Origin: Gluconacetobacter tumulisoli
Lineage (GTDB): Bacteria > Pseudomonadota > Alphaproteobacteria > Acetobacterales > Acetobacteraceae
Reading direction: 5' to 3'
DNA length: 64,000 bases
NCBI RefSeq assembly: GCF_014174155.1
Contig: NZ_JABEQM010000012.1
Location: 1-64,000 of the forward strand
Shown piece by piece: positions 1 to 64,000 of the stretch; the stretch's first letter is position 1, and every line of letters starts with the position of its first letter. The translations under genes were made by a program, and so were the position numbers. Under the pieces are notes generated by a model, which was not told the DNA's origin, did not search any database, and saw only the letters and a program-made list of their open reading frames with translations.

Positions 1-146
1 ACCATGTTCTCGCTCGCGATCAGCTCGATCCCCTCGCGCTGGCGCACAAGCTCCCCGCCGATCATCGCCGCAACATCGGGATCGCGCTCGGCAAGCGTCG
101 ATCGGAAAAAGTCGGTTCTCTGGGGGTCGATGGGGGCAATTGACAT
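1..146 (-). CDS. glyA: Serine hydroxymethyltransferase, N-terminal fragment
   Basis: The gene runs off the left edge, so only the first 48 codons are present. They translate to a protein beginning [14 protein letters not shown] and continuing through [15 protein letters not shown] to the segment ELIASENMV, which is the highly conserved N-terminal block of SHMT (family form xELIASENxxS). The enzyme is cytosolic, uses pyridoxal phosphate, and interconverts serine plus tetrahydrofolate with glycine plus 5,10-methylene-THF. The PLP lysine lies outside the window. The start is the ATG preceded by the purine-rich GGAAGAC. It is transcribed away from the catabolic block that follows. The identification rests on the N-terminal signature only, but that signature is distinctive. 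Confidence 0.88.
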
Positions 147-903
147 TCTGGTCTTCCTACTGGGAGCAATGAGTCCCGCCACGCTGAAGTGATGTGCCGG
201 TTATCCTGATCGTCGATGCAACAGGGGTATCAAAGTGGTGTGTCGAGAACCGATCTACCGAACAGGCAAATGAGCCATCTTCAAAAAACTGGAATTATCC
301 CACACTGATACAGTGTCCTCCTGAGTCCGAACGCCATTGTTTTGGCGAATTTGTCAGACATTGGTCGGCAGGCGGCACACCTTCTCTGGATCAGCAATCG
401 CCATCGTTTCGAATCTTGCACAGATCCAAGTCAAGAAAACGATTTCGCGATTGGATTCATGGCGTGATGATAACGGCCCTCCTGCGTCAAGCACCGCACA
501 TTTCTCGTGCAAGCTGACTAAGGAGATTGGCGTTTCTTTGATTGGATGCTGTCGTCCGTGCCTTGTTCGAATGCGACATCCCGTCGAACTTTGTCGCTCC
601 CCTTTTGCTGCAGCGTTTCCGCAGGGCGCCTGGCAGGCCTGCTGTCGTCCGAAGCCATGCGCATCTTTCCGCCGAATAACATGGACACCGGCAAGCCCTG
701 CGGACGACGGTCCATATGGATCTTGCCGTGGTCGGTGATGCCCGGATGAGAGGCTGTGGCCGTCCCTCTCCTGGGCGCGGATTCCGTCGCCCGGCACATT
801 GTGCACATAAAAAATACAATATGGTTGACTCCTTCCATGACGTATGCCACGGATTGAGCGTAATGATGCGGAAGCAGGCATCTCAGTCGGCAATGCGGGA
901 GTA
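147..903. other. Intergenic region between glyA and the gntR-type gene
   Basis: I see no convincing gene here. The reading frames open on both strands have no family signature, poor start signals and mutually overlap. The stretch must hold the glyA promoter (minus strand) and the promoter of the catabolic cluster (plus strand). Near the right end, at about 794-804, lies the near-palindrome GCACATTGTGC, followed by the AT-rich run ATAAAAAATACAAT. This would be a reasonable operator and -10 neighbourhood for a GntR autoregulator, but that is inference only. A decayed gene fragment cannot be excluded. Confidence 0.5.
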
Positions 904-1623
904 ATGCGATTGAAGGTCGGCAAAGGTAATCTGTACGATGATCTCAGGCGTCAGATCCTCACGATGGAGCTCGATCCCGATCAAGACCTCGATGAGGTGA
1001 TCCTCAGCGAACGTTACGGCTTGTCGAGAACCCCTGTCCGAGACGTATTTCGTCGTCTGGCGGGAGAAGGCTATCTGGACATCAAGGAAAATAAGGGAGC
1101 CCGCGTCGCCCCGATGAATCACGCGACGCTGCGCAACTTCTTTCTTGTGGCACCGATGATTTACGCCGCGGTTGGACGTCTGGCCGTTCAGAACTTCAAG
1201 GCAGATCAACTCGAAGAGTTGGCCAGGTGTCAGGAGCGCTTCCGCGCGGCGAGCGAGGATGCAGACGTTACCGCGATGGTTCTGGAAAATAATCGTTTCC
1301 ATGAAATCATCGGAGAGATGTCGGGGAACGTCTATCTACGCCCCAGCCTGAACCGTCTCTTGATCGATCATGCCCGTATAGGAAACACGTTCTATCGTCC
1401 GCAGAGTAAGGAAATGACGCTGAGACTCCGGCAGTCGGTGGAACATCATGATGGCTTTATCTCGGCCATCGCCGCAAGGGACGAGCAGACTGTCGTCGAC
1501 CTGGTGTTCGACCATTGGGAACTCTCACGCGATACTATGGAAATGTACATTGCCCCGCAGGCAATGCAGGCCGACGCCTTGGTTGACGGACCAACAAGCC
1601 TCTTGGTGGAGAAGATATCGTGA
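904..1623 (+). CDS. GntR family transcriptional regulator, FCD subfamily
   Basis: The 239-residue product has an N-terminal winged helix-turn-helix: LYDDLRRQIL, then ILSERYGLSRTPVRDVFRRL, the classic GntR recognition helix (SRTPVRxAxxRL), followed by the wing LDIKENKGARVAP. The remaining ~150 residues are all-helical and fit an FCD ligand-binding domain (for example RFHEIIGEMSGN and the terminal HH-DGFISAIAARD segment that carries metal-binding histidines in this family). FCD regulators usually bind organic acids or amino acids and repress the adjacent catabolic genes. Its stop codon overlaps the start of the DapA-family gene by four bases, so it is co-transcribed with the cluster. The start is uncertain: an in-frame ATG 60 bases upstream (844) is also possible, but the chosen start gives the usual short lead before the HTH. 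Confidence 0.85.
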   Translation: MRLKVGKGNLYDDLRRQILTMELDPDQDLDEVILSERYGLSRTPVRDVFRRLAGEGYLDIKENKGARVAPMNHATLRNFFLVAPMIYAAVGRLAVQNFKADQLEELARCQERFRAASEDADVTAMVLENNRFHEIIGEMSGNVYLRPSLNRLLIDHARIGNTFYRPQSKEMTLRLRQSVEHHDGFISAIAARDEQTVVDLVFDHWELSRDTMEMYIAPQAMQADALVDGPTSLLVEKIS

Positions 1624-2531
1624 AATTCGAAGGTATTTATACCCCGGCCATAACGCCGCTGACGCCTGGCGGCGAGATCGATAAAAGCGCGTTCGCCGAG
1701 GTGCTGGAATCGTTGATCGACGCGAAGGTGCATGGAATCATTATCGGAGGTTCTACAGGCGAATACTACGCTCATACACCGCAGGAGCGGCTGGATCTCG
1801 CCGCCTGCGCGAAGGACGTGATTGGCTCCCGCACTGCGCTGGTCGTTGGAACAGGCGCAACGCGCACGGAGGATTCTGTCGCATATGCGAAAAGTGCCAA
1901 GGAGATTGGTGCGGATGCGATCCTGGTGACATCGCCCCCTTACGCGCTTCCGACCCAAAGTGAAAATGCTGCCCACGCGTTGAAGATCGATCGGGCAGCC
2001 GGGCTGCCCATCATGCTGTACAACTACCCGGCCCGCATGGGTGTCTGCATGGAGACGGAATATTTTGATATCGTCGGACAATCCCGCAACGTCGTTGCGA
2101 TCAAGGAGAGTTCAGGCGACATGAGCCGCGTTCACCTGCTGGCCTGCAAATATCCCGGCATCGGGCTTTCCTGCGGGTGGGACGACCAGGCGCTCGAGTT
2201 CTTTGCCTGGGGTGCCAGGAGCTGGGTGTGTGCCGGATCGAACTTCATCCCGCATGAGCATATCGCCCTTTATGAAGCGTGCGTTGTCGAAAAGAACTTC
2301 GACAAGGGCAGGAAGATCATGGGCGCGATGATGCCGCTCATGAATTTCCTGGACGCCGGAAAATTCGTGCAATCGATCAAATTCGGATGTGAGGTGGCGG
2401 GATTGCCGGCAGGACCGGTACGGGCCCCCTTGGGGCCCCTCGACGCCGAGGAGCAGGATGCCCTCCGTACCATCATAGCGGACCTCAAGCACGCAGTGGC
2501 CAAGATTACCGCAGGGTCGGCAAGTGAGTGA
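1620..2531 (+). CDS. Dihydrodipicolinate synthase (DapA) family lyase/aldolase
   Basis: A 303-residue class I (Schiff-base) aldolase of the DapA/N-acetylneuraminate lyase superfamily. The GGSTGE motif is at residues 43-48, the catalytic tyrosine is in LYNYP (Y134), and the Schiff-base lysine is in VVAIKESSGD (K162). The family acts on 2-oxo acids or cyclic imines. Members include DapA, NanA, 5-dehydro-4-deoxyglucarate dehydratase and the pyrroline-hydroxycarboxylate deaminase of hydroxyproline catabolism. A biosynthetic DapA role is unlikely, because the gene sits between a GntR regulator and an aldehyde dehydrogenase. Initiation is at GTG within a GTGA overlap with the regulator, and the 3' end overlaps the next gene by eight bases, so translation is coupled. 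The substrate cannot be read from the sequence. Confidence 0.85.
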   Translation: MKFEGIYTPAITPLTPGGEIDKSAFAEVLESLIDAKVHGIIIGGSTGEYYAHTPQERLDLAACAKDVIGSRTALVVGTGATRTEDSVAYAKSAKEIGADAILVTSPPYALPTQSENAAHALKIDRAAGLPIMLYNYPARMGVCMETEYFDIVGQSRNVVAIKESSGDMSRVHLLACKYPGIGLSCGWDDQALEFFAWGARSWVCAGSNFIPHEHIALYEACVVEKNFDKGRKIMGAMMPLMNFLDAGKFVQSIKFGCEVAGLPAGPVRAPLGPLDAEEQDALRTIIADLKHAVAKITAGSASE

Positions 2532-4017
2532 GCTCCTCACCGGCCCGGAATATGCCGCAATTGCCCGGGTAATGTCGTATCCGGCCGGCGCCTTCATCGA
2601 TGGTGCCTTCCGGCCTGCCAGGTCGGGCAACGTCTTCGATACCATCAACCCGGCGACAGGCCAGGTTGTCGCTGCGGTGGCGGCGTGCGACAGCCACGAT
2701 GTGGATGACGCCGTCGAGGCGGCGAAGGCCGCTTTTGAAGGGGGGGAATGGCGCCTCCGGGCACCGGCGGAGCGGAAGGCCGTTCTGCTGAAGTTCGCCG
2801 ATCTTCTGCATGAGAATCGGCATCAACTGGCGGTTCTGGAAAGTCTCGAAAGCGGGAAACCGGTTCGGGAATGTCAAACCATAGATGTGCCGGAAGCCAT
2901 CAATACAATTCGGTGGCATGCCGAACTGATCGACAAGATTTACGACAGCACCGCTCCGGTCGGGGGCGCCGCGCTGGCGTTGGTCGTGCGCGAACCAATC
3001 GGCGTTGTGGGCTGCGTGCTGCCCTGGAATTTCCCGCTGCTGATGCTGGCCTGGAAGGCTGGACCAGCCCTCGCCGCGGGGTGTTCCGTTGTCCTGAAGC
3101 CGGCAGAGCAAACGTCACTGACCAGCCTGCGTGCGGCAGAACTCGCATTTGAAGCCGGGGTGCCGGCAGGCGTCTTCAATGTTGTTACCGGCACCGGTCG
3201 TGAGGTGGGCGAACCGATAGGTCTCCATCAGCATATCGCAATGGTGAGCTTCACCGGTTCGACAACCACCGGACGACGCTTTTTACGCTATGCCGCGGAT
3301 TCAAATTTGAAGCGTGTGGTGCTGGAGTGCGGCGGCAAGAACCCGGCGGTCGTTCTCGAGGATGCCGACGATTTACGGGGCGTGGCAGAGCATGTGGTCA
3401 ATGGCGCGTTCTGGAACATGGGCGAAAATTGCTCGGCCACCTCGCGGCTGATTGTCCATCATTCACTCAAGGATGAAATTTTGCGGCATGTCGGCGCAGC
3501 CCTGCGCGAGTGGAAGATGGGGGATCCGCTCGATCCCGAAAACCGCCTTGGCGCCCTGGTGAGCAAGGATCATTTTTCGAAGGTGGAATCCTATCTCGAT
3601 CATATTGCCCGGGAAAATTTCGCCGTCGTATACGGTGGCCACGCCGTGGACGGAATCTATGTCGAGCCAACGGTCGTCGATGGCGTAGACAGTGCAGATC
3701 GGCTTTTCCAGGAGGAAATATTCGGGCCGATATTATCCGTAACAACGTTCGACACGCCAGAGGAGGCAGTGGCTCTGGCGAATGACACTGTTTATGGCTT
3801 GGCTGCCTCCGTCTATACGGGAAATATTCGAAACGCGATAATGGTCGCTCGCGAGATTCGGGCCGGAATCGTAACAGTGAATTGCTACGGGGAAGGTGAC
3901 GTGACGACCCCGTTCGGAGGGTATAAGGAATCCGGATTCGGTGGCCGTGACAAGTCAATTCACGCTCATGACCAATATACCGAGCTAAAGACCATCTGGT
4001 TTGACGTTTCGAAGTGA
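2524..4017 (+). CDS. NAD(P)-dependent aldehyde dehydrogenase
   Basis: A 497-residue ALDH with the full catalytic set: N169 in VLPWNFP, K192 in VLKPAEQ, the glycine motif FTGSTTTG, general base E268 in VLECGGKNP, nucleophile C303 in NMGENCSATS, and the late EEIFGPILSV motif. It oxidises an aldehyde to the acid in the cytosol. The closest impression is the PuuC/betaine-aldehyde class rather than methylmalonate-semialdehyde or succinate-semialdehyde types, but the substrate is not deducible. It starts at GTG inside the end of the DapA-family gene and lies 20 bases before the FAD oxidoreductase gene. The likely job is to oxidise an aldehyde produced either by the FAD enzyme or by the DapA-family deaminase/aldolase. 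Confidence 0.9.
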   Translation: MSELLTGPEYAAIARVMSYPAGAFIDGAFRPARSGNVFDTINPATGQVVAAVAACDSHDVDDAVEAAKAAFEGGEWRLRAPAERKAVLLKFADLLHENRHQLAVLESLESGKPVRECQTIDVPEAINTIRWHAELIDKIYDSTAPVGGAALALVVREPIGVVGCVLPWNFPLLMLAWKAGPALAAGCSVVLKPAEQTSLTSLRAAELAFEAGVPAGVFNVVTGTGREVGEPIGLHQHIAMVSFTGSTTTGRRFLRYAADSNLKRVVLECGGKNPAVVLEDADDLRGVAEHVVNGAFWNMGENCSATSRLIVHHSLKDEILRHVGAALREWKMGDPLDPENRLGALVSKDHFSKVESYLDHIARENFAVVYGGHAVDGIYVEPTVVDGVDSADRLFQEEIFGPILSVTTFDTPEEAVALANDTVYGLAASVYTGNIRNAIMVAREIRAGIVTVNCYGEGDVTTPFGGYKESGFGGRDKSIHAHDQYTELKTIWFDVSK

Positions 4018-4037
4018 CGGATTGACGGCCCGCGCGA

Positions 4038-5384
4038 ATGGCAACTCATCGTATTCAAAAACTCCCGGTTGATACGGGCGTGTCGGGCTGGGAAGCACTC
4101 AGCGCGAGAACCTTTCCGGTGCGGCCGCTTTCGGGTGACGTAAATGCGGACTGGTTGATCATTGGCGCGGGCTTCGCCGGCCTGTCGGCAGCGAGGCGTC
4201 TGACCCAACTTCGTCCCCATGACAAGATTGTCGTTCTCGAGGCAGGCGAAGTGGCTAAGGGGCCTGCGGGCCGGAACTCCGGCTTCATGATTGATGTGCC
4301 GCACAATCTGTCGTCCGGTCAGTACTCGGTGGCTGACGCTGCGGCCACTCGGCAGGAGATCCGGCAGAATCGTTTCGCGATTCAATTCGCTGCCGATTCC
4401 GCGCTCGAATATGGGATGAGTTCGGAGACATTCGACCCGAGCGGCAAGATCAATGCGGCTGCAACCAGGCGGGGCTTTGCTCTCAACGAGGATTACGCGC
4501 GTTCATTGGGTGGCATCGGCGAGCACTACGAGATGCTGGATGCCAAGCAGATGCGTGACATAACAGGAACGGATTATTACGATTCCGGTCTATATACGCC
4601 AGGATGCACGGTGATACAGCCTGCGGATTATATTCACGCGCTCGCAGGTGGCCTCAGTGAAAAGATTTCTCTTTTCGAGCATTCGCCGGTCATCGAACTT
4701 GGCCGCACGGGCCAAATCTGGCGGGCGCGTTCTACACGTGGAACCGTGTCTGCGCCTAAAGTTATCGTTGCCGTCAACGGGTTTATTCAGGAGTTTGGAT
4801 TTTTTCGCGGTCGTCTGATGCATATTTTTACCTATGCGTCCATGACCGCGCCCTTTACGGCGGATGAGGCTGGGCGGCATGGTACCGGTCGTCCACGATG
4901 GGCATTGCTGCCCGCCGATCCTATGGGTGCGACCGTCCGAAAGATTACGAGCCAGGGGCAATCGCGGATCGTGATCCGTACGCGTTTTACTTACGATCCG
5001 AAAATGCAGGTGTCGGACGACAGGGTGATGCGAATTGCGCGGCAGCAGAAACGATCATTCGCCGCCCGTTTTAAGGAGTTGGGTGATATACCAGTCGAAT
5101 ATAGCTGGGCTGGGCGTCTGTGCCTTAGCCGAAATCACGTGCCCGCATTCGGGGAAGTCGAAGAAAATCTCTATTCAGCCTGCTGCGAGAATGGTCTCGG
5201 TACGGTGAAAAGTACCTTGGCGGGAGTCATGGCGGCCGACCTGGCGGCCGGTGTGGCGTCACCTCAGCTGAACGCCTTCGAAGACCAGCCGATGCCTAGT
5301 CGGCTGCCTCCGGAACCCATGGGGTGGCTCGGCGCCAGCGTCGTGATCAAATGGCAGGAATGGCGGGCGGGCCGGGAAAGATAG
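4038..5384 (+). CDS. FAD-dependent oxidoreductase, DAO/gamma-glutamylputrescine oxidase-like
   Basis: A 448-residue flavoprotein with the Rossmann dinucleotide motif IIGAGFAGLSAA (GAGFAG at 43-48) ending in the acidic E68 of VVLEAG. It is followed by the GRNSGFM segment, which is typical of the DAO branch containing PuuB and related amine or N-methyl amino acid oxidases. The C-terminal part has the SAGxL-like YSWAGRLCLSRNHVPAFG and the ACCENGLGTVKSTLAG FAD-binding segment. No signal peptide is visible, so it should be cytosolic. The family oxidises a C-N bond, releasing an imine or aldehyde plus amine, which fits the neighbouring aldehyde dehydrogenase. Its substrate is unknown. Confidence 0.85.
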   Translation: MATHRIQKLPVDTGVSGWEALSARTFPVRPLSGDVNADWLIIGAGFAGLSAARRLTQLRPHDKIVVLEAGEVAKGPAGRNSGFMIDVPHNLSSGQYSVADAAATRQEIRQNRFAIQFAADSALEYGMSSETFDPSGKINAAATRRGFALNEDYARSLGGIGEHYEMLDAKQMRDITGTDYYDSGLYTPGCTVIQPADYIHALAGGLSEKISLFEHSPVIELGRTGQIWRARSTRGTVSAPKVIVAVNGFIQEFGFFRGRLMHIFTYASMTAPFTADEAGRHGTGRPRWALLPADPMGATVRKITSQGQSRIVIRTRFTYDPKMQVSDDRVMRIARQQKRSFAARFKELGDIPVEYSWAGRLCLSRNHVPAFGEVEENLYSACCENGLGTVKSTLAGVMAADLAAGVASPQLNAFEDQPMPSRLPPEPMGWLGASVVIKWQEWRAGRER

Positions 5385-5597
5385 ACATCCTCGCACCCTC
5401 TCCTGATAGGATTGCTGCCTGTTCGAGGAATGTGATGGTGTGACGGTCGGATCGCCTCCATGCACGTGGGCTCGATGGCCTGGGGCTGAAGTTGAAGAAG
5501 GCCGGAAGCCAACACGCATAACTAATCGTATCGATATCGTTATTAAACCTGCTTAATCGCCCTCTCTATCTGCCTGTGACTTCGGAGAACTGATTGC

Positions 5598-6929
5598 ATG
5601 AATGAAGTGTCCGGTCATGAAGGTGCGGAAGTATCCTGCTCTTTCGAACATCTGCCCGCAGGACGTCTACACTATCTCGCCGCCATAAGCGTCTTCGGGG
5701 GGGTCGTAAGCGACGGATATGCCATCGGCAGCATCGGGGCTGTCTTGCCAACTGCGACGACGGCACTGGGGGCAAGCGTCTGGGACGTTGGAGCCATGGG
5801 AAGCGGCACTCTGTTTGGCCTCTTTTCCGGCAGTGTGATCATCGGCGCCGCTGCGGATCGTTTTGGGCGGAAGCCATTGCTCTGTCTTGGAATGGCGTTG
5901 GCGATGCTGGTCTCGCTTTTGCAGGGCATGGTGACGTCCAGCTTTGAATTGGTCATTTTGCGATATCTTTTGGGGGTCTCGCTCGCGGCAGACTATGTCG
6001 CGGGCAGTTGCTACCAGATTGAATTCGCGCGTGCTTCGAATCGCGGGCATTTGCTGGGCGCCATGATGTTGTTCTGGAGCTTCGGTTTTGCGTTCGCATT
6101 CCAGGCCGGTTATCTTCTGTGTTCAGGCGGTCCGGATGGTTGGCGTTGGTGCCTCATGTTGGGGGCGCTGCCCGCCGGCGCCACGTGCGCGCTGCGGGCC
6201 TGGTTGCCGGAGTCCCCTGTGTGGCTACATGCCCGTGCGAGGACGGAAGCTGCTCTGCGGATCGTGAAACGTCATTTTCCCCGGCATGATGTGATTTTTC
6301 CCGCGATGCCGCGCCCTGATGAGGGCATCGTGGTGAACAATTCCCTTTTGTCGCCGAAGATCAGACGCAGACTTATGGTGGCGATTGTCATTCTCCTGGG
6401 GCAGTTGGTTCCCTACTTTCTTGTGGGTACGTTTCTTCTGAACATACTGGCCGAGTTGGGAATTCGAAGCCCGTACATAGGAGGATTGATTTATACCTTT
6501 TTCGTGGTCGTGGGTTCCGTCCTCGGTTTCTTCATTGTCGAACGCATGTCGCGGCGTAGGTTCCTCATCCTGACATTTCTTGTTTGTGGGATGAGTTTAT
6601 GTCTGATGTCCTCCGGTATTCCGTTTACACCGGTCGTGTTGCTTGCTCTATTCAGCGTGTTCGCGCTTACTCTCTCCGCAGCCAGCTGCATGCAGTATGT
6701 TTATTTTGCGGAATTGTTTCCTGTTGTGATCCGGGCATCCGCGCAGGGAATGGCGCAGTCCACCAGCCGTATATGTGTTTCCCTTACGACTTTTGGTATT
6801 CCCTATATAAGCCAATTGGTTGGTATAAACCACGTGTTGCAGATGACAGCGGTATGGCTTACGGCCGCCGGCCTCATATGCTGGGCTTATGCGCCGGAAA
6901 CGCGGGATGCTACCCTCCGGGCATCATAG
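5598..6929 (+). CDS. MFS transporter (sugar porter / aromatic-acid:H+ symporter-like)
   Basis: A 443-residue inner-membrane carrier with about twelve hydrophobic segments. The first helix has the DGYAIGSIGAVLP start typical of organic-acid MFS symporters. The loop between helices 2 and 3 carries the MFS signature ADRFGRKP, and the second half has a related VERMSRRRF loop. A 213-base gap separates it from the FAD enzyme gene. That gap contains an AT-rich stretch (TATCGATATCGTTATTAAAC) which may be a separate promoter. By position it probably imports the substrate of the cluster. As an alternative, it could export a product. Confidence 0.85.
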   Translation: MNEVSGHEGAEVSCSFEHLPAGRLHYLAAISVFGGVVSDGYAIGSIGAVLPTATTALGASVWDVGAMGSGTLFGLFSGSVIIGAAADRFGRKPLLCLGMALAMLVSLLQGMVTSSFELVILRYLLGVSLAADYVAGSCYQIEFARASNRGHLLGAMMLFWSFGFAFAFQAGYLLCSGGPDGWRWCLMLGALPAGATCALRAWLPESPVWLHARARTEAALRIVKRHFPRHDVIFPAMPRPDEGIVVNNSLLSPKIRRRLMVAIVILLGQLVPYFLVGTFLLNILAELGIRSPYIGGLIYTFFVVVGSVLGFFIVERMSRRRFLILTFLVCGMSLCLMSSGIPFTPVVLLALFSVFALTLSAASCMQYVYFAELFPVVIRASAQGMAQSTSRICVSLTTFGIPYISQLVGINHVLQMTAVWLTAAGLICWAYAPETRDATLRAS

Positions 6930-7215
6930 CAATGCAAGAGGATTTCATTGAGGGATGAACATCGGCTCATTTTGAATTCGGCGTGATCTCTTGCAACCAT
7001 GATGTGGCGGCGATCGGTAAAACGCCGATGCATATTCTTTCGTCGTTGCCGCCAAATTCAATGGTCCGGATCCCCATGCACGGTTCGCCGAAGCTTTCGC
7101 GCTTCGAGGGGTTGCTTTTGCGGAATTGGACATTCAGGCGGCCGACATATTATGGTCCTTGATTTCACCCGTTATGGTGGCTGGATACTTCCTTTGAACA
7201 ACACGGTAAAAGAAG

Positions 7216-7833
7216 ATGTCATTACGATCTTCAGATATTGCGGCCGTTCTGACCGCAGCCGAGGCCTCGGTCCACGCCGGAGGTGGTTCCGCCGCGGCAT
7301 TGGCTGCGGCTGATCGGATATTCACAGGGTCGAGGACAGGATCCGGCCTGTCCGTATCCGTGGACCCGGCTCGCTTACCTGTGTGTCGTTATTTCGACGC
7401 AGCAATTGCACGTGCAGGCGCGCATCCCGGTATCAGCGGCCGCCTTGCGGAAGCCGTTGCCGCAGTTGAGCCGCGTCTGAACTGGAGAACCCGCCCGGGC
7501 GCGCAAGGGGCTGCGTTTCTCGAAGGCCATGCAAATGCGATTATTGTTGGCCCAGGTGGACTTGAAGAAAGGAACGACATTTTAATCGGCGTGAGCCTTG
7601 TGGCGCCAGGCACGCTCTATCCGGATCATCACCATCCGCCCGAAGAAGTCTATGTCGTACTGTCGGACGGCGAGTGGCGGCAGGGAACCGGACCATGGCA
7701 TGCCCCAGGGACGGGAGGGATCGTGTATAATCCGCCCAATATCGTCCATGCGATGCGGTCCGGGCAGGATCCGCTGCTTGCGCTATGGTGTTTGTGGATC
7801 GCATCGAATGACGCCGCATTGGCGGCACCATGA
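7216..7833 (+). CDS. DddQ-like cupin lyase (DMSP lyase family protein)
   Basis: A 205-residue protein with a helical N-terminal half and a C-terminal cupin barrel of the DMSP lyase family. The motif LYPDHHHPPEEVY supplies Y135, H138, H140, E144 and Y146, and PPNIVHAM supplies H178. As I recall the Ruegeria DddQ structure, its active site uses Tyr120, His123, His125, Glu129, Tyr131 and His163. The spacing here is identical for all six. DddQ cleaves dimethylsulfoniopropionate to acrylate and DMS using a bound metal. Many relatives in this superfamily have other, undefined substrates. The acrylate genes that often accompany DMSP lyases are not seen here, so the natural substrate may be a different onium or amino acid. 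The start is supported by AAAAGAAG just upstream. Confidence 0.72.
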   Translation: MSLRSSDIAAVLTAAEASVHAGGGSAAALAAADRIFTGSRTGSGLSVSVDPARLPVCRYFDAAIARAGAHPGISGRLAEAVAAVEPRLNWRTRPGAQGAAFLEGHANAIIVGPGGLEERNDILIGVSLVAPGTLYPDHHHPPEEVYVVLSDGEWRQGTGPWHAPGTGGIVYNPPNIVHAMRSGQDPLLALWCLWIASNDAALAAP

Positions 7834-8313
7834 CGGTCATGGATGGAGTTCGGATTTCCAGCACCCCTGTGCGATCTGCGCAGATCATTCAATGCGCCAG
7901 GATGGGGCTGACGCGATAAACGCCGTATCGCATCCGCTCGTTTGTCCGATCAAAGTAATCGTTTATTCACATCTATGAGATTCGTGTGAAGAATCTGGTT
8001 TAAAATTCGCCCCGTTGGCGATCCGATGTGCTTTTGCAGCGTCGATAGAAGCCCACGCAGTCTGCTCTGGCTCATCTGGTTCGATATTGTATGCGTTATT
8101 CCTGTGCAACGCGGACGCTGTCGGCGGCGTTTGTTTGCATATGCAAGGCAGGGATCGAAAACCGCACCGCGTCGGAGCGATCCGGCGGCCCGAGCGTCAC
8201 ACGGTACGTCGCCGGGCGGCATATGCTTGTGGATTTGCAACGGCTCGACAGATTTGTCTGTTCCCCGTCATCATGCCTGTCGTACCGCGTCGTTCCGGAG
8301 GGAAGAAATCGTC
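7834..8313. other. Gene-free junction between the catabolic block and the conserved region
   Basis: About 480 bases without a credible gene. Open frames on both strands lack family motifs and start signals. Base composition rises from the AT-richer style of the catabolic block (for example the run ATCAAAGTAATCGTTTATTC near 7950) to the GC-rich style of the downstream genes, so this may be the right border of an acquired segment. I found no integrase, tRNA or obvious direct repeat marking that border. Confidence 0.45.
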
Positions 8314-8790
8314 ATGCCCGGCCGTCCCGCCATCCTGTTCGTCTGCATGGGCAATATCTGCCGCTCCCCCCTGGCCGAGGCGGCATTTCGCGCCGCCGCC
8401 ATGCGCCACGGCCTGGACGTCATCGTCGAATCGGCGGGAACCGGCGACTGGCATGCCGGCGAGCCCCCGGATCGCAGAGCGCAGGAGGTTGCCCGACGGC
8501 ACGGACTCGACATCACCGGATATCGCGCCCGCATGGTGACGGTCGAGGATTTCCGGATTTTCAGCCATATCGTGGCGCTGGACCACACCAATCTGGCGCA
8601 TTTGCGGGCCCGTCGTCCGGCCGATGCGACGGCCCGCCTGTCGCTGCTGCTGGACCACGTTCCCGGCCGTCAGGGGCAGGGGGTCGCCGATCCCTATTTC
8701 GGGCATGTCAAGGATTTCGACACCACCTGGACCGACGTCTCGGCGGGGGCCGAAGCCCTGGCGCGGTTGCTGGCGTCGGCAGCACGATAA
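8314..8790 (+). CDS. Low-molecular-weight protein tyrosine phosphatase
   Basis: A 158-residue cytosolic LMW-PTP. The P-loop CMGNICRS (C11-x5-R17-S18) follows a short strand at the N-terminus, and the general-acid loop is GVADPYFG near residue 130. Length and architecture match the family (about 150-160 residues). The start is the ATG of MPGRPAILF, preceded by a GGAGGGAAG ribosome-binding sequence about a dozen bases away. Upstream in-frame codons are non-coding in character. These enzymes dephosphorylate tyrosine kinases of exopolysaccharide export or free tyrosine-phosphate proteins. A polysaccharide-type ABC exporter lies 2.6 kb downstream, but a link is only inference. Confidence 0.9.
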   Translation: MPGRPAILFVCMGNICRSPLAEAAFRAAAMRHGLDVIVESAGTGDWHAGEPPDRRAQEVARRHGLDITGYRARMVTVEDFRIFSHIVALDHTNLAHLRARRPADATARLSLLLDHVPGRQGQGVADPYFGHVKDFDTTWTDVSAGAEALARLLASAAR

Positions 8791-8835
8791 ATCGAGGGCG
8801 ATCGCCCGTCACGTCCGGCGAAAGGAGGAGCAAGG

Positions 8836-9954
8836 ATGCCATCATGGAAGGGCCCGACGTCCGCGGTGCTGCTGGTGCTGTTGTCGAGCTTCGGCGCCGC
8901 ACAGGCCGCGCCGCCGATCGACAGGTTGCGCCTGCCGTCGGGATTTCATATCGCGGTCTATACCGACCAGGTGCCCTCGGCGCGGGAAATGGCGGTCGGT
9001 GCCCGGGGCACGATCTTCGTGGGATCGATGACGGCCGGCGCGGTCTATGCCGTGACCGACAGCGATGGCGACGGCAAGGCCGACAGGGTGCGCGTCGTGG
9101 CCCGTGGGCTGACGATGCCGGTGGGCGTCGCGTTCCGCAACGGCGATTTATATGTATCCGACGTCCGTAGCATCGTGGTCCTGCGCGGGATCGAGGACCG
9201 GCTGGACGATCCGCCGGCCGCCCAGGTCGTCGTCGCCGACCTGCCCTGGCGGGTGGGGGATCACGGCTGGAAATTCATTGCCTTCGGTCCGGACGGCAAG
9301 CTGTACGTCCCGATCGGCGCACCCTGCAATATCTGCGATGTCGGGCATCAGTTCGGCCGCCTGATGCGCATGAACCCGGACGGCACCGGGCGGCAGGACG
9401 TGGCGTTCGGCATCCGCAACACGGTCGGATTCACCTGGCAACCCGGCACCGGGACGCTGTGGTTCACCGACAACGGCCGCGACCTGCTGGGCGATGACGT
9501 GCCCAGCGACGAATTGAACCGGGTGGATCATGTGGGGCAATCGTTCGGCTACCCCTATTGCCATCAGGGGGATGTGCCCGATCCGGTGTTCGGGCGCGGG
9601 CATCCCTGTTCGGATTTCACCCCGCCGGTGCTGAAACTGGGGGCGCATGTCGCGGCCCTGGGCCTGCGGTTCTATGACGGCGCCATGTTCCCCTCGTCCT
9701 ACAAGGGCGGCCTGATCATTGCCGAGCACGGGTCGTGGAACCGCAGCCGCCTGTCGGGCTACCGGGTCATGGCCGTGCGGTTCGGTCCGGATGGGGCGGT
9801 GGCGTCCTATACGCCGCTGGTCGACGGCTTCCAGGACAACGAAACCCCGTGGGGACGCCCCGCGGACGTGCAGCCCCTGTCCGACGGCAGCGTCCTGATC
9901 AGCGACGATGAGGCCGGGACGATCTATCGTCTGACCTATGATGGGCCGACATAG
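8836..9954 (+). CDS. Exported PQQ-type sugar/L-sorbosone dehydrogenase-like protein
   Basis: A 372-residue protein with a signal peptide (SAVLLVLLSSFGAAQAA) followed by a six-bladed beta-propeller of the soluble glucose/sorbosone dehydrogenase type. Blade motifs include GTIFVGSMTAGAVYAV, the DSDGDGKAD calcium-like loop, GKLYVPIGAPCNICDV and GLIIAEHGSWNR, and the conserved histidine of the family is in the WRVGDHGWKF segment. It would oxidise an aldose or sorbosone in the periplasm using PQQ, passing electrons to the respiratory chain, as is typical of acetic acid bacteria. A very good AAAGGAGGAGCAAGG ribosome-binding site precedes the ATG. The cysteine-rich stretch (CNICD and YCHQGD, CSDF) is unlike bare sGDH and resembles the sorbosone group. 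The substrate is unproven. Confidence 0.82.
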   Translation: MPSWKGPTSAVLLVLLSSFGAAQAAPPIDRLRLPSGFHIAVYTDQVPSAREMAVGARGTIFVGSMTAGAVYAVTDSDGDGKADRVRVVARGLTMPVGVAFRNGDLYVSDVRSIVVLRGIEDRLDDPPAAQVVVADLPWRVGDHGWKFIAFGPDGKLYVPIGAPCNICDVGHQFGRLMRMNPDGTGRQDVAFGIRNTVGFTWQPGTGTLWFTDNGRDLLGDDVPSDELNRVDHVGQSFGYPYCHQGDVPDPVFGRGHPCSDFTPPVLKLGAHVAALGLRFYDGAMFPSSYKGGLIIAEHGSWNRSRLSGYRVMAVRFGPDGAVASYTPLVDGFQDNETPWGRPADVQPLSDGSVLISDDEAGTIYRLTYDGPT

Positions 9955-10018
9955 GGTCGTGCCGCGAAGACAAAGGTCGTTGCCCTGTGGAAACCCAGGG
10001 TTTTTGAACGAACGGATG

Positions 10019-10059
10019 CAAGGGCCGAGGCCCTTGCCGGGTTCGGGCGGCGCCCGACC
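10019..10059 (-). repeat. Family B stem-loop doublet, copy 1
   Basis: Two adjacent GC-rich hairpins: CAAGGGCCGAGGCCCTTG, then TTCGGGCGGCGCCCGA. The copy lies between convergent genes, directly after the stop of the quinoprotein and at the stop of the flavin oxidoreductase. It is nearly identical, in inverted orientation, to the copy after icd at 55731-55773. It probably acts as a bidirectional terminator or mRNA 3'-end stabiliser of the REP type. Confidence 0.75.
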
Positions 10060-10061
10060 TT

Positions 10062-11159
10062 TCATGCGGGACGATAGCGCGCCAGCCAGTGCGCATAGGG
10101 CGCCGGCAGGGTCCAGGCCGCGTCCGCCCGCCCCAGCGCCCGGGCCGCCGCATAGGGCCAGTGGGGGTTTTCCAGCAGCGGACGGCCCAGCGTCACCATG
10201 TCCAGCGCCCCGTCGCGGATCAGCGCGTCGGCCTGGTCGGGCCGGTCGATATACCAGCTGGTGCTGGCCGGCAGGCCGCCTTCCGCCCGGACGCGGCGTG
10301 CGACGGGGGCCAGGAAGGCCGGCCCCCACGGGATATGGGTGTCCGGGGTCGAGAACCCGACGCTGACATCGATGAAATCCAGCCCGGCCGCGCGGAAGCG
10401 GCGGACCAGCTCGATGGATTCATCCAGCGTCTCGGCGTCCCGGCCGTCATATTCGATGACGCCCAGTCGCGCGCTCAGCGGCCGGTCCTCGGGCCAGATC
10501 TCACGCACCGCCGCCAGCGTTTCCAGCAGGAAGCGGCCCCGGTTGTCGAAGCTGCCGCCATAGGAATCGTCGCGGCGGTTGGAATGGGGCGACAGGAAGT
10601 TCTGCGCCAGATAGCCATGGGCAAAATGCAGCATCAGCCAGCCGAACCCGGCATCGCGGGCGCGGCGGGCGGCGGCCACGAAATCCGTCCGGACGCGCAC
10701 GATGTCGTCCTGCGTCATCGCCTGCGGGATCTTCGGCAGGTTCGCGCCGAAGGCGATGGCCGAGGGCGCGATCGTGGGCCAGCCGCGCGGATCGTCCGCC
10801 GCGATATGGTCGTCGCCCTCCCACGGGCGGTTGGCGCTGGCCTTGCGCCCGGCATGACCGATCTGGATGCCCGGCACCGCGCCGGCGTCCTCGATCGACC
10901 GGGCGATGGCGGCGAAGGCGTCCGCCTGCGCGTCGTTCCACAGGCCGGCGCAGCCTGGCGTGATCCGCCCCTCGGGCGAAACGGCGGTGGCCTCGATCAC
11001 CACCAGTCCTGCGCCGCCGCGTGCCAGGCCGGCGTAATGCACGGCATGCCAGTCGCCCGGAACCCCGTCGGTCGCGACATACTGGCACATCGGCGACACC
11101 GCGATGCGGTTGCGCAGGGTACGGCCCTTCAGGGCCATGGGGGTGAACAGGTCAGGCAT
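10062..11159 (-). CDS. NADH:flavin oxidoreductase (Old Yellow Enzyme, YqjM-like)
   Basis: A 365-residue FMN-dependent TIM-barrel ene-reductase. It opens with LFTPMALKGRTLRNRIAVSPMCQY, where the cysteine in SPMCQY is the redox-tuning Cys of the thermophilic-like/YqjM OYE class. Further motifs are GLVVIEATAVSPEGR, the GIQIGHAGRKAS active-site histidine segment, LLHFAHGYLAQNFLSP and the C-terminal DMVTLGRPLL. These enzymes reduce activated C=C bonds of enones or act in oxidative stress defence, in the cytosol. The start is set by a GGAG six bases upstream of the ATG. Longer in-frame extensions lack support. It is transcribed towards the quinoprotein gene. Confidence 0.9.
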   Translation of the reverse strand: MPDLFTPMALKGRTLRNRIAVSPMCQYVATDGVPGDWHAVHYAGLARGGAGLVVIEATAVSPEGRITPGCAGLWNDAQADAFAAIARSIEDAGAVPGIQIGHAGRKASANRPWEGDDHIAADDPRGWPTIAPSAIAFGANLPKIPQAMTQDDIVRVRTDFVAAARRARDAGFGWLMLHFAHGYLAQNFLSPHSNRRDDSYGGSFDNRGRFLLETLAAVREIWPEDRPLSARLGVIEYDGRDAETLDESIELVRRFRAAGLDFIDVSVGFSTPDTHIPWGPAFLAPVARRVRAEGGLPASTSWYIDRPDQADALIRDGALDMVTLGRPLLENPHWPYAAARALGRADAAWTLPAPYAHWLARYRPA

Positions 11160-11377
11160 CGGACGCTCCATGGCTTGTATCGCTGTTGCGTGTCCTGCGC
11201 CGGCGGTTCCGCCTCGGGGCCGGGCAGCGGAGACGCATGTTCGGCCAGACGGCGCGCGCGGGAAAGGGGGCATCGCCGGGGAGCCGCCTTGCGCCGCCCG
11301 AACGCCTTGCCTAAGAGGCTTGGGCCGCCCCCATGCACCGCCGGATGCCAGCGGGACGGCGCGTGTAAGGAGCGATC

Positions 11378-12226
11378 ATGGCGGACATCGACGGGACCAT
11401 GCCGGCGGAACCGGTGCTGGACCTGACGCCCGAAACCGGGCTGCGCCATTTGTGGCGCGCGCTGGCGGATGTCGCCGGCGGATGCCGCATGTGGCGGCTG
11501 GGTTGCACGCTGGGCTGGCTGGACATCAAGCTGCGCTATCGTGGGTCGATCCTGGGGCCGCTGTGGCTGACATTGTCGACGGCGGTCATGGTCGCGGCGA
11601 TCGGCTCGGTCTACGGCGCGCTGTTCCACATGGACCTGCATCACTACCTGCCGTTCCTGTCGATTTCGCTGGTCCTGTGGGGATATGTCAGCGGCATCGC
11701 CGGCGACGGGTGCCAGGTCTTTACCCGCGCCGCGAGCCTGATCCAGGCGGCGCGCCTTCCCTTCACGGTACACGCCATCCGCTCGGTAGTACGCAATACC
11801 CTGATCCTGCTGCATAATCTGGCGGTCATCATCGTCGTCTTCGCAATCTTCCGCCTGATGCCCGCGCATCTGCTGGCGGAAATACCGGTCCTGGCGCTAT
11901 GGGCGGTCGACAGCCTGGCGCTTTCTCTGGCCCTGGGCGTGCTGGGCACGCGGTTTCGCGACATCCCGCCCATCGTCGCCAGCGTGGTGCAGATCGCCTT
12001 CTTCGTCACCCCGATCATGTGGGAGCCGGGTCTGATCCTGGCCGGGCGGCAATATATGCTGCTCAACCCGTTCTATCCGCTGTTCGAGATCCTGCGCGGA
12101 CCGGTGATGGGCGAGGTGCCGCGCCTGTCCGTCTGGATCGCGGCGGGGGGCTACAGCATCCTGCTGTGGGTCATCACGCTTCTTCTGTTCTCGCGCCTGC
12201 GGTCGCGGCTGGCATACTGGGTCTGA
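11378..12226 (+). CDS. ABC-2 type polysaccharide export permease (Wzm/KpsM-like)
   Basis: A 282-residue integral membrane protein with about six transmembrane segments and the family entry motif LKLRYRGSILGPLWLTLS, which is characteristic of permeases exporting capsular polysaccharide, O-antigen or teichoic acid. A clear ribosome-binding site, GTAAGGAGCGATC, precedes the ATG. The ATPase gene follows four bases after the stop, so the two form one transporter. The substrate is probably a surface glycan. No glycosyltransferase genes are adjacent, so the rest of the pathway must lie elsewhere. Confidence 0.88.
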   Translation: MADIDGTMPAEPVLDLTPETGLRHLWRALADVAGGCRMWRLGCTLGWLDIKLRYRGSILGPLWLTLSTAVMVAAIGSVYGALFHMDLHHYLPFLSISLVLWGYVSGIAGDGCQVFTRAASLIQAARLPFTVHAIRSVVRNTLILLHNLAVIIVVFAIFRLMPAHLLAEIPVLALWAVDSLALSLALGVLGTRFRDIPPIVASVVQIAFFVTPIMWEPGLILAGRQYMLLNPFYPLFEILRGPVMGEVPRLSVWIAAGGYSILLWVITLLLFSRLRSRLAYWV

Positions 12227-12230
12227 GACG

Positions 12231-12986
12231 ATGGCTGGAATCGACGTTCGTGATCTGCGCATCGCCTTTCCCCTCTACCACGGCAATGCCCGCAGCCTGA
12301 AAAAACGGCTGGGCCGCGCCATTTCAGGCCGGTTCGAACATGACGCACGCGATCGCGTGGTCGTGCGCGCGCTCAACGGGCTGTCCTTCACGCTGCACCC
12401 GGGGGAACGGCTGGGCCTGATCGGCCGGAACGGCGCGGGCAAGACGACGCTGCTGCGCGCACTGGCGGGGATCTACGAACCGGTGGAGGGGCGGGTGACG
12501 GTCCGGGGGCGGGTCGGGGCGCTGCTGGACACGAACCTGGGCATGATGGGCGACCTGACGGGACGGGAGAATATCCGCCTGCGCTGCCTGTTCACCGGCC
12601 TGGATGCGGACGCCATCGCGCGGGTGGAACGCGACGTCCAGGATTTTGCCGAACTGGGGCCGTTCCTCGACCTGCCGATCCGGACCTACAGTTCGGGCAT
12701 GCAGATCCGGCTGGCCTTCGGCCTGGCGACGGCCAGCCGGCCGCAGGTCCTGCTGATGGACGAATGGTTCATGGCCGGCGATGCCGCCTTCATAGGCCGG
12801 GCGAAGGCGCGGCTGGAGGATCTGGTATCGCGGGCCGAGATCCTGGTGATCTCGACGCACCAGCCCGATATCCTGGCGACATGGTGCACGCGCGTGCTGT
12901 GGATGGACCAGGGCCATATCCGCATGGACGGGCCGCCCGACGCTGTGCTGCCGGCCTATCTGGGTCTCGAAAAGGCAGCAACCTGA
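12231..12986 (+). CDS. ABC transporter ATPase for polysaccharide export (Wzt/KpsT-like)
   Basis: A 251-residue nucleotide-binding subunit. Walker A is GRNGAGKT (65-72), the signature is YSSGMQIRLAFGLAT (the YSSGM variant is typical of Wzt/KpsT), and Walker B is VLLMDEWFMAGD, followed by the switch histidine in VISTHQP. The roughly 50-residue lead before the strand RALNGLSFTL also matches KpsT-type proteins. It lacks the C-terminal carbohydrate-binding domain seen in longer Wzt proteins. It pairs with the permease immediately upstream. Confidence 0.9.
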   Translation: MAGIDVRDLRIAFPLYHGNARSLKKRLGRAISGRFEHDARDRVVVRALNGLSFTLHPGERLGLIGRNGAGKTTLLRALAGIYEPVEGRVTVRGRVGALLDTNLGMMGDLTGRENIRLRCLFTGLDADAIARVERDVQDFAELGPFLDLPIRTYSSGMQIRLAFGLATASRPQVLLMDEWFMAGDAAFIGRAKARLEDLVSRAEILVISTHQPDILATWCTRVLWMDQGHIRMDGPPDAVLPAYLGLEKAAT

Positions 12987-12989
12987 GAG

Positions 12990-13142
12990 GCGGCTTTACA
13001 CGCCGGTCTGCCGGAGACCCGGCGCGTGTTTCCTGTGCTTTGGTGCTCTCATAGCCGATAAGGTCGCTCCGTTCCGACAGGCGGAAACGTACGCCGGGCT
13101 TTCTGCGCAGGACGCGCTCGGCAGACCGGCGTGTAAAGCCGC
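12990..13142. repeat. Family A repeat, two copies in inverted orientation
   Basis: A perfect 23-base inverted repeat, GCGGCTTTACACGCCGGTCT plus GCC, forms the two outer ends (12990-13012 and 13120-13142). The left half runs inward into the family A core (13006-13050, including CGGCGCGTGTTTCCTGTGC). The right half read on the opposite strand also runs into a CGGCGTACGTTTCC version. The element therefore looks like two head-to-head copies. It separates the ABC transporter operon from the tRNA-Asp gene and could fold into a long hairpin. Confidence 0.7.
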
Positions 13143-13197
13143 TCCACAGGATTGCCGTGACGAATCGCGGCGATGCAATCGTGGGGATGGGAAGGGG

Positions 13198-13274
<77 letters not shown>

Positions 13275-13393
13275 ATCGGCTTGGGGAGGAAGACCTCCCG
13301 TCCGTTCGTGGAGCGCGAATTAACAAAGGCCGGCGAGTCTGGCAACCGGGTTCGCGCGAAAAAACGCATTATCGGACGAAAAGCGGTGAGGCG

Positions 13394-13423
13394 GGCGCCG
13401 GAACGGTCCCCCGTTCCGGCGCC
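13394..13423 (-). terminator. Hairpin downstream of ahpD
   Basis: A 13-base-pair perfect stem, GGCGCCGGAACGG with CCGTTCCGGCGCC, and a four-base loop, placed immediately after the ahpD stop codon. A long T-tract is absent, as is common for GC-rich terminators, so a role in 3'-end stability is also possible. Confidence 0.6.
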
Positions 13424-13429
13424 GGACGG

Positions 13430-13972
13430 TCAGTTCGCCGGGGAATCGCCCAGGGCGAACGCGGCCTCCAGCGTCGCGGCGACGGCGTGGACCGTGGCCG
13501 CGATTCGGACGGCGGTCTGGACCTGCTCGGTCGACAGGCCGCCCTCGCGCACCACCTTCTCGTGGCTTTCGACGCACATGCCGCAGCCATTGACCGCGGA
13601 CACCGCGAGCGACCACAGCTCGAAATCCAGCTTGTCCACCCCCGGGCGGCCGATAACGCTCATGCGCAGCCGGGCGGGCATCTGGGCGTAGTCGCCGCCG
13701 ACCATGTGCACGAAGCGGTAATAGATATTGTTCATCCCCATGATCGCGGCGGCGGACTTGGCGGCGGCCAGGACCTCGGGCGACAGGACTGACTCGTATT
13801 CGGCCACGATGGCGCGGGTCACGTCGGCATTGCGCGACGCGATCGCCGTGGCGACGAACGTCCCGGCCAGCTGCTGCGGCGACAGGGTGATATCGTTCGC
13901 AAGGGAGCCCAGATTGAGCCTCAGGTCCTTCGCATAGTCCGGAAGGCGCTCCTTGAGCGATTCGATCGACAT
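13430..13972 (-). CDS. ahpD: Alkylhydroperoxidase AhpD
   Basis: A 180-residue carboxymuconolactone decarboxylase-fold protein with the AhpD thioredoxin-like motif [11 protein letters not shown] (C130, C133 and H137) and the upstream conserved E118 of the proton relay. Length and domain layout match mycobacterial AhpD, which re-reduces AhpC with dihydrolipoyl-protein electrons instead of AhpF. It lies about 100 bases downstream of ahpC on the same strand, with oxyR divergent beyond, so it belongs to a peroxide-defence operon. No AhpF gene is nearby, consistent with the AhpD route. Confidence 0.92.
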
Positions 13973-14074
13973 GACGGATGTACCTGCTGTGGAATTGGGC
14001 CGCCGGCCAGCGCCCTGGGGCTGGCCAGCCGGCGGTTGGCAACGATGGGTCCGGCGTGGGCCGGACCCGCCCGA

Positions 14075-14617
14075 TCAGGGCTTCAGGAAGGCTTCGCCCT
14101 GCTTCCAGTTGCAGGGGCACAGCTCGTCGCTCTGCAGCGCGTCGAGGATGCGCAGGACTTCCTGCGGATTGCGGCCGACCGACAGGTCGTTGACGCTGAC
14201 GTGGCGGATGATGCCCTCGGGGTCGACCAGGAAGGTCGCGCGGTAGGCGACGCCCGCCGTCGGCGACAGCACGCCGCAGGCCTCGGACAGCTCGCGCTTG
14301 ATGTCGGCCAGCATCGGGATCTGCAGGCCCTTCAGGTCCTCGTGATGCAGGCGCCAGTTCAGATGCACGAATTCGCTGTCGATCGACACGCCGTAGACGA
14401 CGGTGTCACGATCCTTGAATTCCCCGGCCAGCTTGCCGAAGGCCACGATCTCGGTCGGGCAGACAAAGGTGAAATCCTTCGGCCAGAAGAACACGAGCTT
14501 CCACTTGCCCGCGTCGGTCTTGTCCGAGATCTGGACGAAATCGCCCTTCAGCCCCTCGGGGCCGCCGGGGACGGAGGTCAGATCGAAACTCGGAAATGTG
14601 TCACCGACTGTCAGCAT
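14075..14617 (-). CDS. ahpC: Peroxiredoxin AhpC
   Basis: A 180-residue typical 2-Cys peroxiredoxin. The peroxidatic cysteine is C53 in DFTFVCPTEIVAF, and the resolving cysteine lies in the C-terminal DELCPCNW. It reduces hydrogen peroxide and organic hydroperoxides in the cytosol. The ATG start is fixed by AAGGGAGCAAACCG just upstream. It is the first gene of the ahpC-ahpD operon and diverges from oxyR, so OxyR activation from the shared intergenic region is very likely. Confidence 0.93.
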   Translation of the reverse strand: MLTVGDTFPSFDLTSVPGGPEGLKGDFVQISDKTDAGKWKLVFFWPKDFTFVCPTEIVAFGKLAGEFKDRDTVVYGVSIDSEFVHLNWRLHHEDLKGLQIPMLADIKRELSEACGVLSPTAGVAYRATFLVDPEGIIRHVSVNDLSVGRNPQEVLRILDALQSDELCPCNWKQGEAFLKP

Positions 14618-14749
14618 CGGTTTGCTCCCTTGCATGTGTGGTCCATGGCGCGGCGCCGCAGGTGCGCTCGGGCCTCGGCGCATATTTTATGGCGCTGATG
14701 CCGATATCATGCCAATGAATAATTTATATCCGGATGATCGAAAGATTCG
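14618..14749. promoter_or_regulatory. Divergent ahpC / oxyR control region
   Basis: A 132-base gap between divergent ahpCD and oxyR. Its oxyR-proximal half is AT-rich, for example GAATAATTTATATCCGGATG around 14715-14735 and CATATTTTATGG around 14681. OxyR usually binds such regions through spaced ATAG/CTAT half sites. I see partial half sites but no full tetrad, so the exact operator is not assigned. Confidence 0.45.
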
Positions 14750-15682
14750 ATGACGCCCCTGCCATCCGCGCAGCAGTTGCGCTATCTGATCGCCCTGGCC
14801 GACCTGCGCCATTTCGGCCGGGCCGCACAGGCCTGCGCGGTCACGCAATCGACGCTCTCGGCCGGGATCCTGGCGCTGGAACGGCAACTGGACATCCAAC
14901 TGCTGGACCGCAAGGTCGGCAAGCGCGTGGTCTTCACCCCGATCGGGGACGAGGTCGCGGCGCGGGCCCGCCACGCCCTGGACGCGCTGCAGACGGTGCA
15001 GGCCGTCGCCGATGCGTCGCGCGCGCCTATGACGGGCCTGTTGCGGATCGGGGTCATCCCCACCATCGGTCCCTTCGTGCTTCCCGGCCTGGTGTCGCGC
15101 CTGCACGCGCAGTTTCCCCATATCCGCCTGTCGGTGAACGAGGATCTGACCGGCAACGTGATGGACAAGCTGGTGCTGGGACGGCTGGACCTGGTCCTGC
15201 TGGCCATGCCTTGCGCCTGCGAGGGGACGGAGACGCTGCCGCTGTGGCGGGACGATTTCATGCTGGTCCTGCCGGCCCGCCACCCGCTGGCGGCTCTGGA
15301 AGCGATTTCCGTCGAACGGATCGGCACGGAACGCATGATCCTGCTGGAAGACGGGCATTGCCTGCGTGACCAGACGCTGGCGGTGTGTCGCCAGGAACGC
15401 GGCTGGAGCACGCCCGACAGCGAGGAGGAGTTCGTGGTGACCTCGCTCTATACCCTTGTGGACATGGTGGCCGACGGGCTGGGGCTTGCGTTGTTGCCGC
15501 GCCTGGCGGTCGAATCGGGAATCCTGCGCGACCTGCCGGTCGTGGTCCGGCCGGTGACGGGATGCCAGGCCTGGCGCACGATCGGCCTGGCGTGGCGTCC
15601 ACGCTCGCCCCGGGCCGCAGATTTCCGCCTGTTGGCCCCGCATATTCGCCCCCCGTCGGTCACGGCGCCCCCAGCGGACTGA
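14750..15682 (+). CDS. oxyR: Hydrogen peroxide-inducible activator OxyR (LysR family)
   Basis: A 310-residue LysR-type regulator. The N-terminal HTH is [29 protein letters not shown]. The effector domain contains [16 protein letters not shown], with C204 and C213 nine residues apart, as for Cys199 and Cys208 of E. coli OxyR, which form the peroxide-sensing disulfide. Oxidised OxyR activates antioxidant genes, here most obviously the divergent ahpC-ahpD. The C-terminus is slightly longer than in E. coli. Confidence 0.95.
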
Positions 15683-15732
15683 AAAACCGCGCGTTTGTTC
15701 CCCGAAAACCGGTGGTTCCGGGTCCGGTGCGG

Positions 15733-15761
15733 TTGACTCTGTCGCGCGGGGCCGGTATTCG
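15733..15761 (+). promoter_or_regulatory. Candidate sigma-70 promoter for rpmJ
   Basis: TTGACT, a 17-base spacer and TATTCG, about 40 bases upstream of the rpmJ start. The -35 is near consensus and the -10 keeps TA---- only weakly. It is the best promoter-like match in the oxyR-rpmJ gap. Confidence 0.4.
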
Positions 15762-15803
15762 GCCCGTCTTTGCGGTGTCCTGCCGCCAGATGAGGGTCGG
15801 ATC

Positions 15804-15929
15804 ATGAAGATCAGAAACAGCCTGAAGTCGGCCAAGGTTCGTGACAAGGACTGCCGTGTGGTCCGTCGTCACGGCAAGGTCTATGTCATCAACAAGAAGA
15901 ACCCCCGGATGAAGGCCCGCCAGGGCTGA
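15804..15929 (+). CDS. rpmJ: 50S ribosomal protein L36
   Basis: A 41-residue basic protein, [20 protein letters not shown] continuing through [16 protein letters not shown]. This is the longer bacterial L36 form typical of alphaproteobacteria. Only one cysteine remains of the zinc-binding CCHC set of the short form, which defines the zinc-independent (C-minus) paralogue class. It stands alone rather than in the spc ribosomal operon, which is normal for this paralogue. The upstream GAGGGTCGGATC provides a weak ribosome-binding site. Confidence 0.95.
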
Positions 15930-15961
15930 TCGTCCGGACGGCCCCGGCCGTACGGTCTTCC

Positions 15962-16639
15962 ATGCATGACGCACGTGCCCGCTTCGCTGTCCGGATTTCC
16001 GGACGGGGATGCGGGTTTTCGTGTTTCTACACGCTGATGGCGGCCCTGTCGCTGGGCATCTGCGCTCCCGCCTTCGGCGCACCGGCCCCGGCTGCCCCGC
16101 CACCGGTGGCCAGCCCGCCGTCCCGGCCGTCCACCCCGGCGGGTTCCGGCCCCCCCGGGGCGCCGAACATCCAGATGTTGACCGCCCAGCTGGCGCATGC
16201 CTCCTCGCGCCCCGCAGCTGCCGACCTGGAGGCGCGGATCGAGCAGATGCGCCAGCATCCCCTGTCGCCCACGACGCGCCTGCTGCTGCGCCGGGCGCAG
16301 GCCGACCTGGCCGACCGCAAGTCCCTGGACGCGGTTGCGGACCTGGATGACGCGCTGGTATTGCAGCCGGAGGTCGGAATCCTGTGGCGCGATCGCGCGC
16401 AGGCGCGTCTCGCGGCACAGGACCTGGACGGCGCGGTGGCCGATCTGGGCGTGGCCCTGCATCGCGACGACAGCGACGCGGTCGCATGGCAGATCCTGTC
16501 GAGCGTCGAGGAACAGCGTGGGGACTGGAAGGCCGCCTACCAGGCCTGGCAGCGCGTCCTGGCGCTGGACCCGATGGCGGCCGATGGACGCCGGCAGGCC
16601 GAGCGGCTGAGACTGAAGGCCTTCGGCCAACCCACCTGA
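15962..16639 (+). CDS. Exported TPR-repeat protein
   Basis: A 225-residue protein with an N-terminal hydrophobic export segment (YTLMAALSLGICAPAFGAPA), a proline/alanine/serine-rich linker to about residue 60, and then three to four helical hairpins reading as tetratricopeptide repeats (for example AVADLDDALVLQPEVGILWRD and AVADLGVALHRDDSDAVAWQ). TPRs mediate protein-protein contacts, and the location should be periplasmic or membrane-anchored. The specific function is unknown. The translation start is uncertain: a GTG or a later ATG is possible, because the first 20 residues are arginine-rich. Confidence 0.7.
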   Translation: MHDARARFAVRISGRGCGFSCFYTLMAALSLGICAPAFGAPAPAAPPPVASPPSRPSTPAGSGPPGAPNIQMLTAQLAHASSRPAAADLEARIEQMRQHPLSPTTRLLLRRAQADLADRKSLDAVADLDDALVLQPEVGILWRDRAQARLAAQDLDGAVADLGVALHRDDSDAVAWQILSSVEEQRGDWKAAYQAWQRVLALDPMAADGRRQAERLRLKAFGQPT

Positions 16640-16654
16640 AATTTGCATTGGGAC

Positions 16655-16700
16655 GCGGTCTGCCGGCGATCCGGGGCAGTTGTCCTGCGCTTCGGTGCAC
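16655..16700 (+). repeat. Family A repeat copy
   Basis: Contains GCGGTCTGCCGGCGATCCGG followed by TGTCCTGCGCTTCGGTGCAC. It is closely similar to the copy at 50211-50262, including the upstream TGAA-TGCAT-TGGGA-GCRGT context. It lies directly downstream of the TPR gene. Confidence 0.75.
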
Positions 16701-16772
16701 GGCCCACAAGATGCTCTGATCTTGACCGGCACGTCGGGTCTCAAGGAAAAATTTGCGGCAGCCTCCGGGAGG

Positions 16773-16820
16773 CAGTTCGGGCTTTTGCCCGAACCCACCA
16801 GGGCCTGAGGCCCTGAACCC
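16773..16820 (+). repeat. Family B stem-loop doublet, copy 2
   Basis: Hairpins TTCGGGCTTTTGCCCGAA and CAGGGCCTGAGGCCCTG, separated by a few bases, in the convergent gap between the TPR gene and the MotB-like gene. The stem order is inverted relative to copy 1. Confidence 0.7.
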
Positions 16821-16864
16821 CGATCCCCCGACCATGGATCGACGGATCGGTTTCCGGGGGGATG

Positions 16865-17845
16865 CTACCGGTCGGTCAGGCGGAATTCGATCCGGCGGTT
16901 GCGGGCGAAGGCGGCCTGGCTGCTGCCGGCGTCCAGCGGCTGGAAGTCGGCGAAGCCGGTGGCGGCCAGGTGGTGCGGGCTGATGCCTTCGGCGATCAGC
17001 AGCTTGACCACGGTGATCGCGCGGGCGGACGACAGTTCCCAGTTGCTGGCGAAGGCGCTGTGGATCGGCTGGCGGTCGGCGTGGCCGTCTACGCGCATGA
17101 TCCAGGGGATCGAAGCCGGGATCTGTGCCGAGACCTGATGGAAGGTGCGGGCCAGAGTACGGATCTCGGCCACGCCCTTGGGGGAGAGGTCGGCGCTACC
17201 GGGCGGGAACAGGACCTCGCTCTGGAACACGAAGCGGTCGCCGACGACCTGCACGCCTTCCTGGTTCTTAAGGATGTCGCGCAGGCGGCCGAAGAATTCC
17301 GAGCGGTAGCGTTGCAACTGCTCGACCTTGTCAGCCAGCGCCACGTTCAGCTTCAGCCCCAGATCGTCGATCTTGCGCTGCCGGTCCTGGATTTCGGTCT
17401 GCGAGATTTCCAGCGCCGCCATCGCGGCCGAGAGCTGCTGGCGGATCTGTTCCAGCTGCGATCCCAGGTCCGCGACCTGCTGCTGGCTGGCCTGAGCCAG
17501 CCTGGTCTGGTTGTCGCGTTCCGCCGTGCTCTGCGCCACCTGGGCAGTCAGCGACGTTTCCATCGCCTCGTCCTTCTCATGCGCGGCGCGCAGCGAGGCG
17601 ACCGAGAGTTCCAGCGCGTGGGCATGGCCGCGTTCCAGCGACAGCATGTCGTTCAACTGGGCGACCTGCTGGGCCAGTTGTTCCATCGCGCGTTGCCGCT
17701 TGTTCAGGGCCACGGACAGGAAGGCCTGCCCCAGCACGAAAACCAGCAGCACGAAGATGATGACCATCAGCAGGGTGGACAGGGCGTCCACATATCCCGG
17801 CCAGGCGTCGAGCCCTGCATGGGTCTGGCGGCGGCGGCGTGCCAT
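16865..17845 (-). CDS. MotB/OmpA-like peptidoglycan-binding membrane protein
   Basis: A 326-residue protein with a basic N-terminus (MARRRRQTHAG), a single transmembrane helix (LSTLLMVIIFVLLVFVLGQAFL), a long coiled coil of roughly residues 45-190, and a C-terminal OmpA domain. The OmpA peptidoglycan-binding signature is spread over VLFPPGSADLSPKG, MRVDGHADRQP and SARAITVVKLLIAEGI. This is the MotB/TolR-style stator architecture, although no flagellar genes are nearby. It is the last gene of a three-gene operon with a MotA-like channel protein. An in-frame start 60 bases further upstream is possible. The long coiled coil makes it bigger than flagellar MotB cores. Confidence 0.85.
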   Translation of the reverse strand: MARRRRQTHAGLDAWPGYVDALSTLLMVIIFVLLVFVLGQAFLSVALNKRQRAMEQLAQQVAQLNDMLSLERGHAHALELSVASLRAAHEKDEAMETSLTAQVAQSTAERDNQTRLAQASQQQVADLGSQLEQIRQQLSAAMAALEISQTEIQDRQRKIDDLGLKLNVALADKVEQLQRYRSEFFGRLRDILKNQEGVQVVGDRFVFQSEVLFPPGSADLSPKGVAEIRTLARTFHQVSAQIPASIPWIMRVDGHADRQPIHSAFASNWELSSARAITVVKLLIAEGISPHHLAATGFADFQPLDAGSSQAAFARNRRIEFRLTDR

Positions 17846-17972
17846 GGGTGTCGGTCCCGTCCGTTGGATCGTCATCCGACGAGAGGGGGCCACCTCATCG
17901 GACAAGGATGATCGTCAAAACACAAATCTGGAAGCCCCGAGCCTGCGGCAGCTACGGGGCAGCCGGCTGCCG

Positions 17973-19061
17973 TCAGGGCGTGCCGCGCGCCCCGGCGGGC
18001 GAAGATGCGGCGACGGTCCGCGCCAGCAGCCGCAAATCGTTGCGGATATCGGTCGAAATCTGGTTCCGGCCCTGTTCCATGTCCGACAGCACGCGGGTCA
18101 GCAGCATTTCGATCCCGCGAAGATGGCCCTGGGCGGATTCGTCGGCCATGCGCTGCATCAGGGCATGGCTGGCACGCATCGTGTCGGTCATCGTCCCGAT
18201 CCGCTCGTTCAGGCTGCCCAGCAGGGCCTGTTGCTGGATACGGCCGTCCTCGCCGCGGGCGATCAGGTTCTGCAGCTTTTCCAGGTTCTCGGCCGTCTGT
18301 TCCAGCAGCGCCTGGACATAGGCCGGCACGCCGGCCTCCGCGCCGTCGGCGCCGGCCAGGCCCGGCGAGATACGGGTTAGGCCGGCCAGCCATTCCTCCA
18401 GCTCGTTGAAGAAGCGGTTCTGCGCCTGGCCGGCCGTCAGGTCCAGGAAGCCCAGAACCAGCGCCCCGGCCAGACCGAACATCGAGCCAGAGAATGCGGT
18501 GCCCATGCCATGCAGCGGCTGCGCAAGGCCCGTCTTGAGCTGGTCGAACATGACATTGAGGTCGGCCGAACCGACGGACAGGCCGCCGATCACGTCGGCG
18601 ATCGACCCCACGGTCAGCAGCAGGCCGTAGAACGTCCCCAGCAGGCCGAGGAAGATCAGAAGCCCGGTCATGTAGCGGGACAGCTCGCGCCCTTCGTCCA
18701 GGCGCGACGACAGGCTGTCCAGCATCGACTGCATTGCCGGCGTGGACAGCACCAGGCGATCGGTGCGGTTGCGCGTGGCCAGCATCGAGGCCATCGGCGC
18801 CAGCAGCTTCGGCGGCGTGGGCGGGGCCAGCCCGGCTCGCGGCTGGCGCAGCGTCTCGACCCACCGGACCTCGGGGATCAGGCGCAGGACCATCATGACG
18901 TTCCACGCGATTCCGAACGCGAGGATGCCGAGGATCAGGCCATCGAGGACCGGGTTGTTGAAGAAGGCGGAATAAAGCGTCCGCCACAATGTCGCGGCGA
19001 CCAGCAGGACGGCGGCCAGGAACAGGACAATGCGCAGGATATAGGTCGTGGGGTGGGTCAC
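17973..19061 (-). CDS. MotA/TolQ/ExbB-like proton channel membrane protein
   Basis: A 362-residue inner-membrane protein. Two helices form an N-terminal hairpin (ILRIVLFLAAVLLVAATLW and LILGILAFGIAWNVMMVLRL), and a second pair contains the MotA/ExbB family core GLLGTFYGLLLTVGS and GMGTAFSGSMFGLAGALVLGFLDL. The C-terminal cytoplasmic tail is helical. It should assemble with the MotB-like protein encoded next as a proton-driven stator that transmits force to the cell wall. Its first codons overlap the end of the upstream OmpA-like gene in an ATGA arrangement, so translation is coupled. Similar pairs next to inositol monophosphatase and efp occur in other alphaproteobacteria, from memory. Confidence 0.85.
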   Translation of the reverse strand: MTHPTTYILRIVLFLAAVLLVAATLWRTLYSAFFNNPVLDGLILGILAFGIAWNVMMVLRLIPEVRWVETLRQPRAGLAPPTPPKLLAPMASMLATRNRTDRLVLSTPAMQSMLDSLSSRLDEGRELSRYMTGLLIFLGLLGTFYGLLLTVGSIADVIGGLSVGSADLNVMFDQLKTGLAQPLHGMGTAFSGSMFGLAGALVLGFLDLTAGQAQNRFFNELEEWLAGLTRISPGLAGADGAEAGVPAYVQALLEQTAENLEKLQNLIARGEDGRIQQQALLGSLNERIGTMTDTMRASHALMQRMADESAQGHLRGIEMLLTRVLSDMEQGRNQISTDIRNDLRLLARTVAASSPAGARGTP

Positions 19062-19873
19062 GGTTTGGGCCGGGGCTCCGTAGGGGCGGAAGGGGCAGAG
19101 GCGATCACATTCGAGAGGGTCACGTCAACATGATCCGGATCCGTTCCATCCTGCGGCGATCCGGACAGGCCGATGGCCCGGACATAGATGCGGGTCGAGG
19201 CGACGCCGGCATGGATCAGGATCGACCGGATCGCGAGCCCGCGCGACAGCGAGACCCGTCGCGGCGTCGAGGCGTCGTCCTGGGTGCCCGAGGCATAGGC
19301 GTCGATTTCACCCCGCGCGTCGGGCGAGGCCAGCAGGGCGCCCGCAAAGGTCTTCACCCGGTCGATCATCGCCGCGTTCATGTCGGCGCTGCCGGGGGCG
19401 AAGGTCAGGCGCGTGCCGCCCGGCAGGTCCAGAACCGTGCCCTGCGCGGTGGGAACGACCGGTGTGTCCGGCGGGGGCGGCGACGGATGCAGGGGCACGT
19501 TCACTTCGGGCGGGCGGATGATGGGCGGCGGGGGCGGGGCTGCCGGAATGGTGGGGGCCGGCGGCGGATGCGCGGGGGTGGTCGGGGCCGGCGTGCTGCT
19601 GGCGGGGACGGTCGCGCCGGCATGGGCCTGCGGCGCGCGCGGCCCGTGCGACCGGGAGGCAGGCGCCGGATGGCCCGTCGCAGGATGGGACGTTGCCGGA
19701 TGGGCGGCCGGGGCAGGGCCTAGGCCGGACAGGGCGCTGTCGTTGGTGACGACCTGCGCCCGGGCCGGGCTTCCGGCAGGCGCCCCCGCCAGCGTCCCGG
19801 TCAGGGCGACGAGCAGGCAGGTCGGGACAAGGCGCGAAATGCGGGGACGTGCGGAAGGAAAGGGATCGGACAT
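19058..19873 (-). CDS. Exported proline-rich protein with OmpA-like C-terminal domain
   Basis: A 271-residue protein with a signal peptide (LVPTCLLVALTGTLAGAPAGSPARA), a low-complexity Pro/Ala/His/Thr region to about residue 145, and then a compact domain. That domain (RLTFAPGSADMNAAMIDRVK, then DAYASGTQDDASTPRRVSLSRGLAIRSILIHAGV) follows the OmpA/MotB C-terminal pattern, although the canonical peptidoglycan-binding residues are weak. It is the first gene of the stator-like operon and probably works with it in the periplasm. The exact role is unknown. Confidence 0.75.
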   Translation of the reverse strand: MSDPFPSARPRISRLVPTCLLVALTGTLAGAPAGSPARAQVVTNDSALSGLGPAPAAHPATSHPATGHPAPASRSHGPRAPQAHAGATVPASSTPAPTTPAHPPPAPTIPAAPPPPPIIRPPEVNVPLHPSPPPPDTPVVPTAQGTVLDLPGGTRLTFAPGSADMNAAMIDRVKTFAGALLASPDARGEIDAYASGTQDDASTPRRVSLSRGLAIRSILIHAGVASTRIYVRAIGLSGSPQDGTDPDHVDVTLSNVIASAPSAPTEPRPKP

Positions 19874-20061
19874 GGCCGGCGCAGCCTAAAGCAGATCGCG
19901 CCCGGGTCGAAGACCTGAACGCGCGAGGAATTCCCTAAAATATCGGTCCGACATCGATCCGCTGATTCGCGGCCGGAGGCCCGAGCCGCCAAGGTTGGTT
20001 TGAACAGGGCTCTGATGGATGACGCCAGGCGTGGGTTTCCAAGCAATGGAGCGGTCTTCAT

Positions 20062-20106
20062 GGCCGGAAGCACCGAAACACAGGAAACGCCCGTCGGATC
20101 GCCAGC
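20062..20106 (-). repeat. Family A repeat copy, inverted orientation
   Basis: On the minus strand it reads GGCTGGCGATCCGACGGGCG then TTTCCTGTGTTTCGGTGCTTC, matching the family A core. It lies just downstream of the suhB-like gene stop, between that gene and the OmpA-like operon promoter region. Confidence 0.75.
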
Positions 20107-20129
20107 CGGGCCCGGTTCAAACCCGCCTT

Positions 20130-20966
20130 TCAGGGACGGGTGGTCAGGCTGTCCGCCACCAGTTCGCGCAGCGGGGCGTGCAGGTGGCTGTTCCCGGCCA
20201 CGACGTTGACGACGTCACCCAGATCGTCCAGGTCCGCGCCGTCGGGATCGGTCGCGTAGCCGCCGGCTTCGCGCACCAGCAGCAGACCGGCCGCGCAATC
20301 CCAGGGCTTCAGGCCCAGTTCCCAGAATCCCTCGTACCGCCCGGCGGCCACCCAGGCCAGGTCCAGCGCCGCGGCGCCGAAGCGGCGGACGCCCGCGACC
20401 TGCGGCATCAGCGCCCCCAGGGTCCGCGCGAACGGCAGGCGGCGTTGCGCCGGGATCTTGGCGAAGGGAATGCCGGTGGCGAACAGCGCTTCCAGCATGT
20501 CGCGCCGGGCGGACACGCGGATCCGACGATCGTTCAGGAACGCGCCTACGCCCTTCTCGGCCCAGAACATCTCGTTCGCGGCGGGGTTGTAGACCAGGCC
20601 GGCCACCAGTTCGACGCTGCCGTCGGGCAGGCGGCGCTGCAGGCCGATGGAAATCGCCCAGTGGGGAATGCCGTGCAGGAAGTTGGTGGTGCCGTCCAGC
20701 GGATCGACGATCCAGCGCCAGGTCCAGTTGTCGCCACCCGACTCGCCGCTTTCCTCCATCAGGAAGCCATAGCCGGGGCGGGCGCGGACCAGTTCCTCGC
20801 GGATCGCCGACTCGGCGCGCAGGTCCGCCTGGGACACGAAGTCGCCCGGCCCCTTGATGCTGACCTGAAGCTGCTCGACCTCGCTGAAATCGCGCAGCAG
20901 GCGACGTGCGGCCTTGTGGGCCGCGTTCTGCATCACCGTCATGTGGGGAGAGAGTCGCATGGCCAC
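20130..20966 (-). CDS. suhB: Inositol monophosphatase family protein (SuhB-like)
   Basis: A 278-residue magnesium-dependent phosphatase. The metal site motifs are present: the glutamate in GYGFLMEESGE, WIVDPLDGTTNFLHG (the signature DPLDGTxNF), and the C-terminal KPWDCAAGLLLVREAGG (WDxAAG). It dephosphorylates inositol-1-phosphate or related substrates. SuhB-type members also bind the Nus antitermination complex. It is transcribed in the same direction as efp and epmB upstream but separated by about 150 bases. A start at the second methionine (MRLSPHM) is equally possible. Confidence 0.9.
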   Translation of the reverse strand: MAMRLSPHMTVMQNAAHKAARRLLRDFSEVEQLQVSIKGPGDFVSQADLRAESAIREELVRARPGYGFLMEESGESGGDNWTWRWIVDPLDGTTNFLHGIPHWAISIGLQRRLPDGSVELVAGLVYNPAANEMFWAEKGVGAFLNDRRIRVSARRDMLEALFATGIPFAKIPAQRRLPFARTLGALMPQVAGVRRFGAAALDLAWVAAGRYEGFWELGLKPWDCAAGLLLVREAGGYATDPDGADLDDLGDVVNVVAGNSHLHAPLRELVADSLTTRP

Positions 20967-21123
20967 GTCGGTCGGTCCTGTCTGGTTCGTCTGGGAGGAA
21001 AGGGGGAAGGGAGGCGGAAAATCGCTGGCGTGGCCGGATGAACCGCCGCGCCGGCCCCAGAAGGTCTAAAGCATCAGGCGGGCGGTTGGAACGATCCCGT
21101 CGCCCCCCGCCCGCGTCCGGGCC

Positions 21124-21690
21124 TCAGCCCTTCGCGCGTTCCACGTAGGTGGAATCCTCGGTGCGGACGACGATGCGCTCGCCTGCCTCGATGAACGGCG
21201 GCACCATGGTCTTCACGCCGTTGGACAGCTTGGCGGGCTTGTAGGACGAACTGGCCGTCTGGCCCTTCACGACCGGATCGGCCTCGACCACTTCCAGCGT
21301 GACCTGGGCGGGCAGCTGCACGCCGACCGGGTCGCCTTCGACCAGGTTGATGACCAGCGTCATGTTGTCCTGCAGGAACGGGGCCTGGTCGCCCAGCAGT
21401 TCCAGCGGCAGCAGGGTCTGCTCGAACGTCTCGGGATCCATCAGGACGATATTGTCACCGTCCATGTAGGAGTAGGTATATTCCCGCTCCTCGGTCAGCA
21501 GGCGCTCGACGGTGTCGGCGGTGCGCCACCGTTCGTTCGTCTTGTTGCCGGTCTTCAGGTCGCGCATCTCCACCTGGATGAAGGCGCCGCCTTTGCCGGG
21601 GGTGATGATCTGCTGCTTCAGGACTGTCCAGCGACGGCCGTCATGCTCGATGACCTGTCCGGCACGGATCAGGTTCGCCTGCTGTTTCAT
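21124..21690 (-). CDS. efp: Elongation factor P
   Basis: A 188-residue three-domain EF-P (N-terminal KOW-like domain with QQIITPGKGGAFIQVEMRDLKTG, then two OB domains). The loop TPGKGGAF carries the lysine (K34 in the family numbering) that is beta-lysylated. EF-P rescues ribosomes stalled on polyproline. The modification enzymes EpmB and EpmA are encoded immediately upstream, so the lysyl modification route is complete in this locus. Many proteins in the window are proline-rich, consistent with need for EF-P. Start at the ATG of MKQQANLIRAG. Confidence 0.97.
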   Translation of the reverse strand: MKQQANLIRAGQVIEHDGRRWTVLKQQIITPGKGGAFIQVEMRDLKTGNKTNERWRTADTVERLLTEEREYTYSYMDGDNIVLMDPETFEQTLLPLELLGDQAPFLQDNMTLVINLVEGDPVGVQLPAQVTLEVVEADPVVKGQTASSSYKPAKLSNGVKTMVPPFIEAGERIVVRTEDSTYVERAKG

Positions 21691-21730
21691 GGGGGGCCCT
21701 GTCTGACGTGTGGGGATGAAAGGCGGGCTT

Positions 21731-22849
21731 CTAACCCTCTCGCGCGCCGAGGGCAAGGTTGGGGGCCGATTCAGCGTCCAGTTTGTGCAGTCCCCCCGCT
21801 GGATCGCGGACCGCCAGCCCCTCCGCGCCTGGCTCCAGATAGTCCGGACCCAGCGGGACCTTGCCGTGGCCGCCGGGGATATCCAGCGTGTAGGTGGGCC
21901 ATGCCAGACCGGTGACGCGGCCGCGCAGGCCTGCCAGCAGGCGCTGGCCTTCGGCGATCGGGACATGGAAACGCGCGGTGCCGGGCGCCGGGTCCAGCTG
22001 ATGAAGATAGTACGGCTTGACCCGGGCCTCGACCATGGCGCGGAACAGGCCTTCCAGCGCCTCGGTGCTGTCATTGACGCCCCGCAGCAGCACGGACTGG
22101 CCCAGGACCGGGATCGCCCTGGCCTGGATCCGGCGCAGGGATGCGCGGGCGGCGGGGGTGAATTCGCGCGCATGGTTGGCGTGGACGACCAGCCACATCG
22201 CACGGTCGGTCTCCAGCGCGTCGGCCAGTTCGTCGGTGATCCGGTCCGGATCGGCGACCGGCACGCGGCTGTGCACGCGGATGGTGGTGACGTGGGGCAT
22301 GTCGCCCAGCGCCCGCACGATCCCGCCCAGCCGCCGGGGCGAGAGCATCAGCGGGTCGCCCCCGGTCAGGATGACCTCGCGGATCGCGTCGTGGGCGCGC
22401 AGCCAGTCCAGAGCGCGGGCCAGGGCGTCGTCGTCCAGCACCCCGCCGTCGGGACCGACATGTTCGCGCCGGAAGCAGAACCGGCAGTAAAGCGGGCAGA
22501 TCAGCAGGGGCTTGAGCAGCGCGCGGTCGGCATAACGGTGCACGATGCCCGGCACGGGCGACAGCGCGTCGTCGCCGATCGGATCGGCAAGTTCGTGCGG
22601 CGCGGTCAGCAATTCCGAGGCGTCGGGGATGACCTGCAGGCCGATCGGGTCGTCGGAGGCCTGGATCAGGTCATGGAAGGCGGGGGGGATCGCGGTGGCG
22701 TAGCGCCGGGCCACCTCCTCCAGCGCCGGGGCGGCGTCCGGCGGGGCCAGGCCGGCGTCCAGCAGGTCGGGCACGCGGCGCAGCGTCCGCCGCGTGCTGG
22801 CGGGAACCCTGTCGGAAACAATCTGGGGAAGGTTGACCGATCGTGTCAT
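21731..22849 (-). CDS. epmB: EF-P beta-lysylation protein EpmB (lysine 2,3-aminomutase-like)
   Basis: A 372-residue radical SAM enzyme. The cluster-binding motif CPLYCRFC (C118, C122, C125) follows PLLI, and EVILTGGDPLMLSPRRL and TIRVHSRVPVADPDRITDEL match the KamA/YodO family. Together with PLP it converts (S)-alpha-lysine to (R)-beta-lysine, which EpmA then ligates to EF-P. It lies 40 bases upstream of efp on the same strand and diverges from epmA with a 47-base gap. Length is slightly above the E. coli protein. Confidence 0.93.
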   Translation of the reverse strand: MTRSVNLPQIVSDRVPASTRRTLRRVPDLLDAGLAPPDAAPALEEVARRYATAIPPAFHDLIQASDDPIGLQVIPDASELLTAPHELADPIGDDALSPVPGIVHRYADRALLKPLLICPLYCRFCFRREHVGPDGGVLDDDALARALDWLRAHDAIREVILTGGDPLMLSPRRLGGIVRALGDMPHVTTIRVHSRVPVADPDRITDELADALETDRAMWLVVHANHAREFTPAARASLRRIQARAIPVLGQSVLLRGVNDSTEALEGLFRAMVEARVKPYYLHQLDPAPGTARFHVPIAEGQRLLAGLRGRVTGLAWPTYTLDIPGGHGKVPLGPDYLEPGAEGLAVRDPAGGLHKLDAESAPNLALGAREG

Positions 22850-22896
22850 CGGCTGGCTCTACTCTGCCGGTTTTCGTCCTGCAACAGGAGTCGCGC

Positions 22897-23925
22897 ATGA
22901 CCGACAGGATCCGCCCTGGCCGACCCGGCCGCCCCCGCGATCCCGATCGGATCGCCGAGCGTCTGGCGCTGCTGCGGCGCCGCGCGCTGGTGGCGCGGGG
23001 GGTGCGGGCGTTCTTCGATGCGCGCGGCTATCTGGAAGTCGAAACCCCCTGCGCCGTGCCCTCGCCGGGCGAGGAGGTGCATCTGCAGGTCTTCCGGACC
23101 GAGCGCGAACATCCCGACGGGACGCGGCAGGCGCTGTTCCTGCAGACCAGCCCCGAATTCGCGATGAAGCGCATCGTCGCGGCGACGGGCCTGCCGGTGT
23201 TCCAGTTGGCCCGCGTCTGGCGCAATGCCGAGGGCAGCAATCTGCATGCCCCTGAATTCACCATGCTGGAATGGTACCGTCCCGGCGCCGACCTGGCCGC
23301 CCTGATGGACGAGACCGAGGATCTGCTGCGCGCCGTCCTGCCACCGGTCGTACAGCGCGCAGGCCGGGACATCCGGATCGACGGACCGTTCGAACGCCTG
23401 ACGATGGCCGAGGCGTTCGCCCGCCATGCCGGGCTCGACCTGCTGCCGACCGAAGGCGATGCCCAGGCCCTGGCTCATGCCGCCGGATGCGCGCTGCGCG
23501 AGGGGGAGGAGTGGGAAGACCTGTTCTTCCGCCTGCTGATGGAACGGGTGGAACCCGCGATCGGCCGCGACCGGCCGACCTTCCTGACCCACTGGCCCGC
23601 CAGCCAGGCGGCCCTGGCGCGGCGTGATCCGTCCGATCCGCGCGTCGCCTTGCGATTCGAACTCTATGCCGGGGGGATGGAACTGGCGAACGCGTTCGAG
23701 GAACTGACCGACCCGGTGGAGCAGCGGCGGCGGTTCGAGGCCGACCGGGCCCGGCGCGCGACGCTGTACGGTGCCGATCCAGACAGGGAATGGCCGATGG
23801 ACGAGGCGCTGCTGTCGGCCCTGGACGACCTGCCGGCCTGCGCGGGCATCGCGCTGGGTTTCGACCGTCTGGTCATGATGGCTGCCGGTACGTTACGGAT
23901 AGGCGACATTTTGTGGATGGGGTGA
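22897..23925 (+). CDS. epmA: EF-P--(R)-beta-lysine ligase EpmA (GenX)
   Basis: A 342-residue class II aminoacyl-tRNA synthetase paralogue resembling the LysRS catalytic core without the anticodon-binding domain. Motif 1 is RGVRAFFDARGYLEVETP, motif 2 lies in QLARVWRNAEGSNLHAPEFTMLEWYR, and motif 3 is GIALGFDRLVMM. It adenylates beta-lysine and transfers it to EF-P. The start ATG is preceded by CAGGAGTCGCGC, and an upstream in-frame start would overlap epmB. It shares a divergent promoter region with epmB-efp. Confidence 0.94.
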   Translation: MTDRIRPGRPGRPRDPDRIAERLALLRRRALVARGVRAFFDARGYLEVETPCAVPSPGEEVHLQVFRTEREHPDGTRQALFLQTSPEFAMKRIVAATGLPVFQLARVWRNAEGSNLHAPEFTMLEWYRPGADLAALMDETEDLLRAVLPPVVQRAGRDIRIDGPFERLTMAEAFARHAGLDLLPTEGDAQALAHAAGCALREGEEWEDLFFRLLMERVEPAIGRDRPTFLTHWPASQAALARRDPSDPRVALRFELYAGGMELANAFEELTDPVEQRRRFEADRARRATLYGADPDREWPMDEALLSALDDLPACAGIALGFDRLVMMAAGTLRIGDILWMG

Positions 23926-24020
23926 ATCTTTTGTAATCTTCCCGTCCACGCCGCCTCAAGGCAGGTTATGTCAGCTTAACGCCGTTGCAATCTTTCTCTC
24001 CTACGTTCGGTATCGCAGTC

Positions 24021-24452
24021 ATGAAATACGCGTCGATCTTGCCATTGGCCGCCCTGCTCGCCCTGACGGCGTGCGAGGTTCCGTCACCTCAGCAGAAGAG
24101 GCTGCTCAACTCGATGGTCGGACGCGACGAGGTGGATGTGATCCGCACGTTCGGCGTACCGACCCGTTCCTACCAGGCGGAGGGCCATGTCTTCCTCGCC
24201 TACATCGATAACCAGACCAACTACTCGCCCGGCACCATGGGCTGGGGCTGGGGTTGGGGCGGCGGTGGCTGGGGTGGCGGCTGGGGCGGTCCCGGTTGGG
24301 GCGGTGGCTGGGGTGGCTGGGGTGGTCCCGGCTGGGGCGGCGGCTGGGGCGGAGGATTCCCGGGCAGCTACTATACCAGCAGCTGCCAGACGACCTTCGA
24401 GATCGTCACCGGCAAGGTAGCGGCCTGGACGATGCGCGGCGACGGCTGCTGA
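24021..24452 (+). CDS. Glycine/tryptophan-rich lipoprotein
   Basis: A 143-residue protein with a lipoprotein signal peptide (LPLAALLALTAC, lipobox cysteine at about residue 18). A short conserved-looking segment follows (SMVGRDEVDVIRTFGVPTRSYQAEGHVFLAYID) and resembles the SmpA/BamE-like pattern of small outer-membrane lipoproteins. A low-complexity block of GWGGG/GPGWGG repeats comes next, and the tail contains two cysteines (SSCQTTFEIVTGKVAAWTMRGDGC). The tail pattern of a strand containing TGKV is common in lipoproteins that assess folding of nearby complexes. The function is unknown. Codon-level repeats are obvious in the DNA between about 24240 and 24350. Confidence 0.8.
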   Translation: MKYASILPLAALLALTACEVPSPQQKRLLNSMVGRDEVDVIRTFGVPTRSYQAEGHVFLAYIDNQTNYSPGTMGWGWGWGGGGWGGGWGGPGWGGGWGGWGGPGWGGGWGGGFPGSYYTSSCQTTFEIVTGKVAAWTMRGDGC

Positions 24453-24500
24453 CACAGGGGCGCCCGCGCTGACGGCCGCCCGCCACGGAAGGAAGCGGGC

Positions 24501-25382
24501 ATGGACGGATGGGGCGCCGGACAAGGGAAGCGGATCGGAACGGCACGGGGACGGGGGACCGTCCCTGGCCTGATCCTCGTGGCTCCGCTTCTCCTGGGGC
24601 TGGGGGGCTGCGGCGGGGATCGGGTCCAGGATCCGCTGCTGGTGCGCGGCAGCACCGAATCGGTGAACATTCCGACCGTTTCGGTGGAACGGACCTACGC
24701 CCCGGCGCAGGCCAACGGCCGTCCCGACAGTATCGTGGCCTACGGCGCGCCGGACACCCCAGTCTATCGCGACCGCCCGCTGGAGGAAAACCTGCGGGGC
24801 AGCGTAGAACTGGCGGATTATGTCCGGGGACTCGATCGGTCGGGCCTGCTGCCCCTGCTGCGGCAGACGGGGCCGTTTACGGTCTTCGCCGTGCCCAACG
24901 ACCCGATGGAGAATTTCGCGCGCGGCCTGTCCGGCGGCGCGCCGGTTCTGCCGCCGGCGGGGCCGGTCCTGCGCCGCACTCTGGCCTATACCCTCGTGCG
25001 GGGCGCTTATCCCGAGCCGACGCTGCGCGGGATGATCGCGGCGGCGCCGGGCCGTCGGGTGGGTCTGCGGACGATCGATGGCGGGGTCCTGCTGCTCTGG
25101 ATCGACCCGGCGAGCGGGCAACTGGTCCTGGGCAACGGTGCGGGGCAGGTCAACCGGATCTGGGTGACCGGCGTGCCTCAATCCAATGGCGTGCTGTACC
25201 TGACGCAATCGGTGCTGTCGCCGCCGACGGGCCTGGCGTCCGTCTCATCCGGCGGCTGCCCCCTTGGTCGCGGCTGGTTTTCCGGGGCGCCTGCGGAAAG
25301 CAGCCGTTCCTCATGGCGTGTACAGTGTCGTCCCGCGCTGGCGGCCGCGAAATTCCGCCACGCGCGCATGGGACGCGGCTGA
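24501..25382 (+). CDS. Fasciclin-domain lipoprotein
   Basis: A 293-residue predicted lipoprotein (PGLILVAPLLLGLGGCGG). It carries one fasciclin (FAS1) domain at about residues 95-245: VELADYVRGLDRSGLLPLL, GPFTVFAVPNDPMENF (the H1-like box), RRTLAYTLVRGAY, and the H2-like QSNGVLYLTQSVLSPP. FAS1 domains mediate adhesion or matrix contacts. The last 45 residues after the FAS1 domain look non-conserved and run 72 bases into the 3' end of the convergent LysR gene. The natural stop may have been lost or the end extended. The ribosome-binding site is GGAAGGAAGCGGGC. Confidence 0.72.
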   Translation: MDGWGAGQGKRIGTARGRGTVPGLILVAPLLLGLGGCGGDRVQDPLLVRGSTESVNIPTVSVERTYAPAQANGRPDSIVAYGAPDTPVYRDRPLEENLRGSVELADYVRGLDRSGLLPLLRQTGPFTVFAVPNDPMENFARGLSGGAPVLPPAGPVLRRTLAYTLVRGAYPEPTLRGMIAAAPGRRVGLRTIDGGVLLLWIDPASGQLVLGNGAGQVNRIWVTGVPQSNGVLYLTQSVLSPPTGLASVSSGGCPLGRGWFSGAPAESSRSSWRVQCRPALAAAKFRHARMGRG

Positions 25383-26291
25383 CCGGGCGGCCTGGGCCAG
25401 CGCCTCGGCAAAGGCGTGGGCGGCCGGGCTGAGCGACCTGTTCCGGAGGCGGAGGATGGCGTACCCGGTTTCGGCGATGAAGGGGAAGGTGACCATGTCG
25501 ATCCCTCCCGCTTCCTGTGCCGCGAGCCCGAATGATAGCGGCGCGCCCATCACCACGTCGGACCGGCGGACAAGGTCGAGGCAGGCGCCGAAACTTTCGA
25601 GAATGATCGTGGGAAAGCCGCGCCGTACCATTTCGCTGCGATAAGGTTCGGGCACGCGCAGGAAATTGTTGCCCGGGAAAGCGGGCAGCACCCAGGGATA
25701 GTCGATATAGGCCATGGGCGGGGCGGCGCCCGCGATCAGCGGGTGATCGCGGCGGGTCAGGATGACGGAGGGCTCGGACGCCAGGCGCTGGATGGTGATC
25801 GAATCCTCGAACGGAATCGCGCTGAAATCGAGCCCGCCCAGCACGACAAGATCGATGGTGCGCAGAAGCAACCGGTCGACGAGGCCGCGTTCGTCGCCGA
25901 CCTGGACGGTCGGGCGCACTCCTTCGTGCGCGCTGCCATGCAGCCCGGCGGCAAGGGTGGCGAGCGCACGCGGCACCAGCGTATCCATGGAGACGGGCTC
26001 GGCGCCCACGACCAGTGCGCCCATCGACGCCCCGCGCAGCATCCTGGCCTCGCGCGTCAGCAGGTCGGCCTCGTGAATCATGCGGACGATCTGCCCGGCC
26101 AGCTGGTCGGCGGCGCGTGTGGGTACGACCGAGCGCGTAGTCCGGTCGAACAGCGTGAGATCGAGCTCCTCTTCCAGTTTTCTCAGGCTTTTGCTGAGGG
26201 CGCTGTGGGTCAGGGACAGTTCGTCGGCCGCCAGGCGGAATGATTTCAGCCTGTAGAGAGTCTCGAAATGCCGCAGGCGCCGGAAATCCAT
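25311..26291 (-). CDS. LysR family transcriptional regulator
   Basis: A 326-residue LTTR. The N-terminal HTH has the classic pattern FETLYRLKSFRLAADELSLTHSALSKSLRKLEEEL, and the effector-binding half follows with VLTRRDHPL and the FPGNNFLRVPEPY substrate-lobe segment. The start is fixed by GGAGG nine bases upstream of MDFRRLRHF. It diverges from the sterol-desaturase operon with an 87-base gap that holds a dyad of LTTR type, so it probably regulates that operon and itself. Its last codons overlap the convergent fasciclin gene. Confidence 0.88.
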   Translation of the reverse strand: MDFRRLRHFETLYRLKSFRLAADELSLTHSALSKSLRKLEEELDLTLFDRTTRSVVPTRAADQLAGQIVRMIHEADLLTREARMLRGASMGALVVGAEPVSMDTLVPRALATLAAGLHGSAHEGVRPTVQVGDERGLVDRLLLRTIDLVVLGGLDFSAIPFEDSITIQRLASEPSVILTRRDHPLIAGAAPPMAYIDYPWVLPAFPGNNFLRVPEPYRSEMVRRGFPTIILESFGACLDLVRRSDVVMGAPLSFGLAAQEAGGIDMVTFPFIAETGYAILRLRNRSLSPAAHAFAEALAQAARSAASHARVAEFRGRQRGTTLYTP

Positions 26292-26329
26292 TCTCGACCC
26301 TCCTTCCGCCATTGGGTCCTGACTTTCAT

Positions 26330-26354
26330 CTATTCCGATAAAAAAATGAAATAG
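26330..26354. promoter_or_regulatory. Candidate LysR-type operator
   Basis: The dyad CTATT - 15 bases - AATAG in an AT-rich setting (CCGATAAAAAAATGA) lies between the divergent LysR gene and the operon starting at 26379. This is the T-N11-A style of site recognised by LTTRs. Assignment is by position and symmetry only. Confidence 0.45.
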
Positions 26355-26378
26355 GATTTTCCGCGAAAGGGACATGCG

Positions 26379-26816
26379 ATGAATGCGGTCTTGTTCGTTC
26401 TGGCGGTCAATCTTGCGGTCATTCTGGCGTGCGCGGGCCTGTTTTTCCTCCTGCGCGCGCCCCCGCCGGATGCGATGCCCGATCCGCCCGCGCTGCTGGC
26501 GGTCTTTCATGCGGAATATCCCGATGCCAGGCCATGCGACAGCGTGTTGGCGGATGACGGTCGCGCCGGGCTGATCTGGCTGGCCGATGGCGCGGTCGGG
26601 CTTGTCGCGGGCGCCGGTCGGCACTGGCGCGTCCGGCGGCTGGACAGCGTGGCGCAGTGCGCGACGCGGATAGCGGGCGAGGCGCTCGTCCTGCGTTTTC
26701 GGGATTTCGCCTGGCCGTCAGCCCGCCTCGTCCTGTGCGACGCGGCGGTGCGGCGCCGATGGTGCGAGCGGATCGCACAGACAACCACGCCCGATCGTTT
26801 CCAAGAGGAATGCTGA
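26379..26816 (+). CDS. Small membrane-anchored protein of unknown function
   Basis: A 145-residue protein with one N-terminal transmembrane helix (AVLFVLAVNLAVILACAGLFFLL), a short proline linker and a soluble domain of about 100 residues that ends in a cysteine-containing tail. I do not recognise the family. The stop codon overlaps the start of the sterol-desaturase-family gene (TGATG), and it is the first gene of the operon facing the LysR regulator. It is probably an accessory subunit for the membrane hydroxylase, but this is inference from position. Confidence 0.7.
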   Translation: MNAVLFVLAVNLAVILACAGLFFLLRAPPPDAMPDPPALLAVFHAEYPDARPCDSVLADDGRAGLIWLADGAVGLVAGAGRHWRVRRLDSVAQCATRIAGEALVLRFRDFAWPSARLVLCDAAVRRRWCERIAQTTTPDRFQEEC

Positions 26817-27727
26817 TGATGTCTCCCTCCTCCCTGCCTGATCCGACCCTATTGGCGGCACCGTTTTTCATCCTGTTCATGATGCTCGAGATGGGGCTTG
26901 CGGTGCGTTCCCGCGTGCGTGCCGATTACGAGATCCGCGATACGCTCTCCAACCTTGCCGTCAGCGCCGGCAGTATTCTCATGGTGGGGCTGATCGGCGG
27001 CCTGTTCATGGGCGGCGTCATGTTCGCCTGGCACCACCGGGTGGCGGATGTGCCGACCACATGGTGGTCATTCCTGCTCTGCTTCGTGCTCGACGACCTG
27101 CGCTATTACTGGTTCCACCGGCTCAGCCACTGCTCGCGCTGGTTCTGGGCGGCACATGTGGTTCATCACTCCAGCCGGCACTACAATCTTTCGGTCGCCT
27201 TCCGCCAGAGCTGGACCACCGGCATCACAGGTACGGCGCTGATGAATATCCCTCTGGCCGCGCTGGGTTTCCATCCTGCCCTGATCGCGTTCGCGGCCTC
27301 CGTCAACCTGATCTATCAGTTCTGGGTGCATACCGAAACGATCGCACGCCTGCCGCGCTGGTTCGAATATCTGTTCAACACGCCGTCCCACCATCGCGTC
27401 CATCATGGACGCAATCCGCGCTATCTCGACGCCAACTATGCGGGCGTGCTGATGATCTGGGACCGTATGTTCGGGTCCTTCGTGCCCGAAGCAGCGGAGG
27501 AACCCGTGCGCTACGGGCTGGTCCATAACATCGGCACCTTCAATCCGCTGCGCATCGCCTTTCACGAATATGTCGCCTTGCTGGCCGACCTGCGGCAACG
27601 CGGCCTGTCCCTGCGCCAGAGGCTCGGCTATCTGCTGGGCGCGCCGGGATGGAGCCACGACGGGCGCTATTCCACTTCGGCCGTGCTCAAGGCGGCCGAC
27701 CGGCGGACGCGGGAGCAGGCACGATGA
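26816..27727 (+). CDS. Sterol desaturase / fatty acid hydroxylase family protein
   Basis: A 303-residue integral membrane di-iron enzyme. The histidine clusters are HRLSH (H101, H105), HVVHH (H114, H117, H118) and the C-terminal SHHRVHHG. Hydrophobic segments lie at about 12-30, 48-73, 83-98 and 135-170. The family hydroxylates or desaturates sterols, hopanoids, carotenoids or fatty acyl chains at the membrane. The neighbouring FMN reductase gene could supply electrons. The substrate is unproven. Two consecutive ATG codons give two equivalent starts, both served by the AGAGGA upstream. Confidence 0.87.
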   Translation: MMSPSSLPDPTLLAAPFFILFMMLEMGLAVRSRVRADYEIRDTLSNLAVSAGSILMVGLIGGLFMGGVMFAWHHRVADVPTTWWSFLLCFVLDDLRYYWFHRLSHCSRWFWAAHVVHHSSRHYNLSVAFRQSWTTGITGTALMNIPLAALGFHPALIAFAASVNLIYQFWVHTETIARLPRWFEYLFNTPSHHRVHHGRNPRYLDANYAGVLMIWDRMFGSFVPEAAEEPVRYGLVHNIGTFNPLRIAFHEYVALLADLRQRGLSLRQRLGYLLGAPGWSHDGRYSTSAVLKAADRRTREQAR

Positions 27728-28269
27728 ACCGCCCGGTTCTGCTGGGGATCGCGGGCAGCCTGCGCCAGGGGTCCGTTACGCGCGGCATTCTCGACGCCCT
27801 GGCGGAAGCGGCGCGCGTGCAGGTCGACCTGCGTATCGCCCCGCTTGATGCCCTGCCGCTCTATAATCAGGATCTGGACCAGGACCGGCCTCCGCCGGCG
27901 GTCGCCGCGCTGCGGCACGCGATCATCGCGGCGGACGGGCTCGTCATCGGTTCTCCGGAATATAATCATGGCATGCCGGGCGTCTTGAAAAACGCGCTCG
28001 ACTGGGTGTCGCGCCCCTATGGCCACTCGGCGCTGAAGGACAAGCCGGTCCTGACGTTCACCGCCTCGCCCGCGTCCACGGGCGGGGTGCGGGCGCACGC
28101 GCAACTGAACGAGACGCTGGCCGCCAATGCCGCGCGGATCGTGCGCCGCCCGCAGATCGCGGTGGCGTTCGCGGATGCGAAATATCGCGACGGACATTTT
28201 GCAGATCGGGAATCGTTCGATTTTCTGCTGGACGGCCTGGGGGATCTGCTGCGGGAGATCGCCAGATGA
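27724..28269 (+). CDS. NADPH-dependent FMN reductase
   Basis: A 181-residue flavodoxin-fold reductase. The FMN phosphate loop is GSLRQGSVTRGIL near residue 11, and the family signature is GLVIGSPEYNHGMPGVLKNALDW (only the SPEYN core is needed for the call). It catalyses two-electron reduction of FMN or quinones by NAD(P)H in the cytosol. ATGA overlap with the upstream hydroxylase gene and four-base overlap with the downstream hydrolase gene show tight coupling. It may be the electron donor of the hydroxylase or an azo/quinone reductase. Confidence 0.9.
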   Translation: MNRPVLLGIAGSLRQGSVTRGILDALAEAARVQVDLRIAPLDALPLYNQDLDQDRPPPAVAALRHAIIAADGLVIGSPEYNHGMPGVLKNALDWVSRPYGHSALKDKPVLTFTASPASTGGVRAHAQLNETLAANAARIVRRPQIAVAFADAKYRDGHFADRESFDFLLDGLGDLLREIAR

Positions 28270-29579
28270 AGAAAGTCGCAGGCCAGGTCCTGTCCGTCCT
28301 TCTGGCGTCCTGCCTTCTGGTGCTCTGCCACCTGGGGGGCGCCGTCGCCGCCGCCCCGGACACGCCCGAACTGGCACGCACGGCCCCGTACCAGGCCGGG
28401 GTGCGTACGCTGACCCTCGTGCCCCCAAAGGGCGAGACGCCGCTGCCCGGTGGCATGGCACGCAGTCGGACGCTGGCGGTCACGCTCTGGTATCCGGCGG
28501 CGCCCGATGCCCGTGGGCACCGTGCGGTCTATCGTGGGGCGCTGCCGTCGATGCCGCCCGCGCCGCCGGCACGCTTTTCCATCGCGGGCGACGCGATCGC
28601 CAACGCCGCGCCCGCCAGGGGCATGTGGCCCCTGGTCATTCTCTCGCATGGCTACAGCAACGTGCCCGCCGCGATGAGCTGGCTGGGGGAAGGGCTGGCG
28701 GCACGCGGCTATGTCGTGGCCGCGATCGATCATGACGATCCGCCGATCACCGACCTGTCGAAGATCGGGCAGCTGCTGCTCTACCGACCGCTGGACATCG
28801 CATTTGCCGCGCGTGCGCTGCGGGCGCGCGCGGCACAGGGGGGGCTGGACGGCGCCGACACCCGGCGCGTGGCGCTGTTGGGCTATTCCATGGGGGGCTA
28901 TGGCGTGCTCACGGCGGGTGGCGCACGGCTGGCGCCGGAGGGACTGGCGCTGAAGATGACGCCGCCGGGCGCGCTGGCATCGTTTCAGGATGGCAGCGCC
29001 ACAATCGCCAACCTACGCGCGATCGTGGCGATTTCGCCGGCCGGCGAGGCGCCGGTCATGAACGTATGGGGTACGAACGGGCTGGAAGGCGTGAAGGCCC
29101 CCCTGTTCCTCAGCGTGGGCGACCAGGATCGCACGGTCGGTTATTGCGGCAGCGTGGCGCGCATTTTCGAGCAGACGCGCGGGACCGACCGTATCATGCT
29201 GGTCTTCGCCAATGCCGGCCATGGCATCGGGCTGGGGCCGACGCCGGCGGATATGCGCGGGTCGCTATGGAATTACGACTGGTTCGAAGATCCGGTATGG
29301 CGCCGCGACAGGCTGCTGCCGATCCAGCTTCATTTCATCACGGCTTTTCTGGATCGCTATGTAAAGGGCGATGTCGACCGCGATGCCTATCTCCATCCCG
29401 CGCTCGTGCGGTCCAATGACGGAACATGGAACGCGCCCCCCGGCACGCCTTATGACGCCCCCAGCCCGGGAGGTGCTGGTGTCACCCTGTGGAAGGGCTT
29501 TGCCCGCAATCATGCGATCGGCATGTCGCTCTATGGTGCCGCGGCCGGGCAGGCAGATCAGCCATGTGGGACGAAATAG
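28266..29579 (+). CDS. Exported alpha/beta hydrolase (dienelactone hydrolase / PAF-acetylhydrolase-like)
   Basis: A 437-residue protein with a signal peptide (VLSVLLASCLLVLCHLGGAVAAA). The alpha/beta-hydrolase core has the oxyanion region LVILSHGYSNVP, the nucleophile elbow LLGYSMGGYG, the acid region FLSVGDQDRTV, and the catalytic histidine near FANAGHGIGL. The family includes bacterial PAF-acetylhydrolase-like and dienelactone hydrolase proteins. It is likely periplasmic or anchored. As the last gene of the hydroxylase operon, it may cleave an ester or lactone linked to the same lipid substrate, but this is inference. Confidence 0.82.
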   Translation: MKKVAGQVLSVLLASCLLVLCHLGGAVAAAPDTPELARTAPYQAGVRTLTLVPPKGETPLPGGMARSRTLAVTLWYPAAPDARGHRAVYRGALPSMPPAPPARFSIAGDAIANAAPARGMWPLVILSHGYSNVPAAMSWLGEGLAARGYVVAAIDHDDPPITDLSKIGQLLLYRPLDIAFAARALRARAAQGGLDGADTRRVALLGYSMGGYGVLTAGGARLAPEGLALKMTPPGALASFQDGSATIANLRAIVAISPAGEAPVMNVWGTNGLEGVKAPLFLSVGDQDRTVGYCGSVARIFEQTRGTDRIMLVFANAGHGIGLGPTPADMRGSLWNYDWFEDPVWRRDRLLPIQLHFITAFLDRYVKGDVDRDAYLHPALVRSNDGTWNAPPGTPYDAPSPGGAGVTLWKGFARNHAIGMSLYGAAAGQADQPCGTK

Positions 29580-29604
29580 GCCGGTACGCGCGCTGCCGGT
29601 CGGG

Positions 29605-30231
29605 TCAGGCGGCGGCGATGGCGGCATTCATGGCGCGCACGCCGGCCGCCGGACCTTCGGGATGTGACCAGACCGCGCCGATCACCGCCAGGAAATCCGC
29701 ACCCGCCCGGACCAGCGGGCCGCAATTGTCCGCATTGATGCCCCCGATCGCCACGACCGGCAGTTCCATCATCGTCGTCCACCACGACAGCAGGTCGATA
29801 TCGGCCCGGACATCGGTGTCCTTCGAGGATGAGGGGAAGAACGCGCCGAAGGCAACGTAATCCGCCCCGTCCTCGCCGGCGCGCATCGCCATGTCGCGGC
29901 TGTCGTAGCACGATACCCCCAATTGCAGGGTATCGCCCAGTTCGGCGCGGGCGCGGGCGGCCGGCATGTCATCCATGCCGACATGCGCGCCGTCGCATCC
30001 GCTGCGGCGGGCCAGGTCGGGGCGGTCGTTCAGGATGAAGGCGACGTCGCGCTCCTGCGCCACGGGGCGCAGGCTGTCGATGGCGCGCAGGATCGCATCG
30101 TCCGACGCGTCCTTCAGCCGCAACTGCACGGCGGCGACCGGGCCGGCATCCAGGGCACGGGCCAGGTCGGCCGCGAAGGCGGCCGGATCGAGCGCGGGAG
30201 GGGTGACGAGATAGAGCTGGCAGTCGGTCAT
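29605..30231 (-). CDS. thiE: Thiamine-phosphate synthase
   Basis: A 208-residue TIM-barrel enzyme that joins HMP-pyrophosphate and thiazole phosphate to thiamine monophosphate. The motifs are [11 protein letters not shown] at the start, [52 protein letters not shown] and [11 protein letters not shown]. Length is typical. The start is the ATG of MTDCQLYLV, and the upstream in-frame extension is unsupported. Its promoter region is taken up by the next gene on the same strand, which ends 10 bases upstream, so the two are probably co-transcribed. No TPP riboswitch-like leader was seen. Confidence 0.92.
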
Positions 30232-30241
30232 CGTGTGCCGA

Positions 30242-30730
30242 TCATAGGGCGGGACGCGGCGTTGCGACAGGTGCATTCGCCGAAGCGGGATCAGAGGGCG
30301 CGTCGGGCAAGATATCCGGCGGGGCGATGCCGCCCAGGATGTCCCGCAGCCGGTCGGGCGACGGGACGGGATCGAGCATCAGGCTGTCCGGCCGGCCGAC
30401 CAGGCATGTGGCGCCGACCGATTGCGCCAGAAGGCGCACCGTCGCCAGTTGGGGGCAGGCGGGGGACATGACGATATGGCGCAGCCCCAGGCGCAGGGCC
30501 TCGGCCGCGCGACCCGCCGCCGGCCCGCAATCGAGGAACGCGGGCAGGTTCGCCCCGGTGCCGGCGATCAGGGCCCGCCACCAGGCCGGCCCCATGACGC
30601 AGCCCGCGTCGGGTGGCGACAGCAGTACCCAGTGCCGCGCGGTCCCGCCGTCCAGGGCGGCCAGGACGGCGTTTACCTGGGTAGCGGAGCCGACGGTCAC
30701 GGCGCACAGCTTGGGCATCGCGTGGATCAT
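30242..30730 (-). CDS. Hypothetical protein upstream of thiE
   Basis: A 162-residue protein with alternating beta/alpha character, for example [41 protein letters not shown] and [20 protein letters not shown]. This suggests a small TIM-barrel or Rossmann-like fold rather than a membrane protein. I do not recognise the family. It ends 10 bases before thiE on the same strand, so it may be part of a thiamine-linked transcript. The proline-rich C-terminus ([18 protein letters not shown]) is low complexity. Confidence 0.6.
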
Positions 30731-30796
30731 TGCTTGACGTTGAACCGCGCGCGCGCGATCTGTTCAAGAAGATCATGAAGGGCGGGAAGCACGAAG

Positions 30797-31051
30797 GTGG
30801 CGCATTCTGAAAGGGCGAACGGTCTGGGCGTCGGGGCCATGGAGCCCGCCGACCGGCTGGAAAACGCGCTGAACCGTATTGCCTTCGCGCTCGATCGCCG
30901 GCGCACCGATCCTGCGGGCGCGGCGGCCGGCCCCCAGGCCAGCGATCAGCAGGCGATCGACCTGCACGCTCTGGCCGCCAATATCGATATCCTCATCGCC
31001 CGCATCCGCGACGTGGTGGGCGATGCCCCCGAGCATGACGAAGGTCGGTGA
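30797..31051 (+). CDS. Small coiled protein upstream of zapA (DUF4164-like)
   Basis: An 84-residue, largely helical protein (PADRLENALNRIAFALDRRR and DLHALAANIDILIARIRDVV). Such short coiled-coil proteins commonly precede zapA in alphaproteobacteria. The stop lies three bases before the zapA start, so the two are co-translated. The start is a GTG; a later ATG (MEPADRLEN) is an alternative. It is probably a division-related accessory protein, by position only. Confidence 0.65.
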   Translation: MAHSERANGLGVGAMEPADRLENALNRIAFALDRRRTDPAGAAAGPQASDQQAIDLHALAANIDILIARIRDVVGDAPEHDEGR

Positions 31052-31054
31052 CGC

Positions 31055-31396
31055 ATGGCGCAGGTGACGGTTCGGATCAACGGCTATTCCTACGTCGTAG
31101 GCTGCAAGGACGGGCAGGAACGCCACCTGCAGGCCATGGCGCAGGAGGTCGAGCGCCGGATCGAGCGCATCCGCGCGATTGGCGGCCAGAGCGGCGAATC
31201 CCGGATCCTGGCCCTCGCGGCCCTGTTGATGGCGGACGAGATCCACGATCTGTCGGCCGAGAAGATGCCCGAGGACACGTCCCGGCAACTGATCGAGGCC
31301 CGTCAGGCCCGCGTCGAGAACGATCGCCGGCGCGAACAGCTCTCACTTCTGGTCGAACGTGCCGAAAGCATTGCGGCGGCGCTGGAACGCGACTAA
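31055..31396 (+). CDS. zapA: Cell division protein ZapA
   Basis: A 113-residue FtsZ-associating protein. The N-terminal beta-hairpin domain reads VTVRINGYSYVVGCKDGQE, followed by ERRIERIRAIGG and SRILALAALLMADEIHDL, and then a long C-terminal coiled coil. It cross-links FtsZ filaments at the division ring. The conserved order zapA - 6S RNA - fau follows downstream. Confidence 0.9.
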   Translation: MAQVTVRINGYSYVVGCKDGQERHLQAMAQEVERRIERIRAIGGQSGESRILALAALLMADEIHDLSAEKMPEDTSRQLIEARQARVENDRRREQLSLLVERAESIAAALERD

Positions 31397-31399
31397 ATT

Positions 31400-31545
31400 A
31401 CAGGGGCGGGGCTGCTCGGCTTGTCAGGCAACTCAACCCCTGGGCCGATAAGCACTTCCTTAGGGAGCTGGCTCTGACGTGATCCTGGTCATGTTACCTG
31501 GCGCCCACCTGCACTTGCAGGTCCGGGAGGGCTGAAAGACCAACG
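31400..31545 (+). ncRNA. ssrS: Probable 6S RNA
   Basis: The 152-base gap between zapA and fau is the standard position of the 6S RNA gene in proteobacteria, and its sequence looks structured. A GC-rich 5' part containing GGGGCTGCTCGGC leads to an AT-richer middle (CGATAAGCACTTCCTTAGGG). A 3' part with the hairpin ACCTGCACTTGCAGGT follows and ends near GGGCTGAAAGACC. 6S RNA binds sigma-70 RNA polymerase and mimics an open promoter. The ends and the strand are inferred from synteny, and I could not compute the fold. Confidence 0.7.
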
Positions 31546-31548
31546 GCC

Positions 31549-32148
31549 ATGGCGGCTCCGCACACTTCTCCCCCCGATTCCGATTCCCCCCTTCTGGCGG
31601 CGGCAAAGGCCGACCTGCGCCGGCGGCTGATGGCGGCCCGCGCCCGTCCGGCGGCGGACCACGTGACCGAGGCCCTGTGCCGCCGGATGCTGGCCAGCGT
31701 CCATGATGCCGTCCCGGCGGGGGCGGCCGTCGCCGCCGTCTGGCCGCTTCCCGGCGAAATCGACCTGCGCGCGCTGTGCGCACGCCTGCACGGGCATGGC
31801 TATCGGGTCCTGCTGCCCGAGACGCCGCCGCGGGGGCATCCCCTGCGCTTTCGCCTCTGGCAGCCCGGCGGCCGGATGGTGCCGGGCCGATTCGGCACCG
31901 CCCATCCCGACGGGCCGGCCGGCCGGCCCGATTTCGTGTTCGTTCCCCTGCTGGCCTTTGACAGGCGGGGCTTCCGGCTGGGATACGGGGGCGGGTACTA
32001 CGACCGCACGCTGGCCGGTCTCGGGCCGGTACCGGCGACGGGGTACGGGCTGGCGGCGCAGGAAGTGCCGGAGGTGCCGACAGGGCGCCACGACATCCCG
32101 CTGCCGGTCGTGGTGACCGAACGGGAAACGATCCGCTGCGGCACCTGA
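31549..32148 (+). CDS. fau: 5-formyltetrahydrofolate cyclo-ligase
   Basis: A 199-residue enzyme (YgfA/MTHFS) that converts 5-formyl-THF to 5,10-methenyl-THF with ATP. The N-terminal segment AAKADLRRRLMAARA and the C-terminal signature RLGYGGGYYDRTL (GYGxGYYDR) are conserved. Its location directly after 6S RNA is the same as in E. coli. It forms one-carbon metabolism together with the glyA fragment at the left edge. The stop TGA is part of a perfect palindrome that probably terminates transcription. Confidence 0.93.
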   Translation: MAAPHTSPPDSDSPLLAAAKADLRRRLMAARARPAADHVTEALCRRMLASVHDAVPAGAAVAAVWPLPGEIDLRALCARLHGHGYRVLLPETPPRGHPLRFRLWQPGGRMVPGRFGTAHPDGPAGRPDFVFVPLLAFDRRGFRLGYGGGYYDRTLAGLGPVPATGYGLAAQEVPEVPTGRHDIPLPVVVTERETIRCGT

Positions 32149-32165
32149 CGCCCGCGCGGGCGTCA
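32146..32165 (+). terminator. Palindromic hairpin at the end of fau
   Basis: A perfect 20-base palindrome, TGACGCCCGCGCGGGCGTCA, beginning at the fau stop codon and lying 22 bases before the next start. A loop-less stem of this kind acts more often in mRNA stability than in strong termination. Confidence 0.45.
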
Positions 32166-32186
32166 GGACAAGGAAAGGCCGGGTTC

Positions 32187-33002
32187 TTGCGGATTCTGTT
32201 TCTGGGCGACATCGTCGGGCGCACGGGGCGCGATGCCGTCATGGCGCACCTGCCCGATTTGCGCCGCACGCTGCGCCTCGACCTGGTGGTGGTGAACGGC
32301 GAGAACGCCAGCCACGGTTTCGGCCTGTCGCCGTCCATCGCCCGCGACCTGATGGAGGCCGGGGCCGACGTCATCACCCTGGGCAATCACAGCTGGGACC
32401 GCAAGGACCTGATCGGCCATATCGATCAGGAGCCCCGGATCGTCCGGCCGGCCAACTATCCGCCCGGCACGCCCGGCCAGGGCAGCGTGGTGGTCACGCT
32501 GGTGGACGGGCGCAAGGCGCTGGTGATCAACGTCATGGGCCGCCAGTTCATGGAGGCGCTGGACGATCCGTTCCGCGCCGTGGCGGACGTCCTGTCGCGC
32601 CATCGGCTGGGAGTCACGGTGCAGGCCGCCGTGGTCGATATCCACGCCGAGGCGTCGAGCGAGAAATGGGCGATGGGCCACGTGCTGGACGGGCGGGTCT
32701 CGCTGGTCATCGGCACCCATACCCATACCCCCACCGCCGATCACCGGATCCTGTCCGGCGGTACCGCGTACCAGACCGATGCGGGGATGTGCGGCGATTA
32801 CGACAGCGTGATCGGCATGGCCAAGGATGCCGCGATCGCGCGCTTCCTGCGCCGGATGCCCGGCGAGCGCCTGCAGCCGGCCGAGGGCGAGGCCAGTCTG
32901 GCGGGAATGATGGTGGAAACCGACGACACGACCGGACTGGCACGCCGGATGGCGCCGCTGCGTCTGGGGGGGCTGCTTGCCCCCACTACACCCGACTTCT
33001 GA
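32187..33002 (+). CDS. ymdB: YmdB-type metallophosphoesterase
   Basis: A 271-residue calcineurin-like phosphoesterase of the YmdB/TIGR00282 type. The motifs are LFLGDIVGRTGRDAV (metal-binding aspartate), VVVNGENASHGFG (the NGEN motif), ITLGNHSWDRKDL and GTHTHTPTADHRIL. These proteins hydrolyse 2',3'-cyclic nucleotides and affect biofilm formation. Initiation is at TTG, chosen because the TTG is preceded by AAGGAAAGGCCGGGTTC and the residues after it, RILFLGD, match the family start exactly. It is separated from mrp by a family A repeat and a terminator. Confidence 0.88.
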   Translation: MRILFLGDIVGRTGRDAVMAHLPDLRRTLRLDLVVVNGENASHGFGLSPSIARDLMEAGADVITLGNHSWDRKDLIGHIDQEPRIVRPANYPPGTPGQGSVVVTLVDGRKALVINVMGRQFMEALDDPFRAVADVLSRHRLGVTVQAAVVDIHAEASSEKWAMGHVLDGRVSLVIGTHTHTPTADHRILSGGTAYQTDAGMCGDYDSVIGMAKDAAIARFLRRMPGERLQPAEGEASLAGMMVETDDTTGLARRMAPLRLGGLLAPTTPDF

Positions 33003-33004
33003 GC

Positions 33005-33068
33005 AGCCGGTCTGCAAACGCGCGCTGGTGGCCATCCGACGCGCGTTTCCTGCGCGCCGGTGCCCTCG
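33005..33068 (+). repeat. Family A repeat copy
   Basis: A more divergent copy: CAGCCGGTCTGCAAACGCGC, then CATCCGACGCGCGTTTCCTGCG and CGCCGGTGCCC. The 3' half matches the family core (GATCCGRCGCGCGTTTCCTG). It begins two bases after the ymdB stop codon. Confidence 0.65.
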
Positions 33069-33093
33069 GCTCCCCCTTCGGGGGCCTTTATTT
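33068..33093. terminator. Intrinsic terminator between ymdB and mrp
   Basis: A GGCTCCCCCTTCGGGGGCC hairpin followed by TTTATTT, the best T-tract terminator in this GC-rich neighbourhood. It is downstream of ymdB and overlaps the mrp stop codon on the other strand, so it mainly serves ymdB. Confidence 0.7.
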
Positions 33094-34194
33094 GGCCAGG
33101 CGGCGTACGGTCGCGGCGATGGTGTGGGCCAGGGCGCGATAGGCGCTGCCGCCGGGGCTGTCCGGGGCGCTGATGACGATCGGCGCGCCGCTGTCGGCGC
33201 TGGCGCGGATGTCGGCCAGCAGCGGGATCTCGCCCAGGAAGGGCACGCCCATCGTCGCGGCCTCGGCCCGGGCGCCGCCATGGCCGAACAGGTCGGTCCG
33301 GTGGCCGCAGTTCGGGCAGCAGAAATAGGACATGTTCTCGACGACCCCCAGGACGGGGACGTTCATCTTCGCGAACATCGTCACCCCGCGCCGCGCGTCC
33401 AGCAGGGCGATGTCCTGCGGCGTCGACACGACGATCGCCCCGGCCAGCGACACTTTCTGCGCCAGCGTCAGCTGCGCGTCGCCGGTGCCCGGCGGCATGT
33501 CGACCACCAGCACGTCCAGCGTGCCCCAATCGACATCGCCCAGCAGCTGGCCCAGGGCGCCCATCACCATCGGGCCGCGCCAGATCATGGCCTGCTTCTC
33601 GTCCACCAGCAGGCCGATGGACATGGCGCGGATACCCCAGGCGTCCAGCGGCGCCATGCGTCCGTCATGGACCTCCGGCGGGCGGTCGATCCCCATCATC
33701 CGGGGCAGCGAAGGGCCATGGATGTCGGCATCCAGCAGGCCGACCCGCAGGCCCTCCATGCCCAGCCCGACCGCCAGGTTGACGGCGGTGGTCGATTTGC
33801 CGACCCCGCCCTTGCCCGAGGCCACGGCGATCACCACCCCCACGCCGGGCAGCAGCGGTCCCCCGGCCGCCCGTCCCGCCGGGCCGCCCAGGTTCAGCGG
33901 CCGGTGGCCGGGCGCCTGCGGCGGCGGGGCGGCGGGCGCGGCGGCCCGATGGGCGGTCAGGATGACGGTGGCCGCGGCGATGCCGGGCAGGGCGCGCAGG
34001 GCGCGCTCGGCCTCGGGCAGCAGCGGCTGGATGCGGGCCGCTGCCGCGCGGTCGGTCGCCAGGGCCACGTGCAGCGTGCCGTCGCGCACCATCGCGCCGT
34101 CCAGGGTCGCGGCGTCCAGCAGGCCGGCGCCCGTCGCCGGGTCGCGGACCTGCCGCAGGGCCTGCTCGATCGCGGCGCGTGCGGGTTCAGCCAT
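33088..34194 (-). CDS. mrp: Fe-S cluster carrier ATPase Mrp/ApbC
   Basis: A 368-residue protein. The N-terminal MIP18-like domain (IEQALRQVRDPATG) leads through a proline/alanine linker to a deviant Walker A P-loop, VASGKGGVGKSTTAVNLA. The C-terminal Fe-S ligand motif is CCPNCGHRTD (CxxC). It binds and transfers [4Fe-4S] clusters with ATP. The architecture and length match ApbC/NBP35 family members of alphaproteobacteria. It is convergent with ymdB. Confidence 0.92.
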   Translation of the reverse strand: MAEPARAAIEQALRQVRDPATGAGLLDAATLDGAMVRDGTLHVALATDRAAAARIQPLLPEAERALRALPGIAAATVILTAHRAAAPAAPPPQAPGHRPLNLGGPAGRAAGGPLLPGVGVVIAVASGKGGVGKSTTAVNLAVGLGMEGLRVGLLDADIHGPSLPRMMGIDRPPEVHDGRMAPLDAWGIRAMSIGLLVDEKQAMIWRGPMVMGALGQLLGDVDWGTLDVLVVDMPPGTGDAQLTLAQKVSLAGAIVVSTPQDIALLDARRGVTMFAKMNVPVLGVVENMSYFCCPNCGHRTDLFGHGGARAEAATMGVPFLGEIPLLADIRASADSGAPIVISAPDSPGGSAYRALAHTIAATVRRLAK

Positions 34195-34440
34195 GGTGGT
34201 GTCCTTCCTGTGGGCCGTTACGGCGTGGGGCCGCCGGTCCTTGGGTGTACGCGGGGCGGGGATGTCCGAGGGGACATAAGCGAAAAAATCCGCGCCGCAA
34301 ATCCGCCGGGTTCGGCATCATGGTGGCATGGCGCCCGCGCCCGTGTAAGGAATCGCAACGGGGCTGGAGTCAGCCGATATTCTGCCCCATGTGTGTAGCA
34401 ATGCGGGAACGCGGTGTCCCGCTGGAAGGAACCGGTTTCG

Positions 34441-35691
34441 ATGACGTCATCCGCGTCTCGTTCGCCTGGGGATCCGGTGGCAGCGCCCGCCAGGCCCGCG
34501 GGGACGCGCGACCATCGCGTCGACGCGCTGCGCGGCGTGGCCCTGCTGATGATGTTCGTGGACCATATCCCGCAGAACGTCCTGAACCGCTTCACGTTGC
34601 GCAATGTCGGATTCGCCGACGCGGCCGAGATTTTCGTGCTGCTGGCGGGCTACGCCTCGTGGCTGGCCTACGGGCGGAATTTCGACCGGGTGGGGCTGCG
34701 CGCGGGCATCGGACGGGTGCTGCGCCGCTGCGCGCGCCTGTACGTGTTCCAGGCCGTCATGGTGGTGGTCACCACGGCGACGATCCGCCAGTGGCGGCAT
34801 TTCTGGCCGGTCCCGGTCGATTTCCTGGAACCCGAGCTGGCGCACGGGCTGAGTTCGTTCTGGCGGGTCATGTTCCTCGACGCCCTGCCCAGCAACCTGA
34901 ATATCCTGCCGCTCTACATCGTCCTGCTGCTCTGCTTCCCGCTGATCTACCTGCTGATCCGGTGGGGGCTGGTGCCGACCCTGGTCCTTAGCGGCGGGCT
35001 GTGGGTGCTGATCAACGTCGATCCGACGATCAATTTCCCGAACTGGCTGGACCCGGACGGGTGGTATTTCGACCCCCTGGCCTGGCAGTTCCTGTTCACG
35101 CTGGGGGCCTGCGGCGCCGTGCTGGCGGGGCGTCACGGCGGCTGCCTGCCGCGCGTGGGCTGGCTGCGCCTGCTGTGCTGCGCCTATCTGGCGGTCTCGG
35201 CGCTGGAGGCGTTTCCCTGGTCGCAATGGGGTCTGCCCGACCTGCGGCCCTTTGCCCTGGCCGCCCCGGACAAGAGCGTGCTGGCCCCCCTGCGGCTGCT
35301 GGACGTGATGTCGATATTCTACCTCGTGCAATCGTCGGTCGCGGCCCGGCGCGGGGCGGAAGGCCGGCTGGGGCAGGTGATGGCGCTGTTCGGCCGCCAT
35401 TCGCTGGAGGTCTTTTCGGTCGGCACGGTCATCGACCTGTATGCGCGGCTAGTCTTCACCACCTTCGGCGACGGGTGGGGATTGCAGATCGCGGTGAATG
35501 TGATCGGTTTCGCGGTCCTGTGGGGGCTGGCGACGGTTCTCGATCGCCGCCGGGTCAGGCAGAAAGAAGCAGCGGCCCGGGCGAAGCAGGCGGCCACCGA
35601 GCGTCTTCGGGACAGCCAGCGGCCCGGGGCGCACGGCGGCCCGTCCGTGTCCTCGCCGCCGACGCCAGCCGTTCTGGAGAAAGCGCATTGA
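34441..35691 (+). CDS. opgC: OpgC-family membrane acyltransferase
   Basis: A 416-residue integral membrane protein of the OpgC/acyltransferase-3 type. The N-terminal motif HRVDALRGVALLMMFVDHIP (catalytic His region) is followed by VGFADAAEIFVLLAGYASWLAYG and about ten transmembrane segments. OpgC succinylates osmoregulated periplasmic glucans. The synthesis genes opgG/opgD-opgH lie 6.3 kb downstream on the same strand. The C-terminal tail (KEAAARAKQAATERLRD) is cytoplasmic and charged. The start is the ATG supported by GGAAGGAACC upstream. The next gene starts in its stop codon. Confidence 0.85.
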   Translation: MTSSASRSPGDPVAAPARPAGTRDHRVDALRGVALLMMFVDHIPQNVLNRFTLRNVGFADAAEIFVLLAGYASWLAYGRNFDRVGLRAGIGRVLRRCARLYVFQAVMVVVTTATIRQWRHFWPVPVDFLEPELAHGLSSFWRVMFLDALPSNLNILPLYIVLLLCFPLIYLLIRWGLVPTLVLSGGLWVLINVDPTINFPNWLDPDGWYFDPLAWQFLFTLGACGAVLAGRHGGCLPRVGWLRLLCCAYLAVSALEAFPWSQWGLPDLRPFALAAPDKSVLAPLRLLDVMSIFYLVQSSVAARRGAEGRLGQVMALFGRHSLEVFSVGTVIDLYARLVFTTFGDGWGLQIAVNVIGFAVLWGLATVLDRRRVRQKEAAARAKQAATERLRDSQRPGAHGGPSVSSPPTPAVLEKAH

Positions 35692-36353
35692 CGACCGACA
35701 GCCTTGCCTCCCCCATCCTGCCTCGCCTGACCGAGCTGTTGCGCCGCGAGAAGCCGGTGCGGGTTACCCTGTTCGGGTCCTCGACCATCGAGGGGATCGG
35801 TGCCAGCAGCCCCGAACACGGGTTCGGTCCCCTGTTCGAACGCGCCCTGGCGCCCTTCGTCACCGGCGGCCTGACGGTGATCAATCGCGGGATCGGGGGC
35901 AACGGGGCACGGGAAATGCACGACCGCCTGCCCGACGTCCTGGCGGACGGAGCCGACCTGGTCCTGTGGCAGACCGGAAGCAACGACCCCTGGCAGGGCG
36001 TGCCCGTCGCGACGTACGGCACGCTGACGCGGCAGGACCTGCTGGCGACACGCGCGGCAGGCGCCGATCTGGTGCTGATGGACCCGCAATATTGCCGGAT
36101 GCTGGAAGAATGCGCGGCCTTTCCGCCCTTCGTCGAGGAGGTTCATCGGATCGGCGCCGAACTGGGCATCCCGGTCTTCCACCGCTATGCGCGAATGAAA
36201 TCCTGGTGCGCCGAACTGGACCTGTCGCGGGAGGATCTGTCGCCCGACGGGCTGCACATGGGCGACATGGGATATCGCATGCTGGGCCAGGCGGTCGCCG
36301 CATGGCTGGTGGAACTGACCGGTGCGCCGGCCGGGGCCTTCGCCCGGACCTGA
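35688..36353 (+). CDS. SGNH/GDSL-type hydrolase
   Basis: A 221-residue serine esterase. Block I is TLFGSSTIEGIGA (nucleophile Ser in GSST), block II/III is NRGIGGNGAREM (Gly and Asn of the oxyanion hole), then WQTGSNDPW, and block V is LSPDGLHMGDMGY (catalytic Asp-x-x-His). No signal peptide is visible, so it is either cytosolic or exported by other means. It starts at TTG in a TTGA overlap with opgC (ribosome-binding GGAG upstream) and is probably co-translated. An acyl-ester substrate linked to glucan decoration is plausible by context but unproven. Confidence 0.8.
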   Translation: MTTDSLASPILPRLTELLRREKPVRVTLFGSSTIEGIGASSPEHGFGPLFERALAPFVTGGLTVINRGIGGNGAREMHDRLPDVLADGADLVLWQTGSNDPWQGVPVATYGTLTRQDLLATRAAGADLVLMDPQYCRMLEECAAFPPFVEEVHRIGAELGIPVFHRYARMKSWCAELDLSREDLSPDGLHMGDMGYRMLGQAVAAWLVELTGAPAGAFART

Positions 36354-36478
36354 CCGCCTGTATCCGCCCCGTGCCGGGGGGCGGCGACAAAGCGGGGAAA
36401 ACGGGATTGGGCGGCCGCGGGGGATGGTCTAGGATACAGCCATCGCGACGTTCCCCGTTCCAGGAAGCTGCCTGCCCG

Positions 36479-38074
36479 ATGCCCCTGTCCGTTCCGGCTT
36501 TTCCCCGTCCGTTCGCCGCCCTCGGGCTGGCGTCGGTCCTGTCCCTGGTCGCAGGGGGCGCCGTCCGGGCGGAACCGGCGGTGCTGCCGCATCCCGCCGC
36601 GACCGCGCCCGTGGCGCCCGTGCCGGGGGCGTCCGCCCCGGCCCGCCTGCCCGCGCCGGGGCGGGGCGCGCCCGACAGCTTCGCCGACCTGGCGGCCCGG
36701 CTGCTGCCGGCGGTGGTCAATGTCTCGACCACCGAGACGGTGAAACCCGGCGACGGTGACGGTGGGGACGAGGATGGCGGCGGCGAGGATGCGCCGCAGA
36801 TCCCGAATTTCCCGCAGGGTTCGCCGTTCGAGAAATTCTTCCACGATTTCATGAACCGCCAGCACGGCCCCGATGCGGCCCCGCGCAAGATGCAGGCGCT
36901 GGGATCGGGCTTCATCGTCGACCCGTCGGGGATCATCGTCACCAACAACCACGTCATCCGCCATGCCGACCAGATCACGGTGACGTTGCAGGACAACACC
37001 GTGCTCAAGGCGCGGCTGCTGGGCCATGACGACCGGACCGACCTGGCGGTGCTGAGGGTCGACAGCCCGCATCCCCTGCCGTCGGTGACGTTCGGCGACA
37101 GCGATCGCGCGCGGGTGGGCGACTGGGTGCTGGCGATCGGCAATCCGTTCGGCCTGTCCGGCACGGTGACGGCGGGGATCGTGTCGTCGCGCGGCCGCAA
37201 TATCGACCAGGGACCGTACGACGATTTCATCCAGACCGACGCCCCGATCAACAAGGGCAACTCGGGTGGTCCGCTGTTCGACATGCAGGGCGAGGTGATC
37301 GGCATCAACACCGCCATCTTCTCGCCGTCCGGCGGGTCGATCGGCATCGGCTTTTCCATCCCCTCGGCCGAGGCGCGGGGGATCATCGACCAGTTGCGCC
37401 GCACCGGAAAGGTGTCGCGCGGATGGATCGGCGTGCGGATCCAGGACGTGACGCAGGATATCGCGGACGGGTTGGGCTTGAAGGCCGCGCATGGCGCCCT
37501 GATCGCCGGCGTGGAGCCCAAGGGGCCGGCAGCGAATGCGAAGCTGCAGACCGGCGATGTGATCCAGAGCCTGGGCGGCAAGGACATCGACGGTCGCGCC
37601 CTGCCGCGCCTGATGGCCGACGTGCCGGCCGGGCAGGTGGTGACGCTGGGCATCTGGCGCCATGGCCGGACCCTGGCGGTGCCGGTGACGGTCGGCGCGC
37701 TGCCCGAGGACATGTCCGACCAGCCGGCGCCCAAGCCCGAGGCCAAGCCGCAGGGCAGCGTGCAGCTCAAGGGGCTGGGCTTCACCGTCGGGGCGATCGA
37801 CGACGTCGCCCGCCAGAAATACAACCTGACCGAAGGGCAGAAGGGCGTGGTCATCACCGCGACGGCAGAGGACGGCCCGGCCGCCGACCGGGGCCTGCAC
37901 CCCGGCGACGTGATCACCGAGGTCCAGCAATCCGAGGTCGCGGCGCCGGCCGACCTGCGACGCCTGGTCGACGCCGCGCGGGCGCAGCATCGCCGGTCGG
38001 TCCTGTTCCTGGTGCAGAATGGCGACGGCCTGCGCTGGGTGCCGTTCCCGCTGGGCGAGGAGAACGGGAAATAG
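36479..38074 (+). CDS. degP: DegP/HtrA-type periplasmic serine protease
   Basis: A 531-residue protein. The signal peptide is near residues 10-31 (LGLASVLSLVAGGAVRAEP), and an Ala/Pro linker follows. The trypsin-like protease domain has H158 (NNHVI), D188 (DDRTDLAV) and S262 (NKGNSGGPL), and two PDZ domains lie at about 300-395 and 430-520. An acidic insertion, GDGDGGDEDGGGEDA, occurs at residues 91-105. It degrades misfolded envelope proteins. The overall layout matches DegP/DegQ. It starts at the ATG with AGGAAG upstream. Confidence 0.93.
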   Translation: MPLSVPAFPRPFAALGLASVLSLVAGGAVRAEPAVLPHPAATAPVAPVPGASAPARLPAPGRGAPDSFADLAARLLPAVVNVSTTETVKPGDGDGGDEDGGGEDAPQIPNFPQGSPFEKFFHDFMNRQHGPDAAPRKMQALGSGFIVDPSGIIVTNNHVIRHADQITVTLQDNTVLKARLLGHDDRTDLAVLRVDSPHPLPSVTFGDSDRARVGDWVLAIGNPFGLSGTVTAGIVSSRGRNIDQGPYDDFIQTDAPINKGNSGGPLFDMQGEVIGINTAIFSPSGGSIGIGFSIPSAEARGIIDQLRRTGKVSRGWIGVRIQDVTQDIADGLGLKAAHGALIAGVEPKGPAANAKLQTGDVIQSLGGKDIDGRALPRLMADVPAGQVVTLGIWRHGRTLAVPVTVGALPEDMSDQPAPKPEAKPQGSVQLKGLGFTVGAIDDVARQKYNLTEGQKGVVITATAEDGPAADRGLHPGDVITEVQQSEVAAPADLRRLVDAARAQHRRSVLFLVQNGDGLRWVPFPLGEENGK

Positions 38075-38078
38075 CGTG

Positions 38079-39242
38079 ATGACGGCCCCCATGTCGTTTC
38101 ATGCCGGCCGATGGCTGACCGCGCTGCGCGCGATCGTGCCGCGCGGGCCCGAAGTCCGGCAGGCGGTCCGCCTGCTGGCCTCGGTGCTGCTGTCCGAAGT
38201 GCTGGCCAAGGCCGTCCATCTGCACGAACCGGTCTGGTCGCTGATCACTTCGGTCATCGTGACGCAGAGCCGCATTACCCAGACCCTGACCACCGGCCGG
38301 GACCAGATCGTCGGTACCCTGATCGGGGCAGGGGCCGGGGTGTCGGCCATCGTCCTGATCCTGGTGACGCCGCTGCCGACATCGGTGGTGTTCTGGATGT
38401 CGCTGACGCCGCTGGCGCTGCTGGCGGCCGCGCGGCCGAACATGCGTTTCGCCGCCGTCACGCTGATGATCGTGCTGCTATTTCCCGCACAGGCGGGCGA
38501 TCCGTTCCTGCGGCCTCTGGACCGCATCGCCTCGATCATGATCGGCGTGCTGACGTCGCTGGCGGTCTCGTTCTTCGTGCTGCATGACGAGGCCCGGCGC
38601 GACGTGCTGCGGACCGCCGCCCTGCTGGTGGGCGACATTGCCGACGTGCTGGACCGCGCCCTGCGCGGACAGCTGGACCACGATGCGATCGAGGCGGCGG
38701 ACGAGGCCTGCCGCGCGCATATTCAGGATATCTATTCCGCGGTGGCCGAGGCGCAGGTCGAACGGCTGGACGTTCTGCATCCCCGGCGCGACCCGTTGCT
38801 GGATCAGCTGCCGGGGCTGCTGCGCCGGTTGCGCGGCAACGCGGTGTTCGCGGCCCGCGCGGCCAGCGAGGGCGAGACATTGGCCACCGGCGCCGTGCTG
38901 GACACGGAACGGCACGCGCTGGGCCGCGTTCTGGCACAATTGGCCCGCCGGTGCGAACGTGAAGCCCGCACCCGCCGGCGCCGCCGGCCCCCGTCCAGCG
39001 AAGGCGCCGAGGCGATCCTCGGCGTGCTGCACGATCCGGGCCCGGAGTGGAGTCCGGTCATGCAGTTCACGCTGGCGGTCCTGCATGCCGACATGGCGCG
39101 TGCCGTACGGGCGGTCTGGTCCGACGGCACCGCCCCGGACACCGCCGACGCCGTCCAGGCCCCGGCTGCGCCGGCGTCCACATTGCCCGCATCGTCCGCC
39201 GGTCCCGTTGGCCTGGCGGCGGGCAGCCGTCCGCGCGCCTGA
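38079..39242 (+). CDS. FUSC family membrane protein
   Basis: A 387-residue protein. The N-terminal half has about six transmembrane helices and the FUSC family pattern (SVIVTQSRITQTLTTGRDQIVGTLIGAG), and the C-terminal half is a cytoplasmic helical domain rich in arginine. FUSC (fusaric acid resistance / AaeB-like) proteins export aromatic acids, but this one is about half the usual length, so it may act as a dimer or with a partner. It starts four bases after the degP stop and is therefore co-transcribed. The function is not certain. Confidence 0.75.
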   Translation: MTAPMSFHAGRWLTALRAIVPRGPEVRQAVRLLASVLLSEVLAKAVHLHEPVWSLITSVIVTQSRITQTLTTGRDQIVGTLIGAGAGVSAIVLILVTPLPTSVVFWMSLTPLALLAAARPNMRFAAVTLMIVLLFPAQAGDPFLRPLDRIASIMIGVLTSLAVSFFVLHDEARRDVLRTAALLVGDIADVLDRALRGQLDHDAIEAADEACRAHIQDIYSAVAEAQVERLDVLHPRRDPLLDQLPGLLRRLRGNAVFAARAASEGETLATGAVLDTERHALGRVLAQLARRCEREARTRRRRRPPSSEGAEAILGVLHDPGPEWSPVMQFTLAVLHADMARAVRAVWSDGTAPDTADAVQAPAAPASTLPASSAGPVGLAAGSRPRA

Positions 39243-39342
39243 TCGCGCGGCGCGGGGGGACGGCCCGGCCGTCCCGACAGCGGGGGAACGACGCGCGTTT
39301 CCCCGGTATTGAGAACAGGACCCAGAAGGAGAATGAGGCGAC

Positions 39343-40806
39343 ATGATGAACCGGACAATTCTGGAAGATCTGCCTGCCGGCGTTTCCGCACCGGGCTATG
39401 ACCCGACCGCGATCGGGACCGGAATCGTGCATTTCGGCGTAGGCAATTTCTTTCGCGCGCATGAGGCGTTCTATGTCGATCGCTGCCTGGCCCTGCCGGG
39501 CCAGCAGGGGTGGGGCATCGTGGGGGTCGGCCTGACCGACGGCGCGCGCTCGGCGGCCAAGGCCGACAGTTTCCGCGCGCAGGACTGCCTCTATTCCCTG
39601 ACCGAGGCGGCGCCGGACGGCGGCCGGACGGTACGGGTGGTCGGGGCGCTGCGCGACTACCTGCTGGCGCCGGCCGATCCGGCCGCCGTGCTGGACCGGC
39701 TGTCGGATCCCGCGACCCGGATCGTCACCATGACGATTACCGAGGGCGGGTACAATATCGACGAAACCAGCGGGCAGTTCCGCCTGGACACGCCGGCCGT
39801 GCGCGCGGACCTGGCGGGCGACGCCCCGCCGACCACCATCTTCGGCTTCGTGGTCGAGGCCCTGGCCCGTCGCCGGGCGTCGGGGGCGGGACCGTTCACC
39901 ATCGTGTCCTGCGACAACCTGCGCCATAACGGCGACGTCGCCCGGACCGCGTTCCTGGGCTACGCCCAGGCGCGCGACACCGGGCTTGCGGCATGGATGG
40001 CGGAAAACGTCACCTTCCCCAACGGCATGGTCGATCGCATCACGCCCACGGTGGACCAGGCGATCGCAGCCGGCCTGAACGCGGCCAGCGGGCTGGACGA
40101 CGCGCTGCCGCTGGTGGCCGAGGATTTCACCCAATGGGTGCTGGAGGACAAGTTCTGCGCCGGCCGTCCGGCGCTGGAGCAGGTCGGCGTTCAGTTCGTC
40201 GAGGACGTGACCGGCTACGAACAGGTGAAGGTGCGGATGCTCAACGCCTCGCACATCATGCTGGCGTTTACGGGCATCCTGCTGGGCTATCGCCTTGTCC
40301 ATGACACGCTGACCGATCCGGACCTGTCCCGGTTCGTCAATGCCTACCTGGAGCAGGACGTGATCCCGCGCCTGACCGCGCCCGCCGGCCTGGACCCCGA
40401 GGAGTACCGGCGCAGCGTGCTCAGTCGTTTCTCGAACCCGGCGATGGCGGACCAACTGCTGCGGATCGGCGGCGACGGGTCGTCCAAGGTGCAGGTCTAC
40501 TGGACCGAAACCGTACGGCGCGCCATCGCGGCGGGGGGGGATATCTCGCGGATCGCGTTCGGCATCGCCGCCTATCTGGAAATGCTGCGCGGCGTGGACG
40601 AGGCCGGCGACAGCTACACACCGTTCGAGCCGACGCTGGATGCGGCGCGGATCGCGCTGGTGCGCGACGATGACCTGGCGGCGGCGCTGGCGCTTCCGGC
40701 CTTCGATGGCTGGCGCGACGTCCAGACGCCGGAGCTTGCGGATGCCATCGTCGCCGCCCGGCGCGCCATCCGCGAAAGGGGCGTGCGCGGCGCCCTGCCG
40801 GCCTGA
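39343..40806 (+). CDS. Mannitol dehydrogenase family polyol oxidoreductase
   Basis: A 487-residue long-chain polyol dehydrogenase. The NAD-binding N-terminus is IVHFGVGNFFRAHEAF, and the catalytic motif KVRMLNASH supplies K296, N301 and H304, the K-x4-N-x2-H spacing of mannitol 2-dehydrogenase. It probably interconverts D-mannitol and D-fructose in the cytosol, or acts on D-fructuronate (UxuB) or another polyol. Polyol oxidation is typical of acetic acid bacteria. A strong ribosome-binding site, AAGGAGAATGAGGCGAC, precedes the start. A second in-frame ATG follows at once. Confidence 0.88.
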   Translation: MMNRTILEDLPAGVSAPGYDPTAIGTGIVHFGVGNFFRAHEAFYVDRCLALPGQQGWGIVGVGLTDGARSAAKADSFRAQDCLYSLTEAAPDGGRTVRVVGALRDYLLAPADPAAVLDRLSDPATRIVTMTITEGGYNIDETSGQFRLDTPAVRADLAGDAPPTTIFGFVVEALARRRASGAGPFTIVSCDNLRHNGDVARTAFLGYAQARDTGLAAWMAENVTFPNGMVDRITPTVDQAIAAGLNAASGLDDALPLVAEDFTQWVLEDKFCAGRPALEQVGVQFVEDVTGYEQVKVRMLNASHIMLAFTGILLGYRLVHDTLTDPDLSRFVNAYLEQDVIPRLTAPAGLDPEEYRRSVLSRFSNPAMADQLLRIGGDGSSKVQVYWTETVRRAIAAGGDISRIAFGIAAYLEMLRGVDEAGDSYTPFEPTLDAARIALVRDDDLAAALALPAFDGWRDVQTPELADAIVAARRAIRERGVRGALPA

Positions 40807-40887
40807 CCCATCAGGCCGGCAGGACACCTCCGAACCCGCCAAAAGGGCGTTGTTCCCTGGCAACTGGTGGTTTTCCACGATCGGGGT

Positions 40888-40926
40888 CCAGGGCCTCAGG
40901 TCCAGGCGGGTCCGGGCAAAGCCCGC
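40888..40926 (+). repeat. Family B stem-loop doublet, copy 3
   Basis: Degenerate copy: CCAGGGCCTCAGGTCCAGG and GTCCGGGCAAAGCCCGC hairpins between the convergent mannitol dehydrogenase-family gene and the acetyltransferase gene. Confidence 0.55.
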
Positions 40927-40942
40927 CCTGTCTGCCCGCGGA

Positions 40943-41464
40943 TCAGACCGGGCGCGTCATCAGTCGCGCGTCCGGGTCGTAGGTGGCCAGGATCGCGGCG
41001 GCGGCCGGTTCGTCCAGGGCAGCGAAGCCCGCCCGGGTCCAGTATGCGGCAGCGGACCCGGTGGCGACCAGCACCACGCGGTCCAGCCCCGACCGGGCGG
41101 CCAGTTCGGCAACCCGTGCCAGTGCCGCCCCCGCCGCCCCTTGTCCCCGTGCCCCGGGCAGCAGCGCGATATCATGCAGGTACCAGCAATCGGGCCGGGC
41201 GGGCAGCGCCCCCAGTGCCGCGTTCAGGGCCGGGGGGGCCGCGCTGCGCCACGGGTGGCTCAGGACATAGCCGTGCAGGGTATCCCCGCCGTCCCCCAGC
41301 ACCAGGCACCCGGCGGGACACAGCGCCAGGCGCTCGGCGAAGACCGCTTCGTCCTCGGGATAGGCGGGATGCACCTGCGCGGCGATCGCCATGATCCGGG
41401 GCAGGTCGCGCCGGGCCATGGCGCGCCAGTGCGCGGCGGCCGCCCGGGGTGGGGCAGGGGGCAT
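40943..41464 (-). CDS. GNAT family N-acetyltransferase
   Basis: A 173-residue GNAT protein. The acetyl-CoA motif A is GARGQGAAGAAL (residues about 108-119) after HDIALLPG, followed by VVLVATGSAAAYWTRAGF (motif B, with the AxxxYxxxGF signature). The substrate is unknown. The N-terminal half is alanine-rich. It ends in the convergent gap with the mannitol dehydrogenase-family gene. Confidence 0.8.
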   Translation of the reverse strand: MPPAPPRAAAAHWRAMARRDLPRIMAIAAQVHPAYPEDEAVFAERLALCPAGCLVLGDGGDTLHGYVLSHPWRSAAPPALNAALGALPARPDCWYLHDIALLPGARGQGAAGAALARVAELAARSGLDRVVLVATGSAAAYWTRAGFAALDEPAAAAILATYDPDARLMTRPV

Positions 41465-41552
41465 GTGAAAGAACGCTCTCGACAGGCGGACGGGCCGTCA
41501 CGCATAGCATCCCCCGCGCCGCGAGGGCAGGGGCGCGCAAATCAGGGGGGAA

Positions 41553-41906
41553 ATGATGGCGGACCTGCGCCTGACCTTACGGATCGACGCGAACGACCAG
41601 CCGCTGCTGGGCCACGGCAAGATCCGGCTGCTGGAGGCGATCGGGGAGACGGGGTCGATTTCGGCTGCCGCCCGGGCGATGGGCATGTCCTATCGCCGGG
41701 CGTGGCTGCTGGTCGAAGCCCTGAACGGCGCCTTCGCCAGCCCGCTGGTGGCGGCGCGTCCGGGCGGCGGCGGTGGGGCCGCGCTGTCCGATTTCGGGGT
41801 CGAGATCCTGCGCCTGTATCGCGAGATCGAACGCCGCGCGACCGAGGGCGCGTCCCCCGACCTGACGGCCCTGGCGGCCCTGTTGGCGGGCGCGGCACCG
41901 CCGTAA
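41553..41906 (+). CDS. ModE-type winged-helix transcriptional regulator
   Basis: A 117-residue protein equivalent to the N-terminal DNA-binding domain of ModE. It has LGHGKIRLLEAIGETGSISAAARAMGMSYRRAWLLVEALN, the glycine wing RPGGGGGAALSDFG, and IERRA before a short helical tail. The C-terminal molybdate-binding MOP domains are absent, so it is a short LysR-like HTH regulator as often found in alphaproteobacteria. Its targets cannot be inferred, since no molybdenum genes are nearby. A GGGGGGAA precedes the start. Confidence 0.82.
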   Translation: MMADLRLTLRIDANDQPLLGHGKIRLLEAIGETGSISAAARAMGMSYRRAWLLVEALNGAFASPLVAARPGGGGGAALSDFGVEILRLYREIERRATEGASPDLTALAALLAGAAPP

Positions 41907-42026
41907 AAAGGCCACGGGGCGTCCTCAGGATAGCATGATTGTCCGTCCCGTGGGATGGGCCTATTGTCATGACAAGACATTGAAACGACAGCACGGACCG
42001 CATGGCGCGGCGACCGGGGAGCCAGG

Positions 42027-43559
42027 ATGTTTAGACGCGATCTCGTGAAAGCCGGTGCGGGCGTATCCCTGTTTTCGCTGCTGGGGGGCGTCGCCCGCGC
42101 GGCGGACGCACCTGTCGCAGCGTCCGCCGTCGGGTCATTCGATGACAGCACGGTGCGGCAGATCGCCGAGCATCTGTCCCAGCATCCCTATCGCGCGCCC
42201 GACCAGACCCTGCCGGCAGCGATCGACAATCTTAATTTCGACCAGTACCGCGCGATCGCCTATCGGCCGGAACAGGCGCTGTGGCACGGACAGAACCTGG
42301 AATTCGATGTCGAGTTCTTTCCGCGCGGCTTCCTCTATCGCCCGCGCATCGAAATCTACGAGGTCGTGGACGGCAAGTCGGCGGCGGTGCCGTATACGCC
42401 CGACCTGTTCACCTTCGGCGACCCCAAATTGCGGGTGACGGACGATGTGGGCTTTGCCGGGCTGCGCCTGCGCTACGCCATCAACACCCCCGGGGTGATG
42501 GAGGAATTCTGCGTCTTCCTCGGGGCATCCTATTTCCGCGCGGTGGCCAAGGGCCAGAATTACGGCCTGTCCGCGCGCGGCTTCGCCGACGGCACCGGCA
42601 ACCCGAAGGGCGAGGAATTCGCGCTGTTCCGCGCATACTGGCTGGAAAAGCCGCAGCCGGGTGTCGATTCCGTGGTGGTGCACGCGCTGCTGGACAGCCC
42701 GTCGGTGGCCGGCGCCTTCCGCTTCACCATCCGGCCGGGCGACATGACCACCTTCGACGTGCAGTCCTACCTGTATCCGCGCACCGCGATCGCCGAGTCC
42801 GGCATCGCACCGCTGACCGGCATGTTCTATTTCGACGCCAACGACCGCAACCATGTCGATGACTGGCGCCCCGCCGCCCATGACAGCGAAGCCCTGTCGA
42901 TCTGGACCGGCAGCGACCAGCAATTGTGGCGGCCCCTGCGCAATCCGCAGGACCTGCAATTCTCGGCCTTTTCGGACACGTCGGTCCGCGGGTTCGGCCT
43001 GATGCAGCGCAAGCGCGCCTTCGCCGATTTCGAGGATCTGGCGCTGAACTACGAAAAGCGGCCGTCATTGTGGATCGAACCGATCGGCGACTGGGGCTCC
43101 GGCTCGGTCGACCTGGTGGAAATCCCGACGCCGAACGAGGTCAACGACAACATCGTGTCGTTCTGGCGCCCCAAGGGCGGCCTGGCCGCCGGGCGGGAAT
43201 ATGCCTTCACCTATCGCATGTACTGGGGATGGGACACGCCCTGGCCGACCAAGCTGGCCCGTGTCGCGGCCACCCGCGTCGGCGCGGTGACGGACGACAA
43301 GAGCGCGCGATTCTTCGACATCGATTTCACCGGCGCGCCGTTCGACAACCTGCCTGCGGATGCCAAATTCCACCTGGTGCCCAACAGTTCGGCGGGAACG
43401 ATCCGCAATGTCGTGGTCGAGCCCAACCCCAACATCCATGGCTGGCGCACGACGTTCGAATTCGCCCCCGGCGACGCCAAGATCGCTGAATTGACCTGCG
43501 TCCTCGCCAACGATGCCGGACCTGTTTCCGAGCAATGGACCTATCGATGGACGCCGTAG
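42027..43559 (+). CDS. Periplasmic glucan biosynthesis protein OpgG/OpgD
   Basis: A 510-residue OPG synthesis protein. The leader MFRRDLVKAGAGVSLFSLLGGVARA has the RR-x-L-x-K form of a Tat signal, as in OpgD. The mature part shows the family start FDDSTVRQIAEHLSQHPYRAP, the LNFDQYRAIAYRPEQALW core, the GASYFRAVAKGQNYGLSARG segment, and the C-terminal immunoglobulin-like domain. It acts in the periplasm in forming the beta-1,2-linked glucan. It is followed at once by opgH, with an overlap, so the pair forms the OPG synthesis operon. OpgG and OpgD cannot be separated by sequence alone here. Confidence 0.93.
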   Translation: MFRRDLVKAGAGVSLFSLLGGVARAADAPVAASAVGSFDDSTVRQIAEHLSQHPYRAPDQTLPAAIDNLNFDQYRAIAYRPEQALWHGQNLEFDVEFFPRGFLYRPRIEIYEVVDGKSAAVPYTPDLFTFGDPKLRVTDDVGFAGLRLRYAINTPGVMEEFCVFLGASYFRAVAKGQNYGLSARGFADGTGNPKGEEFALFRAYWLEKPQPGVDSVVVHALLDSPSVAGAFRFTIRPGDMTTFDVQSYLYPRTAIAESGIAPLTGMFYFDANDRNHVDDWRPAAHDSEALSIWTGSDQQLWRPLRNPQDLQFSAFSDTSVRGFGLMQRKRAFADFEDLALNYEKRPSLWIEPIGDWGSGSVDLVEIPTPNEVNDNIVSFWRPKGGLAAGREYAFTYRMYWGWDTPWPTKLARVAATRVGAVTDDKSARFFDIDFTGAPFDNLPADAKFHLVPNSSAGTIRNVVVEPNPNIHGWRTTFEFAPGDAKIAELTCVLANDAGPVSEQWTYRWTP

Positions 43560-45712
43560 AGCACGGCGCGCCGGACACCGTGCGGCCCCCCGGAGCGGGC
43601 GTTTTTCGCGCCCTGCCGGACGAATCGCCCATGAGCATGGAGGTCCAGTCGCTGTCCGCCATGCCGGACACGCACGGGCGCGGCCGCGTGCCGGCCACCG
43701 AACCGCCGATGATCGCGCTGCGGCGGCTGGCGGTCATTGGCTCGGCATGCCTGTTGACCGCCTATGGCGCGTACGAAATGAACCGCGTGCTGAACTCGAT
43801 GGGCGTGTCGATCCTGGGCGTGGTCCTGCTGGTGCTGTTCGTGCTGCTGTTCCAATGGATCGCGCTGGCCTTCACCTCGGCGGTGGGCGGGTTCGTCTCA
43901 CTGCTGCGGCAGGGGGGGCTGGGGCTGGGGGTCTCGCGCGACGGGACCCTGCCTGCGCTGTCCACCCGCACCGCCCTGTTGATGCCGACCTATAACGAAA
44001 GTCCGGGCCGCGTGATGGCCGGCGTGCGGGCGATGTATGACAGCCTGGCGGCGACCGGGCAGCTGGACGCGTTCGATGTCTTCATTCTGTCGGACACCAC
44101 CAACCCGGACATCTGGGTGGAGGAAGAGGCCGCGTTCCTCGCCCTGCGCGACGCCACGGGGGGGCACGACCGGATCTTCTACCGTCGCCGCCCGGTCAAC
44201 ACCGAACGCAAGGCCGGCAACATCGCCGAATGGGTGCGGCGTTTCGGCGGGGCCTATCCGCAGATGGTGACGCTGGATGCCGACAGCCTGATGGCGGGCG
44301 AGGCCGTGGTCCGCATCGCCGCCGCCATGGAACGCCATCCCGGCGTGGCGCTGATCCAGACCCTGCCGGAAATCGTCAATGGCACCACCCTGTTCGCCCG
44401 GATGCAGCAATTTGCCGGTCGCGTCTACGGCCCGCTGATCGCGCACGGCATCGCCTGGTGGCATGGGGCGGAGGGCAATTACTGGGGCCATAACGCCATC
44501 ATCCGCACCCGCGCCTTCGCCGAGCAGGCCGGCCTGCCGCATCTGCCGGGTCGCAAGCCGTTCGGCGGCCACATCCTCAGCCATGATTTCGTCGAGGCCG
44601 CCCTGATGCGGCGCGGGGGCTGGGCGATCCACATGGTGCCGGGCCTGGCCGGATCCTATGAGGAAAGCCCGCCGTCGCTGACCGATATCGCGATTCGCGA
44701 CCGGCGCTGGTGCCAGGGCAATCTGCAGCATGCCAAGGTGGTGCCGACGCGTGGCCTGCACTGGGTCAGCCGCATGCACATGCTGATGGGAATCGGGTCT
44801 TACGTCACCTCGCCAATGTGGCTGGTGTTCCTGCTGGCCGGCATCCTGATCTCGCTGCAATCTCGGTTCGAGAAGCCCGAATATTTCGGCGATACCAAAT
44901 CGCTGTATCCCCATTGGCCGCATGTCGATCCCGAACAGGCGAAATATGTGTTCATCGGCACGATGGCGATCCTGCTGGCGCCCAAGCTGATGGCGTATGT
45001 CGCCCTGCTGTTCGATCGCGCCGCCAGGCAAGGATGCGGGGGCGCCGCGCGGGCGGCGGCGTCGATCCTGGTGGAAACGCTGATCGGCGGGCTGATCGCC
45101 CCGGTGGCGATGCTGATCCAGACCTCGGGCGTACTGTCGATCCTGATGGGCCAGGATTCCGGCTGGAACGCGCAGCGGCGCGACGATGGCGGGGTCCCGT
45201 TCGGCAGCATCGTGCGGTCCTACTGGCGCTATACGCTGTTCGGCCTGGTGCTGGGCGGCTGCGCGTGGAGCGTCTCCATCCCGCTGTTCCTGTGGATGAC
45301 GCCGGTGCTGCTGGGGCTGGCATTCGCCATTCCCCTGGCGGCCCTGACCGGCAGCCGCGACGTGGGCCAGGCCTTCCGCCGTGCCGGCCTTCTGCTGATC
45401 CCCGAGGAAACGTCGCCCCCCGACATCCTGCGCCGCGCGGCGGCGGCCGTCGCCGCATTGCCGCCGGTCGCGCCCGTGGGGGACGCCGCGCATATGCTGC
45501 TGGCCGACCCGGCGCTGATGGCGGCGCATCGCGCCATGCTGCCGCCGCCACGGCGACGGGGGGACCCGATCAATCCGGACCTGCTGGTCGGGTTGGTGAA
45601 GCTGGAAGAAGGCACGGCGCGCGAGGCCGCGATCCAGTCGCTCAGCCGAAGCGAGAAGGCGGCAATCCTGGCCAGCCGCGACGGGCTTGACCGCCTGCGC
45701 GCGCTGACCTGA
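43535..45712 (+). CDS. opgH: Glucan biosynthesis glucosyltransferase H
   Basis: A 725-residue multi-spanning glycosyltransferase (GT2 family). The soluble domain contains TALLMPTYNES, VTLDADSLMAG (the metal DxD-type motif), HDFVEAALM, and the processive QxxRW-type signature RDRRWCQGNLQH. Two transmembrane helices come before it (AVIGSACLLTAYGAYE and LGVVLLVLFVLLFQWIAL) and several follow. It polymerises glucose from UDP-glucose and moves the glucan across the inner membrane. The start overlaps the opgG/opgD end by 25 bases, and a slightly later ATG (MDAVEHG) is possible. With opgC at 34441 this gives synthesis and decoration of OPGs. Confidence 0.93.
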   Translation: MDLSMDAVEHGAPDTVRPPGAGVFRALPDESPMSMEVQSLSAMPDTHGRGRVPATEPPMIALRRLAVIGSACLLTAYGAYEMNRVLNSMGVSILGVVLLVLFVLLFQWIALAFTSAVGGFVSLLRQGGLGLGVSRDGTLPALSTRTALLMPTYNESPGRVMAGVRAMYDSLAATGQLDAFDVFILSDTTNPDIWVEEEAAFLALRDATGGHDRIFYRRRPVNTERKAGNIAEWVRRFGGAYPQMVTLDADSLMAGEAVVRIAAAMERHPGVALIQTLPEIVNGTTLFARMQQFAGRVYGPLIAHGIAWWHGAEGNYWGHNAIIRTRAFAEQAGLPHLPGRKPFGGHILSHDFVEAALMRRGGWAIHMVPGLAGSYEESPPSLTDIAIRDRRWCQGNLQHAKVVPTRGLHWVSRMHMLMGIGSYVTSPMWLVFLLAGILISLQSRFEKPEYFGDTKSLYPHWPHVDPEQAKYVFIGTMAILLAPKLMAYVALLFDRAARQGCGGAARAAASILVETLIGGLIAPVAMLIQTSGVLSILMGQDSGWNAQRRDDGGVPFGSIVRSYWRYTLFGLVLGGCAWSVSIPLFLWMTPVLLGLAFAIPLAALTGSRDVGQAFRRAGLLLIPEETSPPDILRRAAAAVAALPPVAPVGDAAHMLLADPALMAAHRAMLPPPRRRGDPINPDLLVGLVKLEEGTAREAAIQSLSRSEKAAILASRDGLDRLRALT

Positions 45713-45774
45713 CCAACGGGAGACTCCGCCGCAGGGGCGGAAGACCGGGAAAGGCCCCCCGGTACGGCGTGCCG

Positions 45775-46269
45775 TCAGTTCCCGTCGTCGGAACCGCCAC
45801 GGTGCCGGCCATGCCTGCCGCCTTCATCATCGCCCTCCTCGTCGTCGGCCCTGGATCCGGGGGCCGCGGTGCGCAGCACGGCGCAGGCCTTGGCCAGGGC
45901 TGGGGAAGGCGACGTGCCCGCCTTGTCGCACAGGGATTCGGCGTCGGGGGCGCAGGCCTGTCCCGCCGTTTCGAAATCCGTTTCCAGCACGTCGCGGGCG
46001 ACTTCCAGATCCTGGTCCTTGGTGCGGGATTCCTCGGCGGCAACCAGGTCCTGCGTCTTGTGCAGTTCCTTCAGCGCATCCAGGCACGAAGGGCTGGTCG
46101 CGTTGGGGTCGGTCTGCAGGACCCCGACTTCCCTCTGCAACAGGACGGCGCTGGCACGGCTGCCGCCCTCTCCCCCTTCGTCCTGCGCCATCGCCCCGAC
46201 CGGGACCAGGCAGCAGGACAGGAACAGGGCGGCAAGGCGGCTGGGATGTGTAATCGTCACTCTGGGCAT
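45775..46269 (-). CDS. Exported hypothetical protein with acidic/His-rich tail
   Basis: A 164-residue protein with a signal peptide (LAALFLSCCLVPVGAMAQD), a cysteine-containing helical middle (CLDALKELHKTQDLVAAEES, CAPDAESLCDKAG and CAVLRTAAPG: four cysteines) and a C-terminal tail of Asp/Glu/Gly/His/Arg (RADDEEGDDEGGRHGRHRGG). The tail could bind divalent metal ions. I do not recognise the family. It is convergent with opgH. Confidence 0.65.
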   Translation of the reverse strand: MPRVTITHPSRLAALFLSCCLVPVGAMAQDEGGEGGSRASAVLLQREVGVLQTDPNATSPSCLDALKELHKTQDLVAAEESRTKDQDLEVARDVLETDFETAGQACAPDAESLCDKAGTSPSPALAKACAVLRTAAPGSRADDEEGDDEGGRHGRHRGGSDDGN

Positions 46270-46517
46270 TCCACTGGCGCGAAAGCCCCGGGGGCCGGTC
46301 GGACGGATCATTGGATCCCGGACCATCCCCGGGGAGGCGTCGGGTCCATGTGGGGCGACGCCGCGGGTTCTGCCGGACTATGGCAGGAACCGGCCAGCCG
46401 GGAAAGGGCGCCCGGCGCCGGGGTGGGTCGCGCGGGACGAATCGTTACACTTCTTGACGGATGCGCGGTGTTTGCAATGCCGTTCGTGTTCCTGGCGGGG
46501 TTCATGGCGCCTCGGCA

Positions 46518-46958
46518 TCAAGGGGCGTCGGGATTGTTTGCGGTATAGGACCGGTTCAGCAGGGCCTGGATCCTGACGTCGGGCGTGCCCAGCCAGCTTT
46601 GCACGAACGGCTGCCGCTCATCGGGGCGGACATGCAGCAGGCCCCATGCCGCCGCGCCCCCTGGGGCGAAGACGATGTCCAGCTGGTTGTTCGCGCAATC
46701 ATGCGGCTTGCACAGATGGCCGATCGTGTAGGTCTGCCCATCCATCGTGACCTGCGTGCTGGGGGCCGACGTGGCGTGTCCCCGTCGGATCCAGTCCGGA
46801 TAGCGCACCATGGCGGCGTACGCCTGCCGATAGGGCGCCGACAGCAGAAGGTCCGACGTCTGGGGTTCGGCGGCGCCGGCCACCGCCGGAAGGGACATTC
46901 CCAGAAGCGCCAGCAGGGATGGCAGGGCGGACAGGCAGCGGGCAGGCGGACGGGTCAT
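46518..46958 (-). CDS. Ivy family lysozyme inhibitor
   Basis: A 146-residue protein with a signal peptide (LSALPSLLALLGMSLPAVAGAA). The mature domain has YPDWIRRGHATSAPSTQVTM and the diagnostic loop CKPHDC (C83-K-P-H-D-C88) before NNQLDIVFAPGGAAAWGLL. In E. coli Ivy the CKPHDC loop plugs the active site of C-type lysozyme. It should protect the periplasmic cell wall against host or competitor lysozyme. Plant- or insect-associated habitats would give such an inhibitor a use. The start is chosen by the AGGAGAGGAA upstream and the good signal peptide. Confidence 0.85.
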   Translation of the reverse strand: MTRPPARCLSALPSLLALLGMSLPAVAGAAEPQTSDLLLSAPYRQAYAAMVRYPDWIRRGHATSAPSTQVTMDGQTYTIGHLCKPHDCANNQLDIVFAPGGAAAWGLLHVRPDERQPFVQSWLGTPDVRIQALLNRSYTANNPDAP

Positions 46959-47058
46959 GGCGTTTTCATTTCCTCTCCTGTTTCCGGGGGGGGGCGCCGG
47001 CAGGGACGGGCAGCCCGCGGACCGGACCCGGCCCGCGTGATGGAATCGGCTCTTCGTC

Positions 47059-47364
47059 ATGAAACCGATCTGGTCTAGAACGGCCGACATGCAGTTTCGT
47101 CCCAACGCTCGGTCCGGCATGCCGGATCTGCCGAAGCCCCGTGCGCTGAAGCTCGGCATCCTTGCCGGCCTCGCGGTTCTGTACGTCGTCCTGTTCTGGG
47201 GGCTGACGCGGCCTGCCCCCGTTCATCACGCGACGGGACTGACGGCCATTCCGGTCGCCGTCGTGAAGACCGTACGGCCAACGCCGCCCGCGCCCCCCAT
47301 CAACGTTCCGCTGGTCACTCCCCAACCGGTGGTGATCCCGCCGCCGACGCTGGTGGTCCGATAG
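47059..47364 (+). CDS. Small membrane-anchored proline-rich protein
   Basis: A 101-residue product with a basic N-terminus, a single helix (LKLGILAGLAVLYVVLFWGL) and a periplasmic tail made of Pro/Val/Thr (TPPAPPINVPLVTPQPVVIP). No family is recognised. It resembles small TonB-like or linker proteins, but there is no TonB C-terminal domain. The start could be 30 bases later (MQFRPNARS). The coding evidence is the hydrophobic pattern and the absence of better frames. Confidence 0.5.
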   Translation: MKPIWSRTADMQFRPNARSGMPDLPKPRALKLGILAGLAVLYVVLFWGLTRPAPVHHATGLTAIPVAVVKTVRPTPPAPPINVPLVTPQPVVIPPPTLVVR

Positions 47365-47390
47365 GGCGGCCGCGGGACAATCGCCATCCG

Positions 47391-47858
47391 TCAATCCGGT
47401 GTCTGGCAGACATCCACCCATTCGGCGCCGGTCAGGCTGGCCAGGCGTTCGGGCGACAGGCGAACCGCGCTGTTGATGGCGCCGGCGGCGGGAATCACCT
47501 CGTCGAAGGCGCGCAGCGAGATGTCGCAATAGACCGGCAGGGCGCTCTTCAGCCCGAACGGACAGACCCCGCCGACCGGATGACCGGTCAGTTCCTCGAC
47601 ATCCCCACGATCCAGCATGCGGGGCTTCTGTCCGAACACCGCCTTGCTCTTGCGATTGTCCAGCCGCGCGGTGCCAGCCGCGACGACCAGCACCACCTGG
47701 TCGCCCAGGCGCAGGGAAATCGTCTTGGCGATCTGATCCGGCGCGGTGCCGTGCGCGGCGGCGGCCTCGGTCACCGTGGCGGTGGATACCGGCAATTCGA
47801 CGATCGCGAGGTCGGGCGCATGCGTGCCCAGGAAGGCACGGACCGAATCCAGGCTCAT
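47391..47858 (-). CDS. YbaK/EbsC-type Cys-tRNA(Pro)/aminoacyl-tRNA deacylase
   Basis: A 155-residue cytosolic editing-domain protein. The family catalytic lysine is in DQIAKTISLR (K45), followed by VVLVVAAGTARLDN, the GHPVGGVCPFG loop and the C-terminal LSPERLASLTGAEWVDV. It hydrolyses mis-acylated tRNAs or related thioesters. Length and motif order match YbaK. The start is the ATG of MSLDSVRAFLG; an upstream TTG start is less likely. Confidence 0.88.
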   Translation of the reverse strand: MSLDSVRAFLGTHAPDLAIVELPVSTATVTEAAAAHGTAPDQIAKTISLRLGDQVVLVVAAGTARLDNRKSKAVFGQKPRMLDRGDVEELTGHPVGGVCPFGLKSALPVYCDISLRAFDEVIPAAGAINSAVRLSPERLASLTGAEWVDVCQTPD

Positions 47859-48030
47859 CGGCCGGCGTGTGGGCAAAGGGCGGACGAACGGGCGGGCATG
47901 GCGGTCTCCTGGATCCTGCGGGGACGAGCCGGACCACGGCCCGGTCGGGGCATCATGGCCGCGTGGGCGATCGGTGTCACGACCGAGGGTGACACGACCC
48001 CGGTGTCACCCGGGCCGGGCACGAACGGCG

Positions 48031-49242
48031 TCACCCCGCGCGCGCGGGTGCCCTTCCGCCGAACAGGCGGAACATCGGCCCGGTCAACAGGGTGGAGATC
48101 ACTGCCAGCAGCATCAACGACGCATAGGCGAAGTCCGAGACCATGCCCCGCTGGTGCAGGATGGTCGCCGCGACGATTTCCATCAGCCCCTTGCATTGCA
48201 GCAGCGCGCCGACTGCCAGTTTCTGCCGTCCCGTCAGGTGTGGCGCCGGGGGATACAGCGCCGCGGCCGCCAGTTTGGTCGTGATCGACACCACCACCAG
48301 CAGCAGGGACGCCAGCACCGACGGGAAGGTCAGGGCGTGGCCGTTGATATGCATGCCGCTATGGCCGAAGAACAGCGGTGCCAGCCAGATCAGCGACAAG
48401 GTGCCTACCTGTTCCACCGGCAGGCGGCGTACCCATCGCGGCGGCATCAACGCGCCGGCGACATAGGCGCCGATCAGTTCGTGCAGGCCCAGCTGCATGC
48501 TGGCCCACGATCCCGCCGCCAGCCACACCGGCAGGACCATCCAGATCAGCCACAGGGACGGATGCCGCACCCTTCGCGTCGCCCAGCCGCTGATCGCCAC
48601 CATCGCGCCCAGCAGGATGACCGCCCCGAACTGCGCGGCATGCCAGCCGTGCAGGGCGGACGCCCCGTCCGCCGCGAATTGCAGTGTCGCCAGGCCGGTC
48701 CAGAGCGCCAGGTCGTCCACCACCGCCAGCCGCAGCGCCAATTGCCCGATGGGCCGGTCGGCGGGGGTGAGTTCGCGGACGATGCCGATCAGCACCGGCA
48801 GGGCGCTGACCGCGATGCACAGCCCGACGGACATGGCGCCGATCCAGTCATGGCCATCGGGCGTCCGCCACTCCGGCAGAGGCATCAGCACGGCATGCAC
48901 CAGTAGGGTACCCACGGTGAACGGGATGGCCAGGGCCACCAGCGCGCTGCCCAGCAGGCGCGGCAGCGTGGTGGCCGGAAGGACGGGGACCTCATTCGGG
49001 TCTTCGCCGGGGTGCTGCCACATTTCCAGGCCGGCGGTGAAGGCCAGGATCAGGACCGCGATCCAGCCGATCGCATCGCCGGTGGCCGAGGGGATACCCA
49101 GCCGGGCGACGGGCCACTGCGTAAGGGCCAGCAGGATGCCGACGATGATCGGCAGAACCGCGATCGGAATGACCCGTCCCAGCAGGCGCCAGGCCAGCCA
49201 CGGCACCAGGACGAACAGGCCCACATCCGCGATCAATCCCAT
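48031..49242 (-). CDS. Cation:proton antiporter (CPA2-type sodium/hydrogen exchanger)
   Basis: A 403-residue membrane protein with about twelve hydrophobic segments. The first helix is GLIADVGLFVLVPWLAWRLLG, the second is VIPIAVLPIIVGILLAL, and ILAFTAGLEMW and ALRLAVVDDLALWTGL correspond to the acidic-residue helices of CPA2 exchangers (adjacent DD in the ion site). No C-terminal TrkA domain is present. It exchanges Na+ or K+ for protons and may give acid or salt tolerance. It diverges from the SDR gene across an AT-rich region. Confidence 0.85.
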   Translation of the reverse strand: MGLIADVGLFVLVPWLAWRLLGRVIPIAVLPIIVGILLALTQWPVARLGIPSATGDAIGWIAVLILAFTAGLEMWQHPGEDPNEVPVLPATTLPRLLGSALVALAIPFTVGTLLVHAVLMPLPEWRTPDGHDWIGAMSVGLCIAVSALPVLIGIVRELTPADRPIGQLALRLAVVDDLALWTGLATLQFAADGASALHGWHAAQFGAVILLGAMVAISGWATRRVRHPSLWLIWMVLPVWLAAGSWASMQLGLHELIGAYVAGALMPPRWVRRLPVEQVGTLSLIWLAPLFFGHSGMHINGHALTFPSVLASLLLVVVSITTKLAAAALYPPAPHLTGRQKLAVGALLQCKGLMEIVAATILHQRGMVSDFAYASLMLLAVISTLLTGPMFRLFGGRAPARAG

Positions 49243-49463
49243 GCTGTTCTCTGTCCTTCTGCTCTGTCGTCGGTCGGATGTAATATATACATAATTTGGA
49301 TATATGAAATTTTTCACGAGGACAAAAACTAATGAGCTGATTTTACTCCATTATTATTGGAAAAGAATCTGGTGGCGATTTGTCCTGGAGCCGTCGCGCG
49401 GCTACCCCGGAAACCGGAATGGCGTCGCGGGCGTCGTCCGGCAACAACCCGAGGGAGAATAGC
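49243..49463. promoter_or_regulatory. AT-rich divergent region between antiporter and SDR genes
   Basis: The stretch from about 49275 to 49372 is very AT-rich for this genome, with AATATATACATAATTTGG, GATATATGAAATTTTTCACG and ACTCCATTATTATTGGAAAA. TTTCATATATCC is a candidate -10/-35 neighbourhood for the antiporter. It is likely the divergent promoter region of the two genes, but no clear operator was assigned. Confidence 0.5.
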
Positions 49464-50195
49464 ATGACACAGCGCGTGGCCATCGTTACCGGAGGCAGCC
49501 GGGGCATCGGGGCGGGAATCGCCGTGAAACTGGCGGCGGACGGGTTTGATGTCGTCATCAGCTATGCCCGGGATGCCGATGCGGCGGCCCGGGTCGTCGC
49601 CGACATTGCGGCCCAGGGACGGCGGGGTATCGCAGTCCAGGCGGACAGTGGCCGGGTCGAGGATAATTGCGCCCTGATCGCGCGGGCCGTTGCCGAATTC
49701 GGGCGGCTCGACGTGCTGGTCTGCAATGCCGGCACCTACCCCTATGCAGGGGTCGAGGCGATGACGGTCGAGCAGGTATCCCGCACATTGGACCTGAACG
49801 TGCGCGGCGTGATGCTGGAGGCGATCGAGGCCGCGCGCCATATGGGGACGGGGGGCCGGATGATCTTCATCGGATCCGCCTTCGCCGAGCGTGTGCCCTT
49901 CGCCAATATCTCGCTCTACGCCGCGACGAAGGCCGCGCTGGCCGGGTTCGCGCGGGGCCTGGCCCGGGATCTGGGACCCCGGGGCATCACCGTCAACGTG
50001 GTCAATCCCGGCCCCATCGACACCGACCTGAACCCGGCGGATGGCGCGGGCGCGGACCTGATCCGTGGTTTCATGGCCCTGCCGCATTACGGGACGACCG
50101 GCGACATCGCGGATTTCGTGTCGTATCTGGCCAGCGAGAAGGCGGGCTTCATCACCGGAACGGCGCTGACCGTCGATGGCGGCCTGACGGCCTGA
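49464..50195 (+). CDS. SDR family oxidoreductase
   Basis: A 243-residue short-chain dehydrogenase. The cofactor motif is TGGSRGIGAGIA, then DVLVCNAGT (the NAG motif), the catalytic residues are the S of IFIGSAFAERVP and SLYAATKAALAG (YxxxK), and PGPIDTDLN follows. It is similar to FabG-type 3-oxoacyl-reductases and glucose dehydrogenases, but the substrate is unknown. The start is chosen by the GAGGGAGAATAGC upstream. A family A repeat follows the gene. Confidence 0.9.
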   Translation: MTQRVAIVTGGSRGIGAGIAVKLAADGFDVVISYARDADAAARVVADIAAQGRRGIAVQADSGRVEDNCALIARAVAEFGRLDVLVCNAGTYPYAGVEAMTVEQVSRTLDLNVRGVMLEAIEAARHMGTGGRMIFIGSAFAERVPFANISLYAATKAALAGFARGLARDLGPRGITVNVVNPGPIDTDLNPADGAGADLIRGFMALPHYGTTGDIADFVSYLASEKAGFITGTALTVDGGLTA

Positions 50196-50210
50196 ATGCA
50201 TCTGGGATGC

Positions 50211-50262
50211 AGTTTGCCGGCGATCCGGCGCGCGTGTCCTGTGCTTCGGTAATGGGAAGCAC
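50211..50262 (+). repeat. Family A repeat copy
   Basis: The best-preserved copy: GTTTGCCGGCGATCCGGCG followed by CGCGTGTCCTGTGCTTCGGT. It lies 15 bases after the SDR gene stop. The copy at 16655-16700 matches it closely over about 45 bases, including the bases just upstream. Confidence 0.75.
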
Positions 50263-50484
50263 ACGCCGGACATGCCGCGCGGCATGCACGCTCGCTGGGT
50301 AAGCGGCGGTTCGAACGCGCCCGGTTTTCAGGCTGGTTCCATCGGGGCGAGACGCTTTCGATCTGTGCGCCTGACCGGCCGGGGCGACCCATGCGGCTGG
50401 CCCGGTTCTGCCATACGGTGGACCTATTGTCGCCACGACGGCATGGTCCGATCCGATATCGACACTGAACGGAAGCCTTATACG

Positions 50485-50889
50485 ATGACGTCCCGGACCT
50501 CTCTTTTTGCCCTGACCCTGGCCGGCCTTATTGCCGGCGCGTCCTTCGTGACGGCCGGCGCGCGCGCCGCGTCGGCGGATGCGACCTGCGCCCGGAACAG
50601 CACGACGCCCAGCTGGGACGTCGCCGGTCGCCTGTCCCAGCGCGAGAACTGCCTGAACAACCGGGCGCAGGCCTATCGCGACGGGGCGACCCAAGGCGCG
50701 CAGCAGCGTGTCCAGGGCGTGCAGCAGCAGGTTCGCAATGGCCGCGAGGCGGTCAGCGACGCCCGCGCCCTGCCGGGCCAGCAGCTGAACCGCCTGCAGG
50801 ACGCCGGTACTGCCGGACGCAGCCAGCTGAACGCGCTGGGTCAGACCAGCCGCGCCAATGCCGCCAACATGCTGACCGGCGGTCTCTGA
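50485..50889 (+). CDS. Exported hypothetical protein, glutamine/asparagine-rich
   Basis: A 134-residue protein with a signal peptide (LFALTLAGLIAGASFVTAGARAAS). The mature part has one cysteine pair (ATCARN and NCLNN) and is otherwise rich in Gln/Arg/Asn with helical repeats (AQQRVQGVQQQVRNGREAV and LPGQQLNRLQDAGTAGRSQLN). No family is recognised. It may be periplasmic. Start at the ATG preceded by GGAAGCCTTATACG. Confidence 0.65.
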   Translation: MTSRTSLFALTLAGLIAGASFVTAGARAASADATCARNSTTPSWDVAGRLSQRENCLNNRAQAYRDGATQGAQQRVQGVQQQVRNGREAVSDARALPGQQLNRLQDAGTAGRSQLNALGQTSRANAANMLTGGL

Positions 50890-50927
50890 CGCCAGCCGGC
50901 GTTTTGAAACGGCAGTGATCGGGAGAC

Positions 50928-50966
50928 GGGGCCCCAGGCCCGGTGGGTTCGGACAACGCCCGACCA
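50928..50966 (+). repeat. Family B stem-loop doublet, copy 4
   Basis: Degenerate doublet GGGGCCCCAGGCCCGGTGGG and TTCGGACAACGCCCGA, between the exported protein gene and the helicase gene, directly before the 18-bp hairpin. Confidence 0.5.
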
Positions 50967-50971
50967 ACTGT

Positions 50972-51010
50972 CCTCTCATCGGGCCGGGGTAACCCCGGCC
51001 CGATGAGAGG
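50972..51010. terminator. Perfect 18-bp hairpin at the helicase 3' end
   Basis: CCTCTCATCGGGCCGGGG pairs fully with CCCCGGCCCGATGAGAGG around a TAA loop. It sits one base past the helicase stop on the minus strand and about 80 bases past the end of the convergent exported-protein gene, so it can serve both. No T-tract is present. Confidence 0.7.
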
Positions 51011-51011
51011 A

Positions 51012-52805
51012 TCAGGACGCGCGCGAGGGCGCGCGCTTGCGTGACGAGGGCGTGCTGCGGGCCGGCGGGCGGCCGGTGCGCGGCCCCGGTGCATAGCCGC
51101 CCTTGCCGCCAGCCGGCTTGCGGTCGCGGAAGCCGCCGCGCCCGCGTTCACCGGTGCGCTCACCGCCGCCGGCAGGGGCCTGTGCGGGGCTGACCTGCAC
51201 CTCGTCCGCGTCGGTCGCCGCGACGCAGGAGGTGAAGCGGTCGGCTATGCCTTCCGAAATCTCGAACAGCGTATGGTCGTCGGCGATGCGGATGGCGCCG
51301 ATATCGGTCTTGCGCACGCCGCCCAGGCGGCAGATCAGCGGCACAAGCCATTTCGGATCGGCCTTGTCCTGGCGTCCGACGCTCAGGGAAAACCAGGAGC
51401 CGGGGCCGCCGCGCGGCGCATGGTCCTCGCGCGCGGGGCGTTCCCGGCGCGCGGCATAGTCACCCTCGGCGCGCGGCGCGCGGGGGGCTTCGACGCGGAC
51501 CGGGCGGATGTCTTCCGGGTCCGGCAGGCGGGCGCGGTACATCTGCAGCAGGGCGGCGGCCAGCTGCTCGGCGGTGCGGCCCTCGGCCAGACGGGCAACC
51601 ATCTCCTCGTCACCCGGGGCGGCGCCCTCGGTCAGGGCGGGATCGGTCAGCAGGCGTTCGGCGTCCTGGGCGCGGATGGCGTCGGCGGTGGGCACGCCGG
51701 TCCATTCGGCCGACACCTTGGCCATGGTCAGCAGCCGCTCGGCCCGGCGGCGCATCGACGCCGGCACGATCAGGGCGCACACGCCCTTGCGCCCGGCGCG
51801 GCCCGTCCGGCCCGAACGATGCAGCAGGGTGGCGCTGTCGGTCGGCAGGCTGGCGTGGATCACCAGGCTCAGGGCCGGGATGTCGATACCGCGCGCAGCC
51901 ACGTCGGTGGCGACGCAGACGCGCGCCTGACCGGTACGCAGGCTGTCGATGGCGCGCGTGCGCTCGTTCTGGCCCAGCTCGCCCGACAGGGCGACCGACG
52001 AAAAGCCGCGTTCCAGCAGCGCGCCCTGCATGTGGCGCACCAGTTCGCGCGTAGCGCAGAACACCATGGCGGTCGGGCTGTCGGAATAGCGCAGCACGTT
52101 GACGACGGCGGGCACGATCTCGCGCGGGTCGGTCACCATGGCGCGGTAGGTGATGTCGGCGTGCTGGCGCGCGCCCGTCACCGTGTCGATCCGCAGCGCG
52201 TCGCGCTGGTACCGGCGGGCCAGGGTCGCGATCTCCTTGGCGATGGTGGCGGAGAACAGCAGCGTGCGCCGCGTGTCGGGCATCGCATCCAGCAACTGCT
52301 CCAGCTCCTCGCGGAACCCCAGGTCCAGCATTTCATCCGCCTCGTCCAGCACGACGACGCGCAGGTCGGACATGTCGAGGCGGCCGCGCGACTGGTGGTC
52401 GCACAGCCGGCCCGGCGTGCCGACGACGATATGCGCGCCCAGCTGCAGGGCCCGGGCTTCACGCCGGGCATCCATGCCGCCGATGCATGACACGATGCGC
52501 GCGCCGGCAGGGGCGTACAGCCATGTCAGTTCCCGCTGGACCTGCATCGCCAGTTCGCGCGTGGGGGCAATGATCACCGCCAGCGGCGCCCCGGCCGGGC
52601 CCATGCGTTCGGCCCCGCCCAGCAGGGTGTCGGCCATTGCCAGGCCGAAGGCGACCGTCTTGCCCGACCCGGTCTGGGCCGATACCAGCAGGTCCCTTCC
52701 ATCGGCCGCGACGTCCAGGACGGCATTCTGGACGGGGGTCGGCTCTTCGTAGCCGCGCGCGTCAAGGGCGCGCCGAAGGGCGGGGTGGGTCTCGGGAAAC
52801 GGCAT
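51012..52805 (-). CDS. DEAD-box RNA helicase (DbpA/CsdA-type)
   Basis: A 597-residue helicase. The Q motif region is EEPTPVQNAVLD, motif I AQTGSGKTVAFGLA, Ia PTRELAMQ, II VVLDEADEMLD, III FSATI, and V-VI TDVAARGIDIPALSLVIHAS and HRSGRTGRAGRKG. The C-terminal part contains a DbpA-like RNA-binding domain (WLVPLICRLGGVRKTDIGAIRI) and an Arg/Gly-rich tail. It remodels RNA, likely ribosome assembly or mRNA decay. Length and the DbpA domain agree with the DeaD/CsdA or DbpA group; precise assignment is open. Confidence 0.93.
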   Translation of the reverse strand: MPFPETHPALRRALDARGYEEPTPVQNAVLDVAADGRDLLVSAQTGSGKTVAFGLAMADTLLGGAERMGPAGAPLAVIIAPTRELAMQVQRELTWLYAPAGARIVSCIGGMDARREARALQLGAHIVVGTPGRLCDHQSRGRLDMSDLRVVVLDEADEMLDLGFREELEQLLDAMPDTRRTLLFSATIAKEIATLARRYQRDALRIDTVTGARQHADITYRAMVTDPREIVPAVVNVLRYSDSPTAMVFCATRELVRHMQGALLERGFSSVALSGELGQNERTRAIDSLRTGQARVCVATDVAARGIDIPALSLVIHASLPTDSATLLHRSGRTGRAGRKGVCALIVPASMRRRAERLLTMAKVSAEWTGVPTADAIRAQDAERLLTDPALTEGAAPGDEEMVARLAEGRTAEQLAAALLQMYRARLPDPEDIRPVRVEAPRAPRAEGDYAARRERPAREDHAPRGGPGSWFSLSVGRQDKADPKWLVPLICRLGGVRKTDIGAIRIADDHTLFEISEGIADRFTSCVAATDADEVQVSPAQAPAGGGERTGERGRGGFRDRKPAGGKGGYAPGPRTGRPPARSTPSSRKRAPSRAS

Positions 52806-52955
52806 CGATCAGGTCATCCGGGCAGGGGGGCGCGGGACAGCGGCCCGCGGGGCGTGGCATCCGCGCAACGCGGGGGAGGGCGCTCCTTATAGAAACGCGG
52901 CCGAAAAGGCCAGCAATAAAGCGGGTCGGGCAATGGCGCGATGCCTGGCCTGGGT

Positions 52956-53942
52956 TCAAGGTACCAGGACCGCCGCCCCCTCGAACCGGCCGGCGCGCAG
53001 GTCGGCCAGTGCCTGGTTGGCGTCGCGCAGGGCATAGCGCGTGGTCCGCGTGCGGATGCCCGCCTTCGGTGCCAGCGACAGGAAATCGATCCCGTCCTGC
53101 CGTGTCAGGTTGGCGACCGATACCAGTTGCCGTTCCTCCCACAGCAGATCGTAGGGGAAAGTGGGGATATCGCTCATGTGGATGCCGGCGCAGACGACGC
53201 GGCCGCCCTTGCGCACTGCGCGTAGCGCGGCGGGGACCAGTGCGCCGACCGGGGCGAAGATGATGGCGGCGTCCAGCGCTGCGGGCGGGGGCTCGTCCGA
53301 CCCGCCGGCCCAGACTGCCCCCAGCGACCGCGCGAAATCCTGCGTCGCACGGTCGCCCGGCCGGGTGAAACCGCAGACCGAACGCCCCTGCCAGATCGCG
53401 ACCTGGGCGATGATATGCGCCGCGGCCCCGAACCCGTAAAGCCCGACGGACCGGGCCTCGTCCCCCGCCATCACAAGGGACCGCCAGCCGATCAGCCCGG
53501 CGCACAGCAGGGGGGCCAGGGACACGTCGTCGCCTTCCTCGCCCAGCGGGAACGCATAGCGCGCATCGGCGATGGCGGCGGTGGCGTAGCCGCCGTCGCG
53601 GGTGTAGCCCGTGAACAGCGGATGGTCGCACAGGTTTTCATGCCCCGAATGACAATAGCGGCAGACCCCGCAGGTATGGCCCAGCCACGGCACGCCGACC
53701 CGCTGGCCCAGCGCCAGCCCGTCGACGCCCGGGCCCAGCGCATCGATGTGGCCGACGATCTCATGCCCCGGAATGACCGGATGGCCGGGAAAGGGCAGCT
53801 CGCCGTCGACGACATGCAGGTCGGTGCGGCAGACCCCGCACGCCCCGACCCGGACCCGGATCTCGCCGGGGCCCGGAAGGCGATCGGGCAATTCCACCCA
53901 TTCCAGTGGCGTGTGCGGGGCGGTCAGTCTCATCGCGTGCAT
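52956..53942 (-). CDS. Zinc-dependent alcohol dehydrogenase (AdhP-like)
   Basis: A 328-residue medium-chain dehydrogenase. The catalytic zinc ligands are C (GVCRTDLHVV), the H-E pair (PGHEIVGHI) and a further residue in AGLIGW; the structural zinc cluster is CGVCRYCHSGHENLC. The Rossmann segment is SVGLYGFGAAAHI, which carries the GxGxxxH-type glycine pattern. It oxidises alcohols, or reduces aldehydes, with NAD(P). The shape resembles acetic acid bacterial AdhP-like enzymes that handle ethanol in the cytosol. The start is supported by CCGGAGATCCC; a start three codons later is possible. Confidence 0.88.
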   Translation of the reverse strand: MHAMRLTAPHTPLEWVELPDRLPGPGEIRVRVGACGVCRTDLHVVDGELPFPGHPVIPGHEIVGHIDALGPGVDGLALGQRVGVPWLGHTCGVCRYCHSGHENLCDHPLFTGYTRDGGYATAAIADARYAFPLGEEGDDVSLAPLLCAGLIGWRSLVMAGDEARSVGLYGFGAAAHIIAQVAIWQGRSVCGFTRPGDRATQDFARSLGAVWAGGSDEPPPAALDAAIIFAPVGALVPAALRAVRKGGRVVCAGIHMSDIPTFPYDLLWEERQLVSVANLTRQDGIDFLSLAPKAGIRTRTTRYALRDANQALADLRAGRFEGAAVLVP

Positions 53943-54031
53943 CGTGCGGGATCTCCGGCATCGGTGGGGGCGGGAAGCGGGAACGACAGGATTACCTGCA
54001 TCACGATACCGCCTTGGCACCATGATATGGA

Positions 54032-54280
54032 TCAGGACGGCGGGGTGCCGAATGCGCGAACACTGGTCCTGACCGGATCGTGACCGGTGCGTCGCGCCTG
54101 ACGCTTGGGAACCGGGCGCTTGGGAAAAGGCAGCAGGGGGAACGATGCGGCCGCAAGCATGCCGTCCATATCCTGCCCTGCGGCACCGGTGCCGGGGGAT
54201 GCGCCAGGGGTCGGGGTATGGCGGTGAAGGGCCAGCAGGGCGGCGATCAGGGCGGGACCGGTCGAAAGGTGACGCTGCAT
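54032..54280 (-). CDS. Hypothetical small protein downstream of the Fur box
   Basis: An 82-residue reading frame that starts at MQRHLSTGPALIAALLALH with GGAG spaced correctly upstream, followed by a proline-rich and basic region (FPKRPVPKRQARRTG). It has a single weak hydrophobic segment near the N-terminus. No family is recognised. The frame is the first one downstream of a near-consensus Fur box on this strand, which argues that it or the alcohol dehydrogenase gene beyond is iron-regulated. It may be a remnant of a TonB-like gene. Its coding status is uncertain. Confidence 0.35.
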   Translation of the reverse strand: MQRHLSTGPALIAALLALHRHTPTPGASPGTGAAGQDMDGMLAAASFPLLPFPKRPVPKRQARRTGHDPVRTSVRAFGTPPS

Positions 54281-54318
54281 CCGGGACTCCATCGGAAGGA
54301 CCATGCCGGCGAGTTTAG

Positions 54319-54337
54319 GATAATGATAATCATTCGC
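54319..54337. promoter_or_regulatory. Fur box
   Basis: GATAATGATAATCATTCGC matches the classical 19-base Fur box GATAATGATAATCATTATC at 17 of 19 positions. It is on the upstream side of the small minus-strand frame and about 160 bases upstream of icd. It may control the minus-strand genes, icd, or both. Confidence 0.78.
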
Positions 54338-54495
54338 AAGTAAAATGTCATAACAGGGCCGCGAGACCGCTAGGCAGCGCCGTTTGGCGCGGCTAATCAC
54401 ATCGGGTGGCTTGCCCCGGAACGCTGCGACCAGGTGGGGCCAACAAGCGTTCGGCATTCATAATGCCGTCGAAAACAATCAAGCGGAGTGGGACA

Positions 54496-55719
54496 ATGGC
54501 AAAAATCAAGGTCAAGGAGCCGGTGGTCGAACTCGACGGCGACGAGATGACCCGGATCATCTGGAGCTTCATCAAGGAGAAGCTGATCCTTCCGTACCTC
54601 GACATCGACCTGAAATATTACGATCTGGGGATCGAGCACCGCGACGCGACCGACGACCGCGTGACGGTCGAGGCTGCCGAGGCCATCAAGACCTACCGGG
54701 TCGGCGTCAAATGCGCGACCATCACCCCGGACGAGGCCCGGGTGGCGGAGTTCGGCCTGAAGAAGATGTGGCGCTCGCCCAACGGCACGATCCGCAACAT
54801 CCTGGACGGCACCATCTTCCGCGAGCCGATCGTCTGCTCCAACGTGCCGCGCCTGGTTCCGCACTGGACGCAGCCCATCGTGATCGGCCGCCATGCCTAT
54901 GGCGACATCTACCGCGCGGCGGAAACCAGGATCCCTGGCCCCGGCAAGGTCTCCCTGCTGTATACGCCGGCCGACGGCAGCGCGCCGCTGGAACTGGACG
55001 TGCATGATTTCAAGGGCCCGGGCGTGGCACTGGGCATGCACAACACCCGCGCGTCGATCGAGGGCTTCGCCCGCGCGTCGCTGACCTATGGGCGCGACCG
55101 CAAGCTGCCGGTCTATCTGTCGACCAAGAATACGATCCTGAAGGCCTATGACGGCATGTTCAAGGACGTGTTCCAGGAGGTCTACGAGGCCGAGTTCAAG
55201 GCCGATTTCGACCGGCTGGGCCTGACCTATGAGCATCGCCTGATCGACGACATGGTGGCCTCTGCCCTGAAATGGAGCGGCGGGTACGTCTGGGCGTGCA
55301 AGAACTATGACGGCGACGTCGAAAGCGACATCGTGGCGCAGGGCTTCGGCAGCCTGGGCCTGATGACGTCGGTACTGCTGAACCCGACCGGCGACGTGGT
55401 GGAATCCGAGGCCGCGCACGGCACGGTGACCCGCCATTATCGCGAGCACCAGAAGGGCCGGGCGACCAGCACCAACCCGATCGCCTCGATCTTCGCGTGG
55501 ACGCGCGGGCTGGCCTATCGCGGCCGCTTCGACAACACGCCCGACGTCACGCATTTTGCCGAGACGCTGGAGAAAGTGTGCGTCGAAACGGTCGAGGCCG
55601 GCCAGATGACCAAGGATCTGGCGTCTCTGATCGGTCCGGATGCCAAATGGCTGACGACGCAGGACTTCCTGGCGGCGCTGGACAGCAACTTGCGCAAGGC
55701 CATCGCGGCGCAGGCCTGA
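54496..55719 (+). CDS. icd: Isocitrate dehydrogenase (NADP-dependent)
   Basis: A 407-residue enzyme of the eukaryote-like homodimeric NADP-IDH class. The N-terminus is [19 protein letters not shown], the substrate motif is [44 protein letters not shown] carries metal-binding aspartates, and the cofactor region [16 protein letters not shown] carries the NADP-binding residues. It converts isocitrate to 2-oxoglutarate in the TCA cycle. The start ATG is preceded by GGAGTGGGACA. The stop is followed by a family B repeat that probably ends the transcript. Confidence 0.97.
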
Positions 55720-55730
55720 GCTGAAGGAAA

Positions 55731-55773
55731 GGTCGGGCGCTGCCCGAACCCGGCAAGGGCCTCGGCCCTTGCC
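55731..55773 (+). repeat. Family B stem-loop doublet, copy 5
   Basis: GGTCGGGCGCTGCCCGAACC then GGCAAGGGCCTCGGCCCTTG. The reverse complement of copy 1 differs from it at only one or two positions over 40 bases. It is between convergent icd and the FemAB-like gene and probably terminates both. Confidence 0.8.
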
Positions 55774-55791
55774 TCTCCCCCACGCCCGCTG

Positions 55792-56955
55792 TCATGCGGG
55801 CGTGGCGTCGTCCTCGCGATAGGGCGACTGCGCATCCAGCTCGGCGATTTCCGCCAGCATGTGGATACGTTCCTCGGCCACGAAATCGGCGACCGCGCCG
55901 CGCAAGCCGGGATGCTGGATCCAATGGGCCGAATAGGTCGGGCAGGGGCGATAGCCGCGCTGGATCTTGTGATGGCCCTGTGCGCCGGCCTCGACCCGCT
56001 GCAGCCCGTGGGCGATGGCGAAATCGATGGCGCGGTAATAGCACAGCTCGAAATGCAGGAACGGCCAGTCGCCGTCGCAGCCCCAGTTGCGGCCGTACAG
56101 CGTGTCGGCGCCCATCAGGTTCAGCGCCCCCGCCACCGGCGCACCGTCGCGTTCGGCCAGCATCAGCACCACCCGGTCGCCCAGCCGGTCGGACAGCAGC
56201 GGGAAGAAATCGGGCGTCAGGTAGGCGCTGCCCCATTTGCGGTCCACGGTCGAAGTATAGAATCGATAGAAATGGCTCCACAGATCGGGCGTGATGTCGG
56301 TGCCGCGCAGGGTGCGGAAGGTCAGGCCGCACTGGTTGGCGTCCCGGCGTTCGCGCTTGATGATCTTGCGCTTGCGTGACGACAGGGCGCCCAGGAAATC
56401 GTCGAAGCCGGCATAGCCACGATTGTCCCAGTGGAACTGCACGCCCAGGCGCTGCTGCCATCCCGCGGCGCCGAACGCTTCATACTCGTCCTCAGTGCAG
56501 AAGGTGGCGTGGACCGACGACAGGCCCAGCTCGCCGCACGCCTGGCGCAGCGCACCGATCAGCATGCGGCGCAGGGCGGCCGGATCCTCGGCGTCGGGCC
56601 GGACCAGCAGGCGCGGCCCAGGTACCGGGGAAAAGGGGACCGCGACCTGCAATTTGGGATAGTAATCGCCGCCCGCCTGTTCCAGCGCGCGGGCCCAGCT
56701 CTGGTCGAAGACATATTCGCCGTAGGAATGCGACTTGGCGTAGGTTGGCGCCACGGCGACGATTCGTCCCCCGGCGTCGCGGATAGCGGCATGCTGCGGC
56801 AGCCAGCCGGTGCGGGGGCCGGTCGATCCACTGTCTTCCAGCGCCGACAGGAAGGCGTGGCCGACGAACGGATTGCCCGGTCCGGCGCAGGCATCCCACG
56901 CCGCCGCCGGGATCTCGGCGATGGCGCGATGCAGGCTCAATGTCAGGGCGCTCAT
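55792..56955 (-). CDS. GNAT/FemAB-like acyltransferase (DUF482-type)
   Basis: A 387-residue protein whose second half is a GNAT-like/FemAB fold. SSRKRKIIKRERRDANQCGL is the typical basic junction of this family, then HFYRFYTSTVDRKWGSAYLTPDFF, and ALNLMGADTLYGRNWGC follows. Family members, often called peptidogalycan biosynthesis or DUF482 proteins, have not been assigned a firm reaction, but transfer of an aminoacyl or acyl group is expected. It lies convergent with icd. The start is the ATG of MSALTLSLHRAI; longer in-frame extensions lack signals. Confidence 0.85.
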   Translation of the reverse strand: MSALTLSLHRAIAEIPAAAWDACAGPGNPFVGHAFLSALEDSGSTGPRTGWLPQHAAIRDAGGRIVAVAPTYAKSHSYGEYVFDQSWARALEQAGGDYYPKLQVAVPFSPVPGPRLLVRPDAEDPAALRRMLIGALRQACGELGLSSVHATFCTEDEYEAFGAAGWQQRLGVQFHWDNRGYAGFDDFLGALSSRKRKIIKRERRDANQCGLTFRTLRGTDITPDLWSHFYRFYTSTVDRKWGSAYLTPDFFPLLSDRLGDRVVLMLAERDGAPVAGALNLMGADTLYGRNWGCDGDWPFLHFELCYYRAIDFAIAHGLQRVEAGAQGHHKIQRGYRPCPTYSAHWIQHPGLRGAVADFVAEERIHMLAEIAELDAQSPYREDDATPA

Positions 56956-57023
56956 GACCCGGACATGGGGGCGTGGCGGGCCCCACGCCAGAGGGAACGG
57001 GCGTGCATGCGCGGTGCCCCGGG

Positions 57024-57491
57024 TCAGGCGATCTCGAACAGGCCTTCGACCTCGACCGCCGCGTCCAGCGGCAGGGACGGGACCCCGACGGTCGAGCGCG
57101 CATGCCGCCCGGCGTCGCCGAACACCATGACCGCCAGGTCCGACGCCCCATTCATCACCACCGCGTGCTGGGTGAAGGTGGGGACGCAGGAAATGAATCC
57201 GCCCAGCCGCACCACGCGTTGCACCCGCGACAGGTCGCCCATCGCGGCGCGGACCTGCGCGATGACGTTGATCATGCAATAGCGTGCGGCCTCGACGCCG
57301 ACTTCGACGGCGACGTCCTCGCCCAGCTTGCCACTGGCGAACAGCTTGCCGTCGACCAGGGGCAGCTGGCCGGAGACGACCAGAGTGGAGCCGGTCAGGA
57401 CGGTGGCGACGTAATTCGCGACCGGCACCGCCGGGGTCGGCAGGACGATGCCGTGCTGGGCCAGGCGGGCTTCGGGGGTGCTGTCGGTCAT
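57024..57491 (-). CDS. RidA/YjgF-YER057c family protein
   Basis: A 155-residue trimeric RidA-like protein. The motifs are NYVATVLTGSTLVVSGQLP, ARYCMINVIAQVRAAMGDL, and the C-terminal VMVFGDAGRHARSTVGVPSLPLDAAVEVEGLFEI with the arginine (R in HARSTVGV) that binds carboxylates in imine hydrolases. RidA proteins hydrolyse reactive enamines/imines from PLP enzymes. This one belongs to the longer paralogue group (with -SGQLP- rather than the classical QxP of RidA itself). It sits between the FemAB-like gene and the TSCPD gene, on the same strand. Confidence 0.88.
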   Translation of the reverse strand: MTDSTPEARLAQHGIVLPTPAVPVANYVATVLTGSTLVVSGQLPLVDGKLFASGKLGEDVAVEVGVEAARYCMINVIAQVRAAMGDLSRVQRVVRLGGFISCVPTFTQHAVVMNGASDLAVMVFGDAGRHARSTVGVPSLPLDAAVEVEGLFEIA

Positions 57492-57536
57492 CGGAGGTAC
57501 TCCTGTGTCAATCGGGCGGTGCCAGTCCGGGCGGTA

Positions 57537-59102
57537 TCAGCCGACCAGCCGCAGCCGGCCCGCCCGTCGCGGTGGCGCCCCGCCGGAACCATCGGGAAAA
57601 TCGAGCGGCAACATGGGGGACGGGGCATCCTCCATGTCGTCCTGGTGCGGCGCGTCCGGCAGCCTGCGCCCCAGATACGCATCCGACAACGCCCGGAACG
57701 CATAGTCCAGCAGCGATGTGGCATAGGACGCCACCGGATCGCCCTCGACGGTGCCGGCGGGACCGAAACGGGTATAGGCGAAGGCGTCGACATAGGCTTC
57801 GAGCGGCGCGCCGTATTGCAGGCCGATGCTGACCGCCTGGCCCAGCGTGTCCAGCAGGCCGCGAGTCATCGGGCTCTCGCGTGCCGGGGTCAGCGTGACC
57901 TCGCCCAGCGTTCCGTCCTCATATTCGCCGGTACGCAGGAACAGCCGGTGGCCGCCGACGCTGGCCTTCTGGGTAAAGCCGCCATGGCGGGCCGGAAGGG
58001 ATCGCCGCACCCCGCGTTCCAGTGCCAGCAGCGACCGCAGCGGCAGCTCCGCCGGATCGGGGCGGGCGGGCATCCGGTCGACGAAACCGGCCAGCGCGCG
58101 GTGCATGGCCTGATGAGCCTGTGCGTCCGGCAGCGACAGCACGGTCTCGCCCGCCAGGGCGGCGGCGAAGGCGGCCTCGGGCGATAGGCGCCGGTGGGCC
58201 AGGCGCGCCAGGGTGCTGGCGGCCAGCCGTCCGTCGGCCCGCAGGGGCGAGAAGATCGGGGCCAGGCCGCAGGCCTCGACCCCCAGCAGCGCGTCGATTG
58301 GGCCTGGGGCGGAAAAACCGGTTTCGATTCGCGGCAGCGGCGCGTCGGTTTCCACCGCCGCCTCGCGCCATACGGCACGGGCGGTTTCCGCCAGGCCGGG
58401 CACGACGCTGCGCGCCGGCGGCAGCAGCAGTGCGTCCGCCCCCGCGCCGGCATGCGCGACCAGGGTCGCCAGCGAGGCCAGGTCGCACGCGACGTCCCGC
58501 GCTATGTCGCTGTCGTAATCCAGGCCCAGCGTCGCCAGGCAGGCATCCAGGTTGGTCAGCAGCAGGTCGCCCGCCACGGCCACCTGCCGCAGCAGGGGGG
58601 TATCGTCCTCGACCGGCCGGACCTTCCGTCCCTTGCGCGGGGCGGGGTCGGGGAAGGGCAGTTCGCCGTTGCGCAACGCGGCCTTCCGGTCCGCCGCGTC
58701 GCGCAGCATGGCGCACACCAGCCGCAGCGCGGCCACGAAATCGTCGGCGACGAAACCCGCACCCGGCTGCACGAAACCGGCCAGGTTCACCACGAAGCCC
58801 GGACGGCGGTCGTACTGGCCGGTCCACAGCGATTCGGTCGGTGCGGCCTGGCGCAGCATCAGCAGGCAGGACAGCGATCGTGCCTGGGCCGCGTGGGGGC
58901 CGGCCGCGATATCGTCGACCCAGCGCGCGGCCTCGGTTGCCAGGCGGACCGGACCCCGGCCGGGCGTCATGCGCGCCAGGGCAGCCGCGGCCTCGTCGTC
59001 CCAGTCGACGGGCAGGGTGACGGCGCGGGGGGCGTCGTCCGGATCCGCGGCGGCCTGCGTGGTACGCATGCGTACGCCGTTCCAATGGCTTCGGGCTGTC
59101 AT
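57537..59102 (-). CDS. TSCPD-domain protein resembling the C-terminus of class II ribonucleotide reductase
   Basis: A 521-residue protein. The last third, GHRLFLRTGEYEDGTLGEV, SIGLQYGAPLEAYVDAFAYTRF and SYATSLLDYAFRALSDAYLGRR, matches the TSCPD tail of B12-dependent NrdJ. Parts of the middle, such as LDACLATLGLDYDSDIARD and GFVADDFVAALRLVCAMLRD, resemble the NrdJ barrel segments. The catalytic cysteines and the glycyl/B12-binding N-terminal part of a real NrdJ are missing, so it cannot be a full reductase. It could be an evolved regulatory or RNR-like protein, or a pseudo-enzyme. It is upstream of ridA-like on the same strand. The start is the ATG of MTARSHWNGV, and a later ATG is also possible. 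Confidence 0.7.
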   Translation of the reverse strand: MTARSHWNGVRMRTTQAAADPDDAPRAVTLPVDWDDEAAAALARMTPGRGPVRLATEAARWVDDIAAGPHAAQARSLSCLLMLRQAAPTESLWTGQYDRRPGFVVNLAGFVQPGAGFVADDFVAALRLVCAMLRDAADRKAALRNGELPFPDPAPRKGRKVRPVEDDTPLLRQVAVAGDLLLTNLDACLATLGLDYDSDIARDVACDLASLATLVAHAGAGADALLLPPARSVVPGLAETARAVWREAAVETDAPLPRIETGFSAPGPIDALLGVEACGLAPIFSPLRADGRLAASTLARLAHRRLSPEAAFAAALAGETVLSLPDAQAHQAMHRALAGFVDRMPARPDPAELPLRSLLALERGVRRSLPARHGGFTQKASVGGHRLFLRTGEYEDGTLGEVTLTPARESPMTRGLLDTLGQAVSIGLQYGAPLEAYVDAFAYTRFGPAGTVEGDPVASYATSLLDYAFRALSDAYLGRRLPDAPHQDDMEDAPSPMLPLDFPDGSGGAPPRRAGRLRLVG

Positions 59103-59301
59103 GACCACCAGTCTAGGCGCGCTTCGTCGCGGGGCGAAAGCCGGATATGGTAGGCCTCCGACTATACAGACCACTGTATATTGTGGATATGGGGGATAAG
59201 TGGCCGGTGGAAGCAGCAGGCTGCCCGATCCCGGATATGTGAGGTCGCGGGCCGCTTGCGCGGGATGGACCGGCAGCGGAAAACGGGGCTAGTCTCGGGC
59301 C

Positions 59302-59670
59302 ATGGCAAATCTCGGCACCCGGATCTACACCAAATTCAAGGGCCGTCTGGTCGGCAAGGATGCCGACGGTCGTTGCTATTACGAATCGCGCACCGCCAAT
59401 CGCACCGGCGGCGGTCTGACGCGGCACGAACGCTGGGTGATCTACCATAAGGGTGAGGACGCATCGGCGGTGCCGCCCGAATGGTGGGGCTGGCTGCATC
59501 ACGTCGACGCCGCCCCGCTGCCTGAAAGCGCCCGCCAGCCGTGGCAGGCGCCGTATCAGCCGAATCGGACCGGCACGGCCGAGGCCTATCGTCCCCCCGG
59601 CAGCGACTATCGCGGCGGCCGGCGCGCGCCCTCGACCAGCGATTACGAGGCATGGTTTCCCGAAGGGTGA
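59302..59670 (+). CDS. NDUFA12-family complex I accessory subunit
   Basis: A 122-residue protein of the NDUFA12/B17.2 type. It has IYTKFKGRLVGKDADGRCYYE, RHERWVIYHKGEDASAVPPEWWGWLHH and the late WQAPYQPNRTGT, typical of alphaproteobacterial complex I accessory subunits. It associates with the peripheral arm of NADH:ubiquinone oxidoreductase. It stands upstream of mlaD and DUF2155, an order seen widely in alphaproteobacteria. Confidence 0.92.
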   Translation: MANLGTRIYTKFKGRLVGKDADGRCYYESRTANRTGGGLTRHERWVIYHKGEDASAVPPEWWGWLHHVDAAPLPESARQPWQAPYQPNRTGTAEAYRPPGSDYRGGRRAPSTSDYEAWFPEG

Positions 59671-59800
59671 AACGGCGGGCGTAACCTGTTAGAGTCCATT
59701 TTGAAAACACATTTTGCTGGGCAACATGGTGCCACAGGCGAAATGCACTTTCGAACGGACTCTCAGGGTTGGCTAGCCGTCACAGGGGAAGCGATACATC

Positions 59801-60373
59801 ATGGTAACTGCGGTTCCAGTCAGGGGGGGCCGAAATCCGGTCGAACTCACCGCGGGGTGCGCGGTCCTGGCCTTGCTGGGCGGATTGCTGACCTATGCCG
59901 TGATCGACAAGGGCCACAGGCACGAAAACGGGTATCGGCTGGCCGCGTCCTTCGCGCATGTCGACGGGTTGTCCGTGGGTTCGGACGTGCGTCTGGCCGG
60001 GGTGACGGTCGGGCAAGTGGTGGACGAACAGGTCGATCCCGCCAGCTTCAAGGCCAATGTGACCTTCACCGTCCGCCCGGACATCCATCTGCCGACCGAC
60101 AGCGCCGCGATCATCACCAGCGACAGCCTGCTGGGCGGTAAATATATCGCCCTGTCGCCGGGCGGGAACGATGCGATGCTGCATCCGGGCGCCACGATTG
60201 CCGAGACCCAGGGATCGATCAGCCTGGAACAATTGCTCAGCCGCTTCATCTTCTCGGTCACCGATTCGATGACCCGGACGAACCAGCAGCGCGCCAACCA
60301 GGGCCAGGGCGCGGGGGGGCAGGCCCAGCCCGCGCCCTCTGCCGCTCCGGCAGGCCCGGGCGGCCAGCCATGA
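59801..60373 (+). CDS. mlaD: MCE-domain protein MlaD
   Basis: A 190-residue protein with an N-terminal membrane anchor (TAGCAVLALLGGLLTYAVID) and one MCE domain: YRLAASFAHVDGLSVGSDVRLAGVTVGQV and then TVRPDIHLPTDSAAIITSDSLLGGKYIAL. It forms the periplasmic hexameric ring that passes phospholipids between the MlaFE ABC complex and the outer membrane lipoprotein. The C-terminal Gly/Gln/Pro tail (QGAGGQAQPAPSAAPAGP) is low complexity. The stop overlaps the next start (ATGA). Confidence 0.92.
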   Translation: MVTAVPVRGGRNPVELTAGCAVLALLGGLLTYAVIDKGHRHENGYRLAASFAHVDGLSVGSDVRLAGVTVGQVVDEQVDPASFKANVTFTVRPDIHLPTDSAAIITSDSLLGGKYIALSPGGNDAMLHPGATIAETQGSISLEQLLSRFIFSVTDSMTRTNQQRANQGQGAGGQAQPAPSAAPAGPGGQP

Positions 60374-60591
60374 GCCAGGCGCTTCCGGCCCCGCCGGCGA
60401 TGTGGCGGCAGGCAGACGGCAGCCCGGTGTCCTGCCAGGACAAGATCCGGGTCCTGGCCGAGAATTACGCCGAATTGTGCGACGTCATGCGCGACACGTT
60501 CGAGGACGCGGTGCTGATCGGCGTCGACGAGGCGGAAATGAAGCGCATCATCATGGAGGTCGCGGCCGCATTGCGAAGCCCGAAATCGTGA
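60370..60591 (+). CDS. Small conserved protein between mlaD and DUF2155
   Basis: A 73-residue soluble helical protein (KIRVLAENYAELCDVMRDTF and EDAVLIGVDEAEMKRIIMEVAAAL). It is bounded by ATGA overlap at the start with mlaD and GTGA overlap at the end with the DUF2155 gene, which shows tight translational coupling. I do not recognise a named family. It may be a subunit or assembly factor of the Mla/complex I neighbourhood. Confidence 0.7.
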   Translation: MSQALPAPPAMWRQADGSPVSCQDKIRVLAENYAELCDVMRDTFEDAVLIGVDEAEMKRIIMEVAAALRSPKS

Positions 60592-61490
60592 CGCGCCGCG
60601 CGATGCGGCGCGCGGTCCTGAGCCTGTCCGCGATCCTGCCGGTGGGCCTGCCGTTGTCCCCGGCCCGGGCCGCCGAAATCGTGACGCCGCCGCCGGCCTA
60701 TCCCGCCGACACCTGGCAAGGACGGTCGGTCGCGACGCTGCGCGTGCTGGACCGGCTGGATTCCCATGTCCAGATCCTGACGGTCCCGGTCGGGCAGGAT
60801 GCGACGTTCAAGGCGCTGTCGATCCATGTCGGGGCGTGCCGCGACCGTCCGCCCACCCTGGTGCCGGATTCGGCGGGGTGGCTGTCGGTCCGCGACACCC
60901 ATGTGGGCGGGGCTGGCTTCAACGGCTGGATGCTGTCAGGCGAACCGTTTCTGGGCGTCTTTGAAAACCCGCTCTATGACGTGCGGATGCTGGGGTGCGC
61001 GGGTGACACGGTCGCCCCGGTGCCGCCGCCGCTGACCTTGCCCGGCGCGGCCGATGGGACCGGGGCGGCGGTACCCGGGACTTCCGGGCCGGAAACGACG
61101 CCCGCGGGGACCGGCCCGACGCCTTCGACCGTGCCGGCGGCCGGTTCCACGACGGGGACGCCGATCCCCGTATCGCCGTCGCCGGTGCCGACGTCGCCCG
61201 TGCCGCCCTCGCCCACGCCGTTGATGCCGCCGCCGTCCGTCCCGCTGCCTGCGTCGCCGCCGGTTGCATCCGGGGGCGTTGCGGGCCAGCATGTTCCCCT
61301 GCCGCCGCCCGTGCCGACCATGACGGACGGGGGCGGGGCGGCGCCGCTGTCGCTGCTGCCGCCGCCGTTGCCGGCACCCGTTCCGTCAGCGGGACAGGCG
61401 CCGGGGGCGGTGCCTGCGTCGGTCCCGCCCGGGCAATCCCGGCCGGATCAGGCGCAACCGGGGCAACCCCAGTCGCTTTTGCCCCCTTAA
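60588..61490 (+). CDS. DUF2155 family exported protein with proline-rich tail
   Basis: A 300-residue protein with an export signal (MRRAVLSLSAILPVGLPLSPARAAE). The DUF2155 domain spans about residues 45-140: RSVATLRVLDRLDSHVQIL, VGQDATFKALSIHVGACRDRPP, and the C-terminal FEN-PLYDVRMLGCAG with conserved cysteines. It ends in a 160-residue low-complexity Pro/Ser/Thr/Gly region (GTPIPVSPSPVPTSPVPPSP), longer than in most relatives. The function of the family is unknown, but the alphaproteobacterial linkage to NDUFA12 and mlaD is conserved. The GTG start overlaps the previous gene; the ATG at 60603 is an alternative. Confidence 0.82.
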   Translation: MTRRAMRRAVLSLSAILPVGLPLSPARAAEIVTPPPAYPADTWQGRSVATLRVLDRLDSHVQILTVPVGQDATFKALSIHVGACRDRPPTLVPDSAGWLSVRDTHVGGAGFNGWMLSGEPFLGVFENPLYDVRMLGCAGDTVAPVPPPLTLPGAADGTGAAVPGTSGPETTPAGTGPTPSTVPAAGSTTGTPIPVSPSPVPTSPVPPSPTPLMPPPSVPLPASPPVASGGVAGQHVPLPPPVPTMTDGGGAAPLSLLPPPLPAPVPSAGQAPGAVPASVPPGQSRPDQAQPGQPQSLLPP

Positions 61491-61557
61491 GGGAAGAGGG
61501 CGGCTCCGTGCCCGGCGCGGACAACAGCACGCGCCTATCGACTTCAAGGAGGTGAGG

Positions 61558-62322
61558 ATGGCCATGACCCCGACAGAATATGCCGGCCCGGCCGGCCGGT
61601 TCATGCCGCCGCCGCACGAGGCGGCGCTGCTGCTGGATTTCGACGGGACCCTGGTGGACATCGCGCCCACGCCGGACTCGGTGGTCGTGCCGCCGGGCCT
61701 GCCGGATGTGCTGAGGCGGCTGCGCGCCAAGTGTGGCGACGCGCTGGCCGTGATCTCGGGCCGGGGGGTCGACCAGATCGATCATTTCCTGGGCGACGTG
61801 CCCTTCGCCGTCGCGGGCGAGCACGGGATCGCCGTGCGGCACCGGCCGGACGGGCCGGTCGTGCGTGCCGACCTGCCCGCTGTCCCGTCCGAATGGGTGC
61901 AGCGCGCCGAAACCCTGGCGGCCGAGCATCCCGGCGTACGGATCGAACGCAAGGTGGCGGGCTTCGTCCTGCATTACCGCGCGGCGCCCGAGGCCGCGGA
62001 TGCCCTGCTGGACGCGGCCCAGGCCTGGGTCGGGGCCAGCGGCGGCGCCTTCCATATCCAGGCGGCCAAGATGGCCTGGGAAATCCGGCCCGACGGGGTG
62101 GACAAGGGCCATGCGGTGGCGGCCCTGATGCAGTCGCCGCCCTTCGCCGGGCGGCATCCGATCTTCGTCGGCGACGACGTCACGGACGAGGACGGGATCC
62201 GCGCCGCGGTGTCGCTGGGTGGCGCCGGCTTTCGCATTCCGGTGGATTTTCCCGATCCGGCCGCCTTCCGGGCCTGGCTGGCAACCCTCGCGGCTGGAGG
62301 AGAAGACGTATGGGGCGTCTGA
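61558..62322 (+). CDS. otsB: Trehalose-6-phosphate phosphatase
   Basis: A 254-residue HAD-superfamily phosphatase. The nucleophile motif is LLLDFDGTLVDI (D27 and D29), motif II is ALAVISGRGVDQ, and the late motif is FVGDDVTDEDGI. It removes phosphate from trehalose-6-phosphate made by OtsA. The Shine-Dalgarno AAGGAGGTGAGG lies just before the ATG. The 13-base overlap with otsA makes this an otsBA operon, opposite to the gene order in many genomes only in that the phosphatase is first. Confidence 0.95.
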   Translation: MAMTPTEYAGPAGRFMPPPHEAALLLDFDGTLVDIAPTPDSVVVPPGLPDVLRRLRAKCGDALAVISGRGVDQIDHFLGDVPFAVAGEHGIAVRHRPDGPVVRADLPAVPSEWVQRAETLAAEHPGVRIERKVAGFVLHYRAAPEAADALLDAAQAWVGASGGAFHIQAAKMAWEIRPDGVDKGHAVAALMQSPPFAGRHPIFVGDDVTDEDGIRAAVSLGGAGFRIPVDFPDPAAFRAWLATLAAGGEDVWGV

Positions 62323-63668
62323 TCATCGTATCCAATCGCGTGCCTTCGCCGCGCGAACGTACGCAGCCGGCCGGGGGCCTTGCCGTCGGCCTGCGTGACG
62401 CGGTGCGGGGCGGATCGTCGATGTGGTTCGGCTGGTCGGGCAACCAGGCGGAGGGCGAGGGCGATCCGGAGCCCAGCTTCGACACCGTCGACGGCGTGAC
62501 CTACGCCACCATCGACCTGACCGAGAGCCAGCACGAAGGATTCTACCAGAATTTTTCCAACGGCATCCTCTGGCCGCTGTTCCACTATCGGGTGGGGCTG
62601 ATGAATTATTCCCGCCGCGACTGGCAGATCTATCTGGAGGTCAATGCCCTGTTCGCGCGGACGCTGGTGCCGCTGCTGAAGCCGGACGACGTGGTCTGGG
62701 TCCATGATTATCACCTGTTCCCGCTGGGGCAGGCGCTGCGCGACCTGGGGGTGACGACGCGGATCGGCTTCTTCCTGCATATCCCCGTCCCGCCCTGGAG
62801 CCTCGTGCGGTCTCTGCCGGGCGCAGAACTGCTGCTGGAGGACCTGCAGGCCTACGACCTGATCGGCGTGCAGACGGACGAGGACGCGGACAATCTGAAC
62901 CAGTCCTTTCGCGTGAACGGGCTGACGGAACGGGCGCGGGCCTTCCCGATCGGCATCGACCCGCATGAATTCCGTGCCCAGGCCGAGGCCGGGGTCGGCA
63001 GTGACGAGGCCGAACGCCTGCGTGCCAGCCTGCGGGGGGCGGCCCTGGTCCTGGGGGTCGACCGCCTGGATTATTCAAAAGGCCTGCCGGAACGGTTCCG
63101 GGGGTACGAGGCCCTGATCGCGCGCTATCCCGAACATCGCGGCAAGGTCACCTTCCTGCAGGTCGCCCCGGTATCGCGTGGCGACGTCGAGGAATATCGC
63201 CTGCTGCGCCGGCAGCTCGACGAACTGACGGGGCGGATCAACGGGGCCTATGCCGAATTCGACTGGACGCCGATCCGTTACATTACCCGGCCGATCGCGC
63301 GCGATATCCTGGCCGGATTCTACCGCATGGCCGACGTCGCGCTGATCACGCCCCTGCGCGACGGCATGAACCTGGTGGCGAAGGAATATATCGCGGCCCA
63401 GGACGGCGAATCGCCTGGCGTGCTGGTCCTGTCGCATTTTGCGGGCGCCGCCCCCGAACTGGACGAGGCCGTCCTGGTCAACCCCTATGACGCGGACGAG
63501 ATCGCGGACGCCCTGCACCAGGCGCTGACGATGGGGCTGGACGAACGCAAGGCCCGGTGGCGCAAGCTGGATGCCGAGGTCCGCCGGACCACGGCCGGAA
63601 GCTGGGCCCGCGATTTCCTCCAGGCCCTCGACGAGGCCCAGGCCACCCCGGCGACGCCTGCGGCATGA
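62310..63668 (+). CDS. otsA: Trehalose-6-phosphate synthase
   Basis: A 452-residue GT20 enzyme. The N-terminal [12 protein letters not shown] and [10 protein letters not shown] form the nucleotide-sugar loop, [15 protein letters not shown] is the donor-site motif, [15 protein letters not shown] and [18 protein letters not shown] are the GT20 signature, and [15 protein letters not shown] closes the fold. It makes trehalose-6-phosphate from UDP-glucose and glucose-6-phosphate, for osmoprotection. The start is preceded by GGAGGAGAAGACGT and overlaps otsB. The stop overlaps the dsbB-like gene (ATGA). Confidence 0.96.
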
Positions 63669-64000
63669 GGCGTCGCAGGTCCAGGATGCGCGGCCGGGCG
63701 GGAAGGGGGGCCGGGCCGGGCCTGGTCCTGGCCGGCGGCGGCGCGCTGGCGCTGGCTGTGGCCGAATGGGCGGAACATGGGCTGGGGATGGTGCCCTGCG
63801 GTCTGTGCCTGTGGGAACGATGGCCGTATCGGTTCCTGCTGGTGCTGGGCCTGCTGGCGGCGGCGTTCCCGCCGGCGCGGCGGTGGCCGCTGCGCCTGTG
63901 CGTGCCCGTCCTGCTGGCGGCCTGTGTGCTGTCGGGTGTGCATGTGGGGGTGGAACAAGGCTGGTGGCCCAGCCCGCTGGCGGAATGCCAGGCCCCGGTC
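63665..64000 (+). CDS. DsbB-like disulfide bond formation protein, truncated by the window
   Basis: The first 112 codons are present. After a basic arginine-rich start and one helix (LVLAGGGALALAVAEWAEHGL) comes the CxxC-containing loop MVPCGLCLWERWPYR (C45 and C48), the DsbB family active-site motif (PCxLCxxxRxPY). Two further helices and HVGVEQGWWPSPLAECQ follow; the last contains a cysteine of the second DsbB cysteine pair. It reoxidises DsbA using quinone. The start is in ATGA overlap with otsA, so the gene may belong to the same transcript. Confidence 0.85.
   Translation, partial: MRRRRSRMRGRAGRGAGPGLVLAGGGALALAVAEWAEHGLGMVPCGLCLWERWPYRFLLVLGLLAAAFPPARRWPLRLCVPVLLAACVLSGVHVGVEQGWWPSPLAECQAPV

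Follow-up and report, generated by a model that had tools for sequence, protein, structure and literature searches.

The cupin gene at 7216-7833 of the window, a stretch of 64,000 nucleotides of Gluconacetobacter tumulisoli DNA, encodes a genuine and intact member of a known protein family and is part of an acquired operon of a known type. Its sequence places it in a distinct subfamily of the DMSP-lyase-like cupins, of which we found no solved or named member. We consider it moderately probable that this cupin takes part in breaking down hydroxyproline and betaines of the proline type (stachydrine and hydroxyproline betaines). By homology, it is best read as a metal-dependent enzyme that would abstract an alpha-proton, and not as a DMSP lyase. 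The new element is that one subfamily, largely terrestrial, is tied to the catabolism of proline betaines and hydroxyproline; we did not find this stated in the papers that our searches returned or that we consulted.

The product matched the Pfam family PF16867 (DMSP_lyase) with 164.6 bits (E 2.1e-48; cut-off 27), and no NCBIfam family was found for it at E<=0.001. A PDB sequence search returned DMSP lyases, namely 5cu1 (E 4.6e-10), 4b29 (E 1.3e-6), and the DddQ chains 5jso (E 0.0053) and 4la2 (E 0.0057), and DddK was also among the matches. A preliminary description of the window had claimed that the product keeps six active-site residues of DddQ at the same spacing and had proposed both the Pfam search and an alignment of these residues. 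In a profile alignment built from 27 relatives, Y135, H138, H140, E144, Y146, and H178 fell on Y120, H123, H125, E129, Y131, and H163 of DddQ 4la2 (chain index). The residues and the spacing are thus correct, and the likeness is real rather than due to chance. The position of Y131 is Ala in DddQ 4la3. The AlphaFold2 model of the cupin, from an alignment of 13 sequences, was confident (mean pLDDT 88.7), and the cupin was the sole PF16867 match of its genome (E<=0.001). The positions of the gene, its active-site codons, and its neighbors are shown in Table 1.

Table 1. Features of the acquired region in the window.
Feature	Position	Strand	Basis or remark
Low-GC island	1..8000		56.9% GC, against 68.9% for 8001-64000; the cupin is the last gene; the left end is the contig end
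GntR/FCD regulator, HypR-like	844..1623	+	Pfam; 73% identical to the GntR of the Rhizobium cluster
DHDPS-superfamily protein, probable Pyr4H2C deaminase (HypD type)	1620..2531	+	Pfam; 73% identical to Rhizobium; role as in the available text of PMC4113996
Aldehyde dehydrogenase, probable alpha-ketoglutarate semialdehyde dehydrogenase	2524..4017	+	Pfam; 72% identical to Rhizobium; available text of PMC4113996
FAD-dependent DAO-family oxidase, probable cis-4-hydroxy-D-proline oxidase	4038..5384	+	Pfam; 70% identical to Rhizobium; available text of PMC4113996
MFS transporter (Sugar_tr/MFS_1)	5598..6929	+	Pfam
Spacer between MFS and cupin	6930..7215	+	286 bp
Cupin	7216..7833	+	205 aa; ATG start
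Y135 codon	7618-7620	+	metal/tyrosine site
H138 codon	7627-7629	+	metal/tyrosine site
H140 codon	7633-7635	+	metal/tyrosine site
E144 codon	7645-7647	+	metal/tyrosine site
Y146 codon	7651-7653	+	metal/tyrosine site
H178 codon	7747-7749	+	metal/tyrosine site

All six residues (Y-H-H-E-Y-H) were kept in 57 of the 61 aligned PF16867 rows, including rows outside the clade of the solved lyases. Therefore, they mark the family and do not identify a DMSP lyase. The alignment left out L011, which gave no hit, L092, which has an in-frame stop, and L058, which repeats the gene of L110. A 60-row tree was built from this alignment after removal of L033. The window cupin fell into a 30-row clade (support 100/97), and the solved lyases 5cu1, 4b29, and 4la2 formed a separate 4-row clade with L009 (100/98). 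These three were the characterised lyases of the tree; DddL, DddW, DddK, and DddY were not entered as such. The window cupin carries a signature of W90, H105, N107, E117, R119, D121, and G125. At these positions the three solved lyases have F/F/Y (105), C/W/Y (107), F (117), S/T/S (119), and S/S/Q (121), and DddQ 4la2 reads Y, Y, F, S, and Q. The full signature was present in 24 of the 61 family rows. A second alignment added 13 sequences from bacteria of the window's family, of which 4 matched it exactly; position 119 is E in L170, which belongs to the betaine-linked subclade described below. The signature is therefore typical rather than absolute. In an extended tree with 13 added family sequences, from which L180 (93 aa) was excluded, this betaine-linked subclade comprised 15 rows (100/98). 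The window cupin lay outside it and was joined to it weakly (87/74). Its sister, L167, had no betaine-type neighbors, but this gene lies at a contig end with only one side visible.

These results bear on the reading that the cupin cleaves DMSP, or a closely similar beta-onium acid (for instance beta-alanine betaine), to DMS or trimethylamine and acrylate. The family and the six catalytic residues match DddQ and favor it. However, the clade is separate from that of the three solved lyases, the five residues H105, N107, E117, R119, and D121 differ from those of DddQ 4la2, and no acrylate-handling genes were named by Pfam or NCBIfam among the six operon genes at 844-7833. The last point had been made in the preliminary description, which also suggested that the substrate may be something other than DMSP; the former holds, and the latter is made probable by the tree, the signature residues, and the gene context. 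On the same three grounds, DMSP lyase was lowered as the main reading.

We compared the genes upstream of the cupin with known hydroxyproline genes. The GntR, DHDPS, ALDH, and DAO genes of the window were 70-73% identical to a block of the same order on plasmid pRle248e of R. leguminosarum 248, where the block goes on with genes for an ABC importer of betaines and an epimerase of 4-hydroxyproline (580 bits in NCBIfam, above cut-off). According to the available text of PMC4113996, members of the DAAO, DHDPS, and ALDH superfamilies make up the known route through cis-4-hydroxy-D-proline, and according to that of PMC5343134 and PMC6608401, the GntR-family HypR regulates the hydroxyproline route. 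The Rhizobium-like block, the known route, and its regulation make a hydroxyproline module the most likely identity of the window operon, which the preliminary description had not recognized as such. The DAO-family oxidase had no PDB match at E<=1e-10, and none of 425 matching plasmid records covered 80% of the window block in one place. Promoter-like (7127-7156) and terminator-like matches of the region were about as many as in shuffles, and a search for a ProC-like remnant in the spacer gave no match.

The operon lies in a low-GC island at the contig end (Table 1). Elsewhere on the contig, the minimum GC over 86 overlapping 7-kb segments was 65.5%, and the cupin gene has 60.8% GC, with 56.3% at third positions. 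The cupin, a DAO ortholog (E<=1e-60), and a StcD-like OYE (E<=1e-200) were each absent from all 13 congeneric genomes examined, and no phage match was found at E<=1e-3. The best explanation is that the cupin was acquired together with the GntR-DHDPS-ALDH-DAO-MFS hydroxyproline module. The earlier claim of an intact-site cupin beside an acquired catabolic operon is supported. The OYE (68% identity), TetR (56% identity), and Rieske (65% identity) genes of the window genome lie on contig C9, not beside the cupin. Third-position GC was 88% for this OYE and 86% for this Rieske gene, and therefore they are probably outside the same recent acquisition event. Three other gene regions were seen in this genome. 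An N-terminal fragment at 3-182 (-), running off the contig start beside the island, resembles serine hydroxymethyltransferase by eye. An OYE-family gene at 10062-11273 (-), just outside the island, shares 29% identity with the StcD-like OYE over 345 residues. A second set of Rieske, reductase, and OYE (46%) genes, possibly for glycine betaine, is found at G000:C5 (L090:8848-14276).

Related cupins in the window's bacterial family were found in three further arrangements. In genome G501, the order is DHDPS-ALDH-DAO (the hydroxyproline module)-ABC-ProC-like-cupin-GntR; in G668, Rieske-reductase-MR_MLE-MFS-ProC-like-cupin; and in G448, Rieske-cupin-OYE-TetR-ABC. The MFS protein of G668, encoded two genes before the cupin, was 66% identical to that of the window. 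The MR_MLE protein of G668 matched PDB 4e8g/4izg/4j1o with 591 bits, entries that we take to be the hydroxyproline-betaine epimerase HpbD. The Rieske protein matched, among others, PDB 4qup, 'Monoxygenase; demethylase'. A reading of the window cupin as a chance neighbor of the module was lowered on the shared low-GC island and these arrangements.

The linkage was also examined in rhizobial plasmids. The annotated plasmids examined, from Rhizobium, Sinorhizobium, and Shinella, encode a related cupin directly 3' of an NADH:flavin oxidoreductase (OYE) of 678 aa. The clusters of Rhizobium and Shinella are extended by genes for ETF, for the glutathione-dependent oxidation of formaldehyde, for a ProC-like reductase, and for a Rieske oxygenase and its reductase, together with ABC importers of betaines. 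The cluster of S. meliloti ml47 is smaller (substrate-binding protein, TetR, OYE, and cupin), with 46 bases between the OYE, probable stcD, and the cupin. In R. leguminosarum 248, the related cupin is part of a supercluster with the hydroxyproline module, HypE, Rieske, StcD-like OYE, ETF, and formaldehyde genes. On pSymB of S. meliloti 1021, a single OYE place was found at E<=1e-100 (1108030-1110063), adjoining a cupin. The available text of PMC12239276 places stcD, the gene for N-methylproline demethylase, on pSymB in region B307. From this and the sole OYE place, we infer that the OYE at 1108030-1110063 is most likely StcD. A 2690-base OYE-cupin query was covered to at least 80% in one place by 202 plasmid records; the OYE alone makes up 76% of this query, and some of these records may therefore lack a portion of the cupin.

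R. johnstonii 3841, of which we take J391 to be a derivative, carries such a cupin (RL_RS35500) beside a StcD-type NADH:flavin oxidoreductase. In the available texts of PMC11306096 and PMC10989797, R. leguminosarum J391 serves as the host in which DMSP from MTHB is measured, and in that of PMC10686828 as the host of a DMSOP-cleavage library screen. This use argues against a DMSP lyase, as it suggests little background lyase activity, although the conditions there may not induce the gene. In favor of an onium lyase, the betaine importers of the relatives could import such compounds, and trimethylamine dehydrogenase is a distant relative of the OYE (E 2e-41). Taken with the tree and the signature residues, DMSP or onium cleavage appears quite unlikely.

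An alternative is that the cupin is an alpha-carbon epimerase, in which a metal-bound betaine or N-methylated hydroxyproline would lose and regain its C2 proton via the two conserved tyrosines, and trans-L compounds would be passed to the D-specific oxidase of the operon. The route through cis-4-hydroxy-D-proline, on which enzymes of the operon's DAAO, DHDPS, and ALDH types act, fits this reading, as does the position of the cupin after the transporter in the window and in G501, where R. leguminosarum 248 has the hydroxyproline epimerase. The chemistry would be the first half of the lyase reaction, and either tyrosine is a possible base in DddK according to the available text of PMC12582016. 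Alma1, a DMSP lyase, is a member of the aspartate racemase superfamily. On the other hand, R. leguminosarum 248 has HypE, G668 has the HpbD ortholog beside its cupin, and the small OYE-cupin cluster of S. meliloti has no evident need for a D-isomer. HypE had no match on the window's contig (C12), but the sole Pro_racemase gene of the window genome, on contig C25, was 51% identical to HypE. With HypE on C25 and the HpbD ortholog in G668, the proposal that the cupin replaces HypE in its place was lowered, and we judge epimerisation unlikely.

We counted marker genes around the cupin loci (tblastn, E<=1e-30, 60% query cover). Rieske, OYE, or DAO genes were present in 10 of the 13 betaine-subclade loci, within the stretch available, whereas among 26 other clade loci only the window carried any of them (1/26). 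The stretches scanned were unequal, from about 6 to 35 kb, with 20 kb for the window. Among the 13 subclade loci, five come from related, hand-picked plasmids of rhizobia and lack independence; leaving these out gives 5/8. The subclade loci without these markers were L035 (DddP-like M24 only), L098, and L099. L179, L036, L033, L092, and L180 stood outside the 13-versus-26 count, with no Rieske, OYE, or DAO near them, and L073 and L147 were scanned outside both tree and count. A ProC-like gene was present in 7/13 subclade loci, and MLD2 in 1/13 and in two further clusters; the MLD2 family includes known Pyr2C reductases according to the available text of PMC4113996. DddP-like M24 genes lay with or close to the cupin in 5/13 subclade loci. 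Three of these genes, in or close to cupin clusters (L074:27357-28637, L035:1541-2782, and L097:10558-11853), were scanned and scored 364-424 bits, which does not reach the cut-off for DddP (600); a DddP-like M24 had no match in the window genome, and none was annotated in the 3841 cluster. Outside the subclade, the near relative L026 has a carnitine-dehydrogenase-like gene (396 bits, cut-off 414), BKACE, and TauD as neighbors and is also near a DoeA-like M24 (405 bits, cut-off 613), and L027 has a DAO-GcvT fusion and MR_MLE. These two neighborhoods are suggestive. The other neighbors examined, which include TRAP transporter, PhyH, FTHFS, 2-hydroxyacid dehydrogenase, and kinases, had no shared theme.

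In weighing the best explanation, we counted in its favor the order and identity of the hydroxyproline module, the shared low-GC island, the arrangements in G501, G668, and G448, the OYE-cupin records, the single OYE place next to the cupin on pSymB, the 10/13 versus 1/26 loci, the ProC-like gene in 7/13 subclade loci, and C-N bond formation by DddK. Counted against it were the weak join to the subclade, the sister L167 without such neighbors, the relatedness of five subclade loci, the 25 of 26 other clade loci without marker genes, the lack of both an OYE and a ProC-like gene at the window locus, and the 286-bp gap between MFS and cupin.

Co-occurrence with the OYE was also examined across the 385 class genomes. 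For the whole PF16867 family, the OYE was found in 19/39 genomes with the family and 23/346 without it (odds ratio 13, p 1e-10), and an unrelated ring-cleavage dioxygenase control (PF00775) in 24/39 and 90/346 (odds ratio 4.6). For the 13 genomes with the window clade only, the OYE was found in 5/13 (p 0.008) and the control in 10/13 (p 0.0005). Genome co-occurrence was set aside as proof for this clade because the control was as strong as the OYE, and the betaine argument therefore rests on adjacency. PF16867 members outside the window clade co-occurred strongly with the StcD-like OYE (14/26 versus 28/359 of the 385 genomes).

Several rhizobial clusters link the cupin to formaldehyde-releasing demethylases and formaldehyde oxidation genes, which would fit another role in betaine demethylation, such as the handling of formaldehyde hemiaminals or a ligand-binding or accessory function. 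A second family member, cupinB, lies between the ETF and formaldehyde genes in Rhizobium (L074:13039-13734 and L075:22646-23338) and was not counted as a separate locus. It keeps most of the clade signature, its catalytic residues are lost (FHQRFF), and it is likely a pseudoenzyme. A non-catalytic role may therefore exist in the same cluster. Against such a role for the window protein, the full catalytic set is present in it and in all other aligned clade rows except cupinB, and we hold this role to be improbable.

To our knowledge, neither the stachydrine route nor the 4-hydroxyproline route has a step that requires such a cupin. The available text of PMC12582016 describes for DddK a substrate carboxylate on the metal, Tyr64 as the base with Tyr122 as a possible substitute, and beta-elimination; DddK also makes C-N bonds by the reversed mechanism, including that between pyrrolidine and acrylate. 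By homology to DddK, the window enzyme is expected to take an alpha-proton from a carboxylate bound to the metal. A divalent metal would be bound through H138, H140, E144, and H178, the substrate carboxylate would sit on the metal, and Y146 (or Y135) would take the alpha-proton, as proposed for DddK. We prefer a reaction in which a 3-substituted N-methylproline or proline betaine, such as a 3-hydroxy form, undergoes beta-elimination. This would give a cyclic imino acid, which the recurrent ProC-like (or MLD2) reductase could reduce to N-methylproline, and StcD would convert the latter to proline. As an exact assignment, this elimination followed by reduction for StcD is tentative and rather doubtful. 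It is possible, although we would not count on it, that the subfamily represents a new enzyme of proline-betaine breakdown, abstracting an alpha-proton (in an elimination or epimerisation) from a proline-derived carboxylate. The marine DddQ-type lyases would then be a side branch recruited from betaine-degrading ancestors. DddP may have a similar origin, given the DddP-like M24 genes at the subclade loci.

The distribution of the family was also examined. At E<=1e-3, the window cupin had matches in 259 plasmid records, of which 135 are from Rhizobium and 83 from Sinorhizobium. Matches were also found in 39/385 genomes of the class (E<=1e-10) and 24/397 genomes of its own bacterial family (E<=1e-12). 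The preliminary description had found an intact site outside the sea unexpected; this did not hold, since the many relatives in soil and plant bacteria show that the PF16867 family is not marine-only. Close copies of the R. leguminosarum gene were found by megablast in 104 Rhizobium plasmid records. Among 60 listed of these, the gene is called 'dimethylsulfoniopropionate lyase' in 26 and 'transcriptional regulator' in 5, it has no name in 9, and 20 are unannotated. Among the papers that our searches returned, we found no title or abstract opening that links DMSP-lyase-like cupins to betaines, and the word 'cupin' is absent from the main text of PMC4113996. If the betaine assignment holds, the label 'dimethylsulfoniopropionate lyase' is misleading, and the DMS potential inferred from it on land would be overstated. 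An orphan family would also gain a substrate class that is directly testable in S. meliloti and R. johnstonii 3841, and an origin of the marine DMSP lyases would be suggested.

Compared with known systems, the window block resembles the trans-4-hydroxy-L-proline module (HypR/HypD/HypH/HypO) of the available texts of PMC4113996, PMC5343134, and PMC6608401. The DAO, DHDPS, and ALDH genes and the GntR regulator are likewise in one block, but an epimerase is absent from this block and a cupin is added. The cupin of R. leguminosarum 248 (WP_020047348, named 'dimethylsulfoniopropionate lyase') is 53% identical to that of the window over 145 residues, with the same signature and site, and its supercluster has the same hydroxyproline module. 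In the window, by contrast, the cupin comes after the module and MFS, and the Rieske gene and StcD-like flavoprotein gene of a proline-betaine (stachydrine) cluster are both on C9. With the DddQ/DddK/DddL/DddW cupin lyases, the window cupin shares the PF16867 match and the metal/tyrosine set, at a spacing identical to that of DddQ. It differs from DddQ-type lyases in the residues before the metal motif, in its hydroxyproline neighbors, and in its clade, which is not that of 5cu1, 4b29, and 4la2, and none of the six genes was named as an acrylate or DMSP gene. The title of Lei et al. 2018 already refers to 'lyase-like' cupins whose function is unknown. The window cupin is like these as a family member without an assigned substrate, and, as far as that title allows a comparison, it differs in that gene order ties its subfamily to proline-betaine and hydroxyproline catabolism.
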